In this document: one piece after another, positions 1-64,000 of the stretch
How the letters are laid out: every line of letters begins with the position of its first letter
Position numbering within the stretch: the stretch's first letter is position 1
DNA from: Arthrobacter sp. FW306-07-I
GTDB taxonomy: Bacteria > Actinomycetota > Actinomycetes > Actinomycetales > Micrococcaceae
NCBI RefSeq assembly: GCF_021800405.1
Contig: NZ_CP084551.1
Span: 37,758 to 101,757, forward strand
DNA: 64,000 nt
Direction of reading: 5' to 3'
The notes under the pieces: generated by a model
What the model was told of the DNA's origin: nothing
Databases searched by the model: none
Seen by the model: the letters and a program-made list of their open reading frames with translations, nothing else
Translations under genes and position numbers: made by a program

Positions 1-924
1 TTCACGGCCGACAGTTACAGGGCGCCGTCCGCGGGCTGCTGCCTGCCATTCGGCGACGGCTTCAGCCGCCCCTTGCGGGGTGTCCTGCCACTCGGTGCGG
101 AGCTTGGGCAGGGCAAGGTCTTTGGCGAGGTGACCGCCGCCGAACCAGACCGGCCGGCCACCCTTTGGGGGACGTTCGGCCACGCTGTAGCCGACCACGA
201 CATCGTCGCGTCCGGACGCGTACCGTGGCCGGACCAAGGCACCGATACGGCGGAGACGGCGGACGAATTCTGCCTCATCCTGGGCTGCAGTCGCGCAGGC
301 ACGGACCTTGCGTTCCAATGACCGGCGTTCCGGTTCGGGTGCGCCGCGCCGTGCGGATGCTTCGCGCTCACCGGGACGCAGACCGCGGGTGGAATGCGTG
401 GGTGAGAGTTCTTCCAGGCCGTACTTTTTCTCAAGCTCGCGGGCTACTTGTTGTGCGCGCGGGAAGTCCCGCCAGCTGCTCCACTTGGTGCCGTCCTCGC
501 GGACCATGGACGCGGCAATATGGATGTGGTCGTTCCCGGCTTTGCTGTGGCCGTGACGGATCGCGACCCATTGTGCCGGTGCACGGCCGCTGGCTTCGGT
601 GAACCCCATTTCGTCCATGAAGTCCTGGGCGATGGCCGCCCATTTCTCGTCAGTGAGGTCGCCTTCTTCGGCACGCAGTGACAGGGAGCAGTGCCAGACA
701 TGTCCGCCGGGAATCTCGACACCCAGGACGCTACGGGCGCGGTCGAGTTCCTTGGCAATGGCCCCGGCGCCCTCAGCGTTCAATTCGTCGTCGTTGTGCC
801 AGGCCATGATCGACGGTGAGCCTGCGACCAGGTGCGGGTCGGTGTGCTCGTTCGCCCTCCCGGGACCGGCAAGGTATGCGATCAACCCATGCATGCGGGT
901 GCCCTTGGTGATGTTGGGAATCAT
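1..924 (-). CDS. Relaxase/mobilisation nuclease, C-terminus cut by window edge
   Basis: The frame stays open from an ATG at 924 to base 1 (308 codons), so the C-terminus lies outside the window. The start MIPNITKGTRMHGLIAYLAG is typical of actinobacterial relaxases of the PF03432 type. A metal-binding histidine cluster, HGHSKAGNDHIHI, lies near residues 128-140 and fits the HUH nuclease core that nicks oriT and stays covalently bound to the transferred strand. The catalytic tyrosine was not pinned down. The gene is translationally coupled to mobC by a TGATG stop/start overlap. It would process DNA for export by the secretion genes at 31-39 kb, although it lies about 30 kb away from them. The family call is firm; the subfamily is not assigned. 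Confidence 0.88.
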   Translation of the reverse strand, partial: MIPNITKGTRMHGLIAYLAGPGRANEHTDPHLVAGSPSIMAWHNDDELNAEGAGAIAKELDRARSVLGVEIPGGHVWHCSLSLRAEEGDLTDEKWAAIAQDFMDEMGFTEASGRAPAQWVAIRHGHSKAGNDHIHIAASMVREDGTKWSSWRDFPRAQQVARELEKKYGLEELSPTHSTRGLRPGEREASARRGAPEPERRSLERKVRACATAAQDEAEFVRRLRRIGALVRPRYASGRDDVVVGYSVAERPPKGGRPVWFGGGHLAKDLALPKLRTEWQDTPQGAAEAVAEWQAAARGRRPVTVGRE

Positions 925-1316
925 CAGCGCACCATCGAATCCAGCATCGAATTGAGCCGGTCGGCGACAGCCCGGACACGGGTCAACACGGTGCGGGCAG
1001 CTTCCGGGAACTCGTCCGTGGCGTTCGCGTGACGGGCCAGCTGGTTGACGTTGTTCGACAGGGCTGCAAGGTAGCGGCGTGCGGCGATGAATTCCACCGC
1101 CATCGCCCGGCGTTCAGCCAGCGACTCGGAGTTCTCCGCGTACAGGGCAGCGCTGACAAGGATCTCCGACGGGCTGCGCCCCGTCCGCGCCTCCAGGACC
1201 TTCAACTGCGCGCGCTCAAATTCGGACATCGACACGCGCACGTACTGGGTAGCGCCGTCAATGTTCGCCCGGCGCCGGCGGGTGAACCGGCGGGGAGACT
1301 TCGGCTCTTCGCTCAT
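924..1316 (-). CDS. mobC: MobC-like relaxosome accessory protein
   Basis: This is a 130-residue basic protein with an Arg-rich N-terminus (SPRRFTRRRRANIDG), then a segment (YVRVSMSEFERAQLKVLEA) that looks like a ribbon-helix-helix region, and a helical C-terminus. The phrase AALSNNVNQLARHANA near residue 85 is the typical MobC signature (PF05713). I chose the ATG at 1316 over earlier in-frame starts because a strong GGGGAGGGG ribosome site sits just upstream and the earlier translation looks non-coding. MobC proteins bind oriT and help the relaxase open the strands. The stop codon overlaps the relaxase start, so the two form one operon. Confidence 0.85.
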   Translation of the reverse strand: MSEEPKSPRRFTRRRRANIDGATQYVRVSMSEFERAQLKVLEARTGRSPSEILVSAALYAENSESLAERRAMAVEFIAARRYLAALSNNVNQLARHANATDEFPEAARTVLTRVRAVADRLNSMLDSMVR

Positions 1317-1738
1317 CCCGTGCCCCTCCCCCACATGCCCAGCGCAGCGCCCCGGAATTTCCGGGCCGACACCCTCAGTGTCGCCGATCAACGCGCGCAG
1401 GCCGTGGATCGACACGCGGGTTATGGCACATAACCGCCTAGCTTGCTCCGGAAAATCGCCTGCGCTCTTATTCGGCGCTTTGGTGGTTGTCCGGTACTGC
1501 CCTGCAGGACGCTTCGCGTCTGACTTGTTCACAACGACTGCGTCGTTCCGTTTCGGCTGGGTGAGGCTACTGCCCGGTCCTTCCTTGGCAAGTCTCCGCA
1601 GCCGGCTTTCGCGGCATATCCTCGCTCCGCTCCGGTATTCCACGGTCCGGCCACTCCGACTGGCCAATTCCTTCACCGGCCAAGTTTCGGCAAGCGTGCC
1701 GAAAGGAACGCGGCATAGGGATAGCGAAAGGTACAGTT
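1317..1738. other. Intergenic region, candidate oriT
   Basis: These 420 bases separate mobC, leaving on the minus strand, from a small HTH gene on the plus strand. They contain a perfect inverted repeat at 1419-1435 (GGTTATG, 3-base gap, CATAACC). The origin of transfer usually lies beside mobC, and short inverted repeats flank nic sites, so this is the best oriT candidate in the window. The repeat could equally be an operator for the divergent genes. No nic consensus was recognised with certainty. Confidence 0.4.
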
Positions 1739-1999
1739 TTGGCTCTCATCTCACCAACCACAGTGGCCAGGCAATACGGCGTCTCATCGACGCAACTGCG
1801 ACAGTGGCGGCAGCAAGGTATCGGCCCCGAATACTTCCAGTTCACCGCACGCACCGTCAGCTACGTTGACGACTATCTACGGGACTGGTTCAACGACCCC
1901 AACAACGCCGGCCTGCTGGCAGAAGGTCCTGCGGCCACCGGGCAAACCTCATGCCGGGATGGGCGCGTCCGGCGGACCCGGCGTCGGGACGATCGTTAG
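1739..1999 (+). CDS. Small MerR/excisionase-type helix-turn-helix protein
   Basis: This 86-residue protein starts at a TTG with GAAAGG eight bases upstream. Residues 5-35 (SPTTVARQYGVSSTQLRQWR) form a clear helix-turn-helix of the MerR/HTH_17 kind, followed by a second helix (VDDYLRDWF). The C-terminus is Arg-rich. Such proteins act as excisionases or as small repressors of plasmid genes. It is divergent from mobC across the candidate oriT, which would suit control of mobilisation. That role is inferred. Confidence 0.6.
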   Translation: MALISPTTVARQYGVSSTQLRQWRQQGIGPEYFQFTARTVSYVDDYLRDWFNDPNNAGLLAEGPAATGQTSCRDGRVRRTRRRDDR

Positions 2000-2009
2000 G
2001 CTGGATCCC

Positions 2010-2333
2010 ATGGCGAATCTCGACATTGAACAGACACGAAACCAGGCCCGCGCTCTCCTGGACTCACGGATAGAGTCAGTGACCAATCTGGTACGAACAC
2101 GGCAGCGCATCACAGATCTCAAGGACCAGCTCGCATCAGCCGAGCGTGACGACAAGCGCGCGTACGTTCAGGCAACCCGTGACGGGTGGAGCCCCGAGGA
2201 ACTCAAGAAACTCGGTCTCGAACCGGCCGCAGCAGGACGGCGCCGCAAGGCCCAGACTAAAGCCACCGACACCGCCACGCTTCAGGGTGAAGCCCGGCAG
2301 CCGGATGGGCATCATGCGGCTTCCCTGAACTGA
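2010..2333 (+). CDS. Hypothetical coiled-coil protein
   Basis: The 107-residue product begins MANLDIEQTRNQARALLDSR. It has a long heptad-like helical stretch (about residues 8-55) and a basic tail with a WSPEELKKLGLEP segment near residue 65. I chose the ATG at 2010 because upstream in-frame sequence overlaps the preceding gene in another frame and looks non-coding. It follows the HTH gene by 10 bases, so the two are probably co-transcribed and end at the terminator at 2394. No family was recognised; WSPEELKKLGL may be a small DNA-binding tail. Confidence 0.6.
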   Translation: MANLDIEQTRNQARALLDSRIESVTNLVRTRQRITDLKDQLASAERDDKRAYVQATRDGWSPEELKKLGLEPAAAGRRRKAQTKATDTATLQGEARQPDGHHAASLN

Positions 2334-2393
2334 CCCCTGCATGCGCTCGTCCGGGCGGCATTCCCGCACTACACGTGGCACTTATTAGGACAC

Positions 2394-2423
2394 AAAAAGG
2401 GCCGGCTTTAGCCGGCCCTTTTT
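2394..2423 (+). terminator. Rho-independent terminator, bidirectional
   Basis: The perfect stem GGGCCGGC/GCCGGCCC has a TTTA loop. It is preceded by AAAAA and followed by TTTTT. It lies 60 bases after the small plus-strand gene and can work in both directions. Confidence 0.9.
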
Positions 2424-2516
2424 GTTCTCCTCGGACAATGGAAATCTGGTCACAACTCTACCAGCCTCTGCAGGTGCTGCGCGGCACGATGGTGCGGGTC
2501 GTAGTCTTGCGCAAAC

Positions 2517-2572
2517 GGCGGTCCGCCGCTGGTGAGTGGCTGTCATGGTGCGCACACGGGCGGCGGACCGCC
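2517..2572 (-). terminator. GC hairpin downstream of parB
   Basis: GGCGGTCCGCCG (2517-2528) pairs with CGGCGGACCGCC (2561-2572) across a 32-base loop, and each arm is itself nearly palindromic. It lies 85 bases beyond the parB stop. Nearly the same hairpin follows the gene at 8452-8802, so it is probably a shared 3' element. There is no clear U-tract. Confidence 0.5.
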
Positions 2573-2656
2573 CGACTTTTGGAAGGTTCCTGGCCCTCGG
2601 ATGATGAGCGGGTGGGGCCTTGCCGGGCGGCGTTCGCGGCCGCCCGGCACGGGACT

Positions 2657-4006
2657 TTAGGCTTCTTCGTCCGCGGTTGGGGTACCGCTGTCGAGGATGA
2701 TTTTTTCAACCTCACTTGCGGTGTATCCCCACGTCACCAGCTGGTTCAAGTAGTCCCTGTGGGCTTGGCTCGGGGACCGCCATGAGTCCTTCGCGATCGT
2801 CTTCTCATACCCGGCACAGACCAGCGCAATCAGGGAAAACTCTGGCCGTGCCGTGGACTTCGCCACGTGAGTGCGGAGCGGGTTCCACGCCCAGGTCTTC
2901 TCCTCGACCATCTTGGCCCCGACCATCCCTGCAGCCACCTCCCCGTCGTAGCCGCTGGCCGTCTCCGGGTGGTGAGTGATCGCGTGGACGGTGAAGTACT
3001 GCCATCCCTTCGGTGCCTGCTTCTTCGCCAACAGGCCGGTCACAAAATCACGGCGGACCACCTGCGCGGACAACATCGCTTTATTGCGCTCGATCAGCGT
3101 TTTACGCTCGGCCTTCTGTTCCTCGCTCATGGGACCCTTCTGCTGTTGCTGGACACCGTCGTAGCGTTCGTACTTCGGGACGAAGCCCGTGTCCTTCCAC
3201 GCCGCGATCACGGAATGCGTGCGGTGCTGGCCGCGGTAATCCGTGGTGATCAGGACGGCGTTGGCGTCCTCCTCAGTGGCAGGTTCCCCGTCCTCCCTTT
3301 TCGCGGCGGTGACGTAAAGGTTCTCGTCGTCGGCGTAATGCCCGGCGTCCTCCACGATGGTCTTGCCCTGGGCTTCAAGTTCCTCCTGCAGGGCGGCGAG
3401 AGCGGCGGCGCTCTCACGCTTATCGCGCAGGAGCTGGGCGACGTGCAGGAGCTGATCGGGTTCGTCCATCATGACCGACTCGAGCTCCTCAGACGCTGAT
3501 ACGTCACCTTCAAACTCGGCCATGATCAGGGCCTCCTCAATCGACCATCCTTTGCCCAGGGCTGCCGCTCCCGCGTCGGAGGACTTGGCCTTCAGTGCGC
3601 TTTCAACGGTGGTCCGGGTGCGGCCTGTCTTCTTCGCGATCGCTGCCGCCGACACCCCGATCAGGGACAGCTGATGGTACGCCTCGGCCTCGTCCGCTTC
3701 GGTCAGTTCGGCGCGCTGGATGTTCTCCACCACCTGCGTCACGATCCGCTCCGCTTCCTCGGGGGACTGGATGATCATTACTGGGATCACCGGCCGCCCT
3801 GCTTCGACGGCGGCGCGGGTGCGACGCTGACCCATCAGCACGTGCACGGTACCGTCGTCCTTGCGGTGGGCGATGACCGGTTCCATCACGCCGTGTTCTT
3901 TGATGCTGGCGACGAAATCCGCGGTGAGGGCGGCGTCCTTGCGGACGTTGACATCGACCGTCAGGCTGGCCGGGTCGAGCATCTCCAGTACAGGTGTTGC
4001 GCTCAT
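2657..4006 (-). CDS. parB: ParB/RepB/Spo0J-family partition protein
   Basis: The 449-residue product has the ParB N-terminal nuclease/CTPase fold. MLDPASLTVDVNVRKD begins the family pattern, followed by SIKEHGVMEPVIAHRK and the CTP-binding patch VLMGQRRTRAAVEAG (about residues 55-75), then VVENIQRAELTEADEAEAY and an HTH (IAKKTGRTRTTVESAL). The C-terminal 200 residues are not recognised, making it longer than a typical ParB. The ATG at 4006 is chosen because AGAAGGA precedes it and the upstream in-frame sequence belongs to a repeated leader. No ParA lies beside it; the nearest ParA is at 24268. It may therefore be a solitary plasmid ParB-like protein (transfer or gene control) or work in trans. 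Confidence 0.85.
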   Translation of the reverse strand: MSATPVLEMLDPASLTVDVNVRKDAALTADFVASIKEHGVMEPVIAHRKDDGTVHVLMGQRRTRAAVEAGRPVIPVMIIQSPEEAERIVTQVVENIQRAELTEADEAEAYHQLSLIGVSAAAIAKKTGRTRTTVESALKAKSSDAGAAALGKGWSIEEALIMAEFEGDVSASEELESVMMDEPDQLLHVAQLLRDKRESAAALAALQEELEAQGKTIVEDAGHYADDENLYVTAAKREDGEPATEEDANAVLITTDYRGQHRTHSVIAAWKDTGFVPKYERYDGVQQQQKGPMSEEQKAERKTLIERNKAMLSAQVVRRDFVTGLLAKKQAPKGWQYFTVHAITHHPETASGYDGEVAAGMVGAKMVEEKTWAWNPLRTHVAKSTARPEFSLIALVCAGYEKTIAKDSWRSPSQAHRDYLNQLVTWGYTASEVEKIILDSGTPTADEEA

Positions 4007-4015
4007 AAAATATCT

Positions 4016-4191
4016 GTCCTTCTTGTCCGAGAAGTTGGGTGGGTGGGGCGGTTCGTGGTGACCGGCCAGCTCCCCTTCTCCCCGGCGTTGTTTTGGCTGC
4101 TGGCGGAGCTTGCGGAGCTGTGCCCGACGGAGCGCCTGTCCACCCGTAAGGGCAAGGGGCGGAAATCTTCGTAAGGAAATCAGCGACGCAG
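4016..4191 (-). repeat. Leader repeat copy 1, gene-proximal part
   Basis: This is the first 176 bases of a ~370 bp repeat also found at 7873-8243 and 9316-9688. Each copy ends next to the start codon of a minus-strand gene and supplies its ribosome site. Here the repeat breaks off at 4191 and resumes at 6083 because an IS110-family element has inserted. The three downstream genes use different frames relative to the repeat, so it is an untranslated leader or promoter module and not a conserved N-terminus. Confidence 0.9.
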
Positions 4192-4212
4192 ACATCTCAC
4201 GTGTTTAGGAAG

Positions 4213-5442
4213 TCAAGCAGCGAGCTCTGCGGGTGGGGTGAAGGCTGTGGTTTCGTCGAATTGGGTGTTGGTGGTGAGGCAGTGGTGGAGTTGGCCGAGG
4301 AGGCGGTTGAAGAGGTTGCGTTGGGCTGCTGCGTGCCAGTCCCCGGCTGCGCGGCGGCGTTTGTAGTGGGCTTTGGCGCCTGGGGATCCGGTGAGGGCGG
4401 ACAGTGCCCACATGTAGCCGACGGTGCTGAGGCGGTCGTTCTTGACGAATCTGCGGCCGACGAATTTCTTCTTGCCCGAGGCTCTGGTGATGGGTGCGGA
4501 GCCGGCGTAGGCCTTCAGGGCGCGGGCGTCTGCGAACCGTTGCCTGTCGTCTCCGATTTCGGCCAGGAGCCGGGCTCCGAGCTGGTTTCCGATCCCGGGG
4601 AAGCTGAGCAGGATCTGGGCGTCGGGGTGGGTGAGGAAGGCTTCCTCGACGGCGGCGCCGAGCTGGTCGACGGCCTGGCAGGCGGCGTCGAGGAGAAGCA
4701 GCAGGCCGGCGGCCTGCTGGCCCATGGCGTCTTCGACGGCCTGGGGCTGGCGGGCGTGATCGCCGCGGAAGATGGTTTTGATCCGCTGGGCCTGGGCAGT
4801 GATGCCGCGGGACCGTCCCGCGCGGCGCAGGGCGGTTTCGATCCGGGCGGTGCTGAGCCGTGCGCCCGTGCCCGGGGTGGGGGCGATGCGCAGCAGTTCC
4901 CTGATTTCAGGGCGGGTAAGGCCGTTCTGCCAGACCGCGCCGGCCTGTAGGAGGGCCGGGTAGAACTGGCGCAGCACGGAGCGGAGCTGGTTGGCGGTCT
5001 GCTGGCGTGCCCAGACCGCGTCCTGCTGGGCGCGGGCCAGGACGGTGATCGCCCGCGCCTGCTCGGTGTCGGCCGGCAGGGGGCGGTGCGCATGGGCGTC
5101 GGTGCGCAGGATGTTCGCCAGCACCAGGGCATCGCCCGGGTCGGACTTCTTCTTCGAGACCCCGTGCCGGTCGCGGTAGCGGGCGGCGGAGAGCGGATTG
5201 ACCGCATAGATTTTCCGGGCGCCGGCGCGCAGGGCCGCGACGAGCAGGCCCTGGCTGGTTTCGATCGCCACCGGGACGGGGTCCTGGGGTGTGTCCCCAT
5301 GGTCGGCGAGCAATTCCATCAGGTCCCGGTAGCCGGCGGCGTCGTCGGTGATCCGGCGTTTGGCCAGCAGCTCGCCGGCGCTGTCGATAATAGCGATGTC
5401 ATGGTGGCCTTCGGCCCAGTCGATCCCGCAGTAGAGGTCCAA
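4213..5442 (-). CDS. IS110-family transposase (DEDD recombinase)
   Basis: This is a full-length, 409-residue transposase. The N-terminal RuvC-like DEDD domain shows YCGIDWAEGHHD (Asp8), VAIETSQG (Glu near 61) and KKKSDPGDALVLANIL (two Asp near 103-107). The C-terminal Transposase_20 domain has LLSFPGIGNQLGARLLAEIG and AYAGSAPITRASGKKK, whose Ser is the likely nucleophile. Translation starts at a TTG at 5442 with GAGGAG eight bases upstream; the next residues match the family start. IS110 enzymes are guided by a structured bridge RNA encoded in a non-coding end, here probably the 640 bases upstream. The frame is intact, so the element may be active. Confidence 0.93.
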   Translation of the reverse strand: MDLYCGIDWAEGHHDIAIIDSAGELLAKRRITDDAAGYRDLMELLADHGDTPQDPVPVAIETSQGLLVAALRAGARKIYAVNPLSAARYRDRHGVSKKKSDPGDALVLANILRTDAHAHRPLPADTEQARAITVLARAQQDAVWARQQTANQLRSVLRQFYPALLQAGAVWQNGLTRPEIRELLRIAPTPGTGARLSTARIETALRRAGRSRGITAQAQRIKTIFRGDHARQPQAVEDAMGQQAAGLLLLLDAACQAVDQLGAAVEEAFLTHPDAQILLSFPGIGNQLGARLLAEIGDDRQRFADARALKAYAGSAPITRASGKKKFVGRRFVKNDRLSTVGYMWALSALTGSPGAKAHYKRRRAAGDWHAAAQRNLFNRLLGQLHHCLTTNTQFDETTAFTPPAELAA

Positions 5443-5509
5443 TCTGTGCTCCTCGCAGTCAAGGGTGTGTTCTGTTCTCGGGGTGTGCCAGTTCGGATCA
5501 CGCAGCGCC

Positions 5510-5542
5510 CTAATTCCAAGACTCGAAGGTCTGCCATCTCAC
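5510..5542 (-). ncRNA. Candidate donor-binding loop of an IS110 bridge RNA
   Basis: On the transposase strand this segment reads GTGAGATGGC, then a small hairpin (AGAC-cttcga-GTCT), then GGAATTAG. GTGAGATG is identical to the last bases of the element's right end (CATCTCAC at 4193-4200 on the plus strand). GAATTAG is the complement of the core plus the element's left end (CTAATTC, 6078-6084). The order left-guide, hairpin, right-guide is that of the donor-binding loop in IS621-type bridge RNAs, and it lies about 70-100 bases upstream of the transposase start, as expected. RNA ends and expression are unknown. Confidence 0.6.
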
Positions 5543-5771
5543 CAGCCGTTCGTGAAACGAGTCCACTTCGGGCGCCCCGGTCTAACCAAGAGCTCCACGG
5601 CTCCCGGAGAAGGAAGGGGTCATCCCGCAGCCTGCACGCCACCACGAGAACCAAGTACCACGCCATCAGTCGGGGGTTCCGCCGCCACGCGGGCGGCGGA
5701 ACCTGGCCGGCAACAACACCGAAGCATTGGCCGGCCCGGTCCGGGGGGCCTGCGGCGTGAATCCGCCGTTA

Positions 5772-5820
5772 CGCGCCGCTCTTCGTCGAGGGTTCAAGGA
5801 CCGAAGAGCGCCGGAGGCGT
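5772..5820 (-). ncRNA. Target-binding-loop-like hairpin, copy A
   Basis: This 49-base unit is 42/49 identical to one at 5942-5990. On the transposase strand it reads CGGCGCTCTT, a small hairpin (GGT-ccttga-ACC), then CGACGAAG. The first block pairs with AGGAGCGCCG of the actual target with one G-U wobble. The second matches the other target half (CGACGCAG) at 7 of 8 positions. It may be a second or degenerate target-binding loop. Confidence 0.45.
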
Positions 5821-5833
5821 CGCAGCAGCGCTG

Positions 5834-5928
5834 CCACCGCGGGAACCCCGATAACAGCTTCCGGCGGGGCCAGCTGACCTGGTCCCGCCGGAAGCGATTT
5901 GCGGTCACATCTGGGAGTCCCGCGGTGG
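5834..5928. repeat. Nested inverted repeats in IS110 left end
   Basis: An outer pair, CCACCGCGGGA (5834-5844) and TCCCGCGGTGG (5918-5928), encloses an inner 12-bp perfect stem, GCTTCCGGCGGG (5857-5868) with CCCGCCGGAAGC (5884-5895). The inner loop can extend the stem further. The structure sits exactly between the two 49-base target-loop-like units and is not expected in a minimal IS110 end. Confidence 0.8.
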
Positions 5929-5941
5929 GGCCGCCGGTGAC

Positions 5942-5990
5942 CGCGCCGCTCTGCGTCGAGGATTCCAAGATCCAAGAGCGCCGAAGGCGT
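5942..5990 (-). ncRNA. Target-binding-loop-like hairpin, copy B
   Basis: On the transposase strand CGGCGCTCTT (5983-5974) is followed by a small hairpin (GGAT-cttgga-ATCC) and CGACGCAG (5958-5951). The first block can pair with all ten bases of AGGAGCGCCG on the right of the insertion site (one G-U pair). The second is identical to CGACGCAG at 4184-4191 and so can pair with all eight bases of the other strand. Flanking GGTGAC/GTCACC form a closing stem. This is the arrangement of a bridge-RNA target-binding loop, although it lies about 500 bases upstream of the transposase. Confidence 0.5.
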
Positions 5991-6082
5991 CACCACCGGT
6001 AACTCCCCCACAGAACCCCAACAAGACAGCCCCGGGAAGAGCCCCACCACCTGGTCACCTGGAAGCCGCTTAACTACGAATT

Positions 6083-6282
6083 AGGAGCGCCGTCGAAGAA
6101 TTTCCACACCGCAGGCCCCTGGAGGAACGACAGGGGCTGGACGGGCCGGAGCGGGCACGTACAATCCGTCAGGACAGCAGCCAAAAAGCGTCGCAGACAA
6201 AAACGGGCCAGGGGGTCCGGAGCCCTGCGACGGCACCCCCTGACCCCAACAGCCGGCCGCGGAGCCTGCGGAGCGGACGCCC
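6083..6282 (-). repeat. Leader repeat copy 1, distal part
   Basis: This is the remaining 200 bases of the ~370 bp leader repeat, displaced from its first part by the IS110 element. It keeps the TACAAT box at 6160-6165 and the CAGGGGGT/ACCCCCTG stem (6209-6242) found in the other two copies. Confidence 0.9.
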
Positions 6283-6443
6283 GAACCTTGGAGGTGAAGG
6301 TTCCCGGGTTTTGGTGAGGGTGTTGCTAGGGTTGTCCCGTCCTCCTGCGCCGGTTGTTCTCTAAGGACGTCCGGCCGCGGCGGGCATCCTTCTGTCCTTC
6401 TGCCGGAGCTTGTCCCTTGCGGGTAGGGGTTGATGGAGGACGC
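6283..6443. other. Intergenic, nothing recognised
   Basis: These 160 bases separate the end of the leader repeat from the terminator at 6444. No gene or clear motif is seen. Confidence 0.4.
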
Positions 6444-6475
6444 AAAGAGCCGGCCACCATCGGGGCCGGCTCTTT
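6444..6475. terminator. Rho-independent terminator, bidirectional
   Basis: A perfect 12-bp stem, AAAGAGCCGGCC/GGCCGGCTCTTT, has an 8-base loop, with A-runs and T-runs forming the stem ends. It lies beyond the 3' end of the 49-residue minus-strand gene. Confidence 0.85.
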
Positions 6476-6526
6476 GTGTTCCTCGGACAAAGGAAGATTC
6501 AGGGCAGCATCAGTGCTGCGAGATGC

Positions 6527-6676
6527 TTAGAAGTTGTGGTGTTCCTGGGCCCACGCAATATCCACCGGCACGCCGGATTCGTCGGCGGTAAGCAGGCTCA
6601 GTTCCATGATGTCTTCGGCCAGGCTGGCGTCGTCGCCGGGTAAGTCGTCCTCGGTGAGGATGTAGTCGGTTGCCAT
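6527..6676 (-). CDS. 49-residue acidic hypothetical protein
   Basis: The reading frame runs from an ATG at 6676 to a TAA at 6527. It gives a short, very acidic peptide beginning MATDYILTEDDLPGDDASLA and ending AWAQEHHNF. AGGAAG lies about ten bases upstream. It ends 50 bases before a strong terminator, and its composition is protein-like, unlike the Arg/Pro-rich overlapping frame. The function is unknown. Confidence 0.55.
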   Translation of the reverse strand: MATDYILTEDDLPGDDASLAEDIMELSLLTADESGVPVDIAWAQEHHNF

Positions 6677-6827
6677 GCTCGCGCGCTTCCTGGTTCGGTG
6701 CAGTGTTCCAGGGTTTCACTGTAGCCGTGGTTTCTGCGCGTTCAAGGGATTTTGTGGCTGCGCCCGCGCCAGCGTGAACGGCGGCCGGGGGAGCGCAGCG
6801 GAGGAGGCCGCCCCGCCACCACAGGAA

Positions 6828-6864
6828 GGCCGGGCCGGGATCGTATAGTGATCCGGCCCGGCCC
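6828..6864 (-). terminator. GC hairpin after the DUF4192 gene
   Basis: GGCCGGGCCGGGATC and GATCCGGCCCGGCCC pair across GTATAGT with one slipped G. It starts 7 bases past the stop at 6871. There is no U-tract, which is common for actinobacterial terminators. Confidence 0.6.
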
Positions 6865-6870
6865 GTTCCC

Positions 6871-7863
6871 CTACTGAATGATGCGGCGCTGGTAGGACTT
6901 TCCGGGGTCGCGGGCTACGTCAGCGACTCGGCCCTGGATAATCACTTCCCGCAACAGCACGGCGAGGCGGAAACCTGCAGCGTCCTCGGTAGCGAGCTTC
7001 AGGTACCGGTCGGCTTGGGATCCGCGGCCCTTCAGCCACTGAAGCCAGCCCATCAGGGTCAGCATCGGGGCGCGCTGCCCGGCCGGTACAACCTTCATCA
7101 GCTCGAAGGCGAGGGCTTCCGCGCGGTCCACGCGGTCCCAGTCGGGACGGGCGGTGAACGTGCCCATCAACACGTCTTCAAAGCTGCCGTTGTGGGTGGT
7201 GATGATGTCCCGGAACAGGTAGTCGCGGATGTGCCGGTGCTGGAATGCCGCCGCCAACTGCCGGGCGGTGTCCGTGTCCAGCGCCGGTGCTCCATCCACG
7301 CGATCCAGCGCGGCCGCCCACATCCCGCGGGCGGTGTCCAGGTCTTCGTCGGTGCCTTCCGGGGCCTGGACCGGTGCCGCCCACGTGCCCAGGAACTCGG
7401 GGTTGTACACGTCAAGGTCCGGGGCGGACCCGAAGTAGGTCAGCGTAGCGTTGGCGTTGCTGTCCCGAACCTCGTCCAGCGCGTTCGTCTCGGCCGTCCC
7501 GTAGGGTGCCCAGTGGGTACCGGTGACCAGCAGAACGATGTGGACGGGCATCCGGGCGGTGGCCAGCTCGTTCGTGAGGGCCGCGACGTGCGCGGCGTAC
7601 GGGCAGCCGCTGCCGTGCTCTTCGTCGGTGTACACGATGACGACGCTGCCTGTCGCCTTCTCATCGTAGGCCGCGTAGGTGGTCATCAGCTGCGCGTAAT
7701 CCTCCGGGGCCGCCTCCGCCGGTGCATCCATGCGCAGGCTGGCGCCCAGGATGCCCGCACGGAGCGTGAACACGACGAAGGACTCCTTCGGCTCGGTGCC
7801 CAGCAGGTGCGGGACGGCGGCGAGCAGGTCAGCGGAACCGGAGATCGTCAGTTTTTCAGTCAT
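6871..7863 (-). CDS. DUF4192-domain protein
   Basis: The 330-residue protein begins MTEKLTISGSADLLAAVPHL and continues LLGTEPKESFVVFTLRAG, the characteristic opening of DUF4192, a family found in actinobacterial chromosomes and plasmids with no established function. VIVYTDEEHGSGCPYAAHV (about residues 80-100) and the WAAALDRVDGAPALD region also fit. Translation starts at 7863, just after leader repeat copy 2, which supplies the GAAGGA ribosome site. The gene belongs to the set of plasmid genes sharing that leader, with parB and the gene at 8879, which suggests common regulation. Confidence 0.8.
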   Translation of the reverse strand: MTEKLTISGSADLLAAVPHLLGTEPKESFVVFTLRAGILGASLRMDAPAEAAPEDYAQLMTTYAAYDEKATGSVVIVYTDEEHGSGCPYAAHVAALTNELATARMPVHIVLLVTGTHWAPYGTAETNALDEVRDSNANATLTYFGSAPDLDVYNPEFLGTWAAPVQAPEGTDEDLDTARGMWAAALDRVDGAPALDTDTARQLAAAFQHRHIRDYLFRDIITTHNGSFEDVLMGTFTARPDWDRVDRAEALAFELMKVVPAGQRAPMLTLMGWLQWLKGRGSQADRYLKLATEDAAGFRLAVLLREVIIQGRVADVARDPGKSYQRRIIQ

Positions 7864-7872
7864 GGGTGTTGT

Positions 7873-8243
7873 TCCTTCTTGTCCGAGAAGTGGGGTGGGT
7901 GGGGCGGTTCGTGGTGACCCGGCCAGCTCCCCTTCCCCTCCCCCGCGTTGTTTTGGCTGCTGGCGGAGCTTGCGGAGCTGTGCCCGACGGAGACCCGTCC
8001 ACCCGTAGGGCAAGGGGCGGAAATCTTCGTAAGGAAATCAGCGACGCAGGAGCGCCGTCGAAGCATTTCCACACCGCAGGCCCCTGGAGGAACGACAGGG
8101 GCTGGACGGGCCGGAGCGGGCACGTACAATCCGTCAGGACAGCAGCCAAAAAGTCGCAGACAAGAAGGGCCAGGGGGTCCGGAGCCCTGCGACGGCACCC
8201 CCTGGTCCCCCAGCCGGCCGCGGAGCCTGCGGAGCGGACGCCC
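7873..8243 (-). repeat. Leader repeat copy 2 (intact)
   Basis: This is an intact 371-base copy of the leader. It begins 10 bases upstream of the DUF4192 start codon with the ribosome site and ends at GCGGACGCCC. It preserves the uninterrupted IS110 target CGACGCAGGAGCGCCG near 8042-8057, a TACAAT box on the plus strand at 8125-8130, and the CAGGGGGT/ACCCCCTG stem. Confidence 0.92.
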
Positions 8244-8354
8244 GCTTCATGTGAGCCCTGGCGAACACACTCCCCCAGCCACCAGGCGCCCCACCAGGGT
8301 TGCGGCCCCGGCATGCCGCGGGCGGCAGGCACCCGCACCCGTCCCCTGCGCGAT

Positions 8355-8412
8355 GGGCGGTCCGCCGCCGGCAACCACCTCCTGAAGCCGGCCACGCAGC
8401 GGCGGACCGCCC
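8355..8412 (-). terminator. GC hairpin after the gene at 8452
   Basis: GGGCGGTCCGCCGC (8355-8368) and GCGGCGGACCGCCC (8399-8412) form a perfect 14-bp stem, 40 bases beyond the stop at 8452. The arm sequence matches the hairpin downstream of parB. Confidence 0.6.
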
Positions 8413-8451
8413 GCGGTGACCGGCCCCCGGGAAAGGCTGGTCACCTCCTGG

Positions 8452-8802
8452 CTATTCGCGGCGGTCGTGGAGCGGGACCGCTCCGTAGCGTCCGGCGGCG
8501 CGGCGGAAGCGGGCGTCACTGCTGTAGATGAACGTGCCCCCGAACATGTACCACGGTGCGGGTTCCCCTGCCTGGGTGACCGGCTCGGCGTGGACAACAG
8601 TCTCGGCGTTGAAGTGCTTGTTCTTCACGAGCCGGACGGCGGGCCGTTCCTCGGTGGCGGCGAACACCGGGTCGATGCCTTCCCCGATGACGGTCACTTC
8701 CATGGCTGTGGCGGAGATGCCCCGGTTGGAGAAGTCCGTGCCCAGGTCGTCGCGGTAGATCAGGGCTGTGATGCCTTTGGGTGCTGTGGTGTCGTTACTC
8801 AT
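8452..8802 (-). CDS. Hypothetical plasmid protein, 116 residues
   Basis: The product starts MSNDTTAPKGITALIYRDDL and ends with a basic segment (SDARFRRAAGRYGAVPLHDR). Middle parts such as VTVIGEGIDPVFAATEERPAV are beta-rich. The ATG at 8802 has GAAGGGAT upstream; the longer upstream frame runs through a hairpin and was not used. No family was recognised. It is followed by a hairpin resembling the one behind parB. The GC hairpin at 8833-8862 separates it from the upstream gene. Confidence 0.65.
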   Translation of the reverse strand: MSNDTTAPKGITALIYRDDLGTDFSNRGISATAMEVTVIGEGIDPVFAATEERPAVRLVKNKHFNAETVVHAEPVTQAGEPAPWYMFGGTFIYSSDARFRRAAGRYGAVPLHDRRE

Positions 8803-8832
8803 CTGCTGATATCCCTTCGGGTTTGTTGGGCT

Positions 8833-8862
8833 GTGCTGCCCGGCCCTGTGGCCGGGCAGCAC
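8833..8862. terminator. Perfect 13-bp GC hairpin between two minus-strand genes
   Basis: GTGCTGCCCGGCC and GGCCGGGCAGCAC flank a 4-base loop. It lies between the stop of the gene at 8879 and the start at 8802. It lacks a U-tract, so attenuation or mRNA protection is as likely as termination. Confidence 0.6.
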
Positions 8863-8878
8863 AACGGTGTGGTGGTGG

Positions 8879-9307
8879 TTAGGCGACGTTGACGGTGCAG
8901 GGCATCCGGTAGCGGCTGGGGAGCTCGGCGGCGGCTTCGGGCAGATCGTCCGGGCCGTGTGCCTGGCCGTTCTTCCAGTGGAAGAACGCCTGTTCGGTGA
9001 TCGCGTCCCACTGGCGGGCCTTGGTCCGGTAGTAGGTGCAGGTCACGTCGCCCTCGCAGTACGTGGCGACGCCAAACAGGTTTCCGATGCGGTCAGCGGT
9101 GCGGGTCGCGGCAACCATCACGTAGGGCCACTGGCCCAGATCCCAGCCCTCCGAGCCCCAGCAGGAGAGCACGGTCCAGCCGTGCTGTTCGATCAGATCC
9201 ATCCAGTCGTAGCCGCCGTTCATGTGGTAATCGCCCAGGACGGTCATGTCCTCGATGGCTTCCCCGGTGTCGGCGAGGGTCACGGTCTTCCTGATTACTG
9301 CGTTCAT
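8879..9307 (-). CDS. Hypothetical plasmid protein, 142 residues
   Basis: The product begins MNAVIRKTVTLADTGEAIED and is rich in Trp and Cys for its size (YDWMDLIEQHGWTVLSCWGS, YCEGDVTCTYYRTK). The pattern ends with FHWKNGQAHGPDDLPEAAAE. The start at 9307 directly follows leader repeat copy 3, which provides the GAAGGA ribosome site. No family was recognised. The shared leader suggests co-regulation with parB and the DUF4192 gene. Confidence 0.65.
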   Translation of the reverse strand: MNAVIRKTVTLADTGEAIEDMTVLGDYHMNGGYDWMDLIEQHGWTVLSCWGSEGWDLGQWPYVMVAATRTADRIGNLFGVATYCEGDVTCTYYRTKARQWDAITEQAFFHWKNGQAHGPDDLPEAAAELPSRYRMPCTVNVA

Positions 9308-9315
9308 GGTGTTGT

Positions 9316-9688
9316 TCCTTCTTGTCCGAGAAGTGGGGTGGGTGGGGCGGCCCTGTGGTGACCGGCCAGCTCCCCTTCCCCTCCCCCGCGTTGTTTTGGC
9401 TGCTGGCGGAGCTTGCGGAGCTGTGCCCGACGGAGACCCGTCCACCCGTAGGGCAAGGGGCGGAAATCTTCGTAAGGAAATCAGCGACGCAGGAGCGCCG
9501 TCGAAGATTCCCGCACCGCAGGCCCCGACGAAGGAGGGGCTGGACGGGCCGGAGCGGGCACGTACAATCCGTCAGGACAGCAGCCAAAAAAAGCGTCGCA
9601 GACAAGGACAGGGCCAGGGGGTCCGGAGCCCTGCGACGGCACCCCCAGGCACCAACAGCCGGCCGCGGAGCCTGCGGAGCGGACGCCC
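9316..9688 (-). repeat. Leader repeat copy 3 (intact)
   Basis: This is an intact 373-base leader copy immediately upstream of the gene starting at 9307. It retains the uninterrupted IS110 target near 9486-9501, the plus-strand TACAAT box at 9563-9568, and the G-rich/C-rich stem. Confidence 0.92.
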
Positions 9689-10009
9689 ATCAATTGGTTG
9701 CTGCGCAGCGGCAACCGGTCCCTGCGGCGGTAAACTTGTACTGCCCCCGTCACCGGCCGCTCCCCCCAGTTGGCCGGTGACGGCGAGGCTAAAAACTCCC
9801 CGGCCGCACCCTTTCTGTGGGATGCTCGAAGGCGTAAGCAGCAGGATGTTTACACCCAGGGCAGAGGGCCGCTTTTCCCACGCCTGCGGCCCTTTGCCTT
9901 CCCCTCATGGCTGCTTTGGGCTCTTGGTACGGTGGAGGTGTCTCGCCGGTGGTAGCGGGACCCGCAGGGGACTTACTCCTGGCGGGACGCTTGGTGGAGG
10001 GGAAAGCGT
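9689..10009. other. Intergenic region with one hairpin
   Basis: A perfect 12-bp stem, CCGTCACCGGCC (9747-9758) with GGCCGGTGACGG (9772-9783), lies here. The remainder holds the upstream region of the gene at 10010, including a GGAGGGG ribosome site. No gene was recognised. Confidence 0.6.
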
Positions 10010-10312
10010 ATGGGTTTGCGGGACTGGTTCGGGCTGCGAAAGCCAGTGACGAACGCTGACGGATCCGTCCTGGCATTGGCGGCTGTGCCTGAGGAACAGG
10101 AGCCGTTGACACCTGAGCAAGTGGCTGAACTAAAGGATGCTTGGGCAGAGCTTGCCGAGGCGGCCAAAGAGTCAGCTGCCACGAGCTTCCATGCCTGTTC
10201 ACGGGGCGCCCAGCCCTGGCAGGAAGACCCGGCAGCTGTGCGGAGCATGGCGGCCTTGCTTCGCAGCCTCCGCAAGGAGGAGGCTGCAACGCAAGGTTCG
10301 CCGATCCGATAA
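10010..10312 (+). CDS. Hypothetical protein, 100 residues
   Basis: The product begins MGLRDWFGLRKPVTNADGSV. It has an acidic helical middle (LTPEQVAELKDAWAELAEAA) and a second helix near residues 74-90 (AAVRSMAALLRSLRKEEA). A GGAGGGG ribosome site sits seven bases before the ATG. It lies 48 bases upstream of the ligase pseudogene on the same strand. No family was recognised. Confidence 0.65.
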   Translation: MGLRDWFGLRKPVTNADGSVLALAAVPEEQEPLTPEQVAELKDAWAELAEAAKESAATSFHACSRGAQPWQEDPAAVRSMAALLRSLRKEEAATQGSPIR

Positions 10313-10359
10313 GTCGGAGCAGACGTCCCGTGCCGACGTTTCTCCTCTAGGCTGGGCGG

Positions 10360-11350
10360 ATGGCCGAGTCCCTGCCGCCGGCACTGCAACCACCGGTCGC
10401 GGTTACCCTGGCCAAACTCATCAAGGCCTTCCCTGGCCGCAACGCGCTGCCCGGCGGCCTATGGGCAGAACCCAAATGGGATGGCTACCGGACGACACCC
10501 TTCATTGAGGCCGATCAGGTGACGCTGTGGTCCCGACAGGGCAAAGAACTTACCCGGATCCTGCCTGATCTGGCCGAAGCCCTCGCAAATCAGGTACCAC
10601 ATCTGGATGCGTTATCGACGGCGAAGCCGTGATCTGGAGCCAGGGCCGGCTGAACTTCACCGCCCTGCAGCAGCGCCTGGGCGCCGGACCAAAAACCCTC
10701 CCCGGACTGCTCGCCGCGGCACCTGCCACTTACGTGGCGTTCGATGTGCTGGCCGTCGCCGGGCATGACGCCAGGGACCTGCCTCTGAGCCAGCGGCGGG
10801 CGCTCCTTGAAGAACTCGCCAACGGCTGGGAGCCGCCGCTGTCCCTCTCCCCCACCACCACGGACCGGGAGGTAGCAGCACAGTGGTTCGAGGACCTGCC
10901 ACCGACAGGGATTGAAGGGCTGGTCATCAAGGATTTGAACCAGCCCTACACCCCGGGTGCCCGCTCATGGCTGAAGCTCAAACACCGAGAAACCGTAGAC
11001 ATCATCTGCGGCGCAGTGATCGGACCCATCAGCCAACCTTCTGAAGTTGTCGCCGGCCTCGTCCTGGGCGGCGAGCTGCGGATCGTAGGCCGCTCCACGC
11101 CACTGAAGACGAGGGAAAGCCGGGAACTGGCGCGATGGCTACAGCCCCCATTGCGTGAGCACCCCTGGACAGGTTCAACCGCGACAAGGAACCCGTGACG
11201 CTGACGCTCGTGGAGCCGCTGGTTGTTGAGGTCTCTGCAGACACCGCATGGTCAGGAAGGTCCTTCCGGCACCCCTTGCGGATCCTCCGGGCTCGGCCGG
11301 AGCTATCCCCTGCCGATGTCGTCCTACCGGACCGGCTTCATGCGGGCTAG
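10360..11350 (+). pseudogene. ATP-dependent DNA ligase, frameshifted
   Basis: The N-terminal part has the adenylation motif WAEPKWDGYR with the nucleotide-binding Lys near residue 39. Near 10610 the frame is lost: ANQVPHLD should continue into CVIDGEAVIWSQGRLNFTAL, which is read one frame over, as if one base were missing. The second piece (to about 11160) contains the family motifs GIEGLVIKDLN and RSWLKLKHRE. Around 11165 a second lesion, probably a small deletion, shifts the frame again, and the OB-domain end (FNRDKEPVTLTLVEPLVVEV, then SADTAWSGRSFRHPLR) continues to a TAG at 11350. The parent would be a ~330-residue repair ligase. It is non-functional as read. Confidence 0.85.
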
Positions 11351-11541
11351 CGATCCGTGCGGATCAATATGAGGTTTTGGCGCTCTTCCAGAAGCGCGTA
11401 CAGGTCTTCCCTGGCATCTTCGTACGTGTCGCCTTCGGCCTCGATGTGGTTGCAGTTGACCAAGGGGCTGACGTCCGTACGAACGAGCGGGACCGGCATC
11501 TCTTCCCAATGTAATGTTGCTGATACAGCCGTAAGCGACAT
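11347..11541 (-). CDS. Small acidic protein, possibly HicB-like
   Basis: From an ATG at 11541 this gives 64 residues, beginning MSLTAVSATLHWEEMPVPLV and containing a GDTYEDAREDLYALLEERQN segment that resembles the HicB antitoxin pattern (GDT-hxEAxxNxxxAL). A longer start at 11583 would overlap hsdM. No toxin partner of the HicA type is adjacent. The gene faces hsdM divergently, with overlapping or abutting 5' ends. Family membership is uncertain. Confidence 0.4.
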   Translation of the reverse strand: MSLTAVSATLHWEEMPVPLVRTDVSPLVNCNHIEAEGDTYEDAREDLYALLEERQNLILIRTDR

Positions 11542-11555
11542 GAAACTGGGTAGGC

Positions 11556-13505
11556 ATGACAGTACCAACAGCGATTTCTGCAAGTTCTAGAACGACGGCG
11601 CGGATCGTCTGGGAAACTGCCGATAAATTTCTTCGCGATGTGGTCGAGGAAGAGGATTACGGTGACTACATTCTGCCGTTCACGGTCCTACGGCGCTTGG
11701 AGTGCATGCTGGCCGACTCCAAAAAAGACGTGGTGCATTTCGTCCAATCGCTCGGTGAGTTACCTCCCCACTTCATTGATATTGCAGTCAAGGACCGGTT
11801 CGGCCTGAGCTTTTTCAACACCTCTCCGCTGGATCTGGTGACCATCGCATCTGTAGATGACAACGTTGATAAGTCCGTGTTGAGCTACGTCTCAGGGTTC
11901 TCCGACAACATCGCTGATATCTGGACCGCCTTCGAGTTCCCGAGGCGGGTTGCAACATTGGCCTCCGCGAACCGCTTGCACTCAGTCATAAAGCACTTTT
12001 CCACCCTCGACCTCAACCCGGGCCACTTCGCCGATACCGCAATGGGCGACATCTTCGAGGACGTCATGTACCGGGCCTTCAACAAAAAGGGCAAGGCCGC
12101 CGGTAATTTCTATACTCCGCGCGACGCCATTCGACTCATGGTAGACATCTTGTTCGCAGCTGACGATGACTCCTTGGTCGGTGAGAGTACATTGCGTTCG
12201 ATTTACGATCCGACGGCAGGATCCGGCGGCATGCTGCTCGTCGCCCAAAGTGCCCTGCGAGACCTTAACCCAGACGTAAAGGTCACGCTCTATGGCCAGG
12301 AACTTATGCCCTCTGCCTACGCGCTGGGTAAGGCGGATTTGCTCATCCAGGGAGGCCGTCCGGATGCCATTAAGCAGGGCAACACCCTCGTTGCCGACCT
12401 CTACGAAGGCCAGACTTTTGACTACGTGTTGTCGAACCCGCCGTTCGGCAAGGACTGGTCTGCTGAAGAGGACCAAAAAGCTGTCCGCAAACAGGCCAAA
12501 GTTCCAGGCTCCCGGTTCAGCCATGGTCTGCCTGGTACCAGCGACGGGCAGATGCTGTTCCTTGCACACTGCGCCTCGAAGCTCAGCCCCGCTGGAAAGA
12601 CAGGCCACGGCGGACGCGCTGCCGTAGTATCGAACGCCTCGCCGCTGTTTGCTAGTGATCCTGGGCCCAATGCCATACGAGAGTGGCTGTTGCGTGAGGA
12701 CCTGATTGACGCCATCGTTGCTCTGCCTGTGAACATGTTTTACGGCACAGGCATCGCCACCTATGTCTGGTTCCTGGACGCGGAAAAAGAACCGCACCGC
12801 AAGGGCAAGATCCAACTCATCGATGCCTCCGGGCATTGGGACCCGATAAAGCCCATGGGCGAGAAGCGCCGCGAGATGACCGAACCGAAACGCGAGGACA
12901 TAGTGAAGGCGTACAAGGCCTTCACAGACTCCCCGATCTCGCGCATCCTCGCACCGGGGGACTTCATGTTTCGCGACGTCCCGGTCTACCGGCAAGCCCG
13001 CCTCGCCACACGTTACAGCGACCAAGCAGTGGACGCACTGCGCAGCCGACGCGACTTCACCGATGAGCATGTCCCAGTGCTCAAGTCACTGGATGGCACC
13101 AGCTGGAATGACCTTCCGGAGACCTTCCCTAAGGCGGCCAAGGCAGCGGGACTAAAGACTCCCATCGGTCTTTTGGACGCCGTAATGAAAGCTATGGCTG
13201 CGCCTGACGAGGCTGCCCCGCCTGCTACGGACCGTAAAGGGAATCCGGTGCTCGATAACGGCTGGAAGATGACCGAGCGTGTCTCGATGAACGAAGACAT
13301 AACCGAGCATATGGAACGTGAAGTACTCCCGTTTGCGCCCGAAGCGCAATGGGACGAGTCCAAGGCGAAGAAGGGCAACGAGATCCCGTTCACGCGCCTT
13401 TTCTACGTCCCAGAGGAACCCCGTCCCTTGGCTGAGATCGATGCCGAAGTGCAAGCACTCATGAATGAGCTGTCCGAGATGTTCGCAGCGGTGAGGGACG
13501 AATGA
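11556..13505 (+). CDS. hsdM: Type I restriction-modification system DNA methyltransferase
   Basis: The 649-residue adenine methyltransferase subunit shows an N-terminal HsdM helical domain (VWETADKFLRDVVEEEDYGD), the SAM-binding motif YDPTAGSGGMLLVAQ (Asp near 218) and the catalytic motif NPPF (near 294), preceded by FDYVLS. The phrase GNFYTPRDAIRLMVDIL is the classic HsdM preface to motif I. It would methylate DNA in an M2S complex and restrict in an R2M2S complex. Its stop overlaps the hsdS start by ATGA. The region has lower GC than the plasmid backbone, which fits acquisition by transfer. Confidence 0.95.
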   Translation: MTVPTAISASSRTTARIVWETADKFLRDVVEEEDYGDYILPFTVLRRLECMLADSKKDVVHFVQSLGELPPHFIDIAVKDRFGLSFFNTSPLDLVTIASVDDNVDKSVLSYVSGFSDNIADIWTAFEFPRRVATLASANRLHSVIKHFSTLDLNPGHFADTAMGDIFEDVMYRAFNKKGKAAGNFYTPRDAIRLMVDILFAADDDSLVGESTLRSIYDPTAGSGGMLLVAQSALRDLNPDVKVTLYGQELMPSAYALGKADLLIQGGRPDAIKQGNTLVADLYEGQTFDYVLSNPPFGKDWSAEEDQKAVRKQAKVPGSRFSHGLPGTSDGQMLFLAHCASKLSPAGKTGHGGRAAVVSNASPLFASDPGPNAIREWLLREDLIDAIVALPVNMFYGTGIATYVWFLDAEKEPHRKGKIQLIDASGHWDPIKPMGEKRREMTEPKREDIVKAYKAFTDSPISRILAPGDFMFRDVPVYRQARLATRYSDQAVDALRSRRDFTDEHVPVLKSLDGTSWNDLPETFPKAAKAAGLKTPIGLLDAVMKAMAAPDEAAPPATDRKGNPVLDNGWKMTERVSMNEDITEHMEREVLPFAPEAQWDESKAKKGNEIPFTRLFYVPEEPRPLAEIDAEVQALMNELSEMFAAVRDE

Positions 13506-14620
13506 CCGAAAGCGCCGAGGTTGCCCTCCAGTACCTCGTACGGTTTCGAAGCGGGCAAGATTACAAGCACGTTGTTGATGACGAGGGAAGGGTCCCAGTA
13601 ATCGGGTCAGGAGGACCCTTTGCGACTGCCTCCTCACACCTGTACGACGGCGAATCCGTCCTGTTCGGCAGGAAGGGAACCGTTGACAAGCCGTTGCACG
13701 TCAAAGGGCGATTCTGGACCGTAGACACTATGTTCTATACGGAGCTAAGCGACGCTATCGACGGGAGATGGCTTTACTACTGGGCTACGACAATCCCCTA
13801 TGGCCTGCATTCCACAGACACTGCAATCCCGAGCATGACGAGTTCGACGCTTGGACGACTGAAGGTGCCCCTCCTCCCGACCGCTACACAGCGACGCATG
13901 GCCGAATACTTGGACCGGGAGACCGCTAAAGTCGACGCAATGCTCCGCAAGCTTGGTGATTTAGCTGAGCGTCTCCGTTTGCGTCGGGCGACCGCCGGAT
14001 CCAGGCTGTTTTCAATGGGCTTCGAGAACGTGAAGCTGAAGTGGCTCATGGACGAGGTGGACATTCGGGCAGGCGAGGCGAATAGTGAACTGCCGCTGCT
14101 CTCCGTCTCCATTCACCATGGTGTTCAGTTACGAGAAGAATCCACGTCCAATCAGAGAGCGGGTGCAGACCTGACTAGTTACAAGGTCGCACGGGCTGGC
14201 GACATCGTGCTGAACCGTATGCGCGCGTTCCAAGGAGGCCTCGGACAGGTGCACGTAGATGGGTTGGTAAGCCCTGATTATTCAGTACTCAGACCTCATA
14301 GCCGCCTCAGTCCTGCTTGGGCAGAACATGCTATGCGTTCCCCAGAGTTTATTGGTTATATGTCCCAAAGACTGAGGGGGATCGGATCCGTGGATCAAGG
14401 CAATGTCCGCACCCCTCGCATTAATGTTCGTGACCTGCTGGATCTCCCGATCCCATTTACGTCCCCCGAAGAGCAATACGGCGTGACGAGCCACCTTGAC
14501 GAAGTCATCGCTGAGATTGACGCCATGCTCGCCAAAGTCCTAAGACTGAGAGAGCTTCTCACCGAACACAAGTCCGCGCTCATCACTGACGTGGTAACCG
14601 GCAAGAAGGAAATCGCATGA
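13502..14620 (+). CDS. hsdS: Type I restriction-modification specificity subunit
   Basis: The 372-residue HsdS has two target-recognition domains and two conserved helical spacers. The first spacer follows LLPTATQRRMAEYLDRETAK (about residues 125-160); the second follows TSPEEQYGVTSHLDEVIAEI (about residues 320-350) and ends SALITDVVTGKKEIA, the usual C-terminal signature. TRD1 includes VPVIGSGGPFATASSHLY and TRD2 VARAGDIVLNRMRAFQGGLG, which are standard HsdS phrases. TRD1 is shorter than usual. The recognition sequence, a bipartite site, cannot be predicted. The gene overlaps both neighbours by four bases. Confidence 0.93.
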   Translation: MTESAEVALQYLVRFRSGQDYKHVVDDEGRVPVIGSGGPFATASSHLYDGESVLFGRKGTVDKPLHVKGRFWTVDTMFYTELSDAIDGRWLYYWATTIPYGLHSTDTAIPSMTSSTLGRLKVPLLPTATQRRMAEYLDRETAKVDAMLRKLGDLAERLRLRRATAGSRLFSMGFENVKLKWLMDEVDIRAGEANSELPLLSVSIHHGVQLREESTSNQRAGADLTSYKVARAGDIVLNRMRAFQGGLGQVHVDGLVSPDYSVLRPHSRLSPAWAEHAMRSPEFIGYMSQRLRGIGSVDQGNVRTPRINVRDLLDLPIPFTSPEEQYGVTSHLDEVIAEIDAMLAKVLRLRELLTEHKSALITDVVTGKKEIA

Positions 14621-17600
14621 GCCATGCGCAGCTGATGGAGCTGGAGTTCGAGGAAAATCTTTGCGCCGAGCTCTCCGAACAAGGCTGGGTCTACGAGGAC
14701 GACGGAAAACCGATTGATTGGGACGTCGCTCTGGCCTTGGTGCCCGGTGATGTGCTGCGCTGGCTGAACCTGCAGTACCCGGACGAGTATACAAAGGCTG
14801 TTCCCGATGACCTGGTGAACGGCGCGAAGGAAGCTGCCGAGCGTAAGCTCCTGGAGCACGTCACCAAGGAACTGGCCAAACCTACGAGGATGGATCCGAC
14901 CACCGGCCACCCGATCGGTGGCCTACTCGGCGTGCTGAGGCGAGGCTTCAACTTCGCCCAAATAGGCCGGCCCACGGCCAAATTCGGCCCGATGATGGCA
15001 TTCCCGCCTGCAAACCCAAACCTGACAGAGGTCCTCGAAGCGTCCGATGCTGTGCGCCTGCGTATCTTGCGACAGGTGCGCTTCGATACCGGGACAAATG
15101 AGTCCATCGACGTCGTGCTGTCGGCCAACGGCATCCCGGTAGTGACGATGGAAATTAAGACCGACAACACCCAGACGGTCATCCATGCCATCCGTCAGTA
15201 CAAGCAGGACCGCAAGCCCGGGAAGGCCAGCGCACTACTGGCCCCCGGACGTGTCCTCGTTCACTTCGCGGTTTCCAACGACCTGGTTTACATGACTACG
15301 AAGCTCCAGGGGGAGGACACAGTCTTCCTGCCGTTCAACCAGGGCAATGAAGGGCACGAAGGCAACCCGCCCTCCGACGGGTCTTCCACGAACTACCTCT
15401 GGCGCGCCATCCTCGCCCGACCGACCTTTATGCGCATCCTCAAGGACTTCGCACTCTGGGAACCGAACAAGACTGGTAAAAAAGACGAGGGTCGGCTCGT
15501 GTTTCCGCGCTTCCATCAGCTACGCGCCGTCGAGCGCGTGGTCGGCGACATCGAGACCCATGGTCCTGGCGGGCGCTACCTGATCTGGCACTCCGCCGGC
15601 TCCGGCAAGACCAAGACCATTGCGTGGCTGAGCCACCGCCTAATTCGCCACATGAGCTCCGACGCCAAGTCGACCTTCGACTCCGTCATCGTCGTCACCG
15701 ACCGCACGGTTCTGGATGAGAACATCCGCCACGACATGAACCTGGTCCAGTCCAGCCGAGGACTGGTCTTCACGGTCGGTGAAAAGTCAGGGGCAAAATC
15801 ACCGCAGCTGAAGAAGTCGCTGCTGGAGGGCGACCACATCATCACCTGCACGTTGCAGACCTTCCCCGAGTTGATGAAGCTCATAGAGGACACAAGCGAA
15901 CTCCGCGGTAGGCGTTGGGCGGTCGTTGCGGACGAGGCGCATTCGTCGCAGTCCGGCTCGGGGGCGCGCAATCTCAAGGAACTGCTGGCCGACGTGGACC
16001 TCGACGACGACGAGGACATCAGCGCTGACGACTTGTTGCAGGCCAAAGACTCGGCCATCGCCGCGTCCAGTAACATCACGTTCATCGCCCTGACGGCTAC
16101 TCCGAAGGCAAAGACGCTGCGACTGTTCGGGACCGAGCGCGACGGCCGGTGGGAAGCCTTCGATACCTACACGATGGCCCAAGCTATCGAAGAGGGCTTC
16201 ATCCTCGACGTGCTGTCCAACTACTCGACGTACGACATGTTCCTCAGGGTCAAGAACGAGCTGGACGCCGAAACTGAGATCCAGGTCAACACCGGTGAAG
16301 CGGTGACCAATATCGTCCGCTACGCACGCCTGCACCCGACTGCGATCGCTCAAAAGGTCAGGGTTGTCGTGGAGCACTTCCGCCGCAACGTTGCGCATAT
16401 GCTCTCAGGTACAGCAAAGGCCATGGTTGTCACCAGCTCGCGCATCGAGGCTTATCACTGGTCCACGAAGATGAACGAGTACATCGCAAGCCAGGGCTAT
16501 TCCGACATGCGCACCCTCGTCGCGTTCTCAGGCACCCTCACACCCGACGGGACTGACGGCGTGACCGAAGCGGGATTAAACCAGCGCAGCGACACCGCCA
16601 AGTCATTCCGTGAAGAAGACGAGTACAGGGTTCTCATCGTTGCCAACAAGTTCCAGACGGGATTTGACGAGCCGCGTCTGATGGCGATGTACGTCGATAA
16701 GAAGCTTTCCGGGGTTGCCACTGTCCAAACGCTCTCGCGTCTCAACCGGACTTACCCCGGCAAGCCGGCGCCGATGGTGGTGGACTTCCGAAACTCCCCT
16801 CAGAACGTCCAGGCTGACTTCAAGGTGTACTACTCGGATGCACATGTAAATGGAGACGTTGATCCCAACGCTCTATACACCCTTGCCGACCGGCTGGACA
16901 CCGCCGACATCTACACCTTGGACGAGATGAACGCGGTCGCGAAGGCTTACTTAGAAGACGAAGGCGGAGAAGCACTTCAGAAGTCACTCGGGCTGATCAA
17001 GAACCGCTGGAATGGGCAGTGGCAGCAAGCAAGAGTTAAAAAGGACAAACCCAAGCGTGAGTTACTTGAAAGCTTCCGGGCCGACGTGATCGGCTACCGG
17101 AATGCCTGGCAGTTCCTTAGCCAGATTGTCGACTACCAGGACCCGGACCTCCACCGTCGCGCCATCCTGACGACTCTTTTGGCTAGGAATCTGCACGTCG
17201 ACGGCAGACAGCACGACGACAGCTACCTAGAGGGCGTGCAACTCTCCGGTGTGAAGTTCACTCCGTCGGCTATCAGCGAGGACCACTCGTTGACAGAGGG
17301 CGGCGACGGAGCGATAAGGCTGCCTGAGTTTGAGGGCGAACACAAGTCGGGGGGAGCGCCAATCCGGGGGCCACTCGACGAAGCGATCAGCCGCGTCAAC
17401 GAAATGTTCCAGTCCAAGGGCGTCGAGGTGAATTCAGCAAGCGTTGCTGGTTTCATCACCACCTACTGGGGGTTCCTGGACTCCAACACGGAGGCCGTAG
17501 CGATGGCTAAGAATAACAGCGCAGCTCAGCTCAAAGCTTCCGAGAGCTTCGGCGGCGCGGTCGGGTTAGCGATGCTCAAGGCATGCCAGGAGTCGCAGGA

Positions 17601-17715
17601 AATCCAGTCGTATTTGGCAGATCCAGAATTTTTGGCGGAAATCACGAAAATCAGCGCCGATGCCTTACACGCGGAACACCACACCGCCCCCTCATCAGAC
17701 AATTCCTTGGCATGA
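14617..17715 (+). CDS. hsdR: Type I restriction endonuclease R subunit
   Basis: The 1032-residue motor and nuclease subunit has an N-terminal PD-(D/E)xK nuclease (ESIDVVLSANGIPVVTMEIK, catalytic E-x-K near 178-180), then an SF2 translocase: Walker A HSAGSGKTKT near 327, VVADEAHSSQSG near 438, FIALTATPKAKTLRLFG, and motif VI-like TVQTLSRLNRTYPGK. A C-terminal helical domain contacts the methyltransferase. It uses ATP to pull DNA and cuts far from the site on unmodified DNA. It starts within the hsdS stop (ATGA) and ends overlapping the XRE gene. Length and motifs are complete, so it looks functional. Confidence 0.95.
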   Translation: MSHAQLMELEFEENLCAELSEQGWVYEDDGKPIDWDVALALVPGDVLRWLNLQYPDEYTKAVPDDLVNGAKEAAERKLLEHVTKELAKPTRMDPTTGHPIGGLLGVLRRGFNFAQIGRPTAKFGPMMAFPPANPNLTEVLEASDAVRLRILRQVRFDTGTNESIDVVLSANGIPVVTMEIKTDNTQTVIHAIRQYKQDRKPGKASALLAPGRVLVHFAVSNDLVYMTTKLQGEDTVFLPFNQGNEGHEGNPPSDGSSTNYLWRAILARPTFMRILKDFALWEPNKTGKKDEGRLVFPRFHQLRAVERVVGDIETHGPGGRYLIWHSAGSGKTKTIAWLSHRLIRHMSSDAKSTFDSVIVVTDRTVLDENIRHDMNLVQSSRGLVFTVGEKSGAKSPQLKKSLLEGDHIITCTLQTFPELMKLIEDTSELRGRRWAVVADEAHSSQSGSGARNLKELLADVDLDDDEDISADDLLQAKDSAIAASSNITFIALTATPKAKTLRLFGTERDGRWEAFDTYTMAQAIEEGFILDVLSNYSTYDMFLRVKNELDAETEIQVNTGEAVTNIVRYARLHPTAIAQKVRVVVEHFRRNVAHMLSGTAKAMVVTSSRIEAYHWSTKMNEYIASQGYSDMRTLVAFSGTLTPDGTDGVTEAGLNQRSDTAKSFREEDEYRVLIVANKFQTGFDEPRLMAMYVDKKLSGVATVQTLSRLNRTYPGKPAPMVVDFRNSPQNVQADFKVYYSDAHVNGDVDPNALYTLADRLDTADIYTLDEMNAVAKAYLEDEGGEALQKSLGLIKNRWNGQWQQARVKKDKPKRELLESFRADVIGYRNAWQFLSQIVDYQDPDLHRRAILTTLLARNLHVDGRQHDDSYLEGVQLSGVKFTPSAISEDHSLTEGGDGAIRLPEFEGEHKSGGAPIRGPLDEAISRVNEMFQSKGVEVNSASVAGFITTYWGFLDSNTEAVAMAKNNSAAQLKASESFGGAVGLAMLKACQESQEIQSYLADPEFLAEITKISADALHAEHHTAPSSDNSLA

Positions 17716-17933
17716 AAGGGATGAAGGAGAAGTCGCATACGGCTGCAGGCCTCGCTGAAGCTATTCGAGAGGCTCGACATCAGCGAGGCTGGTCGCAGGA
17801 AACCCTCGCCGAACAGGCCGGGGTCTCGCGACCTACCATCGCTCGTGTAGAAGCGGGGAACGATATCTCAACCGCGACCCTTTCCAAGGTCGCAGAGGCA
17901 CTTGGGCTCACCTTGAAGGTGGAATCTTTGTAG
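17712..17933 (+). CDS. XRE-family helix-turn-helix regulator of the RM operon
   Basis: The 73-residue protein contains a full Cro/CI-type HTH (AIREARHQRGWSQETLAEQA then GVSRPTIARVEAGNDISTAT) and the usual LSKVAEALGLTLKVE end. The ATG at 17712 overlaps the hsdR stop as ATGA; an alternative ATG at 17721 has GAAAGGG upstream. Its coupling to the restriction gene suggests a controller role comparable to C proteins of other RM systems. Position at the 3' end of the operon is unusual for a controller, so a plain autorepressor is also possible. Confidence 0.8.
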   Translation: MKGMKEKSHTAAGLAEAIREARHQRGWSQETLAEQAGVSRPTIARVEAGNDISTATLSKVAEALGLTLKVESL

Positions 17934-18003
17934 CAAGACAACCCTCTGTTGTGGCTTTGAGTGTGACTTTTGGCGATAAATGGCGGTCTTTTTGCGGCGC
18001 TAT

Positions 18004-18605
18004 TTATCGCGTTCCTAGCAGTCGGCACCGCGTCCGTCTTCTGATGGTGCGCCTTTGCAGCTCGCGGTACACCGTCGTCCGCGACACCCGGAACAGCTCG
18101 GCCAATTCAGCCTGCGTATGCTCGCCGGCGTCATGCAGGGACAGAAGATGCTTCCGCTGCGTCTTGGACAACTTGGGCTGCTTGCCTTTCAGCCGCCCCT
18201 TCGCCTTAGCGACCGCCATTCCCTCACGGGTGCGCATCCGGATCAGATCCGCCTCAAACTCGGCCACCATTCCCAGGACGTTGAACAGCAGCCGGCCAAC
18301 CGGATCGTTCGGATCGTGGGTGCTGCCGCCGAGACTAAGCACTACCTCCTTGGCTGTCAGCTCGTCGGCTATATCTCTGGCATCGGAAAGGGAGCGCGCC
18401 AGCCGGTCGAGCTTGGTCACCACGAGCGTATCGCCGGTCCGGCACGCCGCCATCGCTTCACGGAGCCCAGGGCGCACCCGATTCGCCCCGTAAGTCCGTG
18501 ATCGACATAGATCTGGGCCTCCTCTACACCCAGGGCAAAGAGGGCATTACGTTGAGCGGTCAGGTCCTGATCAATCGTCGAGACCTGGGCATAACCGATC
18601 TTCAT
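18004..18605 (-). pseudogene. Serine recombinase (resolvase/invertase), frameshifted
   Basis: The start MKIGYAQVSTIDQDLTAQRN is the resolvase N-terminus. The family normally has YARVST, with the Arg before the nucleophilic Ser needed for catalysis; here it is Gln (YAQVST). After VDHGLTG the frame is lost at a G-run near 18490; one extra G would restore GANRVRPGLREAMAACRTGD. The second part carries TKLDRLARSLSDARDI, LFNVLGMVAEFEADLIRMRT and a C-terminal HTH (TQAELAELFRVSRTTVYREL). Two independent lesions imply loss of function. It lies just beyond the restriction operon, suggesting an old mobile unit. Confidence 0.88.
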
Positions 18606-18803
18606 TCCAGTCATAAGGAACACGGTTGCAGTAATCCCCCCCGTCACCGTGCATTTGATCGTGCAGGTCTTACGTACATGACCTAGGCCAGCAACCGCGC
18701 GGAACGTGACGGCGGACTTCCCCGATACGGTGATCGACCGGCTAACGGGCGGGGCGAAGGCATGCGACGCTGAACGGGCGCAGATGATCAGTAGCATTGC
18801 CAC

Positions 18804-19400
18804 ATGCGAGTGCAGATGGATGACCTGGGGATCTCGGTCTTCGGCATGAGTGTGGGGGATGTGGCGACCTGGGCTGGCGCGATTGCGACAAGTGCTGCAG
18901 TCTGGGTTGCAATCCTCGGTCTTCGCACTGAGAGAGCGCGACGAATCGCTGCTGAGGTAGAACGAGCAGCGCACGTGAAGAGAGCCCAAGCGGAGCGGGT
19001 CTTTGGATGGTTTGGTGGCCGCGTCGAGGGACAGGATATGGTCGACTCTTTGGTCGTAAGAAATGATTCCCAGTTGCCCATCTACAACGCGGTAGTCAGC
19101 CTCGTGCTGCTCCAAGGCGCGGGAGCCAGGACAGGTGAGGATCTTTCAAGTCTGGACTTGCGATGGACCTATCAGAAGACCGTACTCGTCGTTCCTCCGG
19201 GGACTTGGCGGGTCCGGGTCCAAAGCGGGTGGCAAGGGATGAGTCGCCGCGCCGGGGTAGAAGTGGCGTTCCGCGATGCCCAAGGCAGTGCCTGGATCCG
19301 GCGTGCAAACGGCATCCTAGAAGTTCTCGCGGAGGACCCCTTCGACCATCTCAATGTCTCTCGGCCAGTGACCGACGAGCCGCTCGAGCGCTTGGCGTAA
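18804..19400 (+). CDS. Hypothetical membrane-anchored protein, 198 residues
   Basis: The product has one N-terminal membrane helix (about residues 17-40, VGDVATWAGAIATSAAVWVA) followed by an Arg/Glu-rich helical stretch and a soluble beta-rich domain (VVRNDSQLPIYNAVVSLVLL, VVPPGTWRVRVQSGW). ATG at 18804 is the first start; MDDLGISVFGM a few codons later is an alternative. No family was recognised. The layout, a membrane helix then a sandwich-like domain, is common among unannotated actinobacterial accessory proteins. Confidence 0.6.
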   Translation: MRVQMDDLGISVFGMSVGDVATWAGAIATSAAVWVAILGLRTERARRIAAEVERAAHVKRAQAERVFGWFGGRVEGQDMVDSLVVRNDSQLPIYNAVVSLVLLQGAGARTGEDLSSLDLRWTYQKTVLVVPPGTWRVRVQSGWQGMSRRAGVEVAFRDAQGSAWIRRANGILEVLAEDPFDHLNVSRPVTDEPLERLA

Positions 19401-19500
19401 TGTAGGCCCAGCACTGCAGGCATCCAGCGAGCGATAGGCCCGACGGCCTGCGCGGGCTTCCTGCTCTGCGGAAGATAGAGCCTTTGCCTTCTCGCAGCCT

Positions 19501-20475
19501 CTAGTGCCAGATGAAGTGGCCTTGGATCTTCGAGTCGAGACGGTTGGCGTCTTCATACAGAGTCCCCCGCATCTCAAGAAGGGCATTGTCGCTAAGCACC
19601 TTGTGGGCGGCCCAAAGGCGTGAGAAGCCGGACCCAGCCGGTTCGCTGTTGGACCTGCGGAAGTCGTTCGCGATGTCGCTCATGTCGGGATTCCGCCAAG
19701 ACATGAAGCCATAGAGCGCTGAGAGGAAGAGCGCCAGAGGGGTCACATCGTCGTTCGATTTGATATGTGTGTGGGAGGTTGTAATGGTCTCGCCAAAAGC
19801 CGCCATCTCCGGGTTCCACCAGACCTTATCTGTATCTCCTTCGCCGGGGCTTCCGGGGTGTTCTAGGTAACAGGTCATCTTTGTCCACGTGCCCAAGTCC
19901 GCTACGCACACAAGGTCAATGCTCTCGGATGGGTGATGCGAATGTTCGAGATCATTGTTGTAGAGGTGTTCCGCAACGTTTTTGACTGGTGTCGACCCAT
20001 CGGCTTTCCAGCAGTGTGAGGCGGCGAGGAATCCGAAGACATAGGGCTTCCAAAGCTCGAGTCGCGCGTGCCCGCGTTCCGGGCCCACGACTTTCTGGAG
20101 TGCGGCGCTGTGTCGTGCCGCTTCGTCCAGGCCGTCGGGCCTGACCGTGAGCTTGGTGGAGAATGCCGCAGCCACTCCTCCGGACATGACCTCGTTCATA
20201 CCGCGCAGCATCTTTGGGTAACCGGGATTAAAGATCACTAAGTCGGTCTCGAATGGTGTGGCCTCCGAATCCCGTGGGCCGATAATGTACTTCCGAGTGT
20301 CGACCTCATACTGTGGAGGCAGCCAATTCTGGAGAAATCGCTGCCAGACCCGTTCGTTTCCATGGCCGACCTCCTGAGTTCGACCGGATTCGGCCGCCGT
20401 TCGGAACAGCTGGTCGTAGTCCTTCTGGATGTCCTGACTAGCGTCCTTCAGCCACTGATGATGTTTATGCCCCAT
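19501..20475 (-). CDS. DUF6602-like protein, possible nuclease-fold defence gene
   Basis: The 324-residue product from MGHKHHQWLKDASQDIQKDY has an N-terminal helical section and then NERVWQRFLQNWLPPQYEVD, YIIGPRDSEATPFETDLVIF, which resembles the DUF6602 pattern (an end-resection-like fold with S-x-Q-x-D-hh-I). GGVAAAFSTKLTVRPDGLDE occupies the position of the EVKs-like strand, but with STK instead of EVK, so catalytic residues may be missing. The in-frame stretch upstream to 20631 looks non-coding and was excluded. No clear ribosome site was found. It sits in an accessory region beside RM genes. The assignment is tentative. Confidence 0.5.
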   Translation of the reverse strand: MGHKHHQWLKDASQDIQKDYDQLFRTAAESGRTQEVGHGNERVWQRFLQNWLPPQYEVDTRKYIIGPRDSEATPFETDLVIFNPGYPKMLRGMNEVMSGGVAAAFSTKLTVRPDGLDEAARHSAALQKVVGPERGHARLELWKPYVFGFLAASHCWKADGSTPVKNVAEHLYNNDLEHSHHPSESIDLVCVADLGTWTKMTCYLEHPGSPGEGDTDKVWWNPEMAAFGETITTSHTHIKSNDDVTPLALFLSALYGFMSWRNPDMSDIANDFRRSNSEPAGSGFSRLWAAHKVLSDNALLEMRGTLYEDANRLDSKIQGHFIWH

Positions 20476-20642
20476 GCCAGTCAAGTTTCGCAGAGAAGAG
20501 GCGAGCGGCGTCTTACCGACGCGGTTAACTTCTCTGACCTGAACGACCGCTTCTGGCGGCCCGTGCGTCCGGTAAAGGCTCCTCAATTGACCCTTGTGGA
20601 TGTAATGCCCCATTGATACATTTTGTGTCAATCGAGTGATAC

Positions 20643-21587
20643 ATGGAGGTCGCCGTGCAGCAGTGGAGAATCACTTTTCTGGAGTTGTCGCCCTTGCTGC
20701 TGGGCGCGGTAGTGTCCGTTGGCATATGGCCTGTGATCTGGAAGGACCGGGCGGTGCTGAGGGGCCGGGCGGGTGTTCTCGCAGCCAGCGGCGGTCTGCT
20801 TCCGGTCGTAGTTAGCTGCCTGTACTCGGTGATGGCAATTACGCCGCAACTGCTCGCCTGGACGGGGCGGGACGTGAGTATTGGTAATCAGGAAGCCAGG
20901 TTTGTCATGCCGTTGGCTGGCGGGCTTATCGCCTTGGCCGTACTCTTTGTTCCCGGCCCCCGGAGTCCTTCCGGATCGACGACCGCGGGCATTGCCCGAA
21001 GGACAGCGTGGACTTTCCTTTCGGCTGGCTGGCCGGTCGCACTGATCACTGTAGTTGGCGTTACGATCGCCCTCTCGGTTGCGGCAGGGTTGGCATCCGC
21101 TCCGGATGAAACAGGCCGTTACACCATGTTCAGTTTCAAAATCGGAACTACGAGCGTGGGCTCTACGATTTACGGCTGGTACTACTCAGTTCCGGCGATG
21201 TTTCTCCTTGTGGTTCTGATCAGCGCGGCGTGGGCGGCCCTGGCACTGATTGCCCGCCGTCCGCTGGGTGAGTCCAGAGAACAGGACGCTGCTGTCCGCC
21301 GAATCCAGAGCCGGAACATAGCCGCTACGGTCACCGGTGCTCTGCTCTTCCACCTGGCCGCGATCCTCGGCTCGCTGGCGGGAACATCAAGGGTGGGAGG
21401 TGCGCTCCCCACCGATACCGCCGGAGTAATCAACGTGGGGTCCTCCTTCGCCGCCCTGGGCACTTTTCTCAACGTCAGCAGTTTCGTGGCAACGTGCCTC
21501 GGCGCAGCGCTCTGCCTCAGCGTTGTACTCACTGCCGTTCCCTGGACCGCTGGGGCGCGGCAGTCCACCATCAAGTCCGCGCCATGA
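20643..21587 (+). CDS. Polytopic membrane protein (ABC permease-like partner of YtrA)
   Basis: The 314-residue protein has about seven hydrophobic helices (residues near 12-32, 48-70, 88-104, 126-150, 185-210, 228-248, 270-300). No ATPase domain is present. It overlaps by four bases a GntR regulator of the YtrA type, a class that usually controls membrane transporters. Composition and topology do not allow a substrate to be named. No ABC ATPase gene is adjacent, so the transporter label is only contextual. Confidence 0.7.
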   Translation: MEVAVQQWRITFLELSPLLLGAVVSVGIWPVIWKDRAVLRGRAGVLAASGGLLPVVVSCLYSVMAITPQLLAWTGRDVSIGNQEARFVMPLAGGLIALAVLFVPGPRSPSGSTTAGIARRTAWTFLSAGWPVALITVVGVTIALSVAAGLASAPDETGRYTMFSFKIGTTSVGSTIYGWYYSVPAMFLLVVLISAAWAALALIARRPLGESREQDAAVRRIQSRNIAATVTGALLFHLAAILGSLAGTSRVGGALPTDTAGVINVGSSFAALGTFLNVSSFVATCLGAALCLSVVLTAVPWTAGARQSTIKSAP

Positions 21588-21931
21588 TCATCGCCCTTTC
21601 CACGACTGGCGGAACCCCCGCTGAGCAGGTACACGACCAGATCCGCGGTCTGATCACCACCGGGGCACTCGCTGCAAACGAACGGCTCCCGTCGGTCCGA
21701 CAGCTCGCAGCTGATCTCCGAGTCGCCCCCGGCACTATCGCGAAGGTCTACAAGCAACTAGAAGAAGAACACTTCGTTGAGACTCGAGTCGGAGCCGGCA
21801 CCCGAGTCAGTCCCCACGCCGCGGCCGTCTCCAAGGAAGTCGCTCGAGCTGCACGAAAGCTAACCGACGTATGCAAGCGGGACAACCTCGAACTCAACGA
21901 AGTCCTCCAGATCATCCGTGCAACTTGGTAG
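21584..21931 (+). CDS. GntR-family regulator, YtrA subfamily
   Basis: The 115-residue protein is a winged helix: TPAEQVHDQIRGLITTGALA, then ANERLPSVRQLAADLRVAPG, TIAKVYKQLEEEHFVETRVG and a short C-terminal dimerisation helix. The short effector-free tail defines the YtrA subfamily. It starts within the stop codon of the membrane protein (ATGA), so the two are translated together, and it probably represses their shared promoter. Confidence 0.9.
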   Translation: MIIALSTTGGTPAEQVHDQIRGLITTGALAANERLPSVRQLAADLRVAPGTIAKVYKQLEEEHFVETRVGAGTRVSPHAAAVSKEVARAARKLTDVCKRDNLELNEVLQIIRATW

Positions 21932-21985
21932 AGGACGGGGCCTGCACGTAGAAGGATCCTTGACAGCGCACCGCGGTATCGCACA

Positions 21986-22297
21986 TTAGTCGTCGTCCCG
22001 CTCGGGTTCCAGAGGACGACCAACAGCAATGCGCCGCTGGTCTTCTTTGTGGGATCTATGGACCAGCCTGAACCGGAGTAGTCCCTTCAGCATCAGGCCG
22101 CCGGCCACCAGCATGAGCATTGCCAACAGTCCGATGGCCCAGTATGTATTCGGATCGCTGGCCTTGGGCTGGAAGATCACGTACACGATGAGGACAAGGA
22201 ACAATGTGAAGTTAGCGATGGCGAACGGCCCGAACATAGAGTACGCGGCTTGCCAAGTACGCCTACTAGTCGTGAGTTTCCTCGGTGCTCCGGTCAC
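21986..22297 (-). CDS. Small two-helix membrane protein
   Basis: The 103-residue product has two membrane helices (about residues 26-44 IANFTLFLVLIVYVIF and 53-74 YWAIGLLAMLMLVAGGLML), a basic N-terminus and an acidic end (PLEPERDDD). It converges with the GntR operon. No family was recognised. Confidence 0.6.
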   Translation of the reverse strand: MTGAPRKLTTSRRTWQAAYSMFGPFAIANFTLFLVLIVYVIFQPKASDPNTYWAIGLLAMLMLVAGGLMLKGLLRFRLVHRSHKEDQRRIAVGRPLEPERDDD

Positions 22298-22717
22298 ATC
22301 AACGATTCCCCCGATCCATCTCTAAACCCATCTGAAAAGGCCGGTCCCCTATCTGCCTGATTACGCTTCCAGGTTGATCGTTGCCAGTCATGGCTCAGGC
22401 TAACCCTGAACTTGCGTTATCGATAGGCATTTTCGACGGTCTGATTCCATCAGGTATCCACGAACGAGGTGGTTAACCACAGTCGTCTGCTCCCTGCGAA
22501 CAACAATGGGCTTCACCTCCAACGCGCCCATAAGCCGGTGGCGTGCCGGACGCCGCGGCGTCCGATTCGGGATCGCTAAACGCACAGATGGCCTACTGTT
22601 TGCTACGTTCGGGTAGATCCCCAATACTGAGTTCTCTAGGTCTACGATCCCTGAAGTAGACATTGTTAGTCGATGCCAGTACAAGGGCAGCGGCTTATTC
22701 TCTAGAAAGCAGATCGT
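22298..22717. other. Intergenic, no confident gene
   Basis: A 94-codon minus-strand frame (22400-22684) is open but has weak coding character and no clear ribosome site. No RNA or repeat was recognised. Confidence 0.4.
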
Positions 22718-23146
22718 ATGCCGAAATCATCCATCCAATGGTTTTGGGAACCGCGTCCAGAGGTCATGCATGCGCGACTGGAGATGTGGGAAAGCCGTCT
22801 GGGTCGGGAGGCTGTTGAGTCACTTGAACGAGGCAAAAAGCTGTTCAATGAGGCTCACCTTGCAGTTGTCATCCTGACTGTGTTGTATGTGGCTTCAGTC
22901 TTCGCGCATCTGCCCGTTTCTGGGGCAGCCTACATGGGGCTTGTTTGTCTAGTCTGGTTTCCCGCAGCGGGGCTCTCCATGTACCTCATGAAGCGGATGG
23001 AAAACCTTGTGCGACAGAAGTACCGGATCACCGGGCGCTTTCGGCCACCTCTGAGTTTCCGCAGACTTCAAACGCCGGAAGCTTTCGATGCATGGCTTCT
23101 GTGCCAGCACAGGATTCCTACTCCAGGCACCGAAATTCCCCGCTAA
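22718..23146 (+). CDS. Hypothetical protein with two membrane helices
   Basis: The 142-residue protein begins MPKSSIQWFWEPRPEVMHAR. It has a helical soluble start, two hydrophobic helices (about 49-66 and 72-92) and a C-terminal tail (RPPLSFRRLQTPEAFDAWLL). The ATG at 22718 follows an AGAAAG segment. It lies alone between non-coding stretches. No family was recognised. Confidence 0.6.
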   Translation: MPKSSIQWFWEPRPEVMHARLEMWESRLGREAVESLERGKKLFNEAHLAVVILTVLYVASVFAHLPVSGAAYMGLVCLVWFPAAGLSMYLMKRMENLVRQKYRITGRFRPPLSFRRLQTPEAFDAWLLCQHRIPTPGTEIPR

Positions 23147-23319
23147 TAACAGCTTGGCGACCGACAAAGCCCACCGTAAGCCGGTGGATTAGAGGAATGA
23201 TCTTGCGTCCGGTGAGGCATCCCCTTGCGGGCGCATAGTCGATCGCTGAACGGCGAGTCCTGTCAGCGACGGGATGCCCGACTGACGTCGTAAGGTCACA
23301 AGGAATGCACCAGACCGGT

Positions 23320-23577
23320 CTACGCCAATTCGACCTTGAATCCGCGGAACTCTAGCGCGTCCAGGACGAATTGTCGGATCTGCTCTGAATCGCCGGTCTT
23401 CGCAGCCAAGCTCCGTTGAAAATAGATGACAATACTCATGGGCGGGTTCAGCATCTCCGAATCTATGTCATATTGCTGGCCGTGAAAACTCACGGAAAGA
23501 CCTACCCGGGCAATGCGAAGCTCGCCTTCAGTAGAAGACACGACATTCGGTCCTGTTGCTTGGAACCCCCTACTCAT
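23320..23577 (-). CDS. Hypothetical small protein, 85 residues
   Basis: The product begins MSRGFQATGPNVVSSTEGEL and includes a mixed alpha/beta segment (VGLSVSFHGQQYDIDSEMLN, MSIVIYFQRSLAAKTGDSEQ). It shows no recognised motif. The coding nature is plausible from composition. The start is uncertain. Confidence 0.4.
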   Translation of the reverse strand: MSRGFQATGPNVVSSTEGELRIARVGLSVSFHGQQYDIDSEMLNPPMSIVIYFQRSLAAKTGDSEQIRQFVLDALEFRGFKVELA

Positions 23578-23947
23578 CTTGGGCCCAAACTATTGACGTA
23601 GGTGACGTCGGGGGTAGGTTCATGCAGCCAGACTAGTCAGCTTGCTCCCGCAGCTCGGGCGCAACGCCAAAGCGACGTCCATCGCGTGCAGGTGGAAAGC
23701 GCACTTTGACCGATCCCCTTGCGGGCTGAGCTCATGCGCCAGATAGCGCCGCCAGAACGCCGCCACTTATCGCCGGAAGACACAGGTTTTCGGAGGCTCG
23801 CCGAGCCGCTGGTCAGAAACGACCGTTTCTGACCAGCGCAAACTTCGCCTTCCTGGCATTGTCCGGCAAATGGCCTATGAGCATTCCGGTGACCACAAAT
23901 GCTATTGGCTTGCTATCAAACTGGTAGCAAAAAAAATAGTGTTCGTT
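23578..23947. other. Intergenic region downstream of the partition genes
   Basis: These 370 bases contain a 30-base perfect palindrome (23808-23837), listed separately. An AT-rich segment at 23900-23945 includes CTTGCTATCAAA and GGTAGCAAA, similar to repeats upstream of parA. No gene was recognised. Confidence 0.6.
23808..23837. repeat. Perfect 30-base palindrome
   Basis: GCTGGTCAGAAACG and CGTTTCTGACCAGC flank a two-base centre (AC). With a 2-base centre it cannot form a normal RNA loop without losing pairs, so besides a terminator for the partition operon a protein-binding or recombination site is possible. Confidence 0.75.
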
Positions 23948-24268
23948 TTACTCATAACTGTCGCGCACCTGCTCGAGGCCGATCCTGAGAGCACGCAATG
24001 CCATCGGATGCTTCTTGCGGCCCTCAAGCTTTGCCACAGCCGCGAGCAAATCCATGAGTTCGCGGTCCTCGTCGAAACGAAGCAACATCGTCCTGGCGCT
24101 CACTTTGTCCCTCGAATCACTTAGGGTTGGCGTGACGCTCGGCCTAACCGGAATCGCGCGTTCAACGCTAGCCGCCGGCGGACTCAGCAGCGGTTCGGCC
24201 GCGTTACCGAAGGCCTCGATAGCCTCGTCCCTAGCCTGTTCGGAGGCAGACCGTTTCTTGATTGCCAC
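23948..24268 (-). CDS. Small partition partner protein downstream of ParA
   Basis: This 106-residue protein starts at a GTG overlapping the parA stop (TAGTG). It has a flexible N-terminus and a C-terminal folded part (TMLLRFDEDRELMDLLAAVA, KKHPMALRALRIGLEQV) that looks like a ribbon-helix-helix or short DNA-binding dimer. Small RHH proteins commonly serve as the centromere-binding partner of plasmid ParA of type Ib. The TTGCTAGCAA repeats upstream of parA are its probable binding sites. Confidence 0.7.
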   Translation of the reverse strand: MAIKKRSASEQARDEAIEAFGNAAEPLLSPPAASVERAIPVRPSVTPTLSDSRDKVSARTMLLRFDEDRELMDLLAAVAKLEGRKKHPMALRALRIGLEQVRDSYE

Positions 24269-24900
24269 TACCCCATCAACTCCTCTACCAGGCCCCGGAT
24301 TTCCCTTGCCGCCTTAGGGTTCTTCCACTCAACAACTCCAAGCCCCTCCCCCACTACGTCTCGATAAGCCTTGCGCTCATACAAGACGGTTCGCATTGGT
24401 TCGATACTCGGATAATCGGATAGGTAGTCTCGGGCGTCACCGCTTTCAGACTCGAACGCGTTAGTCGAGACACGTGTAAGAGCTCCCCTTACACGCAATG
24501 AGGGATTGAAGTCCCGGGCAGTTTCGATCAACCTATCCACTGTCGCCAGTGTGTCGAGATCGAATTGGCTCGATTGAGTCAGGATCAACAATTGGTGCGC
24601 GGCGGTCATGGCCGTGCGCATCTCCTTGCTGTCCTTCCCTGCCACATCAACCAGGACTACGTCGTAACTCGTATCGAGTTCGCGCAATGTCTCGTGCAGA
24701 CTCCCGAGTTTCTCTACGACAAATATGCGGGGTTCGTGCCCAGCCTCTTCTCGGTCCACCGCCCAGCGTGCAGTAGATCGCTGTCGGTCGCCATCCACCA
24801 CTGCTATCCGCATCCCTCGCTTCGCCAGCTCGACAGCAAGGTTGGTTACAACCGTGGACTTGCCCACGCCGCCCTTTTCACTACCCACCACAATGATCAT
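24268..24900 (-). CDS. parA: ParA-family partition ATPase
   Basis: The 210-residue ATPase has the deviant Walker A VGSEKGGVGKSTVV at residues 5-18, VVDGDRQRSTARW (motif A') near 40 and DVVLVDVAGKDSKE (Walker B) near 80. The short length and lack of an N-terminal HTH fit ParA type Ib. I preferred the ATG at 24900 to an upstream start because GAAGG precedes it and the family begins here. It would position plasmid copies with the overlapping small partner gene. Confidence 0.92.
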   Translation of the reverse strand: MIIVVGSEKGGVGKSTVVTNLAVELAKRGMRIAVVDGDRQRSTARWAVDREEAGHEPRIFVVEKLGSLHETLRELDTSYDVVLVDVAGKDSKEMRTAMTAAHQLLILTQSSQFDLDTLATVDRLIETARDFNPSLRVRGALTRVSTNAFESESGDARDYLSDYPSIEPMRTVLYERKAYRDVVGEGLGVVEWKNPKAAREIRGLVEELMG

Positions 24901-25551
24901 GCCTTCAACGTACCGCCGCGGTTGATAGCAAACGGCTAGCGACACGCTATTTTGTTGCTAGCACTATCAAAGTAATGCCATTTTGATACTCTCCATCGCC
25001 GCACCGCTCATGGGATGGGCACAAAGTGGTAGCGATTTAAAAGCAGTATCAAACCAGCAGGGCGGCCAGCATCCCTAGCCGGTTTCGCTAGCGTATGTGT
25101 AGCATATGCATAGCAAATTGATATCGATATAGAAGTGCTATTTATTCGCTATCTCGGAGCGGGTACGCGTCGAGGGAGCTCAGAGTTTGCTCGTTCATCC
25201 CGAGATGATCCGAAGTGGTTGCTCTCCCAGATCCACAGGAGTCTGCTAGCAATCCGATCTTTTCTTGCTAGCAACTCTAGGGTCGCGACTGCATCATGAT
25301 GCCCGAGCTAAGGACTTATAGCGAAAGGCAAGGTGGTCTTTAGCAGTGTCATCGCAAGCGGAAGGCCCACCAAGCTAAAAGTCTCCATGAGATTGGGAGA
25401 GTAGTGCCACCCGTTCCAAAACGACGCCATTGCTAGCAAAATACTACTAAAAAGCTAGCACTTAAGAACTCTCTCGATTGACTAATGACCGAATGGGCTC
25501 CAGGTCATCATCAGACCGCTGGAAAAGCGCACCCCCAATGACCCGACAGAC
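24901..25551. other. Candidate centromere/origin with TTGCTAGCAA repeats
   Basis: This AT-richer 650-base gap lies between parA and rep. The palindrome TTGCTAGCAA or near copies occur at 24955-24963, 25244-25252, 25265-25274 and 25430-25440, with shorter GCTAGC forms at 24935, 25087 and 25454. GATAGCAAA/CTATCAAA-like words recur around 24924-24990 and 25050. Repeats beside parA and rep suggest parS and/or the replication origin. No gene is seen. Confidence 0.7.
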
Positions 25552-27405
25552 CTAGGCAGATTGTCGGCGCCACCATACGGCCGCATCATCCGGGGGAAGC
25601 CAGTAGTCATCCCTTTCGGAATCATGCATTTCGCCCTCAACGATTGAATCCGGAGTCCTAAACCTGTCCAGGTACGCATGCCAAGCAGCGCGTTCAAACC
25701 GATGCCGGTGTATATGTTCTTGATAGTCCTCGAGCACCCCCAGCCGCGTCGCCAATGCTCTAAGACTGACATTGGTGACCCTCCAAGCACGTCCTTGCCG
25801 TTGGATCATGCCAAGAGTTTCCATCTCCACAAGGGCGGCTGAGCATGCATTACGGCTGACACCGGTAGTGCGTACGAGCTCTGCGGTGGTGGGGGAGTGG
25901 CGTCCTCGTTCGATTGCTTCGTATACCAGTGCAGTCGCGTCTCCGAGCGCACGGAAGACGGGCCGGACGGCGTGGATTTTTCCTTTTCGCCAGGTCAGTT
26001 CCCTGGCAAGTTGTTGGTAGTGCTCAGGGAGTTGGATGAGGTAGATGTCGGCGGTTTTGTGGCGTGCGTCGGCGATTTTGGTAAGGATCCCGTCTGAAGC
26101 ACTGACGAGCACGGGCAGGAGCCGGGCGATGGTGACGTGGTGTTTGCCCATTGCGGCGGACAACGTGCGACAACCGACGTCAAGGATGTCGGTTTCTTTG
26201 GCTCGCATGTAGCCCAGTAGTCCGCGGATGAGGAGACGGAGGCTGAGGCCTTGCCGGCCTCTGGCCTGCAGTCTGTGGTCGAGGACTGCGTAGAGGACAT
26301 TTTCCAGATCGTTCACGAGCTGGTGCACGCCAGCGCTGCTGAGATTTGTTGCCCCCCCTGTGGTTAAAGTGAGGCTTGTGTTGTTAATAAGGGCATTCTT
26401 TTTCCTTTCTTGACGGGGTTCTCGTTTCTGCGATCGGGTAGAGGTGAAGGTCTGGGCTTTGGCCCACTCAACGGGCAGGAGCCGTGCGCGGCGTTCCGGG
26501 GAGCCGTAGAGGGCCGCAAGTCCGGGGAACTGGCCGGTGAGCTCGTTCTCGACGTGCTGCAGGGACCAGCCGCAAGCGCTGAAGTGATTCAGGACAGCCA
26601 TTCGAGCCTCCGACGGGCTCTTGTACCTGGCCGTGTCATACAGTCCGGTCCGGGCCACCGTGCGCAACGGAGACTCACTGGCCTTGGTCAGTGAGAGTTG
26701 TGGCAAGGACCCTGTTCGCTGTGTGGCCAAAGTCTTGGCGGCCCTGGCTTTGAGTGCGCGTTTCCGGGTTAGCTCCGGAGCCAGAGCGGTCCGAAGCTTC
26801 CCCAACGCAGGTGCCGGGTTTCGGCGGCGCAGGATGTCGTAGGCCTGGGAGAGTGGAGTGACCAACGTTTGATGGCCGCCGGCCTTGTGCACCGATCCAG
26901 GGACACGGATACATCCGTCGGTGACGTTCTGGTGCGGACTCGGGTCCAGGCTCGTCACCGTCAACGCCAGCGCTTCCACCAGCTCCCTGGCTTCGGCTGC
27001 ATCCATACGGTCCTGCACGGGGATGTAAAGGTGCCGGCCGCCGCTGGGGGAGAAATCCTCGACAAACAGTACCCCGCATGACGACAACAAGCGGCCTACC
27101 CGGGCAGCGTCCGCATCAACCACACCCTTAAGTGCCTTGGATGTGTCAAAGTCCAAGCACAAGGTGGCAACACTGCCATCTGGTCCATGCACCATCACCG
27201 CCGCCGGACGCTGCGGGAGGGACCGCGTAATCTTCGGCATCTCCCGCGGTCGCGGGTACTGGAATCGCGAACCAACCCACCGACCCAAGCGGTATGAAGG
27301 TGCACCAGCAATCAGCGGAGCAAGGCTCCATGCATCTTCTGGCTTCACATACGGCGCGACACCCATAAGGGCATGCGTTGACGCCGATACCGGTTCCGGT
27401 ACCAT
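25552..27405 (-). CDS. Plasmid replication initiator with primase-like domain
   Basis: From the ATG at 27405 (GAAAGGA 12 bases upstream) the product is 617 residues. The N-terminal third resembles an archaeo-eukaryotic primase core: the acidic pair in VATLCLDFDTSK (Asp 85/87) and SPSGGRHLYIPVQDR (His near 125) match the D-x-D and S-x-H motifs. The C-terminal part has a winged helix (HSPTTAELVRTTGVSRNACS, EMETLGMIQRQGRAWRV). This matches primase-type replication proteins of actinobacterial plasmids. A TTG at 27465 would add 20 residues, but that TTG coincides with a likely -35 box. The position beside parA and repeats supports the role. Confidence 0.75.
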   Translation of the reverse strand: MVPEPVSASTHALMGVAPYVKPEDAWSLAPLIAGAPSYRLGRWVGSRFQYPRPREMPKITRSLPQRPAAVMVHGPDGSVATLCLDFDTSKALKGVVDADAARVGRLLSSCGVLFVEDFSPSGGRHLYIPVQDRMDAAEARELVEALALTVTSLDPSPHQNVTDGCIRVPGSVHKAGGHQTLVTPLSQAYDILRRRNPAPALGKLRTALAPELTRKRALKARAAKTLATQRTGSLPQLSLTKASESPLRTVARTGLYDTARYKSPSEARMAVLNHFSACGWSLQHVENELTGQFPGLAALYGSPERRARLLPVEWAKAQTFTSTRSQKREPRQERKKNALINNTSLTLTTGGATNLSSAGVHQLVNDLENVLYAVLDHRLQARGRQGLSLRLLIRGLLGYMRAKETDILDVGCRTLSAAMGKHHVTIARLLPVLVSASDGILTKIADARHKTADIYLIQLPEHYQQLARELTWRKGKIHAVRPVFRALGDATALVYEAIERGRHSPTTAELVRTTGVSRNACSAALVEMETLGMIQRQGRAWRVTNVSLRALATRLGVLEDYQEHIHRHRFERAAWHAYLDRFRTPDSIVEGEMHDSERDDYWLPPDDAAVWWRRQSA

Positions 27406-27441
27406 GGTGTGCAGTAGTTCCTTTCGAGGTAACACAAATGG

Positions 27442-27465
27442 CACCCACAGCGTGGGTGTTGTCAA
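27442..27465 (-). promoter_or_regulatory. Probable rep promoter with operator palindrome
   Basis: On the minus strand TTGACA (27465-27460) is followed directly by a palindrome, CACCCAC-AGC-GTGGGTG on the plus strand (27442-27458). A palindrome filling the promoter spacer suggests repression, probably by the ribbon-helix-helix gene upstream or by Rep itself. The -10 box is not clear. Confidence 0.5.
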
Positions 27466-27516
27466 AGTTCAGATCGTGTCCCGCCAAGAACTGGATCTGG
27501 ACTTAATGCTTCCGAG

Positions 27517-27539
27517 AAGGCCCGCCTAGTGCGGGCCTT
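27517..27539. terminator. Terminator between rep promoter and RHH gene
   Basis: AAGGCCCGC and GCGGGCCTT form a perfect 9-bp stem around CTAGT, followed on the plus strand by CCTCTTTT. It lies 7 bases after the stop of the minus-strand RHH gene. Confidence 0.75.
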
Positions 27540-27545
27540 CCTCTT

Positions 27546-27776
27546 TTAAGAGGCGATACGGCCGATAGGCAGTTCCTCCTGGCCGCTTACGAATGTCATG
27601 TCGATAGCGGCGAGCTTTTCAGCAACGGCATGTGCGATGAACTCACTAGCCGACTGTCCTTGGTGATCTGCAACAGCGAATAACTTTTCTGCGTCTGCAA
27701 CGGGGAGCCGGGTAGTCAGAACATGACGGTCCCCTTTTGAAGGGCGTCCTCCGCGTGCGCGTTTCTGAATTGCCAT
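27546..27776 (-). CDS. Ribbon-helix-helix/MobC-like small DNA-binding protein
   Basis: The 76-residue product starts MAIQKRARGGRPSKGDRHVL and continues TTRLPVADAEKLFAVADHQG and SASEFIAHAVAEKL. The basic GGRPSKGDRHV lead with a beta strand and two helices fits plasmid RHH regulators that control copy number or transfer. It stands directly upstream of rep. A much longer in-frame ORF to 28733 is antisense to the MinD-like gene and was rejected. Confidence 0.7.
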   Translation of the reverse strand: MAIQKRARGGRPSKGDRHVLTTRLPVADAEKLFAVADHQGQSASEFIAHAVAEKLAAIDMTFVSGQEELPIGRIAS

Positions 27777-27844
27777 GCCCCTCACGTTAGTTTCTGAAAC
27801 GCTGGGGACTGGACATAACGTACGGCGTGTCGGCTTCATCTCTT

Positions 27845-29278
27845 TTAGAAGCCTTTTGCGACGGCGGCGGCTGCGGCGAGCCAGGCTCGTTGGGTGGTGG
27901 GCTGGAGTGCGTCGTAGCGGATGGGGCCGTTGACCAGGGCGGGGTCGTAGGGGATGCGGACAACAGCGCGCACGTGGGGTGTGAAGCCGTCGGCAATTCT
28001 GCGGGCTTCGTCTTTGGCGCGTTTGAGTGCGTCGCCGCTCATGCTTCGTTTGGCGTCGGTGGATTCGGAGACGATGACGACGGCGTTGCGTGCCAGTTCG
28101 GCGTCGTGACCGCCACGGGATTCGAGGGTTTGGAGGGTCAGGCGGGCGGCTTCGGCGCGGTCTTCGATCGCGGTGACCGGGACGACGAGCTGGTTGGTGT
28201 GGTGAATCATTCTCCGCCAGTTCGCGGCGCGGGCGGTGTTTCCCGAGTCCATGACGATGAGCCGGTAGTAGCGGGTAAGCACCTGGTGGGCGATGTCCAC
28301 TTCCTCGGCGGTGACTTCGTGGTCGCCCTCGTCGTTTTCGTCTGAGCGCAGGACATCGAACTTGTCGGCAGTCTGGTGGTGGACGAACTGGGCGATCTCT
28401 GCTGCTTGGGCGCTGGGGGAGAGCAGCGCCTGGGATGAGTCGATGAGGTCCAGGACGCTGTTGTTGTGACCGCCTTGTTCCGTGCGCCAACCGAGTGTGC
28501 CTTGTGATTCGTTGTTGTCCCAGGCGACGGTCGCAGCGCCGCTGTAGCGGGCGAGGATGGCTGAGAGCATGACGACGGTGGGTGTCTTGTTCGCTCCGCC
28601 CTTGCGGTTGACGACGGCCACGGTACGGGGGCCGGGCCAGTGCTGGCTGACGATGCGGATGTCTTCGCGTTCGGCGAGCTCTTCGGCTGATGGGTCCATG
28701 CGGAGGCCGAGGCGGCTCAGGGCACCGCGCCAACCACGGGTGGCGGGCTGGAGAACGGGGGCGCTGATGAGGAACGAGGCGTCTTTGAGGCTGCGCCGGG
28801 CAGGCGGCTCAACGGCTGCTCTGGAGGCTGTGGCGGGCTCCTGGGCGTGCGCGGCCGTGACCGCTGCACCGAATCTCGCCGGGGCAGTGGCTGCGGGTTG
28901 TGCGGGCGTTTCCTCAGGCGCGGGAGCGTCGGGGGTCGGAGCGGTCAAAACCTGGGCTGGCTCGGGTGCTGAGGCGGCCTTAGCGGGCAGGGGGTCCTGC
29001 TGCCGGCGGGGGGCGGGTTTGGTCGGGGCGGCCTCGCTGACGACGCCCTCGGGGGAGACGATGATGAGGCCCTGCCCGTCCGGGTCGGTGGTGCTGACCT
29101 GGACGGGTCGGCCGAGCTGGGCAGCGGTTTCGGTGATGAGGCGCAGCGCATCGGTGAGGACGGCGGCCTCGTCGGCGGCCTCGATCGCGTGGGAGGTCCC
29201 GTTGATAGTGACTTCGCCGGTTCCGTTGGTGCGCAGGACGGCGTTGATTTTGGGGAAGTCGAGTGCCTGAGTTTCCAT
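27845..29278 (-). CDS. MinD/ParA-like ATPase of the transfer region
   Basis: The 477-residue protein has a long Ala/Pro-rich linker (about residues 80-165) and a C-terminal MinD-type ATPase with deviant Walker A VVNRKGGANKTPTVVML near 220-236. The later LIVMDSGNTARAANWRRMIH occupies the Walker B position. Related large Pro-rich ATPases occur in actinobacterial conjugation and ESX clusters. It is the first gene of a minus-strand set with the lipoprotein and hydrolase and probably acts at the transfer apparatus rather than in partition. Confidence 0.75.
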   Translation of the reverse strand: METQALDFPKINAVLRTNGTGEVTINGTSHAIEAADEAAVLTDALRLITETAAQLGRPVQVSTTDPDGQGLIIVSPEGVVSEAAPTKPAPRRQQDPLPAKAASAPEPAQVLTAPTPDAPAPEETPAQPAATAPARFGAAVTAAHAQEPATASRAAVEPPARRSLKDASFLISAPVLQPATRGWRGALSRLGLRMDPSAEELAEREDIRIVSQHWPGPRTVAVVNRKGGANKTPTVVMLSAILARYSGAATVAWDNNESQGTLGWRTEQGGHNNSVLDLIDSSQALLSPSAQAAEIAQFVHHQTADKFDVLRSDENDEGDHEVTAEEVDIAHQVLTRYYRLIVMDSGNTARAANWRRMIHHTNQLVVPVTAIEDRAEAARLTLQTLESRGGHDAELARNAVVIVSESTDAKRSMSGDALKRAKDEARRIADGFTPHVRAVVRIPYDPALVNGPIRYDALQPTTQRAWLAAAAAVAKGF

Positions 29279-29287
29279 CTTCTGTCC

Positions 29288-29803
29288 TTACTTTGTGCCG
29301 TTCGGGGGTGTGAAGCGGTTGACCTGCCAGGGCTTGTCAGCCGTGCTGCGTAGCAGCTGCACGTCGTAATCGCCGGCGTCGGTGGGAATCACGACGTGGC
29401 AGCCGAAGCCGTTGGTCTCATCGATCTTGACTTGGCCTGTTCCGGTGACCTTGGTGGCCGGGATGTTGGCGGGGTCAACGTACTGGTAATCGGCGGTGGC
29501 CTGGGCGGTCAGGATTTGGCCGAGGTCCTGGATCCATGCCTTGTCCGTGACCGTAGGCCGGGCGTACAGCGTCATGGCCTTGGTCGCGGTTTCCAACGCG
29601 GCTGTCTTGCTTACCGCGTCCCAGGCGATGCCGAGGGTGGCCGGGGCAGTGCCGCCGGGAGCCTGGGGCTTGCCGCCGGCGCTGAGCGTGGCCGGGCTCG
29701 TGGCGGACGTACTGACCGACGATTCCGCCGGCGTTGAACTGGATACCGGCGCGCAGGCGGTGCACATGAGCAGGGCCGTGAGGGCTGTCAGGGTGCGTTT
29801 CAT
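29288..29803 (-). CDS. Transfer-region lipoprotein
   Basis: The 171-residue protein has a lipoprotein signal (MKRTLTALTALLMCTACAPV, with a lipobox Cys at 17), a Ser/Thr/Ala-rich linker, and a C-terminal domain ending DKPWQVNRFTPPNGTK. It resembles small NTF2-like lipoproteins of actinobacterial transfer regions. Its start overlaps the hydrolase stop by four bases, so the two are co-translated and probably work together at the cell wall. Confidence 0.75.
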   Translation of the reverse strand: MKRTLTALTALLMCTACAPVSSSTPAESSVSTSATSPATLSAGGKPQAPGGTAPATLGIAWDAVSKTAALETATKAMTLYARPTVTDKAWIQDLGQILTAQATADYQYVDPANIPATKVTGTGQVKIDETNGFGCHVVIPTDAGDYDVQLLRSTADKPWQVNRFTPPNGTK

Positions 29804-30882
29804 GGTTCCTCCGGTGAGTCGCTGCCGGGCAGGTAGAGAAAGGCGCTGGGAGCGCCGTTCTGGACCGTGCGGGTGTAGTAGGTGTGGTCATTCGGGGCGG
29901 GATTGCCGTTGTAGCCCTCTTCGAGGAAGCTGCCGTCGCCGTTGACGGCTTTGACGATGGCGACGTGGCCGTAGGTCCCGTCCGCGCCTCCGGTGCCGGG
30001 GGAGTACCAGACGACCGCGCCAACACGGGGCGTCATGCCGGTGGGCCAGCCTTTGGCGTCCCAGCCGTCCTTCCAGGTCAGGGCAGAACCGAGCAGGGCG
30101 CCGTCGGGCCGGAAGGTGCCGTTGAGGATCTTGTAGGGGGCGGTGCTGCTGCCCAGTTGCTGGTTGACGCGCCAGAGAGCGAAGTCAACGCATTCGCGGT
30201 TGAACATGCCCAGCGGAGAGGGCTGGTAGACCCTGGATGCGCGCCACGGCAGGTCATCGCCTTTGCCGGATTCACCGGGGATGCCGCAGGAGCTTGTCCC
30301 TCCGGTGTCGGTGATCTTGGTATCGCCCAGGGCGGCCACGACTTCCACGGCTGCAGGCCAATAGGTCTGGTAGTGGAACGGGTCGGCGTTGCGTTGGACC
30401 CTGTGCGCGGCGGTGGTGGGTTCGAGCTGTTCCCAGCCGCTGATCTTCGTCAGGGCTGTGAAGAAGTGGGTGGCGGAGGCCGTGGGGTTCATGCGGTCCT
30501 GGTAGGTGCCCCAGGCGCCGTTGTCGCGCTGTTGGAAAAGGCCCCGGGAGTCCGGGCCGGGACCATCACCATGGTCCAGGACGCGCAGGCCGGACTCTCC
30601 CATCGCGGTCATGACCCCTATGGTCTGGGCCCTGGCGGACAGGCCCATGGCTTTCCCGGCGTTGATGATCAAGGCCGCGTTGCGGAGCTGTTCGCCTTGG
30701 TAGCCAGCGATGGCGACCTTGGGCAGCCGGGCCTCGTCAACGCTGACGCTGCCGGCCGTGGGTGAGCAGACGTCGGCATCCGCCGTGGAGCCTCCGCCGA
30801 ACAGGATGATGGAGAGCACCAGCCCGATGGGTGCGAGGACGGCACCAGCGGCCAGCACAGGCCCGCTCGTTCGTGCTTGCAT
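29800..30882 (-). CDS. Cell-wall hydrolase with lysozyme-like and CHAP domains
   Basis: The 360-residue protein has one N-terminal membrane helix (about residues 8-30), then a region typical of actinobacterial transfer hydrolases (GLSARAQTIGVMTAMGESGL, DSRGLFQQRDNGAWGTYQDR, RMNPTASATHFFTAL), and a CHAP amidase-like domain with Cys in MFNRECVDFALWRVN (near 228) and His in GTYGHVAIVKAVNGDG (near 306). It corresponds to VirB1/TcpG-like enzymes that locally open peptidoglycan for the secretion channel. Confidence 0.88.
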   Translation of the reverse strand: MQARTSGPVLAAGAVLAPIGLVLSIILFGGGSTADADVCSPTAGSVSVDEARLPKVAIAGYQGEQLRNAALIINAGKAMGLSARAQTIGVMTAMGESGLRVLDHGDGPGPDSRGLFQQRDNGAWGTYQDRMNPTASATHFFTALTKISGWEQLEPTTAAHRVQRNADPFHYQTYWPAAVEVVAALGDTKITDTGGTSSCGIPGESGKGDDLPWRASRVYQPSPLGMFNRECVDFALWRVNQQLGSSTAPYKILNGTFRPDGALLGSALTWKDGWDAKGWPTGMTPRVGAVVWYSPGTGGADGTYGHVAIVKAVNGDGSFLEEGYNGNPAPNDHTYYTRTVQNGAPSAFLYLPGSDSPEEP

Positions 30883-30912
30883 GTGTCCCCCTCACATCTG
30901 TCCTGCTGCGCC

Positions 30913-31218
30913 TTACGGCTGGTCCTGGTCTGCCTCGTCTGCGGTGTTCGCTTCCGGTGTCTGGCCCTTCCTGAGGGTGTTCCGGTTTTCCCAGACCCAG
31001 TCTTTGACTTGATCTCTGGCGATTAACCATGTCTTCTCGACTTGGTAGGCAGGAATCACTCCGGTTTGGAGCCAGCGGTACACGGTGTTCCGGGAGAGCC
31101 CGAAGATTTCTTCGAGGTCCTGAGGCGTCAGACGCTCCGGGTACTTGGCGAAGAGTGCTTCCAGGTACTTGGGGTCCACGCTCAGTCCGTCCCACCGCAT
31201 GAAGCAATCGTAGACCAT
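30913..31218 (-). CDS. Excisionase/MerR-type HTH protein
   Basis: The 101-residue protein contains a clear HTH_17 domain (ERLTPQDLEEIFGLSRNTVY, RWLQTGVIPAYQVEKTWLIA) and a long acidic tail. It lies between the minus-strand hydrolase operon and the plus-strand transfer operon, so it is a good candidate for a regulator of both. ATG at 31218 or the later ATG of MRWDGLSVDPKYLEAL could be used. Confidence 0.8.
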   Translation of the reverse strand: MVYDCFMRWDGLSVDPKYLEALFAKYPERLTPQDLEEIFGLSRNTVYRWLQTGVIPAYQVEKTWLIARDQVKDWVWENRNTLRKGQTPEANTADEADQDQP

Positions 31219-31343
31219 AAATTGGTACTGTGATGTACTGGAAGTGACTGAAAGGTACTAAAGCTGTTGTTGGGGGTCACTTTTGGCCTTTCGTGTCGGA
31301 TGGTACCGATACGATCTTTGCGGACATTACAGGGGGATGTGAA

Positions 31344-31961
31344 ATGCCGGTCTCAAAGAATCGCTGGGTGACGTTCGGGGCAGAAACCATTGACGAACCT
31401 GTTCCAGTCATTCAGGAACAGGTTTCATTCGTTCCTACAGGGGCGACAAAGCCGCAGTTGAGTGTGCCGCAGCCGGATCAGGCGGACCGGCTTCCGAGAA
31501 GGAATGTCTCCGGGAGGGAGCCGGCTTTCTGGTGGCTTGGTGTCCACGGCGGCGCAGGCGAGACGTCGCTTGCACGTCTGGACAAGAACACCAGGGCAGC
31601 CGACCATCACTGGCCGTTGACGGCAACCGGATCCGCTGTGGTCCTGGTGGCCCGTTCCAACATCCCGGGCCTGCGTGCAGCACGGCTCGCGGCAACTGAA
31701 TGGGCGTCGGGTTCCCTTCCCGGGATCCGCGTCGCCGGCCTCGTGGTCATGGCCGACACTCCCGGCCGGCTCCCTAAAGAGATCCGCGACTTTTCCCGCG
31801 TCGTGGCCGGGGGAGTGCCCCACGTGTGGCATTTCCCCTGGGTGGACGGATGGCGCTACGGCCACGACCTTCCCCCCGAAGAACTTCCCAAAGAAGCCCG
31901 CACCGCCCTGGAGCAGGTGCACATCGCAGTAACCGCCACTGCCGGACTCCCGGCCAAGTAG
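31344..31961 (+). CDS. Transfer-operon protein with degenerate P-loop (DUF6668-like)
   Basis: The 205-residue product starts MPVSKNRWVTFGAETIDEPV, with GGGGGAT upstream, which decides this start over an earlier one at 31293. The core WWLGVHGGAGETSLARL has a P-loop-like shape but with E-T in place of K-S/T, so ATP hydrolysis is doubtful. VVLVARSNIPGLRAARLAAT and LVVMADTPGRLPKEI give the look of a ParA-like Rossmann fold. This family usually opens actinobacterial conjugation operons. Its role is unknown. Confidence 0.7.
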   Translation: MPVSKNRWVTFGAETIDEPVPVIQEQVSFVPTGATKPQLSVPQPDQADRLPRRNVSGREPAFWWLGVHGGAGETSLARLDKNTRAADHHWPLTATGSAVVLVARSNIPGLRAARLAATEWASGSLPGIRVAGLVVMADTPGRLPKEIRDFSRVVAGGVPHVWHFPWVDGWRYGHDLPPEELPKEARTALEQVHIAVTATAGLPAK

Positions 31962-31976
31962 AAAGAAGAAACTTAA

Positions 31977-32264
31977 ATGTTGTTCTCCAAGGCCATGAAA
32001 TGGTCAAGCTTTGCCATCACCGAGATACCGAACCCGGGCACCGGTGAAGCACCTCCCGGCTCTGAAGGGTTGCTGACAATCCTCAAATGGGTCGCATGGA
32101 TCGTCTTCGGCCTGGCCGTCGCGGGCATCCTGATCACCGCCGGAACGATGATGATCAACAACCGACGCGGTGAAGGCGGCGAGCACGCCGGCCGCCTCGC
32201 CTGGGTCCTCGGCGGCTGCATCCTGGCAGCCTCCGCCGGCGGCGTCGTAGGCGCCCTGGTCTAA
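31977..32264 (+). CDS. Small pilin-like membrane protein (VirB2/TrbC-like)
   Basis: The 95-residue product has two membrane helices (about residues 35-58 and 72-95) separated by a short basic loop (NNRRGEGGEHAG). Size, two-helix topology and position before VirB8- and VirB6-like genes fit the TrbC/VirB2 pilin-like component of type IV secretion. There is no sequence-specific motif, so this rests on topology and context. Confidence 0.65.
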   Translation: MLFSKAMKWSSFAITEIPNPGTGEAPPGSEGLLTILKWVAWIVFGLAVAGILITAGTMMINNRRGEGGEHAGRLAWVLGGCILAASAGGVVGALV

Positions 32265-32276
32265 GGAGCTTCAGCC

Positions 32277-33002
32277 ATGACTGAACCGACAGTGAACGAA
32301 GACCAGAACCCACTGACCAAACCTAAGTTCATCATCTCGGCCGTGGTCGTGGCGATCATTGTCGCGCTTGGGATCATCCTGGCCCTGCCCAAAGGCGGAG
32401 GAACCCCGACAGCCGAACCAAGCAATACCGGATCAACCACGGCCAGCGCGCAACCCACCGCAACGGCGGCCGCAAGCATATGTGGCCTGCCCTCCGGGGA
32501 CCAGGCCAAACCTGCCACCACACCCGCTGACACCAAATGGGAATTGGTCGGCAAGATCGCCGCCCCAACATCACCTGCGGAATTCGGCCCGGGCAAAACG
32601 GAAGCCAACGGCCTCCGTTCCTGCTTCGCACACTCACCAACCGGGGCGCTATACGCCGGAGCGAATATCGTGATCCTCGCCAGCTCAGGCCACAACGACT
32701 TGGTTCTTCGGTACCTCACCGTTGACAGTCCAGAGCGCGACAAGTTGCTCGGATCTTCCTCACCTTCAAGTAGTTCTGGAGGTCCTTCATTCCAACTGGC
32801 TGGCTTCAAGCTGACGGACTACACGGCGGAGCGCGCCGTGATCGAGTACGGATTCAAGGTATCCAACGGAACCTTCGGCTCATTGCCCGTTGTCTTGCAA
32901 TGGTCCGGCGGCGACTGGAAAGCTGTTCCTCCTGCTTCCGGTCAGCCTGAAGGAAAGCAATTGGCCGACCTGAGCGGGTTCATTCCCTGGGAGGGCGTCT
33001 AA
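32277..33002 (+). CDS. VirB8/TcpC-like transfer protein
   Basis: The 241-residue protein has a short cytoplasmic start, one membrane helix (about 19-38, FIISAVVVAIIVALGIILAL), a Thr/Ala-rich linker and an extracytoplasmic domain (CGLPSGDQAKPATTPADTKW through VVLQWSGGDWKAVPPASGQP). A membrane helix followed by an NTF2-like domain ending in a W-x-V phrase is typical of TcpC/VirB8 channel components. It is 12 bases downstream of the pilin-like gene. Confidence 0.7.
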   Translation: MTEPTVNEDQNPLTKPKFIISAVVVAIIVALGIILALPKGGGTPTAEPSNTGSTTASAQPTATAAASICGLPSGDQAKPATTPADTKWELVGKIAAPTSPAEFGPGKTEANGLRSCFAHSPTGALYAGANIVILASSGHNDLVLRYLTVDSPERDKLLGSSSPSSSSGGPSFQLAGFKLTDYTAERAVIEYGFKVSNGTFGSLPVVLQWSGGDWKAVPPASGQPEGKQLADLSGFIPWEGV

Positions 33003-33003
33003 C

Positions 33004-34359
33004 TTGCGGCCAATGGACCAGAACGGGAAGCCCTGTGACTGGTGGAACTTTGGGTGCCAGGCCGGCGACTTCATCAGTGACAAGGCGAACGACTCAATCA
33101 AAGACATGGCTCAAGCAATTGCCGATGCCGTGGGAAACGTCATCAAAACGCTTGGTACGTTCTGGGTGAATGTGGGAACTCCCGACATAACCTCCGCCCC
33201 GGGTGGTTCCACAGCGAGTGACCCAGTGTTGTATTTGCAGAACAGTCTCTATTTTTGGACGGCTGCCCTTGCGGTGCTGTCAGTCCTTGTGGGGTCGGCA
33301 AAGATGGTGATCGAACGCCGGGGTGCACCCCTGCGCGATCTGGCGCGTTCGCTCGCGACCTTGATTGTTGTATCCGGCGCGGGCGTAGCCGCGGTGGGTC
33401 TGCTGACGGTCGCTGCGGATCAGTTCTCTGCCTGGATCATCAAGAACTCCACCGATGGAACGTCGTTCAACGAGAACATCACGGCCCTGCTCGCGCTTTC
33501 GGCCACCAGCCCGATCGGTTCGATCATGATCATCCTTCTGGGGCTGATCGCGATTCTGGCCTCCGTGATGCAGATCGTCCTGATGATCATCCGCGGCGGC
33601 CTGCTCGTCATCCTGACGGGCATCTTTCCCACGGCTGCGGCTTTTACCAACACCGAGGCCGGCAAGGGATGGTTCCAGAAGTGCACGGCATGGCTGATCG
33701 CCTTCATTCTCTACAAGCCCGCGGCTGCCATCGTCTACGCCACAGCTTTCCAACTGAGCGGCACCAGGATCTTCGGAAACGTTGGTGAGGGCAAGGACTT
33801 TGGCTCCGCGCTCCTGACAACGGTCACAGGGCTGGCGCTGATGGTCATTGCTTTGTTCGCCATGCCAGCGCTCATGCGGTTCGTTACCCCCATGGTGGGT
33901 GCCGTCGCTGGCGGCGGTGGGGCCATGGCGGCGGGAACAGTCGGTGCACTGGCATCCGGCGCTATCAGCATGGGCAGCGCCGGACGAGGCGGCGGCCCCT
34001 CCACCAGCGGGGCGGCCACAGCCCACAGCCCATCAAGCCAGACCCCCGGGTCGCAGGGCCCCTCGGGGACTGGAAGCCAAGGAACGGCAGGAACGTCCGG
34101 CACGGCTGCAAAAGCCGGCGCCCGGGGTTCGGGCGCCACGGGCGCGCAGCCCGGGGCTGGCCCGGGAGCATCTACCGGCGCGGGCAGTACTGCCTCAGGC
34201 AGTGGAGCTGCATCCAGTGGAGCGGCCGCCGGCGGTGCCGCCGCGGCAGCGGGTGCTGGTGGCGTCGCCGTGCTGGCCGCCCAGAAGGGCGTTGAAGCAG
34301 GCCAGGCCGCGTCCGGGGCGATCAAGAACATGAGCGACGAATCTACGGGAGGTGCCTGA
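33004..34359 (+). CDS. VirB6/TrbL-like polytopic membrane protein
   Basis: The 451-residue protein starts at a TTG nine bases after GGAGGG; an ATG at 33013 is possible. It has five or six hydrophobic helices (near 80-100, 112-135, 170-200, 235-255, 275-300) and a C-terminal third that is low-complexity Ala/Gly/Ser/Thr. The phrases FWTAALAVLSVLVGSAKMVI and KCTAWLIAFILYKPAAAIVY are typical of actinobacterial VirB6/TrbL-like channel proteins. Confidence 0.8.
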   Translation: MRPMDQNGKPCDWWNFGCQAGDFISDKANDSIKDMAQAIADAVGNVIKTLGTFWVNVGTPDITSAPGGSTASDPVLYLQNSLYFWTAALAVLSVLVGSAKMVIERRGAPLRDLARSLATLIVVSGAGVAAVGLLTVAADQFSAWIIKNSTDGTSFNENITALLALSATSPIGSIMIILLGLIAILASVMQIVLMIIRGGLLVILTGIFPTAAAFTNTEAGKGWFQKCTAWLIAFILYKPAAAIVYATAFQLSGTRIFGNVGEGKDFGSALLTTVTGLALMVIALFAMPALMRFVTPMVGAVAGGGGAMAAGTVGALASGAISMGSAGRGGGPSTSGAATAHSPSSQTPGSQGPSGTGSQGTAGTSGTAAKAGARGSGATGAQPGAGPGASTGAGSTASGSGAASSGAAAGGAAAAAGAGGVAVLAAQKGVEAGQAASGAIKNMSDESTGGA

Positions 34360-34361
34360 CA

Positions 34362-35873
34362 GTGGCAGCTATCGAAAACACCTACAGGGAACCGACCTAC
34401 GGCAACTGGCGGCGCCCGCGAAAGGCAGGCATCGGCACGCTGGGCGGCCTTGCCACCGCCGGATTGTTTGTTGGCCTGATCATCACGGTGATCTGTCTCT
34501 TCGTCGGCGGCTGGCTCCCAGGGCTCGTCTCGCTGCTCATCCTTGGTGTGGTCCTGGCCGTCGTCTCGGTGACCGACAAGCACAACAAGTCCGTAGGGGA
34601 GCGGGTCTTCGCCCGGCTGGCGTTCCGCTCGGCACGGCGCAGGAAGGCCAACATCTACCGCTCCGGCCCGCTGGGGCTCACGCCGTGGGGCGAGTTCCAG
34701 CTGCCGGGAATCTCTGCCGGGTCCAAGCTGTACGAGTTCACGGACTCCTATGGCCGCCCGTTCGCGCTGATTCACCTTCCCTCCACCGCTCACTACACCG
34801 TTGTCTTCGGCACCCAGCCCGACGGTGCGTCACTGGTCGATCCTGAGCAGATTGATGCCTGGGTGGCGAACTGGGGCGGCTGGCTGGCGTCGCTGTCGAA
34901 CGAACCGGCCGTTGTGGCCGCATCGGTCACGGTCGAAACCGCACCCGATTCCGGGGCCCGGCTCCGCAGGGAAGTTGAATCCAACATCCACGACGACGCC
35001 CCCGCCATCGCGAAAGCCATGCTCCGGGAAGCGCTGGAGACCTACCCGCAGGGATCGGCCACAATCCGGGCGTGGGTCGCGCTGACGTTCAGCGCCGCTG
35101 CCCGGGCAGGCGGCAAGCGGCGCACCGCCGACGAGATCGCACGGGATCTCGCCTCGCGGCTTCCCAGCCTGACCGAGCGCCTGGAATCCACCGGTGCCGG
35201 GGCATGCGCACCGTTGAACGCCCAGGAACTGTGCGAGCTCGTACGGGTCGCATACGACCCTGCAGCGGCGAGGCTCATTGACGAAGCCCACTACCAAGGC
35301 AGACCCGTGGACCTGGACTGGGGCGACGTCGGACCCTCGGCCCATCAGGCTGACTGGGACGGCTACCGCCACGATTCCGGGCACTCGGTGTCCTGGTCGA
35401 TGACCGGGGCACCCCGCGGCCACATCCTCGCATCAGCGCTGGCCCGCCTGGTCGCCCCGCACGGGGAGATTGCCCGCAAGCGCGTCACCTTGCTGTACCG
35501 GCCGATCGAAGCCGGCCGCGCGGCCGCCATCGTCGAATCCGACCAGACCAACGCCCTCACCCGGGCCTCCTCAACGAACCGGCCCACCGCCCGCGCCCTC
35601 GTCGACGCACGTGCGGCGCAGGCCACCGCAGCCGAGGAAGCCAAGGGCGCCGGGCTGGTCAACTTCGGCATGGTCGTCACCGCCACCGTGCTGTCCTCCC
35701 GTGACCTCGATGACGCCGTGGCCGTGGTCGAGGGCAACCTGGGCCCCTCGGCACGTCTGCTGTTGCGCCGCGCGTACGGCTCCCAGGATTCTGCCTTTGC
35801 CGCATCCCTGCCGCTGGGCCTGGTCCTGCCCAAGCACTTGAAGGTCCCCGAAGAGATCCGCGAGGCCATGTGA
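34362..35873 (+). CDS. SCO6880-family conjugal transfer protein
   Basis: The 503-residue protein starts at a GTG. It has two N-terminal membrane helices (about residues 24-45 and 48-68, PrgI-like) followed by a large cytoplasmic domain. KANIYRSGPLGLTPWGEFQL and QLPGISAGSKLYEFTDSYGR are characteristic of the SCO6880 family, which supplies a membrane-bound N-terminal part of the VirB4 function. The stop overlaps the next start (TGATG), supporting a complex with the following ATPase. Confidence 0.88.
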   Translation: MAAIENTYREPTYGNWRRPRKAGIGTLGGLATAGLFVGLIITVICLFVGGWLPGLVSLLILGVVLAVVSVTDKHNKSVGERVFARLAFRSARRRKANIYRSGPLGLTPWGEFQLPGISAGSKLYEFTDSYGRPFALIHLPSTAHYTVVFGTQPDGASLVDPEQIDAWVANWGGWLASLSNEPAVVAASVTVETAPDSGARLRREVESNIHDDAPAIAKAMLREALETYPQGSATIRAWVALTFSAAARAGGKRRTADEIARDLASRLPSLTERLESTGAGACAPLNAQELCELVRVAYDPAAARLIDEAHYQGRPVDLDWGDVGPSAHQADWDGYRHDSGHSVSWSMTGAPRGHILASALARLVAPHGEIARKRVTLLYRPIEAGRAAAIVESDQTNALTRASSTNRPTARALVDARAAQATAAEEAKGAGLVNFGMVVTATVLSSRDLDDAVAVVEGNLGPSARLLLRRAYGSQDSAFAASLPLGLVLPKHLKVPEEIREAM

Positions 35874-37507
35874 TGTTCGGCAGCAAGACCAAACACCACC
35901 GCACACAAGCCCCTGCCACCAAAAAGACCCCTGCCACGAAGCTCGCGGCCGCGGTCGCGCGCCGCCCGGGCCTGCGCGGCTGGCGCGGCCGCGGGCAGGG
36001 CGAAGCCGTCTACGTCACCGCCGCGGACGAATGGCGCGGCACCTCGGTCCAGGTCTGCGGTCTCTGGCCGTTCGTGGGAGGGTCCGGCACCCCGATCCTC
36101 GGGGTGCCGATCGGCGTGCACACCGACACCGGGGCGCCCTTCGGCGCCGATCCGATCAGCTGGTTCATGCACGGCATGATCAACAACCCCTCCATGTTTG
36201 TCCTCGGCCTGCCGCACTACGGCAAGTCCACCCTCGTGAGGCACATCGTCCTCGGTCTGGCAGGGCGCGGTATCAACCCGTTGATCCTCGGTGACCTGAA
36301 ACCGGACTACGTTGACCTGATCGAAGCCCTCGGCGGGCAGGTCATCAGCCTGGGGCCCGGGCGCGGGCACCTGAACGTCCTGGACCCCGGCGAGGCCACC
36401 GGTGCCGCCGTCAGGCTGCTCGCCTTCGCCGAGGAACACCGGGCCAACGCCAACCGGGCCCTGAACGATCCAGATAGCGAGCAGGCCGCGGCCACTCAGC
36501 TGCTGGCTGCCGCTGTGAAGGCGGAGAAGCTGGCCGAACAGCTGATGGCCGACTCGCACAACCGGCGCCTGAACATGATCACGGCGCTGATCACCATCGT
36601 CCGTAACGCCAAGCCCAGCGCCCATGAGGAATCCCTGATCGACCGGGCGCTGCACATCCTGGACGAGCGCCTGGACCGGGTTCCCCTGATCGGGGATCTG
36701 ATCGAGGTCATCAAAGACGCCCCCGACGAACTGCGGGCCATCGCCCTGGACCGTGGAGACATGAGCCGCTACCTCGACGCGACCGACCAGCTGCGCCAGT
36801 CGCTGTACTCCCTGGACGGGTCGGGCCGCTTCTCGGACATGTTCTCCCAGCCCACCGACCAGCCGATGGACCTGACCAAACCCGTGGTCTTCGACCTCTC
36901 CGGGATCTCCGACACCCAGCGCGACATCCAGGCGGCCTGCCTGCTGGCCTGCTGGTCAACCGGGTTCGCGACCGTCCAGGTGGCCCACACCCTGGCCGAC
37001 GCCGGCCTGGAGCCGCGCCGTAACTACTTTGTCGTCATGGACGAACTCTGGCGGGCCCTGCGCTCCGGTGAAGGCATGGTGGACCGGGTCGACTCGCTGA
37101 CCCGGTTGAACCGTACCGAGGGCGTGGGGCAGGCGATGATCACGCACACCATGAGTGACCTTGAAGCCCTGCCCACCGAATCCGAGCGGATGAAGGCCCG
37201 TGGCTTCGTCGAACGCTCCGGCATGGTCGTCTGCGGTGCCCTGCCTGGCGGCGAGATGGAGAAGCTGAACAAAGCCGTCACGCTCTCCCGGGCCGAGCAG
37301 GCCCGTCTCATCTCCTGGGCCGATCCCGGGTCGTGGACGGACATCGGCGGCTCGCGCAAGCGCGTCCGTCCCGGCCTGGGAAAGTTCCTCTTCAAAGTCG
37401 GCGGCCGGCCAGGAGTTCCCGTGGCCCTGAAGCTAACCATTGTCGAAAAATCGCTCCACGACACAAACAAACGCTGGAAGACAACCCACGGGGAAGGGGA
37501 AAACTGA
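35873..37507 (+). CDS. VirB4-like type IV secretion ATPase
   Basis: The 544-residue ATPase has Walker A LGLPHYGKSTLVRHIVL near 112 and Walker B FVVMDELWRALRSGEG near 386. RDIQAACLLACWSTGFATVQ also fits the VirB4 C-terminal domain. It lacks the N-terminal VirB4 domain, consistent with the SCO6880 protein upstream supplying it. ATG at 35873 overlaps the upstream stop. It powers assembly or substrate transfer at the conjugation channel. Confidence 0.88.
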   Translation: MFGSKTKHHRTQAPATKKTPATKLAAAVARRPGLRGWRGRGQGEAVYVTAADEWRGTSVQVCGLWPFVGGSGTPILGVPIGVHTDTGAPFGADPISWFMHGMINNPSMFVLGLPHYGKSTLVRHIVLGLAGRGINPLILGDLKPDYVDLIEALGGQVISLGPGRGHLNVLDPGEATGAAVRLLAFAEEHRANANRALNDPDSEQAAATQLLAAAVKAEKLAEQLMADSHNRRLNMITALITIVRNAKPSAHEESLIDRALHILDERLDRVPLIGDLIEVIKDAPDELRAIALDRGDMSRYLDATDQLRQSLYSLDGSGRFSDMFSQPTDQPMDLTKPVVFDLSGISDTQRDIQAACLLACWSTGFATVQVAHTLADAGLEPRRNYFVVMDELWRALRSGEGMVDRVDSLTRLNRTEGVGQAMITHTMSDLEALPTESERMKARGFVERSGMVVCGALPGGEMEKLNKAVTLSRAEQARLISWADPGSWTDIGGSRKRVRPGLGKFLFKVGGRPGVPVALKLTIVEKSLHDTNKRWKTTHGEGEN

Positions 37508-39276
37508 TGGGTGCACCAAACAGCGGCAAGCGATCCGGGCTCACCGCGGAGACGATCCTGCTCTGGATCTTCATCACCCTAGTGGTGCTGGGAGTCGGGT
37601 CGGTGACCGGCGCCGTGCATCTGGGGTCGATGCTGTCCAATGACGGCCAGAAACTCCCGGCGAACCCGTTTGAACTGGTCTTCGGCCTGATCTCACACAA
37701 GGTCACCTGGCCGGCGGCCGCCACCTGGGTCCTGGCCGGCTTCGGCGTCCTCATCATCGTCCTGGCCGTGCTCGTGGTCCGCGGGGTGCTGCGTCGACGG
37801 TCCAGACGTTCCCGCGTGGACGTCGCCGCCCAGCACATGGCCAAGGGCAAGGATCTGCGGGCACTGAGCCTGCGAGGGGCCACGGCGACCGCGGAGCGCC
37901 TGGGCGTCAAGGGATCGCCCGGTGTCCCGATCGGCAAAACGGTCCTGGGTGGGCAAATGGTCTACGGCTCCTGGGAAGACATGCACATGGACATCTGGGG
38001 GCCTCGGACCGGTAAAACGACATCCCGGGCCATCCCGGCCATCCTGGCCGCTCCGGGCGCTGCCCTGGTGACCTCAAACAAGCGGGACATCGTTGACGGC
38101 ACGCGCGACGTCCGGGCCGCCGATGGGCCGGTATGGGTCTTCGATCCCCAGGCCGTCGCCCTCGAGGAACCCACCTGGTGGTGGAACCCCCTGTCCTACG
38201 TCACGGACGAAGTGCGGGCGGCCCGCCTGGCTGACCACTTCGCCGCCGGCTCCCGCGGCCCGGATGCCAAAACGGATGCCTATTTCGATCCTGCCGGCCA
38301 GGATCTCCTGGCCGGCCTCCTGCTCGCGGCGGCTCTCGACGGCCGGCCGATCACGCAGGTTCATACCTGGCTGACCAGGCCGGCGGACGACGAAGCGGTG
38401 GACATTCTCAAGACCCACGGATTCCTCCAGACCTCCAACGCTGTCGGCGGCGTCATCAACGCACCGGAGAAGCAGCGCGGCGGCGTCTACGGCACAGCGC
38501 TGCAAATGGCGTCGTGCCTCACCAACCGCCAGGTCGCCCGGTGGGTGACTCCGCAGGGCGAAAACGACGAGCGGCCTCAGTTCGATCCGGCAGAGTTCGT
38601 CCGGTCCAAGGGCACCCTGTACAGCCTCTCCAAGGAAGGCAAAGGCACCGCGGGCCCACTCGTGACGGCGCTGACCGTCGCGACCGTCGAAGCCGCAGAA
38701 GAACTCGCTGTCCATTCGCCCGGTGGCCGGCTGGCCACTCCGATGGTTGGTGTTCTGGACGAAGCGGCCAACGTCTGCCGCTGGCGGGAACTCCCCAACC
38801 TGTACAGCCACTACGGATCCCGAGGCATCGTCCTGATGACCATCCTCCAGTCCTGGTCCCAAGGCGTGGAAGTCTGGGGCCGCGACGGGATGCGCAAACT
38901 CTGGTCAGCCTCCAACATCAAGGTCTACGGCGGCGGCGTCGCCGAAGCCGAATTCCTGAACGAACTCGCCCAGCTCGTGGGGGAGTACCGCTACTCCAAC
39001 ACCACCCGCAGCCGCTCCAAACAGGGCACCTCCTACAGCCACGACGACGACCGCAAGGAACGCACCCTGGACGTCTCAGACCTCGCCGCGTTTCCTCGCG
39101 GCCGAGCCATCATGTTCGCCTCCGGCGCCCCCGCTGCGCTGCTGGAAACTGTGCCCTGGATGAGCGGCCCGCACGCCGAAGCGGTGCGGGCATCCATCGC
39201 CGCGCACGACCCCGCGAACAAGCCGACGCCAGCGGCCGGGAACCGGTGGATCGCTGCGGGTGCCTCTCATGAGTGA
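37507..39276 (+). CDS. VirD4/TraG-type coupling protein
   Basis: The 589-residue coupling protein has two N-terminal membrane helices (about residues 14-36 and 68-92) and a RecA-like motor: Walker A IWGPRTGKTTSRAIPAI near 165, Walker B TPMVGVLDEAANVCRWRELP near 415, and the phrase YSHYGSRGIVLMTILQSWSQ typical of TraM-recognition domains. It links the relaxase-DNA complex to the channel. Its start overlaps the VirB4 stop (TGATG), and an earlier in-frame region belongs to the VirB4 gene. Confidence 0.92.
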   Translation: MGAPNSGKRSGLTAETILLWIFITLVVLGVGSVTGAVHLGSMLSNDGQKLPANPFELVFGLISHKVTWPAAATWVLAGFGVLIIVLAVLVVRGVLRRRSRRSRVDVAAQHMAKGKDLRALSLRGATATAERLGVKGSPGVPIGKTVLGGQMVYGSWEDMHMDIWGPRTGKTTSRAIPAILAAPGAALVTSNKRDIVDGTRDVRAADGPVWVFDPQAVALEEPTWWWNPLSYVTDEVRAARLADHFAAGSRGPDAKTDAYFDPAGQDLLAGLLLAAALDGRPITQVHTWLTRPADDEAVDILKTHGFLQTSNAVGGVINAPEKQRGGVYGTALQMASCLTNRQVARWVTPQGENDERPQFDPAEFVRSKGTLYSLSKEGKGTAGPLVTALTVATVEAAEELAVHSPGGRLATPMVGVLDEAANVCRWRELPNLYSHYGSRGIVLMTILQSWSQGVEVWGRDGMRKLWSASNIKVYGGGVAEAEFLNELAQLVGEYRYSNTTRSRSKQGTSYSHDDDRKERTLDVSDLAAFPRGRAIMFASGAPAALLETVPWMSGPHAEAVRASIAAHDPANKPTPAAGNRWIAAGASHE

Positions 39277-39691
39277 GGGCCTGGGGGAGTGGGACGACGA
39301 GCTGGAGGACCCCCCGGTCCCGACGGAGCCGGGCGAGGAGGACTCGGACGCTCCTGAGCTGTTCTACCCAACCGTCGCCGACTTCGTCAGCGGCAAGCTG
39401 GCCACCAGCTACCGACGGCAGCTCAACGTCCAGGGCGGTGTGACCTGGTGCCCGCAGTGGTGGAAACACGCCGAAGCGATCAGCCGCCTCGAAGCACTCT
39501 GGCGGGCATGGGAATTCCTGCGCCTGGACGGTACCACGGGGATGAGCGTCTGGTGGCGCGACCACGCAGACCACCACATGTCCGTTCTCCTCTCAACCGA
39601 TGGGCCATTCAAGGGCTGCAACCCGGACGACGGTCACCGTGCCAAACTCGCTCCTCTACCCTGCGAGGAACCGCCCACAGGGCTGTTCTGA
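39269..39691 (+). CDS. DUF4913-domain protein
   Basis: The 140-residue product has an acidic start, then LFYPTVADFVSGKLATSYRR, VTWCPQWWKHAEAISRLEAL and WWRDHADHHMSVLLSTDGPF, which is the DUF4913 signature with its WCP-W and DHH-M-L residues. The family is found at the ends of actinobacterial conjugation operons. Its start lies inside the coupling protein gene by eight bases. Its function is unknown. Confidence 0.88.
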   Translation: MSEGLGEWDDELEDPPVPTEPGEEDSDAPELFYPTVADFVSGKLATSYRRQLNVQGGVTWCPQWWKHAEAISRLEALWRAWEFLRLDGTTGMSVWWRDHADHHMSVLLSTDGPFKGCNPDDGHRAKLAPLPCEEPPTGLF

Positions 39692-40118
39692 GGCGGATGT
39701 CGTTAAGCAACGCTCAAGGTGACCACCCGGGCTGTCCACAGTTGGGGTCAATCCGGGTTATCCACGGCTGGAATCGGGAGCCATTAGGAAAGCTCCCTCA
39801 GCAGCCGTAGCGGTGGATAACCCCTCAGGATTGTCCCCGGCTGGGGGCAAGCTACTGAGCGCCCAGACCGCGGCCAACCGCCACATAAGCCTCCTGCGCT
39901 CCACCGAAGACCCCATCAACTGATGCATCCGTCAGTGGCTATCGAGCAGCCAACACGCCAAAAGCTCTACAGTATGGTCCTTCCCAGAAAGCCGATTTAA
40001 ACGGCTTGGCTTGTTCCGGTGTGGCGGAACCTATTTTCACGCTAGTGTCTGGCCCTCATGGGAAGATTGCTGCTGGCGGCGCCGCTGGAGACGCCGCCAT
40101 TTACATCGAGGAGAGATT
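39692..40118. other. Intergenic, DnaA-box-like motifs and a diverged repeat
   Basis: GGTTATCCACGG (near 39757) and GGTGGATAACC (near 39812) are inverted copies resembling DnaA boxes. A 77-base stretch at 39734-39810 is about 80% identical to 57079-57156 in the same orientation. The remainder carries the upstream region of the kinase-helicase gene, with GAGGAG before its TTG start. The transfer operon probably ends here. Confidence 0.6.
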
Positions 40119-43100
40119 TTGGCGGATGAAGTTGGGGGGCACTTCACCCTGCTCGACGTTGGTTCCCGAAGCGGAAACTTTGGGGTAGTTCGCAAGGGTA
40201 TTGATCGACGCGACGCATCATTTGTGGCTGTTAAGTTTGTTAATAGCCAGTCCGATGAGCTGAGCCTTAGGGTTTTTCGACGGGAAACAAAGACACTCGG
40301 GGAGCTCACTCACCCCAATATCGTGCCTTACCGAGGTTCGGGAATTGACGAGACGGGCAACTATTACATTGTTTTGGACTGGGTTGAACGCAACCTCGAC
40401 GACGTTCTCAAGGAGACGGGTCCTTGGACCTCGTGGGACCGCCTTTATACCGAGCTCGCTTTGCCCCTAGTGGAAGCTTTGGCCTACACGCACCTAAAGC
40501 AGGTGGAGCACCGAGACATCAAGCCCAAAAACGTACTCATATCCTCCAGCGGAGTACCCATGCTGGCCGACTTCGGCATCGCCAAGATCCGCGGCGACGA
40601 GGAGGAAACCACCAATACCGTGGCGGACTGGCACTCCCGTCCCTACGCCCCGCCGGAGCTGAACGCCGACGCTCGGTATGTCCGCGACGTCTACTCTATT
40701 GGTGTTCTCCTACTGCAGTGCTTAAGCAGTAACCAGCTAACTTCCCTGGCGGACGTTGAGCACGCCGTACAGGGCGTCGATATACCGCCGGCGATTCGCA
40801 AGATCCTAAACGCTTGTATTGCCACGGATCCAAACGACCGTCCAAAGAATGCCAGTGATCTACTGGGCCTTTTGGCGACTGCACAGAAGCGCCGTGTGAC
40901 CACGGCGGCTTCCAGCAAGTGCATCTGGTTAAGGATGCAGGGCAGCGCTGCCACCGCCCTTGCCGGGCATAGGGACAAGCGCCAAGAGGCACAAGCGATC
41001 GCTCAAGCTGACCTAGCCGGCGAGGTCTACGCGGCCTTCTTCTTGGACCGAGACTCCGGCGAGCAACAACGTGACTCCATCTTTCTAGTGGGTGAGACCT
41101 GGCGCTTTCACATCAAGCCAGATGGCGAGGGCGCGGTGTTAGTGTCCGCTAAAAAGCTTGAGTTCGACGAGCTGGAGCGTTTCCGGCGCCGAGCACTCCT
41201 GCTCTCCCGCCGGTATGAATGGTCTTTCTACCGGCCCACCAACCTCACTGGTGCCAGGGAGGCAGTCGGCGAACTGATCGACGCACTTGATGATTTTTAC
41301 ACTGAGCAAGCTGACAGCATCGCTGCCGGAGCGGTAGACCGTGAGGGCGATGACCTGTTCGATACCTGGCTTCGGGTCCTCAATGCCCGCGAAGAGCTTG
41401 CCCGGGGCGAAAAGAAACCGATCCCATACACCAAATGCAAAACTAGGGGACGCGAGGCGACTTTCACCCTCGTCGATCCGGTGGAACAAGATCTCGTTAA
41501 CACTGAGTGGCGAGTTAAGGACCAGCACAGCGAACGACGCTTCGGCTGGGGTGAAGTCATTGACCATGACGGCGATAAGGTCGTCATCCTAGGCAATCGT
41601 TGGGGCAGCTTGCCCGATCGTGGGCAACTTATCCCGCATATCGGCCCGGACGAAATTGCTATTGGAAGGCAACGCGAGGCAGTTATTGCTGTTAAGAACG
41701 GAGCAGCTGCCCGTCCAGAGTTGCGGGACTTGTTGCTGCGCCCAGAGGGCGCCGAAGAACCCAGCCAAGCAGAGATTACTCACTGGAGCCGTGACCTTGA
41801 TAGCAGCAAGCAACAGGCTGTGAGCAATGCGCTTGGCACCTCCGACCTATTCCTCGTCCAAGGTCCACCGGGCACGGGCAAAACAAGTTTTATTGCCGAA
41901 CTTGTTGAGCAAACTCTGCTAGCGAAACCTGACGCCCGGATATTGATAGCCTCACAGACCAATGTCGCGGTGGACAATGCGTTGGAGAAGCTCGACGCAG
42001 GTGGTTTTTCCAATCTTGTCCGACTCGCCAGTGCAGACGTGACTCGAGTCAGCGACTCAGTGCGCCACCTGCTACTGGAAGCCCAAATGAAGCGATGGGC
42101 TCAGCTGGTCCGAAAGCGGGCAGAAGCACAGCTAGGGGCTCGCGCTGAGGCTGCCGGCATTCCCAGCGCCCACCTTCGTGCAGCCCTTGCGCTACAGCAA
42201 CTCGCAGGCACCGTCAATGAAATCACCATGCTGCAGTCTCGGGCGCTCATCGACTCTCGGCAGGAGACCGAGGAAACGGAGCTGACAACAGCTCTGGGAT
42301 CAAGCGAGTCGACGTCGTCCGCTCAAGAGCGAGTCGACGCGCTCATTGATTTGCGTGATGAGCTAATCGAGGAGGCCCAGACATTGTTGGCCAGTGATCT
42401 CACTCTCTCACGCAACATGACAAGTCAGGATGCGCTCAACGCCGTCGAACTTCTTGTTGGTGACGGTGATGCTGAGCGGGCGCTCCTGGCCCGCCTACGG
42501 CTTCAAGGCCAGTGGCTGCAACGCATAGCATCTGACGAACGCCTCGCCACAACCTTCCTCGACCAAACCAGCGTTATTGCAGGCACATGCACAGGTTTTC
42601 TACGCCATCCGGCCGTTCGACACCTCGATATTGACCTATGCATCGTTGATGAAGCCTCGCGCGCCACCCTGACCGAAGCCCTTGTGCCTGTATCTCGAGC
42701 TAACCGTTGGGTTTTCGTCGGGGACACGAAGCAGCTACCGCCGACCGATGAAGAACTGCTTCGGAGCCAAGAGCTCCTGAATGAGCAACAACTCGCAGAG
42801 GAGGACATCAAGGAGACCCTCTTCCAGCGGTTGGCGGATAAGCTGCCCGCTCATTCTCAGATGATGCTAAGTCAGCAATACCGCATGATTCGCCCCATTG
42901 GTGATCTCATCTCATCCTGCTTCTACGATGAAAAGCTCAGGTCAACTCGTGAGGATGGGCTGGACGGTTACGAACTCGGCTATGGCAAGCCGGTCATGTG
43001 GGTAGACACCTCAGGCTTGGGAGATTCACGGCGAGAGTCAGCACCTCAAGGTAAAGCGACGAGCTATGCCAACCGCACTGAGGTGCGGGTACTGATTGAT

Positions 43101-43529
43101 CGCTTGAGAATCCTCAACAAGGCAATTGACCATCAAGTCGTCAAGCTTCCCCAAGAGGGCAAACCCCTGGAGGTGCTCGTTATTGCGCCTTACGTCAGCC
43201 AAGTCACCGAGTTGAAGGTGCAAGTTGCTCCAATATTGAGTCGTCTCACTCATCTAAACGTCACCATCATGTCGGTCGATGCTGTGCAAGGACGTGAATC
43301 CGATGTCGCGTTGCTGTCAGTCACCCGCAGTAATGCGGGCGGGCACCTAGGGTTCTTAGGTGCTGAATATTGGCGCCGTATCAATGTGGCCCTATCACGG
43401 GCAAGATTCGGCTTGACGATAGTCGGGGACGCCGGATTCATCAAAGGAACCACCGGCGCACTGCGCCAAGTCCTCACATATATAGAGATGAACCACGAGG
43501 ATTGCGAAATCAGAATGGCTGAACGATGA
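40119..43529 (+). CDS. mkoA: Mokosh type I protein A: Ser/Thr kinase fused to SF1 helicase
   Basis: From the TTG at 40119 (GAGGAG five bases before) the product is 1136 residues. The N-terminal kinase has VAVKFVN, EHRDIKPKNVL (catalytic Asp near 132) and LADFGIAKIRG (DFG near 150). A middle linker leads to a COG1112-type SF1 helicase: QGPPGTGKTSFIAELV near 580, DEASRATLTEALVP, FVGDTKQLPPTDEEL, SQQYRMIRPIGD near 920, DAVQGRESDVALLSVTRSN and INVALSRARFGLTIVGD. A kinase-helicase fusion followed by a PLD protein is the published layout of type I Mokosh anti-phage defence. All ATPase and kinase residues look intact. Confidence 0.88.
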   Translation: MADEVGGHFTLLDVGSRSGNFGVVRKGIDRRDASFVAVKFVNSQSDELSLRVFRRETKTLGELTHPNIVPYRGSGIDETGNYYIVLDWVERNLDDVLKETGPWTSWDRLYTELALPLVEALAYTHLKQVEHRDIKPKNVLISSSGVPMLADFGIAKIRGDEEETTNTVADWHSRPYAPPELNADARYVRDVYSIGVLLLQCLSSNQLTSLADVEHAVQGVDIPPAIRKILNACIATDPNDRPKNASDLLGLLATAQKRRVTTAASSKCIWLRMQGSAATALAGHRDKRQEAQAIAQADLAGEVYAAFFLDRDSGEQQRDSIFLVGETWRFHIKPDGEGAVLVSAKKLEFDELERFRRRALLLSRRYEWSFYRPTNLTGAREAVGELIDALDDFYTEQADSIAAGAVDREGDDLFDTWLRVLNAREELARGEKKPIPYTKCKTRGREATFTLVDPVEQDLVNTEWRVKDQHSERRFGWGEVIDHDGDKVVILGNRWGSLPDRGQLIPHIGPDEIAIGRQREAVIAVKNGAAARPELRDLLLRPEGAEEPSQAEITHWSRDLDSSKQQAVSNALGTSDLFLVQGPPGTGKTSFIAELVEQTLLAKPDARILIASQTNVAVDNALEKLDAGGFSNLVRLASADVTRVSDSVRHLLLEAQMKRWAQLVRKRAEAQLGARAEAAGIPSAHLRAALALQQLAGTVNEITMLQSRALIDSRQETEETELTTALGSSESTSSAQERVDALIDLRDELIEEAQTLLASDLTLSRNMTSQDALNAVELLVGDGDAERALLARLRLQGQWLQRIASDERLATTFLDQTSVIAGTCTGFLRHPAVRHLDIDLCIVDEASRATLTEALVPVSRANRWVFVGDTKQLPPTDEELLRSQELLNEQQLAEEDIKETLFQRLADKLPAHSQMMLSQQYRMIRPIGDLISSCFYDEKLRSTREDGLDGYELGYGKPVMWVDTSGLGDSRRESAPQGKATSYANRTEVRVLIDRLRILNKAIDHQVVKLPQEGKPLEVLVIAPYVSQVTELKVQVAPILSRLTHLNVTIMSVDAVQGRESDVALLSVTRSNAGGHLGFLGAEYWRRINVALSRARFGLTIVGDAGFIKGTTGALRQVLTYIEMNHEDCEIRMAER

Positions 43530-44902
43530 CCATCACTGCTTCCGAACAGATCCGCCGCCGCTTTGGTAATCAGCGCCCGGGTCTTGAGCTACTTGGACTC
43601 GTCGAGGCCGCCCTGCCAGTGACGGTACTTCGTCTCGATGTACTCGCCCAGGAGCGCAAGCAACTTCCGTTGTTGGACGAATTCATCATCCGCTTCATCC
43701 ATGAAGGCGTCGAGGATATCGACGAGCTGGCCGAACTGCTCGGACTTGAACGGGAACAAGTTCTCAATGCGACCGCTGAGCAAGTGAGCGAAGGCAACAT
43801 TCGGCGCTCGTCTGGTCGGCTGGCGCTGACTGCCCAAGGTTTGGAGACTGCACGAAGCCTAGCGGCCATTCAACCGGTGCTCCGGCAGTTGCCTGTCCCA
43901 TTTGATCGCGTGACGTGGAGCATCGAGAACTATCCGCAGATCACCTTGGTGCGTAAGAAGGAAGCCGAGGACCTCGGCTACCTCCTGCTGCCTGCCAAGA
44001 AACACTCTCGGGTGACATTGGCGGATCTGACCGTCGAACGGTTCAACCAGATCTTTCGTAGTCGCGATGACCGCAATCGGCTTATCGAGATCATCAGACT
44101 CCGGAAAATTGCCTCCCAAAATCAGTTTCTCTACCTCCCTGTCAAACTTCTCGTCTACGGCAATCCTGAGTCAGGGGAAGTAGAACTGGCCCTTTGTATC
44201 GATAATGAGCTCCAGGCTGCGCATGGTCTGGAGCTGGCAGCCATGGATGCGGTGGCTAAGCTCGGCATCCAGGTCGGCCACGCCGAGCCTCGCCCAAGAC
44301 TTGAACCCGCGCTAGAAAAGCTGCGTGTGTCAGCCGAACAAGTCGAAGTCTTGGCCCACTTGAGTGACACTTCGCCCCCCAAGGTCGAGAGCGCAGAACT
44401 GTCTAGCGCTGAAGCGGCTCCGAAGGTGTCCGAAATGCCAGTCCGCAGTGTGAGCGTCTTCGAGCACCCCGATCATTTGACCGCGGCCCTAGAGTCCGCC
44501 AAAAAACGACTTCTGATCATCTCGCCGTGGGTAAAAGGTGGCGTTGTAAACACCGACTTTGCCGCCAAACTTGAGCGTCGCCTTCGAGCTGGAGTTGAGG
44601 TCTACATCGGTCATGGAATCGGTCCGGATGATCGCGACTCAGACGATTGGGCGCTGCGGAAACTGCATAATCTGTCGAAACGCTACCCCGGCAAATTCCA
44701 TTTCGTACGGCTAAAGAACACCCACGCCAAGATCCTTGTCTATGACGGCATATGGATCAATACCAGCTTCAACTGGCTGTCCTTCAAGGGCGATCCGGAC
44801 CGCACCTTTCGAATGGAAGAAGGCACCCTTGTTCAAATTCCTAGCGAAGTCGACAAGGCATACAAACAATACGTGACGATTCTGCAGCAAGACGCCAAGT
44901 AA
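43526..44902 (+). CDS. mkoB: Mokosh type I protein B: PLD-family nuclease
   Basis: The 458-residue protein has an N-terminal winged-helix-like region (DELAELLGLEREQVLNATAE), a middle domain and a C-terminal phospholipase-D nuclease domain. This starts VFEHPDHLTAALESAKKRLL, IISPWVKGGVVN and has the catalytic HAKILVYDGIWINTSFNWLS (H-x-K-x4-D, residues near 399-406) followed by FKGDPDRTFRMEEG. Only one HKD motif is seen, so it probably acts as a dimer. The start overlaps mkoA by ATGA. In Mokosh the two act together against phages; the exact trigger is not settled here. Confidence 0.87.
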   Translation: MTITASEQIRRRFGNQRPGLELLGLVEAALPVTVLRLDVLAQERKQLPLLDEFIIRFIHEGVEDIDELAELLGLEREQVLNATAEQVSEGNIRRSSGRLALTAQGLETARSLAAIQPVLRQLPVPFDRVTWSIENYPQITLVRKKEAEDLGYLLLPAKKHSRVTLADLTVERFNQIFRSRDDRNRLIEIIRLRKIASQNQFLYLPVKLLVYGNPESGEVELALCIDNELQAAHGLELAAMDAVAKLGIQVGHAEPRPRLEPALEKLRVSAEQVEVLAHLSDTSPPKVESAELSSAEAAPKVSEMPVRSVSVFEHPDHLTAALESAKKRLLIISPWVKGGVVNTDFAAKLERRLRAGVEVYIGHGIGPDDRDSDDWALRKLHNLSKRYPGKFHFVRLKNTHAKILVYDGIWINTSFNWLSFKGDPDRTFRMEEGTLVQIPSEVDKAYKQYVTILQQDAK

Positions 44903-45491
44903 TCACGGGCCAGGACGGAACTCAAAAAGGAGGAGCCTGCCAGAAAGGGTTTCGTTTACCGGAAACTACAACGTCGCGCGCGCAATCTCATCCGAGGTGC
45001 CGACTGTCAGGTTTGAATCTTAGACTGTCCGCCGAAAGTGTACACGAGCGGCCTTCTGGACCCTATTCTGACGCTCTTTTCCTTGTTGGCTGACGTCAGG
45101 TTGGGGTGTAGCCCATGTCATTTTCGGAGCCAAATAAAACGACGATATGGGTGTCGGGTGTCAGGAAGCTGTGGACCTGTTTGCCGAAGGTCCCGGTGAA
45201 AGCTTCCTTGGCTGAGGTAGCCGCTGCCGTTCTCCGCCGCGTTAACAATTTTGATGTTCTTTCTGAAGCTGTGTTCTCGGACCAGTTTGGAGACATGCGG
45301 GAACAGGAGCGATAGCGGGGCGGTCGTGTAGCTGAGGGCGGCGAATCAAAGGCAATGTTTGAGGTCCTGTCGCTGCAGCAGCTCGGCGGGGGCCCCTTTG
45401 AGGCGAAGCGCTCCGACTCTTCGACAGCCATGAAGGCGTGTGCATCAGGACCGCGATGCTAGAACGGTCCTTTGGGGGCGCGAGTCGCGGT
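44903..45491. other. Intergenic, no confident gene
   Basis: Several 65-110 codon frames exist on both strands but overlap one another and have no ribosome sites or recognisable motifs. It separates the defence operon from the sugar-alcohol island. Confidence 0.5.
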
Positions 45492-45692
45492 TTAGTTTTC
45501 GCGCTGCTCGAACTCCGTATCAAGCTCATAGTGGCGGAACTCGGTTTCGGGGTTAGACTCGCCACCGGTCACGATTTCGTGGTCTAGTTGGCGTTGGACC
45601 TGGCTGTCGAGAACCTGCAGTTTCTCGTCTTTGAGTGTTCCAAGATCCTCCGGAAACGGCTCGGCCGGGGTGATCCGCAGATTGTCTGACAT
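45492..45692 (-). CDS. Hypothetical acidic protein, 66 residues
   Basis: The frame from MSDNLRITPAEPFPEDLGTL has a good GAAGGGAAG ribosome site. The product is acidic and helical (KDEKLQVLDSQVQRQLDHEI) and ends EFRHYELDTEFEQREN. Composition supports coding. No family was recognised. Confidence 0.6.
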   Translation of the reverse strand: MSDNLRITPAEPFPEDLGTLKDEKLQVLDSQVQRQLDHEIVTGGESNPETEFRHYELDTEFEQREN

Positions 45693-45799
45693 GGGCTTCC
45701 CTTCGCAGCTAGCGGCACTCCAGCTGATCGGACACCCGCAACGAGAGTATTTTAGCCGGGTTCGCTCAGGCGCGGTCCTGAGCTTGAGCATGAATCGTC

Positions 45800-45851
45800 C
45801 CGGGTTTGATGCCGCTATCTTCAGTGGAAAAGATAGCGGCATCAAACCCGG
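45800..45851. terminator. 22-bp perfect hairpin after the polyol operon
   Basis: CCGGGTTTGATGCCGCTATCTT (45800-45821) has its exact inverse at 45830-45851, with an 8-base loop. It starts 30 bases beyond the stop of the polyol dehydrogenase at 45881. No U-tract follows on the minus strand. It is much longer than a typical terminator stem. Confidence 0.75.
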
Positions 45852-45880
45852 AACGGTTCAGAGATACGTTTTTGGTCGGG

Positions 45881-47359
45881 CTAGAGACCGGGGTTTAGGG
45901 ATCGAAGGGTGTCTTTGGTGCCGTGGTCATGGAGCCTGGTCAGTGCATCGGAGTAGGCGCTGACAAATCGTTGATCGTCGATGAGGTCTCCGAAGACTTC
46001 GCGGTTCGAGATGAAGGACAGCGGGTCCTGGCGTTGCCGGGCGGCGGCGGCCATCAGGGCGTCTTTCAGGCGGTCGACCACGTCGATGGGGTTGCCCTGT
46101 TCGTCGATGCCTTCGTCGTATCGTGCCCAGCTGGCTACGATGGCTGTGGAGCGATGGATTTCGCCGTTGTTGGCCAGATTGATGCGGATTACCGGCAGGA
46201 GCCACTTGGGAATACGGTCTGAGCTTTCAGCGCAGAGCCTGGCCAGGGTGTCACGGACGTATTCATTGGAGAAACGTTCGATGAGAGTGTGCTTGTAGGC
46301 GTCGAGGTCGATCCCCGGGACCGGGTGCAGGGTCGGCGTGGCTTCCTTGTCCATGTAGTCGAGCAGGAACTGGGAGAACAATGGGTCCTGAGCGACTTCA
46401 TGGGCGTAGCGGTAGCCGGCGAGGTAGCCGAAATAGCACATGCCTTGGTGGCTGGCGTTGAGCAGGCGCAGCTTCATGAGCTCATAGGGTTCCACGTCTT
46501 CCACCAGTTGGACGCCGACGTCTTCGAAGGGCGGCCGGCCGAGGTTGAAATGGTCTTCGAGCACCCATTGTTCGAAGGGCTCACAAACCACGGGCCACGC
46601 GTCTTTCACCCCGAAGTCGTCCTCGATGGCGGCTCGGTCCTCGTCGGTGGTTACGGGGGTGATACGGTCGACCATGCTGTTGGGGAAAGGCACGTTTTTC
46701 TTGATCCACCCGCCAAGCTCGGCGTCTTTGAGGGATGCGAAGGCGGTAAACATTTTCCGTGCGACGTCGCCGTTGCCCTGGATGTTGTCACAGGACATTA
46801 CCGTGAATGGTTCCAGACCCCGTTCGCGCCGCCGGGCGAGGGCCTCGGTGACCAGCCCGAAGGTTGTTCGCGGTGCGGCTCCGGGTTGGAGGTCGTGGAT
46901 GACGTCCGGGTTCTCGGTGTTGAATTCCCCGGTGACGTGGTGGAAGTTGTAGCCGCCCTCTGTCACGGTGAGCGAAACGATGCGGATGGTGTCGGAGGCC
47001 ATTTTTTCGATGACAGCCTCGGGGTCGTCGGGGGCGAAAAGGTATTCAATGATCGAGCCGATGACCCGCGCCTCCCGGGTGCCGTCCGGGTTTTTTACCA
47101 CGAGGGTGTAGAGGCAGTCCTGGGCGGCCATTACCTGCTTCATACGGGCGTCTCCCGGCAGTACGCCGACGCCGCAGATCGCCCAGTCAAGTGCGCGGCC
47201 GGCGTTCATCAAGCGGTCCAGATACATGGCCTGGTGTGCGCGGTGGAAGCCCCCGACACCGAAATGGACAATTCCCGCCGTCAAAGCTGAGCGGTCATAA
47301 GAGGGTTTTCCCACAGCAGCGGGCAGTTCCGGGAGAGTTGAGCTGGTGAGTGAATGCAT
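45881..47359 (-). CDS. Mannitol/arabinitol dehydrogenase (polyol-specific long-chain type)
   Basis: The 492-residue protein belongs to the mannitol dehydrogenase family. GIVHFGVGGFHRAHQAMYLD (NAD-binding start, near 30-48), SCDNIQGNGDVARKMFTAFA, FPNSMVDRITPVT and the catalytic K-x4-N-x2-H motif in ELMKLRLLNASHQGMCYFGY are all present. Members oxidise D-mannitol to fructose, D-arabinitol to D-xylulose, or uronates. Xylulokinase in the divergent operon favours arabinitol or a related polyol. It is the last gene of the six-gene minus-strand operon, 220 bases after the kinase. Confidence 0.9.
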   Translation of the reverse strand: MHSLTSSTLPELPAAVGKPSYDRSALTAGIVHFGVGGFHRAHQAMYLDRLMNAGRALDWAICGVGVLPGDARMKQVMAAQDCLYTLVVKNPDGTREARVIGSIIEYLFAPDDPEAVIEKMASDTIRIVSLTVTEGGYNFHHVTGEFNTENPDVIHDLQPGAAPRTTFGLVTEALARRRERGLEPFTVMSCDNIQGNGDVARKMFTAFASLKDAELGGWIKKNVPFPNSMVDRITPVTTDEDRAAIEDDFGVKDAWPVVCEPFEQWVLEDHFNLGRPPFEDVGVQLVEDVEPYELMKLRLLNASHQGMCYFGYLAGYRYAHEVAQDPLFSQFLLDYMDKEATPTLHPVPGIDLDAYKHTLIERFSNEYVRDTLARLCAESSDRIPKWLLPVIRINLANNGEIHRSTAIVASWARYDEGIDEQGNPIDVVDRLKDALMAAAARQRQDPLSFISNREVFGDLIDDQRFVSAYSDALTRLHDHGTKDTLRSLNPGL

Positions 47360-47580
47360 GTGTTTAGCCTTTCAGAATGTGATGGTCGACTGACGGGGAG
47401 CCCCGATCCATGGCGGGCGGTTCTCTTTCACGGAACCAGCCAATGCTCCGTGCCTTGCCGGGGTGGGCAGGAAGTGCGGTGAACGTGTCAGGGATGGAGC
47501 AGCGGCGTCGTTTCGCTGAACGCAAGACGAACGGACTTCAGGTGAGTGGCATTTGCTGTCGTCTTGGCTTGTCCAAGGGG

Positions 47581-48261
47581 TCAGGCCCACGGGATGATCC
47601 GGTCTGCTGCGTGACGGGTGGATTCGATCAGCCGGGCGTTGGTTTCGTCGGATCCGGCCGCCCATTCTTGCGCTCCGGGGCGGTCTTTGCCGAAGAGGAT
47701 GTGCCTGTCCACGAGCCGGGAAAGGCGTAGGTGCCGGGGTGTATCCAGGAACCACACCTCATCCAGCTGCGCCCGGACCTGCGGCCACGGGGGCAGTTCA
47801 GCGAGGAGGTAGTTGCCCTCGGTGATGACGAGCGGCACGGCTGCGGGCACTTCAATGGACGCGGCCACAGGTTCGTCGATGGTGCGCCGGAAATCGGGCG
47901 CATAGACTACCGGTTCGTCGGCTCGTGAAAGGCGCTGCAGCAGGGAGAGGTATCCTCCGACGTCGAACGTGTCGATGGCGCCTTTGCGTTCCCGGAGTGG
48001 GGTGCCGTCGATGATGGCGTTACCCAGGTGGAAGCCGTCCATTGGCACCACGACAGCGGACCCGGCTGGTAGATGTTTCTGCAGGCAGGCGGAGAAGGTG
48101 GACTTACCCGATCCGGGGGCTCCCACGATACCGAGCAGCATTCTGTTCCCGTCCGCGAGGCGGAGCCGGAGCTCCGCCACGGCCCGTTCCATCTCCGGTG
48201 ACTTGAGGGCGTCAATCCCTGGGAACGCAGTCCCCGGCTGCCCGGCATTCGTCAGGCCCAT
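47581..48261 (-). CDS. Uridine kinase-like nucleoside/sugar kinase
   Basis: The 226-residue P-loop kinase has LLGIVGAPGSGKSTFSACLQ (Walker A near 46-53), VVPMDGFHLGNAIIDGTPLR (DGFH), KGAIDTFDVGGYLSLLQRL and VITEGNYLL, DEVWFLDTPRHLRLSRLVDR. This is the YggC/FrcK-type pantothenate-uridine kinase superfamily, often found in sugar transport operons. It could phosphorylate the ketose made by the neighbouring dehydrogenases, for example fructose, but the substrate is not shown by sequence. It is coupled to the upstream dehydrogenase by TGATG. Confidence 0.8.
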   Translation of the reverse strand: MGLTNAGQPGTAFPGIDALKSPEMERAVAELRLRLADGNRMLLGIVGAPGSGKSTFSACLQKHLPAGSAVVVPMDGFHLGNAIIDGTPLRERKGAIDTFDVGGYLSLLQRLSRADEPVVYAPDFRRTIDEPVAASIEVPAAVPLVITEGNYLLAELPPWPQVRAQLDEVWFLDTPRHLRLSRLVDRHILFGKDRPGAQEWAAGSDETNARLIESTRHAADRIIPWA

Positions 48262-49319
48262 CAGCGTCCCGGGTAGACGACGGCTTTGAGCTGGCCGGGC
48301 TGCTTGCCGGCCTTGAGTGCCTGTTCTGCGTCGGCGAGGGGGAACTTTCCGGTGACCAGGACGTCCAGGTCCACCTTGCCGTCGGCGATGAGCTGGATGG
48401 CCAGGGGCCAGGTGTTGGTGTAGCGGAAGACGCCGGAGAGCCAGATTTCGCGGTTCTGGATGTAGGAGACGGGAAGCTCGACGTCGTCGGCCCCCAGCCC
48501 GACCAGGATGACCCTGCCGGCGGGGGCGACGGCTTTGATTCCTGAACGGACCGCCTGCGGTGCGCCGGAGGCGTCGATGAAGGCGTCGACGTCGAGCCCT
48601 TCGGCGCTGTCCGTCTTCGCGTTCAGGGCGTGGGTGGCCCCGTGTTCCAGGGCGAAGGCCAGCCGGTCCTCGGCGATGTCGCTGATGTAGATCTCGGTGG
48701 CGCCGAAGGCGCGGGCCGCTTGGGCCGCGATGATGCCGATGGGGCCGGCGCCGGCGATCAGCACCCGGCTGCCGGGCCGGATTCCCGCGCGTTCACACGC
48801 CCACAGGCCCACAGAGAGCGGTTCGATCAGGGCGGCCGCCTCGTCGCTGACGCTGTCCGGGATGTCGTAGGCGAAGTCGGACTGGATGGTCACGTACTCG
48901 GCGAACGCGCCGTCGATCGGCGGGGTGGCGTAGAACTCGATGTCCGGGCACAGGTTGTACCGGCCGGCCTTGCACTGCTTGCACGTGCGGCAGGGGCGTT
49001 GGGGTTCGACGGCGACCCGGTTGCCGATGCGGGCGGGGTCGACGTCGCTGCCGACGGCGGCGATCCGGCCGGAGAGTTCGTGGCCCAGGATCAGCGGGTG
49101 GTCCACCACGTAGGGGCCGATGCGGCCGTGCTCGTAGTAGTGGACGTCGCTGCCGCAGACGCCCACGGCGGCGACCTGCACCAGGACCTGGTCCGCGTCG
49201 AGCTGCGGGAGCGGCAGGGTTTCCATGGACATGTCGCCCTGGCTCTTGAGGATGTTGGCGCGCATGGTGGCGGGCAGTCCGGAGTCGGCGGCAGGTGATT
49301 GTGTGGTTGTTGCGGTCAT
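48261..49319 (-). CDS. Zinc-dependent polyol (sorbitol/xylitol) dehydrogenase
   Basis: The 352-residue medium-chain dehydrogenase has the catalytic-zinc segment VGVCGSDVHYYEHGRIGPYV, PLILGHELSGRIAAVG, the structural zinc cysteines in PCRTCKQCKAGRYNLCPDI, LIEPLSVGLWACERA and the Rossmann GAGPIGIIAAQAA near 177. This is the sorbitol/L-iditol/xylitol 2-dehydrogenase group, giving a 2-ketose. The start at 49319 is where the family begins; a longer frame to 49979 is antisense to permease sequence. Confidence 0.9.
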   Translation of the reverse strand: MTATTTQSPAADSGLPATMRANILKSQGDMSMETLPLPQLDADQVLVQVAAVGVCGSDVHYYEHGRIGPYVVDHPLILGHELSGRIAAVGSDVDPARIGNRVAVEPQRPCRTCKQCKAGRYNLCPDIEFYATPPIDGAFAEYVTIQSDFAYDIPDSVSDEAAALIEPLSVGLWACERAGIRPGSRVLIAGAGPIGIIAAQAARAFGATEIYISDIAEDRLAFALEHGATHALNAKTDSAEGLDVDAFIDASGAPQAVRSGIKAVAPAGRVILVGLGADDVELPVSYIQNREIWLSGVFRYTNTWPLAIQLIADGKVDLDVLVTGKFPLADAEQALKAGKQPGQLKAVVYPGR

Positions 49320-49351
49320 CGGGGAAATCCTTTCGAATGCGGCTTCGCAGG

Positions 49352-50269
49352 TTACTTGACGGCGCCCAGGGAGAGGCCCTGGACGAGTTTGTCCTGGGCC
49401 GCAAAGCCTGCGAACAGCACTGGCAGGGAAATGACGACGGCGGCCGCGCAGACCTTGGCGAGGAAGAGGCCTTGGCTGGAGACGAACCCGGTCAGGAAGA
49501 CCGGTGCGGTACCTGCCATGACGCCGGTCAGGACGCGGGCAAGGAGCAGTTCGTTCCAGCTGAAGATGAAGCAGATAAGGGCGGTGGCGGCGATGCCGGG
49601 CATCGCTACGGGTGCGATGACCTTGCGCAGGGTCAAGAGCAGGGAGGCGCCGTCGATCTGGGCCGCTTCCAGCATTTCCACCGGAACCTCGGCGAGGAAG
49701 GAGCGCATCATCCATACCGCGATAGGCAGGTTCATGGAGGTGTACATCAGGACCAGGAACCAGATGTTGTCCAGGGCGCCCACCGTCTTTGCGAAGAGGA
49801 ACAGGGGCAGGATCGCGGCTACCACCGGCATCATCTTGGTGGACAGAAAGAAGAACATGACGTCGGTCCACTTCTTCACCGGCCGGATGGACAGGGCGTA
49901 GGCGGCAGGGACGGCCAGGACCAGGACCAAAACGGTGGAGAGGATGGAGGAGGTGGCGGAGTTGATGAGCGGAGGCCATGGGCTGACCCCGGAGCTGGCG
50001 CCGAAGAATTCGCCGTAGGCGTCAAGGGTCAGGTTCGCGGCGATGGATGGCGGGTTGGTGGCCGCGTCCGTTTCTGAGTGGAAGGACGTCAGGATCATCC
50101 ACAGGACCGGTGTCGCGAAGAGCAGGGCGAGGAGCCAGGCCGCGAGCCCGGCTGCGGTGTTGTTGCGGGTGGGGTCCATCCGCGACTTGCCGCGTCGGCG
50201 TGAACCGGCCTTGAGGGCGGTGGTGTCGGGGGCTGAGCGGCGGGGTGCGGCGGGTGTGAGGGTGCTCAT
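49352..50269 (-). CDS. Sugar-alcohol ABC transporter permease 2 (MalG-type)
   Basis: The 305-residue protein has six membrane helices (near 40-62, 104-125, 138-160, 171-190, 210-240, 270-290) and the permease-ATPase contact EMLEAAQIDGASLLLTLRKV (EAA loop). VPAAYALSI and FIFSWNELLLARVLTG are typical of the CUT1 MalG-type partner, as in mannitol/sorbitol transporters. It overlaps permease 1 by ATGA. No ATP-binding gene is in the operon. Confidence 0.9.
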   Translation of the reverse strand: MSTLTPAAPRRSAPDTTALKAGSRRRGKSRMDPTRNNTAAGLAAWLLALLFATPVLWMILTSFHSETDAATNPPSIAANLTLDAYGEFFGASSGVSPWPPLINSATSSILSTVLVLVLAVPAAYALSIRPVKKWTDVMFFFLSTKMMPVVAAILPLFLFAKTVGALDNIWFLVLMYTSMNLPIAVWMMRSFLAEVPVEMLEAAQIDGASLLLTLRKVIAPVAMPGIAATALICFIFSWNELLLARVLTGVMAGTAPVFLTGFVSSQGLFLAKVCAAAVVISLPVLFAGFAAQDKLVQGLSLGAVK

Positions 50270-51234
50270 CGTGCTGCCTCCTTCTTGAAGAGCGAAAAGA
50301 CGGTGCGGAGTGCGAAGGTGGCCACGATGATGGTGCCGATGACCACCACGACGCCGGCGGCAGACGCCAGGCCGTATTCGTTGGCGAAGTAGAACGTCTG
50401 GTAAATGGCGTAGGGCAGGTTTGCGGTGCCCAGGCCACCGGAGGTCAGGGTGAAGACCGCGTCGAAGTTCTGCACAATGTAGATCGCGCCGAGCAGGCCG
50501 CCCAGTTCCAGGTACTGGCGAAGGTGCGGCAGGGTCAGGTGCCGGAAGATCGCCCAAGGCGCGGCGCCGTCCATCTGGGCTGCTTCCACCGTGTCCATGG
50601 GCCGGGACTGCAGGCCGGCGAGCAGGATGAGCATCATGAACGGTGTCCACTGCCAGACCAAGGAGAGGACGACGGCGGCCAGCGGCGCCTGGGAGAGCAG
50701 GTCCGGCTGGGGCGGGGTGTTGCTGCCGAAGAGGGACCAGATCCAGGTCAGGGTGCCGTTGATTAGCCCGTAGGTGGGGTTCAGCAGCGCGTGCTTCCAG
50801 ATCAGGGCTGCGGCAACGGGGACCACGAGGAACGGGGCAATCAGCAGGGTTCGGGCCAGGCCGCGGCCGATGAATTTTTTGTCCAGCAGCAGCGCGAGGC
50901 CCAGCCCGATGAGCAGGCTGGCCAGGACCACGGAAACGGTCAGGATGATGGTGGTGAAAATGGCCTGGCGCAGGTCCGGATCGGTGAGGACCTGGACGTA
51001 GTTGGAGAAGCCCGCGAATCCAGTCTCGTCCGGGCGCAGGCTGTTCCAGTTCAGGAACGAGATGATCAGGGTCACCACGAAGGGCAGCTGGGTGACGATG
51101 ATGAGGAAGATCAGGGCCGGCAGCAGGGGCGCACGCCGGGCCCAGGCCAGGGCACGTTCGCGGGACCTGGCGTTTTTGGAAGGTTTGGGGGCGCTGCGCC
51201 CGGTGCGGGGAATGCGCGCTGTTGCAGTCGTCAT
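50266..51234 (-). CDS. Sugar-alcohol ABC transporter permease 1 (MalF-type)
   Basis: The 322-residue protein has six membrane helices beginning near residue 37 (LLPALIFLIIVTQLPFVVTL) and the EAA loop DTVEAAQMDGAAPWAIFRHL. The NTPPQPDLLSQAPLAAVVLS segment and LGGLLGAIYIVQNFDAVFTL match polyol permeases of the SmoF type. It is 64 bases after the binding protein and overlaps permease 2. Confidence 0.9.
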   Translation of the reverse strand: MTTATARIPRTGRSAPKPSKNARSRERALAWARRAPLLPALIFLIIVTQLPFVVTLIISFLNWNSLRPDETGFAGFSNYVQVLTDPDLRQAIFTTIILTVSVVLASLLIGLGLALLLDKKFIGRGLARTLLIAPFLVVPVAAALIWKHALLNPTYGLINGTLTWIWSLFGSNTPPQPDLLSQAPLAAVVLSLVWQWTPFMMLILLAGLQSRPMDTVEAAQMDGAAPWAIFRHLTLPHLRQYLELGGLLGAIYIVQNFDAVFTLTSGGLGTANLPYAIYQTFYFANEYGLASAAGVVVVIGTIIVATFALRTVFSLFKKEAAR

Positions 51235-51298
51235 GATGGGTCTCCTGCGGTTCAGGGGCCCGCCGGGGAGGCGGGCCCCTGAACCGGTTGGTGGGGTG

Positions 51299-52651
51299 TT
51301 ACTTGGTTTTGTACTTGTCGCCGACTTTTTGGGCAGCGTCCTGGCCCTTGGCCAGCGCATCAGCTACGGAGCCTTGGCCTGCGATGGCCGAACTTATGCC
51401 CTGAGAGACCGTGGTGCCCAGGTCGGCGAACTCGGGGATGCCGACGAACTGAACGCCGATGGCCGGCCGCGGCTGGACGCCCGGGTTCTTCGGATCCGCG
51501 TTTTCAATCGCGGTCCGTTCGGCCTGGAAGAACGGAGCGGACTTCTGGAAATCCGCGTTCTCGTAGGTGGAGATGCGCTTACCCGAGGGGACCTTGGCCC
51601 AGCCGAGCTTGGACGCTACGAGTTCTTCGTACTTCTTCGAGCTGGCCCAGGCGATGAACTTGCTCGCGGCGTCCTGCTTCTTGGATGCTGCCTGCACGCC
51701 CCAGGACCAGGTCCAGAGCCAGCCGGAGGACTTGGTTTCCTTCACGGGAGCCTGGACGTAGCCGATCTTTCCCTTCACCGGGGAGTTGTCCGCCTCGAGG
51801 GAACCGGCGGCGGAGGTGGCGTCGTACCACATGGCGGTTTTGCTCTGGGTCATGTTGTTCAGGCATTCGGTGAATCCGGCCTGGGCGGCGCCTGCTTCAC
51901 CGTGCTGCTTCACGAGGTCAACGTAGAACTGGGTGGCAGCGGTGAATTCGGGTGCGTTGACTTTGGCGTTCCAGTCCTTGTCGAACCAGGTGCCCCCGAA
52001 GGTGTTCACTACGGTGGTCAGTGGGGCGAAGAGCTGGCCCCAGCCGGGCTGGCCGCGCAGGCAGATACCCTTCATCCCCGGAGCCGCACCGTCAGCTTTT
52101 GCCGCGAGGTCGGCGACCTGGTCCCAGGTGGGGTTCGCCGGCATGGTCAGGCCCTTGGCGTCAAAGATGTCCTTGCGGTACATCAGGAAGGAGGACTCGC
52201 CGTAGAACGGTTCGCCGTACAGCTTGCCGTCTTTGCCGGTCAGGGACGCGGTGTAAGCCGGCAGAATGTCTGACTGGTTGAACGCGGCATCCTTCGCCAC
52301 GTTATCCAACGGGGCCAGCCACTTGTTGGCGGAGTAGAACGGGATCTCGTAGTTGGACAGGGACGCCACGTCGTACTGCCCGGCCTGGCTGGAGAACTCC
52401 TGGCTGATCTTCGCCCGGACATCGTTCTCCGGCAGGACCGTGTAGTTGACCTTGATCCCGGTGTCCTTGGTGAAGTTATCCGCCGTGAGCTTCTGCAGGT
52501 CCTCCATCTGAGGGTTGTTCACCATCAGGACATTGATGCTGTTCTGGTCTCCGGCCGTGCTTCCGCCGCCGGCACCCGAACAAGCAGACAAAGCCAGAGT
52601 AAAAGTAATAGCGCCGGCCGCGACTGCGGCCAAACGGGACTTGGGTCGCAT
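51299..52651 (-). CDS. Sugar-alcohol ABC transporter substrate-binding lipoprotein
   Basis: The 450-residue protein has a lipoprotein signal ending TFTLALSACSGAGGG (Cys near 23) and a family 1 solute-binding fold (INVLMVNNPQMEDLQKLTAD, DNFTKDTGIKVNYTVLPEND, ILPAYTASLTGKDGKLYGEP). The pattern resembles SmoE-type mannitol/sorbitol binding proteins. A strong AAAGGAG sits upstream of the ATG at 52651. It is the first gene of the operon and faces the SorC regulator. Confidence 0.92.
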   Translation of the reverse strand: MRPKSRLAAVAAGAITFTLALSACSGAGGGSTAGDQNSINVLMVNNPQMEDLQKLTADNFTKDTGIKVNYTVLPENDVRAKISQEFSSQAGQYDVASLSNYEIPFYSANKWLAPLDNVAKDAAFNQSDILPAYTASLTGKDGKLYGEPFYGESSFLMYRKDIFDAKGLTMPANPTWDQVADLAAKADGAAPGMKGICLRGQPGWGQLFAPLTTVVNTFGGTWFDKDWNAKVNAPEFTAATQFYVDLVKQHGEAGAAQAGFTECLNNMTQSKTAMWYDATSAAGSLEADNSPVKGKIGYVQAPVKETKSSGWLWTWSWGVQAASKKQDAASKFIAWASSKKYEELVASKLGWAKVPSGKRISTYENADFQKSAPFFQAERTAIENADPKNPGVQPRPAIGVQFVGIPEFADLGTTVSQGISSAIAGQGSVADALAKGQDAAQKVGDKYKTK

Positions 52652-52972
52652 TAGGACTCCTTTGTTCTTATGAGGTCGGGATACCGCTGTGCGTCTGCTT
52701 CCCTGGATGTTCGGAGCCGCCACTGATACCGGCCGCACGACTTCATCCTGCAGAGAAAGACCCGGAGTTCCCTCCAGGACCTTTCATTGCACTCACACGC
52801 ACTCGGCAACTGGCGCCTCTGTGTGGATTCCAAGCCCCGGATGTCGGGGCATCACTGCCCACTCAATACGCACATCTGAGCGGCTCGGAATCGCTCATGT
52901 GTTAAGTGACTCTAGTCATATATACTCATGTGAGCAAGAGGCTGCTGCTCACATGGTGAAGGAGGTGCCCAG
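52652..52972. promoter_or_regulatory. Divergent control region with SorC-type operator
   Basis: CATGTGAGCA (52927-52936) and TGCTCACATG (52946-52955) form a perfect 10-bp inverted repeat with a 9-base centre, 18 bases before the SorC start and just upstream of its GGAGG. The dyad would suit a tetrameric sugar-responsive regulator. The shared ATGTGAGCAAG also occurs before the glpD-like gene at 62124-62134. No further gene lies in the gap. Confidence 0.75.
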
Positions 52973-53923
52973 ATGCCCGAACAATCCCATGAGGAGCTTT
53001 TGGCGTGTATCGGGCGGGAGTACTACCTGGAGAACCGTTCAAAGGTCGAAATTGCGGCCGGCCATGCCCTCTCCCGCTTCCAGGTCGCCCGGCTTCTCAA
53101 TGAAGCTGTGGAAAGCGGCATCGTGGAGATCAAGGTGCGTTTCCCCTCCCATCTCTCCAGTGCGGATCTGGGGCGCCTGGAGTCCTCGCTAGGCATAGGC
53201 CAAGTGATCGTCGCTGATACCACAGGCGGGGAAATCCAGGCCCGCGGTGTCCTGGCGAAGGTCGCTGCCTCGGAAATTTCCCGTCAGGCGCCGGACGGCG
53301 GGATCCTGGGCATCTCCTGGTCCCGCACCCTGGATGTGGCCTCCCGGCTGGTCAAGGAGCTTCCCCGCTGCGATATTGTCCAGCTCGCTGGTGCCCTCCC
53401 GGCCGAGGCAGACAGCAATCCCCTGGAACTGATTCAGCGGCTTGGGCATTTGAGCGGCGGTCTCACTTGGCCGTTGTGGTCGCCCTTGGTCGTTGAGGAT
53501 CCGAGGACGGCATCGGGACTGCGCCGCCAACCGGAGATCGCCGGGGCCTTGGCCAAGGCTGACTCCCTTGACCTGGCCGTCGTGGCAATCGGCGCCTGGA
53601 AGGCCGGCAGCTCCACGGTATGGGAGAGGGCAGACCCGGCAGTGCGCGAGGAAGCGGTGCTGGCCGGGGCCATAGCGGAATGTTCGGGACGGCTGCTTAA
53701 CTCAGCGGGTGCCCCGGTCGAATCCGGGCTGAACGAGCGCATCATAGCCGTCACTATCAAGCAACTGCAGCGCACCCCCCAGGTGATAGCCATCGCCCAG
53801 GGGGAAGCCAGGGCGGAGGCAGTGCGTGCCGTGGCCAGGGCCGGCTTTGTCACCACGTTGATCATTGATGAGCCGCTGGCCAAAGCCCTCAATGACATGA
53901 GAGATGAGGAGAAAAACCAATGA
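52973..53923 (+). CDS. SorC-family sugar-responsive regulator
   Basis: The 316-residue regulator has an N-terminal HTH (YYLENRSKVEIAAGHALSRF, QVARLLNEAVESGIVEIKV) and the SorC sugar-binding domain (GILGISWSRTLDVASRLVKE, CDIVQLAGALPA, LDLAVVAIGAWKAGSSTVWE, AIAECSGRLLN). Such proteins respond to sugar phosphates. The gene is coupled to xylB by a four-base overlap and lies divergent to the transport operon, so it probably controls both. A GGAGG site precedes the ATG. Confidence 0.92.
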   Translation: MPEQSHEELLACIGREYYLENRSKVEIAAGHALSRFQVARLLNEAVESGIVEIKVRFPSHLSSADLGRLESSLGIGQVIVADTTGGEIQARGVLAKVAASEISRQAPDGGILGISWSRTLDVASRLVKELPRCDIVQLAGALPAEADSNPLELIQRLGHLSGGLTWPLWSPLVVEDPRTASGLRRQPEIAGALAKADSLDLAVVAIGAWKAGSSTVWERADPAVREEAVLAGAIAECSGRLLNSAGAPVESGLNERIIAVTIKQLQRTPQVIAIAQGEARAEAVRAVARAGFVTTLIIDEPLAKALNDMRDEEKNQ

Positions 53924-55320
53924 GCACGGTCATCGGAGTGGATTCCTCCACCCAGTCCTGCAAAGTTCTCGCCGTGGATGCACAGAGCGGAGACGTCATC
54001 TCTTCGGCAGCGGCCCCGCACCCCGACCGCACATCGGTGCACCCCCTAGTCTGGACATCCGCCCTGCGTGAATCGTGGCAGGCAGCCGGCGCGGACCGTC
54101 TGGGTGGTTCCGTTGCTGCCGTCAGTGTTGCCGCCCAGCAGCATGGAATGGTCGCCCTCGACAGTTCCAGAACACCCGTGTATGAGGCTCTGCTGTGGAA
54201 TGACACCCGCAGCGCTGAAGACGCGGAGCGGCTCCGGGAAGAACTGGGACCCGAAAGGTGGGTCGACGCCGTCAACCTTGTCCCTGTCGCTTCGTTCACC
54301 ATCACCAAACTGGCATGGCTGGCACGTAACGAACCGGACGCTGCGAATCGGATCGCACAAGTAGTGCTGCCTCATGACTGGCTCAACGGCGCTCTGGGCG
54401 GCGAGTTCACCACCGACCGAAGCGACGCCTCGGGCACCGGCTACTATTCCGCCGTGACCAGCACCTACCGAACCGACCTGCTGGAACGCTTCTTCGGACG
54501 CGTTCCTCAGCTTCCACGGGTAGTGCCCTCTGACGAACCGGCCGGAAGCGTGCAAAGTGGGTGGGGAATTGACGGGGCGCTCCTGGGAGCAGGTGCAGGT
54601 GATAACGCCGCAGCAGCCCTGGGACTGGGCGTCCGGCCCGGCGAAATCGTCGTCTCGATCGGAACCTCCGGAACCGTCTTCACCACAACACCATCCGCCG
54701 TCCCGGATCCGACCGGGGCGGTCGCCGGCTTCGCGGACGCCACGGGCAACCAGTTACCCCTCCTGGCCATGCTCAATTCCGCCCGGGTCATGACCGCGAC
54801 CGCCTCAATGCTTGACATAGACCTGTCGGCACTTGATTCCCTCGCAATGGCCGCCGACCCGGACGCAGGAGGGCTGACATTCCTTCCGTATCTGGACGGG
54901 GAGCGGAGCCCCAACCTTCCCCACGCGACCGGATCCCTGACCGGACTGCGCAGAAGCAACATGACCCCGCAGAACCTCGCCCGCGCCTCCGTTCTGGGTG
55001 TACTCAATTCACTGGCCGACGCCATCGACATTCTTAAACAGTCCGGTGTGGCGCCGGATAAAGTGCTGCTGATCGGCGGAGGATCGAAGTCCAGGGCACT
55101 GCGCCAGGCCGCAGCCAGCATTTTCGGGATGCCCGTCGAGATCCCGACAACCAAAGAATACGTGGCGCTAGGGGCTGCTAGACAAGCGGCATGGGCCGCC
55201 TCCGGAAGCCTTCCCGACTGGCACCGAAGCGTTGAAGCGGCCTACGAACCCGACGGACACTGGGGCTCCGAGGCCCGGGGACGCTACATCGAGACACGCA
55301 AAAACGTCTACGGACTCTGA
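53920..55320 (+). CDS. xylB: Xylulokinase
   Basis: The 466-residue FGGY-family kinase has VIGVDSSTQSCKVLAVDAQS at the start, VSVAAQQHGMVALD (QQHGM is the xylulokinase signature), ALLWNDTRSAEDAE, GDNAAAALGLGVRPGEIVVS and LIGGGSKSRALRQAAASIFG. It phosphorylates D-xylulose to D-xylulose 5-phosphate, feeding the pentose phosphate pathway. Xylulose would come from arabinitol or xylitol via the dehydrogenases of the divergent operon. Length is normal for the family. Confidence 0.93.
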   Translation: MSTVIGVDSSTQSCKVLAVDAQSGDVISSAAAPHPDRTSVHPLVWTSALRESWQAAGADRLGGSVAAVSVAAQQHGMVALDSSRTPVYEALLWNDTRSAEDAERLREELGPERWVDAVNLVPVASFTITKLAWLARNEPDAANRIAQVVLPHDWLNGALGGEFTTDRSDASGTGYYSAVTSTYRTDLLERFFGRVPQLPRVVPSDEPAGSVQSGWGIDGALLGAGAGDNAAAALGLGVRPGEIVVSIGTSGTVFTTTPSAVPDPTGAVAGFADATGNQLPLLAMLNSARVMTATASMLDIDLSALDSLAMAADPDAGGLTFLPYLDGERSPNLPHATGSLTGLRRSNMTPQNLARASVLGVLNSLADAIDILKQSGVAPDKVLLIGGGSKSRALRQAAASIFGMPVEIPTTKEYVALGAARQAAWAASGSLPDWHRSVEAAYEPDGHWGSEARGRYIETRKNVYGL

Positions 55321-55776
55321 GCTACTTCTGAGTTCGATCTATAGAAGCTGCTCCCTGGAGCTGGCATGGAGACCATCGCCGGTTTTGGCGGGAGCAAGGA
55401 TCGGGGCGCGTTGTACACAAGGGGGGACAGCCTATGAGCTGTGCAGAGGGCTCCACGTGCCCGCCAGCGTGCACAACCGGCCCAACCTCGGCTTCAGGGA
55501 CATTTCATCTTTGGATCCGGTCCTCCTTGGAGGAGCCGACGAGGCGCTGCCGCACCTGTGGGAAGGCGTGGTGGGTCAGGAGAGTCGCCGGAACTGGCCG
55601 GGCTTCACATGTAGGAGGATGGGCAGCCCCAACTGAACGGGTGAGTCACCGATGGGTTGGTCGAGCAGTTCGTTGATCGATCTCTGCCCTTCCAGTTCCC
55701 CGGACTTGGTCCTTTCCATATCTTTCACCCTAGACGGCTGGGGCTGCCGTGGGACCTGAACCGCGCGGCCGGCCCA
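55321..55776. other. Intergenic, no confident gene
   Basis: These 455 bases follow xylB. The frames found here lack known motifs. Minus-strand sequence toward 55777 continues the decayed recombinase fragment without recognisable family residues. Confidence 0.45.
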
Positions 55777-55996
55777 ACCGCTGGCGTTCTCTGCCCGGAA
55801 AGCCCAGATCATTGAGGCAAGGACGGCGTTCGGAACTGGTTGCGGCGCGCTCTACCAGTTCTGCAGCCTGTTCCGACGTACCTGTTCCGACATATGGGTG
55901 TTCCGGTCCCTTGTAGGCGCAGCGCTCCGTGGCCAGGGGGATCCCTTCCCTCCGGTGTTCTTTGATGAGGGAACGTTCGAATTCTGCGATGACGCC
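55777..55996 (-). pseudogene. Serine recombinase C-terminal remnant
   Basis: A minus-strand translation reads GVIAEFERSLIKEHRREGIP then LATERCAYKGPEHPYVGTGT and SEQAAELVERAATSSERRPC. This is the helix E plus DNA-binding region of resolvases/invertases, where EFERxLIxERxxxGxxxAxxxGxxKGR is conserved. There is no catalytic N-terminal domain nearby and the frame has no start. It is a remnant, unrelated in sequence to the frameshifted copy at 18004-18605 beyond family level. Confidence 0.75.
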
Positions 55997-56072
55997 TATA
56001 CGGAAAGCATGACGTTAGGCCCTGGGGGAGTACCCACCCGTAAGTGGAGCGGGGGTGGGCCGGGGGCACCTG

Positions 56073-56903
56073 TCACGAGCGGGCGTCGAGGTAGTGCAGA
56101 ATCGCCCGGGCCGTTTCCTCCGGAGCGCTGAGGTGGGGGCAGTGGCCGGTGGCATGGAGTTGCGTCAGGGTGCTGTGTTGCACATTCTTGTGCAGGTAGG
56201 CGCCCACTTCCGGCGGGGCAAGCCGATCGTCCGAGCACTGCAGAATCAGGCAGTTGGTGCGCACCTTTTTCAGTTCAGGGCGGGAGTCGGAAAAGAAGGT
56301 TACCCCGGCGAAGTGCCGTGCGATGGACGGATCTGTCCGGCAGAAGCTCACCCGCAGGTCCTCCGCTAATTCCGGCTCCTGCTGGTTGCCCATCACCATG
56401 GGCGCTACGGCCGCGGCCCAGGCGAAATAGTTGCTGTCTAGAGATGCCAGCAGGCCCTCGATGTCTTCCCGCGAAAATCCGCCCACGTAGCCGTCGTAGG
56501 GGTCATCCGTATGACGGGGTGAAGGGGCAAGCAGGACCAGGTGGGAGAAACGGTCCGGGTCCTGCACTGCCGCGATCATGGCAATCATCGTGCTGACACT
56601 ATGGCCCACCAGGATGACGTTCTCAAGGCCGAGAGCGGCGCAAATCTCCAGCAGGTCCGACGCGTACCCGTCCAGGGTTCCGTACTTCTCCCAGTCATAG
56701 GCACTGATGTCCGAGTGCCCTGCACCAACATGGTCAAAAAGCACCAGCCGGTAATCATCAACGAAATAGGGCAGTAGCTTCCGCCACATCGCCTGATCGC
56801 AGCCAAAACCGTGGGCAAACATCATCACAGGCCCATCATCCCGGCCGAACATGGTGACATTGTTCCGGCCGATTACCGCAGCAGCTGCTTCGATCACGTT
56901 CAC
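56073..56903 (-). CDS. rsbQ: RsbQ-like alpha/beta hydrolase
   Basis: The 276-residue protein starts at a GTG and has GPVMMFAHGFGCDQAMWRKL (HGFG oxyanion), VLFDHVGAGHSD, ILVGHSVSTMIAMIAA (nucleophile Ser near 96), a lid region (APSPRHTDDPYDGYVGGF), CSDDRLAPPEVGAYL (Asp) and HATGHCPHLSAPEET (His). This matches RsbQ, a cofactor-dependent hydrolase linked to stress signalling with PAS phosphatase RsbP, and the plant KAI2 fold. No rsbP gene is adjacent. The catalytic triad is complete. Confidence 0.88.
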   Translation of the reverse strand: MNVIEAAAAVIGRNNVTMFGRDDGPVMMFAHGFGCDQAMWRKLLPYFVDDYRLVLFDHVGAGHSDISAYDWEKYGTLDGYASDLLEICAALGLENVILVGHSVSTMIAMIAAVQDPDRFSHLVLLAPSPRHTDDPYDGYVGGFSREDIEGLLASLDSNYFAWAAAVAPMVMGNQQEPELAEDLRVSFCRTDPSIARHFAGVTFFSDSRPELKKVRTNCLILQCSDDRLAPPEVGAYLHKNVQHSTLTQLHATGHCPHLSAPEETARAILHYLDARS

Positions 56904-57509
56904 GTTCTCACTGACCCTCGCTAATTGGCGTCCTGCCCCAGACTATCCACGGGAAATAGAGAATCCCAGGGATCCTTCCACTATGGCCTTTAAGGTGACG
57001 TCGATTCAGCCCGTTACATGCCCAAGGCTCCGTCAACGTGCTTAGGCTCAGACAAGCTGACCGTGGTGACTCTATTCCGTCCACAGCTGGGGTCAAGTGG
57101 GGTTAGCCACGGCTGGAGGTCGGGAGCCGTTGGGGTAGCTCCCATTGCAGCAGTAGCCCCGGGTGTGGGCGCAGGCGGGACCAAGCCTTTCAGTGGCCCC
57201 GGATCCAAGTTCCTCTTTCTGGACCCAAGTCAAGACGCCCGGTGCCAGGTTTGGGTGTGCCCTATTCGGGCGGTGTGAGCTGTCATCCAGATCTCTACTT
57301 TCAGTAGACCATCTTTTTAAGAGGGCCTGCTGTCCGAGATCTCCACGGCAGCTCAAGAGAGTTGCTGCGGCGATCTCAGACAGCGGAATTAGTGGATTCT
57401 TCTACGCTGCCAAGGCTGGTTGTTGATAACCCAGATGACCAACGCCCCGGAAGCACTGTCAGTGGGGGCCTGTTGCGTCTCGCCGACTGCTCTGTAAGGT
57501 TGGTCACAT
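56904..57509. other. Intergenic, diverged copy of the 39.7 kb repeat
   Basis: A 78-base stretch (57079-57156) is about 80% identical to 39734-39810 and shares GTCCACAG, CCACGGCTGG and GGGAGCC words. No gene or further RNA was recognised before the riboswitch. Confidence 0.55.
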
Positions 57510-59341
<1,832 letters not shown>

Positions 59342-59683
59342 AAATGGCGAGGGCCTGCGACTGCCGCCGCGGGCCCTCGCATAGGACCTTTCCGTGCACG
59401 GAGCCTCGACTGCCACGGCAGCTCACTGGGCGGCGGGGGAACGTCGACACCGCAACGCCCGTGGGGTGGATGCTGTTCACGACCATGGCAGCCCATGGGA
59501 AAGCTCGTGGGCCTAACTGGGAAGGTCTAATGTGGTGGTGCGGGTTGGCCCGGGGGCTTTCCGGGCAACATAACGCTCCAGGTGTTGCGGTCCGACGGGC
59601 TGGTTTTGTCTCAAAGCCGGGGAGTGGCAGGACTCTTTAGTTGATGCTGTCGCCATGATCGCCTTCTGTGAGGGGTTGCTTGC
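59342..59683. other. Intergenic with thiC terminator hairpin
   Basis: GCGAGGGCC (59347-59355) and GGCCCTCGC (59372-59380) form a perfect 9-bp stem six bases past the thiC stop and probably end its transcript. Nothing else was recognised in the remaining 300 bases. Confidence 0.6.
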
Positions 59684-60370
59684 CTAGGGCGTGGTGATGG
59701 GGGCTTCGAGGAGTTCCTTGAGCCTTTTTAGGAAGACGGCCCCCATGGATCCGTCTACGGCCCGGTGGTCGCAGGTGAGGGTGAGTTCGGATATGGGGCG
59801 CCATTCGGCGTGGCCGTCCAGCATGACGTACCGCTGGCGTGTGGAAGCTACGGCGAGGATGGCCACTTGTGGGACGTTGATGATCGCATCGAAGCGGTCG
59901 ATGCCGAGCATCCCAAGATTTGAGATGGTAAAGGTTCCTGCTGAAATGTCGGCCATGCCCAGCTTCCTGGCACGGGCCTTTTCGACAACTTCACGCCGCC
60001 TTTGGGCGATGTCGGGCAGGCTCATGCTGGGTACACGGTGAATGACGGGGACGGTCAGTCCGGCATCCGTTGCGACCGCGATCCCGATGTTGATGTCCTC
60101 GAACGTGGTCACGCCTTCCTCGGAGTAGTGGGCGTTGAGTTCCGGATTTTCCGATAACGCGGTGGCTGCGGCAGAGATGAGTCGGTCAGTCACGGTTGAC
60201 TGGGGGGACACCGATTTCACCGTGAGGGCGTTTGTCATATCTACTTCGACGGTGAGATGAAATGCAGGTGCTTGCCATGCGGTAACCATTTGCTTAGCCG
60301 CTGCACGCCGGATGCCCTTGAGGGGCAGCGTGGTTCCTTGAAGGGTTGGGATGTCGTTGGTGGTAGTCAT
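59684..60370 (-). CDS. 2-oxo acid dehydrogenase E2 catalytic domain without lipoyl domain
   Basis: The 228-residue protein is the acyltransferase core of E2 subunits. TLPLKGIRRAAAKQMVTAWQ is the domain start, GIAVATDAGLTVPVIHRV and FTISNLGMLGIDRFDAIINV follow, and the catalytic DHRAVDGSMGAVFLKRL motif (His near 199) is intact. The lipoyl and peripheral-subunit-binding domains of normal E2 (400-600 residues) are absent, and the gap to the upstream gene is only 25 bases, so they were not lost by a frameshift here. It forms an operon with lpd. Substrate acyl group is unknown. Confidence 0.85.
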   Translation of the reverse strand: MTTTNDIPTLQGTTLPLKGIRRAAAKQMVTAWQAPAFHLTVEVDMTNALTVKSVSPQSTVTDRLISAAATALSENPELNAHYSEEGVTTFEDINIGIAVATDAGLTVPVIHRVPSMSLPDIAQRRREVVEKARARKLGMADISAGTFTISNLGMLGIDRFDAIINVPQVAILAVASTRQRYVMLDGHAEWRPISELTLTCDHRAVDGSMGAVFLKRLKELLEAPITTP

Positions 60371-60395
60371 GGGTTTTCTTTCTGATTGGTCGTGG

Positions 60396-61799
60396 TTAGA
60401 TGTTGATGCTTTGACCGGCTGCCCCGTGGAGGGCTTCCTTGACTGCTTCGCTGAGCGTGGGGTGCGCGTGAATGTTCCGGGCCAGCTGGGTCACGGTCAG
60501 GCCTTCCTGCCGGGCCAGGGTCAGTTCAGGTAGCAGCTCCGTGACATCTGGCCCGATGAGGTGAGCGCCCAGAAGTTTGCCGTTGCGGCTGTCGGTCAGC
60601 AGTTTCACGAAGCCGCTTGGTTCGCCCACAGCGTGTGCCTTGGCATTTGCCACGAACGGGAAGGCGGTCTTTTTGACTTCGCTGCCGTGGGGAGAAAGTC
60701 CGTTGTCGGTGTAGCCGAAGCTTGCGATCTGAGGGTTGGAGTACGTCGCCCGGGGCATCATGAGGTAGTCCAGGGGAACCGTTGGTTCACCTGCCAGAGC
60801 TTCGGCCGCAACCAGTGCCATCGCTTCGGCGGCGTGAGCGAGCATCAGCTTGGCCGTGACATCACCAATGGCATAAATGTGCGGGATATTGGTTCGCATC
60901 TGGTCATCGACGCCGATGGCTCTGCGGTCTGTGAGGGCGATTCCTGTTTTTTCCAGGCCGTAGCCGGTGACCCGGGGGGTGAACCCCGTTGCTTGGAGGA
61001 GCTTTTCGGCGTAGATGACATCTGACGTTTCACCATTCGTCACCGTGACTGCGACTTCGGTGGAGTTCTCCTCAACGCTGGTGACCTTGGTTGCCGTCCG
61101 GATGTCTATTCCGAGTTTCCGGTAGCGCCTGGTCAGCTCCTTGGAGATCTCCGGATCTTCCAGCGGAACGATGCGGTCGGCGAATTCGACTAAAGTCACT
61201 TTTACCCCGTAGCTGCTCATGACGTAGGCGAATTCAACGCCAATGGCTCCGGCTCCGGCGATGACGACACTTTTCGGCAGGATCGGTGAAAGAATCTGTT
61301 CCTTGTAGGTGACGACCTTTTCGGAAAGTGCCGTTCCGGGCAGGAGGCGTGTTTCTGCGCCGACGGCGATGATCGCGTGATCGAAGCTGATGCTTTGTCG
61401 TTCACCGTCGGTGATTTCCAGGTCCATGGTGTTTGCATCGGCGAAAGTTCCTCGTGCATTGAATTCAGTGATGCCGTTCTTTTTCATGAGGTAGTGGATG
61501 CCTTTGACCCGGCCGTCAGCTACGGACCTGCTGCGCTGGAAGGCTGCCCCGAAATCGTAGGTCACCTCCCCGCCCACCTGAATGCCGTGTTCCTTGGCAT
61601 CGTTTCTGAAGGTCTGTACTAGTTGTGCGCTGTGGATCAGTGATTTCGAGGGAACACATCCGATGTTCAGGCACACTCCTCCCCAGTGCTGTTCCTCGAC
61701 GATCGCGACCCGTTTGCCTAACTGCGCGGAGCGGATCGCCGCTGTGTAGCCTCCTGGGCCGGCACCTACAACGAGTACATCGAACTTTTGCGGATTCAT
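60396..61799 (-). CDS. lpd: Dihydrolipoyl dehydrogenase
   Basis: The 467-residue flavoprotein has the FAD-binding VLVVGAGPGGYTAAIRSAQL, the redox disulfide GGVCLNIGCVPSKSLIHSAQ (Cys43/Cys48), NAD-binding VVIAGAGAIGVEFAYVMSSY and the interface motif HAHPTLSEAVKEALHGAAG (active-site His). It re-oxidises lipoyl groups of 2-oxo acid dehydrogenases. AGGAGAGG precedes the ATG. It is upstream of the small E2 core in one operon; no E1 gene is in the window. Confidence 0.95.
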   Translation of the reverse strand: MNPQKFDVLVVGAGPGGYTAAIRSAQLGKRVAIVEEQHWGGVCLNIGCVPSKSLIHSAQLVQTFRNDAKEHGIQVGGEVTYDFGAAFQRSRSVADGRVKGIHYLMKKNGITEFNARGTFADANTMDLEITDGERQSISFDHAIIAVGAETRLLPGTALSEKVVTYKEQILSPILPKSVVIAGAGAIGVEFAYVMSSYGVKVTLVEFADRIVPLEDPEISKELTRRYRKLGIDIRTATKVTSVEENSTEVAVTVTNGETSDVIYAEKLLQATGFTPRVTGYGLEKTGIALTDRRAIGVDDQMRTNIPHIYAIGDVTAKLMLAHAAEAMALVAAEALAGEPTVPLDYLMMPRATYSNPQIASFGYTDNGLSPHGSEVKKTAFPFVANAKAHAVGEPSGFVKLLTDSRNGKLLGAHLIGPDVTELLPELTLARQEGLTVTQLARNIHAHPTLSEAVKEALHGAAGQSINI

Positions 61800-62160
61800 C
61801 TGAACCTCTCCTGTTCTGCTTCGGATTCTGTTTTTGCCCGTGACGCGGGCCGTGGGTCCGTTTTGCCGATCGGCTCATGCGTCCCAGCTAGCTGTGTAGT
61901 TGGCTGGCCGCTAACCCCTGATGTGAGCCAGCTCCTCGGGCAGGTCGTGGCCCTTTTTCGCCGTTCATTGACTAAGGCGGGGGAGCCCTTGTCCTCTGAC
62001 CTCCTCATTGGCACCCCTTCCGAATTCAGTGATCGCAAATGTAAAACCAGCTCACTCGACGTCGCCACACCGTACGTTGACAGGCCTTCGTGATCTGGGT
62101 CATACTCTACCTATGAATCACATATGTGAGCAAGTGCACAATTGTGAGAACGAGGGGTCC
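61800..62160. promoter_or_regulatory. Divergent promoter region of lpd and glpD-like genes
   Basis: TCACATATGTGA (62118-62129) is a perfect palindrome overlapping ATGTGAGCAAG (62124-62134), identical to 11 bases of the SorC operator at 52928-52938. A further ATTGTGAG follows at 62141-62148. The glpD-like start lies 27 bases on. No gene was recognised in the gap. Confidence 0.55.
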
Positions 62161-63858
62161 GTGGCATTAGATCCTGTCGACATTCTCGTAATCGGCGGCG
62201 GCGTCAACGGCTTGGCAGTAGCCAGGGAAGCGTCCTCCCAAGGCTGGCTGGCGGCGGTAGTGGACGCAGAAGATTTCGGGGCGGGCACGTCAGGGACCGC
62301 AAGCCGTCTCGTCCACGGCGGTATCCGGTATCTGGAGAATCTGGAGTTTCATTTGGTGCGGGAGTCGCTGCGGGAGCGGGAGCGGCTGCTTCAGACCGCT
62401 CCGCACCTGGTGAAGCCGTATCCGCTCCTGATTCCGTTCTACCGTCATAACCAGCGTTCTGGCTTCATCATGCGCCTGGGCATGTTCCTCTACGACGTAT
62501 TGTCCTTTGACAAGTCCACGCCACTGCACAAACCCCTGTCCAAAGCAGAGGTCGAACTCATGTATCCGGGGCTGGAGTCAGATGATCTGTACGGAGCGGT
62601 GCTGTACCACGACGCCCAAGTCGCCAACGCAGAACGGCTCTGTATTGAACAGGCGCTCGACGTCGCGAGCTTCGGTGGTCGTGTCCACAACCATCTAAGA
62701 GTGACGGGACTGAACGAGTCGAAGGCGGGCGTAGATGTTCGCCTCACTGACACACTCACCGGGCGGGAGCTAGTCCAGTCGGCACGGGTTGTGGTGAACG
62801 CGTCAGGACCGTGGGTCGACATGGTGTTGTCCCGCACCATAGATGAGACGTCGCGGCTTATTGGAGGAACCAAGGGTTCCCACATGACCGTGGGGCCATT
62901 TCCGGGGGCCCCCGAAACCGGCGTGCACTACGAGGCGGTCAGTGATGGCCGGGCGATTCTGGTCCTTCCGTTGCCGGACGGCAACTACCTCCTCGGCTCC
63001 ACGGACATCTTCTTCGAAGGTGATCCGGCGGACGCCATCATGACTGATGAGGAGATCACGTATTTGCTCAAGGAAGTTAACACTCTGATTCCCCAGGCAC
63101 GTCTCACACCCCAGTCCGTCTTGCACACAGTCTCGGGCGTCCGCCCGCTGCCATACTCGCCTGAAGCCAAAACAGCGGCCGAGGTGAGCAGAAACCATCA
63201 CGTCATCGCCCACCCGACGATCAAGAACCTCTTCAGCATCAGCGGCGGAAAGCTGACCACTCACAGAGCTCTGGGTGAGATGGCAATGAACGTGGTGGAA
63301 AAGCACACGAACCTCGTTTCATCCCGCCGGCCCTGGTACGGGATCTTCCGATCCGGACCGGGCGGGACGAAGCACCTCAAGCTCCCCGGCGCACGCTGTG
63401 CCGACTGGGGAAAGTTTCAGAAGGACTTTCTGGACCGTACCAGCCTGCCCACAGCCACCGCGCAGAGGCTACTGGGACTGTACGGAGTCCGGGTCGCCCG
63501 GATCGAAAGTCTGATCTGCGCCGATCCTTCACTCGCCGCACCGCTGCCCGGCCACAACAGCGCTGTAGGCGCTGAAGTTGTACTAGCGGTCCGTGAGGAA
63601 TTTGCGCGCACGCTTATCGACATTGTCGCCCGCCGAATGCTGCTGTCCTGGGCCGACGATGCGGGGCTTAGGGCAGTTGAAGCCGTTGCTGAAATCGCCG
63701 CCCGGGAACTGCAGTGGGACGAGCAGCGCGTTCACCAGGAAGTCGAGGCCTACCATCAATGGATCCGGCTCCGAAGACCGCGTGCCTTGGAAGACGCCTC
63801 GATCATGCTGTCCAACCTAGACAAATACCCATCATCAATGAAGAAGTCGGAGCAATAA
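62161..63858 (+). CDS. Glycerol-3-phosphate dehydrogenase family protein (GlpD/EryB type)
   Basis: From a GTG at 62161 (CGAGGGG five bases before) the protein has 565 residues. An ATG at 62113 would add 16 residues but lies within the likely operator. The FAD-binding VDILVIGGGVNGLAVAREAS, DFGAGTSGTASRLVHGGIRY and NASGPWVDMVLS, GTKGSHMTVG, GVRPLPYSPEAKTAAEVSRN motifs mark a GlpD-family flavin dehydrogenase. In catabolic islands this family also oxidises erythritol phosphate. Pairing with a class II aldolase and a SorC-like operator suggests a polyol phosphate substrate. Confidence 0.88.
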   Translation: MALDPVDILVIGGGVNGLAVAREASSQGWLAAVVDAEDFGAGTSGTASRLVHGGIRYLENLEFHLVRESLRERERLLQTAPHLVKPYPLLIPFYRHNQRSGFIMRLGMFLYDVLSFDKSTPLHKPLSKAEVELMYPGLESDDLYGAVLYHDAQVANAERLCIEQALDVASFGGRVHNHLRVTGLNESKAGVDVRLTDTLTGRELVQSARVVVNASGPWVDMVLSRTIDETSRLIGGTKGSHMTVGPFPGAPETGVHYEAVSDGRAILVLPLPDGNYLLGSTDIFFEGDPADAIMTDEEITYLLKEVNTLIPQARLTPQSVLHTVSGVRPLPYSPEAKTAAEVSRNHHVIAHPTIKNLFSISGGKLTTHRALGEMAMNVVEKHTNLVSSRRPWYGIFRSGPGGTKHLKLPGARCADWGKFQKDFLDRTSLPTATAQRLLGLYGVRVARIESLICADPSLAAPLPGHNSAVGAEVVLAVREEFARTLIDIVARRMLLSWADDAGLRAVEAVAEIAARELQWDEQRVHQEVEAYHQWIRLRRPRALEDASIMLSNLDKYPSSMKKSEQ

Positions 63859-63861
63859 CTC

Positions 63862-64000
63862 ATGTCACTGGTATCACTTCCCGAACTGCTGGACCACGCT
63901 GGAAAGAACCGCTACGCAGTCGGCTACTTCGAGTCTTGGGACATCTACAGCCTTGAAGCGACCATCGCAGCTGCCGAGGCAAGCCAGTCCCCGGTGATCA
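63862..64000 (+). CDS. Class II fructose-bisphosphate aldolase-like, start only
   Basis: The first 46 codons read MSLVSLPELLDHAGKNRYAV, GYFESWDIYSLEATIAAAEA and continue to the window end. The shape matches the N-terminus of class II ketose-bisphosphate aldolases (family GatY/FbaA) with the usual helix before the AIx-AxE segment. It starts four bases after the GlpD-like stop, so the two are in one operon. Metal-binding residues lie outside the window. Confidence 0.75.
   Translation, partial: MSLVSLPELLDHAGKNRYAVGYFESWDIYSLEATIAAAEASQSPVI

Follow-up and report, generated by a model that had tools for sequence, protein, structure and literature searches.

The window, a 64,000-nt stretch of contig NZ_CP084551.1 of Arthrobacter sp. 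FW306-07-I, carries an IS110-family element whose left end (LE) holds two predicted target-binding loops upstream of a single predicted donor-binding loop. The following features were assigned:

4192-6084, minus strand: whole IS110-family element, 1,893 nt with one copy of the CT core counted, LE at the high coordinate
4213-5442, minus strand: IS110-family transposase/recombinase gene, an ORF of 409 aa with a TTG start
5503-5551, minus strand: predicted donor-binding loop, with guides LDG GTGAGATGGC at 5542-5533 and RDG GAATTAG at 5516-5510
about 5555-5631, minus strand: conserved proximal stem-loop domain adjoining the donor loop, with a framework like that of a target-binding loop (weak match, 20.1 bits, E 0.98)
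5755-5831, minus strand: predicted target-binding loop A, with LTG CGGCGCTCTT at 5813-5804 and RTG CGACGAAG at 5788-5781 (model R1, 50.4 bits, E 1.7e-06)
5923-6001, minus strand: predicted target-binding loop B, with LTG CGGCGCTCTT at 5983-5974 and RTG CGACGCAG at 5958-5951 (model R1, 45.9 bits, E 1.2e-05)
6083-6095, minus strand: left target half CGACGGCGCTC (6095-6085) and core CT (6084-6083), read at the junction
4184-4191, minus strand: core CT (4191-4190) and right target half GCGTCG (4189-4184), read at the junction

The encoded protein is an IS110-family recombinase of the IS110 group, combining the DEDD RuvC-like domain with Transposase_20 (PF01548 DEDD_Tnp_IS110, E 1.5e-37; PF02371 Transposase_20, E 2e-16; above cut-off), and it matches IS621 chain 8wt6_A in the PDB (E 6.8e-07). 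The other contig of the same genome, 4.46 Mb in length, holds a copy, L095, that is identical to the window element over all 1,893 nt. Identity is 100% from the LE core to the right-end (RE) core and the flanks diverge beyond, with 22/30 positions matching on each side. Since this identity stops at the cores and the ends fit the donor-loop guides, we placed the element ends at 4192 and 6084. The donor guides match the RE end GTGAGATG-T-CT and the LE end CTAATTC, both of which were found as predicted, and the same guide search locates both ends of L095 at 8/8 left and 7/9 right positions. The dinucleotide core CT is present at both junctions, which together give the window target as ..CGACGGCGCTC-CT-GCGTCGCTG.. 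The predicted non-coding RNA region, comprising the target loops and the donor loop, sits 5' of the gene, between the LE end at 6084 and the gene start at 5442. Among relatives, each locus's own donor-loop guides give both ends in 44 elements (the window and 43 of the 85 loci with enough upstream sequence), and looser end searches raise this to 66 of 78, so that the predicted donor guides are complementary to the RE and LE ends, as in a bridge RNA. At gathering thresholds Rfam returned no family for the loop region, its sole match in the window being a TPP riboswitch elsewhere (57504-57613, plus strand, 63.6 bits).

Each target loop is predicted to consist of an outer stem, a left guide of ~10 nt, a small apical hairpin and a right guide of ~8 nt. 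Loops A and B have the left guide in common, and their right guides differ by one base. A first-pass annotation, made from the letters alone, had placed two tandem target-guide-like hairpins at 5772-5990: the hairpins are real, and its bounds cut both slightly, the covariance-model matches running over 5755-5831 and 5923-6001. The pairing that it described was reproduced in full. Both blocks of B are present on the minus strand and can pair with 18 of 18 target positions (one G-U), those of A with 17 of 18, and the apical stems differ by the reported change of GGAT/ATCC versus GGT/ACC. We rejected chance as the source of the guide-target match on two comparisons: the best stretch of 18 in the window's left end reaches 17 letter identities, against at most 15 in 1,000 two-base-block shuffles, and 71 elements without a loop in common with the window have arrays that average 9.5, with a maximum of 12/17, when scored to the window target.

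The two identical copies stand at slightly different targets. Loop B scores 16/17 to the window target and 15/17 to that of L095; loop A scores 16/17 to the L095 target and 15/17 to that of the window. On the right side the match is exact, the window target CT-GCGTCG being the perfect partner of the right guide of B (8/8) and the L095 target CT-TCGTCG that of A (8/8). The same element is thus found at targets that fit B and A respectively, and these targets differ where the loops differ. Within the close family of seven members, the better fit is to A in L095, L014 and L015 and to B in the other four, namely the window, L011, L012 and L013. The right side of L013 matches at 7/8, and L011 and L012, whose sites are nearly identical, are perhaps not independent. 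As the loops differ only by one right-guide base and small changes, the window's family alone is weak evidence, and its two loops would cover two variants of one repeated target. A leader-like repeat holding this target occurs at window positions ~4040-4190, 7866-8060 and 9322-9500 (partly by eye), and the same contig has two perfect, uninterrupted copies of the target pattern at G000:C2:45799 and 47242. In the window's genome four loops reach E 0.001, all of them in the two identical copies. A second IS110 recombinase gene of that genome (L096, G000:C1:3919800-3923500), about 72% identical, has its own left end, in which the model calls one loop; the right end assigned to it, 630 nt beyond the gene, is uncertain.

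A scan of genome contigs gave 279 stretches encoding relatives of the recombinase, of which the best 80 were taken as loci. The covariance model R1 was built from 36 of 54 loop segments, with near-duplicates removed by hand; loops were chosen by framework, regardless of how well they fitted their own target, the framework pattern having first been seen in target-matching loops. Of 180 model matches 149 were used, some of them weak (E up to 2.4), and 31 dropped: three window rows (L095 was counted instead), 24 in the proximal domain, two on the minus strand and two downstream of the gene. In this survey derived from the best 80 loci, R1 finds 149 predicted loops in 77 elements, at one to four per left end: 24 elements have one loop, 36 two, 15 three and two four, so that 53 of 77 carry between two and four. 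Successive loops are spaced at 86-118 nt in 65 of 72 cases, and the left end, from the LE end to the gene start, measures 341 to 809 nt in 66 elements. These predicted arrays do not have the described form of a bridge RNA, in which one target loop and one donor loop make up a single two-stem unit, a form that is not strictly defining. The duplication of target loops proposed in the first-pass annotation was borne out and exceeded, the arrays usually having different guides.

The arrays also differ in composition among relatives. Loops are shared among L046, L047, L086, L061 and L025, among L054, L055, L059, L065 and L075, and between L124 and L041, with a common first or last loop and the others different; this sharing in varied combinations looks like modular gain and loss. 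In L053, L024, L064, L071, L083 and L117-L119 the right end lies 500-800 nt beyond the recombinase gene, and an acetyltransferase gene (L117, L118) or a methyltransferase gene (L119) precedes it; some of these far-right-end elements appear to carry cargo.

Do the loops track the targets? We scored nine left and eight right positions, 17 in all, in 66 of 78 elements (the 77 plus the window), leaving out 12 that lacked an end or contained N. The own best loop averages 14.7/17, compared with 9.5 for the arrays of elements sharing no loop, and the own array beats every such foreign array in 55 of the 66 elements. These represent 56 distinct targets, 41 of which score at least 14, a value reached by 0.43% of 4,142 foreign pairings. 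When the whole left end is searched, the best target match falls in a model-called loop in 62 of 66 elements. Usually a single loop accounts for the fit: with the window's family set aside, the mean over 43 multi-loop elements is 14.8 for the best loop and 8.9, a background value, for the runner-up, and in 40 of the 43 the best reaches at least 13 and the runner-up stays at 11 or below. The position of the best loop varies. Among 50 multi-loop elements, near-copies included, the 35 two-loop arrays divide into 18 with the first loop best and 17 with the second; in 13 three-loop arrays the best loop takes first, second and third place in 3, 7 and 3 cases; and of two four-loop arrays one is best at its first loop and the other at its last. 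Some fits are poor or one-sided: the best loop reaches only 10/17 in L017, L057 and L085, the left guide matches 9/9 and the right only 4/8 in L046 and L086, and the second loop of L041 fits 9/9 on the left and 5/8 on the right.

A held-out plasmid set, not used in the model, was scored as well. Of the 17 loci fetched, 14 with both ends were scored, with a mean of 14.0 against 9.7 for foreign arrays; nine of the 14 reach p below 0.05 and five do not. The set includes L117-L122, which are close relatives of L041, an element that was in the model. L129, at 10, and L126 and L131, at 11, show no fit; L123 and L124 just miss p 0.05, L124 being equalled by four arrays that pass as foreign. In L121 and L122 the right end only was available, with right-guide fits of 6/8 and 5/8, and in L132 neither loops nor ends were found. 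Covariation of the blocks with the target among homologues, the check that the first-pass annotation proposed, is seen across the 66 elements and 56 distinct targets, own loops matching far better than foreign ones: the predicted target guides are complementary to the target and covary with it, as those of a bridge RNA do.

Folding was assessed at several levels. The inner and apical stems keep their pairing through two-sided changes at four of seven predicted pairs (RNAalifold), and RNAalifold recovered only these seven pairs. Across 87 distinct loops the outer stem arms score 8.9 with their own partner versus 6.7 when partners are swapped (standard deviation of 20 means, 0.13). Folded singly, loops A and B are not clearly stabler than shuffles (z -1.16 and -1.04), and their two guides are able to pair with each other in these folds. 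Taken as a whole, the window's left end folds more stably than its 20 shuffled versions (z -3.95), a result that is uninformative on the loops as such. Because the single-loop folds are unsupportive and RNAalifold recovers so few pairs, the structural case rests mainly on the partner-swap comparison and on the covariation with targets.

The clearest separation of loops within one array comes from identical or sister elements at different targets. Streptomyces acidiscabies NRRL B-16521 has three elements, L032, L033 and L034, that show no difference over 1,830 nt and stand at two unrelated targets (L033 and L034 lie in near-identical flanks and were counted as one site type). The L032 target TCAACGTC-CT-CTGGGC is fitted by the loop at -440 (15/17), the L033/L034 target CT(C/T)TCAGC-CT-TGGCGT by the loop at -324 (15 and 16/17), and the remaining loops score 7 to 11 at those targets. 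Sister elements with an IS117-like loop pair behave alike: the fit is to the first loop in L039, L062, L068, L078, L092 and L117-L120 and to the second in L041, and L124, in which that second loop is the third beside two other loops, fits the shared loop at 15/17. The first-pass annotation had regarded the same blocks at unrelated targets as the case that would speak against guides. It does occur, in L032 versus L033/L034, and it supports multiple loops, because each target fits a different loop of the same array.

It could be argued that each element has one active loop and that past retargeting has left the rest behind as duplicates, decayed or silent. One loop usually fits the present site, and some loops score weakly, such as that at -526 in L032-L034 (E 0.71), as this account would predict. 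We nevertheless consider it unlikely: identical elements within one genome fit two loops, both in S. acidiscabies and in the window/L095 pair (B and A), elements with the same IS117-like pair mostly fit its first loop and, in L041, its second, with L124 fitting the shared loop, and the fitting loop keeps no fixed position.

That targets are in fact read by the proximal stem-loop (5555-5631), with another function for the upstream hairpins, is very improbable. In favour of this account, the domain stands where a target loop normally would, the window's family conserves it strongly, and its framework is TBL-like, with two segments that vary. It holds the best left-end target match in only 1 of 66 elements, its segments match no targets, and, differing between lineages, it is the same or nearly so in sisters at different targets (L039/L041 and L032/L033, cases found by pattern); on these grounds we rejected it as a target loop. 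For the weaker candidate loop that the first-pass annotation noted at 5593-5619, this means that the normal TBL position stands and the target role does not, the domain around it failing to track the target. Given its near-constancy in sister elements at different targets, we take the domain between array and donor loop as structural. It is scarcely credible that the upstream hairpins arose by capture or duplication of target DNA, or serve as protein-binding sites, and match the target as a by-product, even though the target is an imperfect palindrome and a repeat, from which related sequences can arise by copying: the left half runs in the same sense and the right half is reverse-complemented with an apical hairpin between them, as in guides, and this one design tracks 56 distinct targets, for which reasons captured target DNA was rejected.

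We come back to the array. By sequence comparison the loops exist and track their targets, the fitting loop may stand at any array position, and identical elements lie at targets that fit different loops. We infer a bridge RNA with interchangeable target modules that share one donor loop: very probably, the left end encodes a tandem array of target loops plus one donor loop, and any of the target modules can direct the recombinase. Each module would direct it to its own target, the shared donor loop would hold the element's own RE-LE junction, and a multi-loop element could therefore insert at several kinds of site. All loops would be transcribed, on one RNA or as pieces, and each target module would act together with the donor loop, whether in trans or over a distance. 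In the simplest model a transcript would begin at the RE-LE junction, once the element is excised as a circle, and span both the array and the donor loop. A promoter across the RE-LE junction is described for IS110 elements (PMC11208160); in the window element a -35/-10 pair across that junction, searched by eye only, was not found. In the IS621 synaptic complex the target loop and the donor loop belong to two RNA molecules and are held by different recombinase dimers, and recombination proceeds in vitro with separate RNA molecules (PMC11208158). By this analogy, a donor loop that serves several target modules asks nothing new of the protein, and the arrangement is mechanically plausible. The interpretation offered in the first-pass annotation, which had seen the duplication in a single left end, is supported and largely holds.

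More broadly, we think it likely that this actinobacterial IS110 clade has a natural multi-address array, with which one element can hop between unrelated target families and whose modules are gained, lost and shuffled, and that this would explain the two site classes of IS117. Natural arrays of this kind would show that target modules are separable and stackable. This bears on the ways in which the elements change targets (a single element could leave one type of site and enter another), on multiplexing with bridge recombinases, and on the relation proposed between IS110 and arrays of tandem guides such as TIGR. With such arrays, the two classes of IS117 insertion site reported in 2007 would also have an explanation that can be tested. 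The printed end of IS117 from Streptomyces coelicolor, AGCCCCCTGAGATGT before CTA (PMC2194683), precedes the CT core in L039, L041, L068, L078, L118, L119 and L124 and is one base off in L062, L117 and L120, and the elements with an IS117-like end carry two or three loops. The experimental IS117 insertion sites in Actinosynnema and Mycobacterium smegmatis form two consensus groups (PMC2194683). By extrapolation from these relatives, the two loops may correspond to the two site groups.

Compared with known systems, the elements described here resemble the IS621 bridge RNA system (Durrant 2024; Hiraizumi 2024) in the recombinase family, the left-end RNA region 5' of the gene, the CT core, the left and right target guides flanking an apical hairpin, and the donor loop near the gene. 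Unlike IS621, described with one target loop in a 177-nt RNA (PMC11208160), they have one to four predicted target loops, often with different guides, in a longer left end. The seekRNAs of IS1111 and IS110 elements (Siddiquee 2024) are likewise short RNAs that select the target, the RNA being predicted in our case; that paper speaks of one target per IS or IS group, and the phrases 'two targets' and 'more than one target' are absent from its main text (PMC11187229). TIGR-Tas, for which an evolutionary relation to IS110 is proposed (PMC12045711), shares the tandem order of guide units. It differs in its Tas proteins, its processed 36-nt tigRNAs and its lack of transposition, whereas the protein here is an IS110 recombinase and 65 of 72 loop spacings are 86-118 nt, which places our arrays outside TIGR-Tas. 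In that source the IS110 bridge RNA is presented as one unit of two stems (PMC12045711), a form from which the arrays depart. The first-pass annotation had thought duplicated target loops in a bridge RNA undescribed, and we found no report of them among the open-licence papers listed by our searches. As judged from these sources, several target loops per bridge RNA appear to be new, set within a recombinase family and a guide-loop design that were already known.
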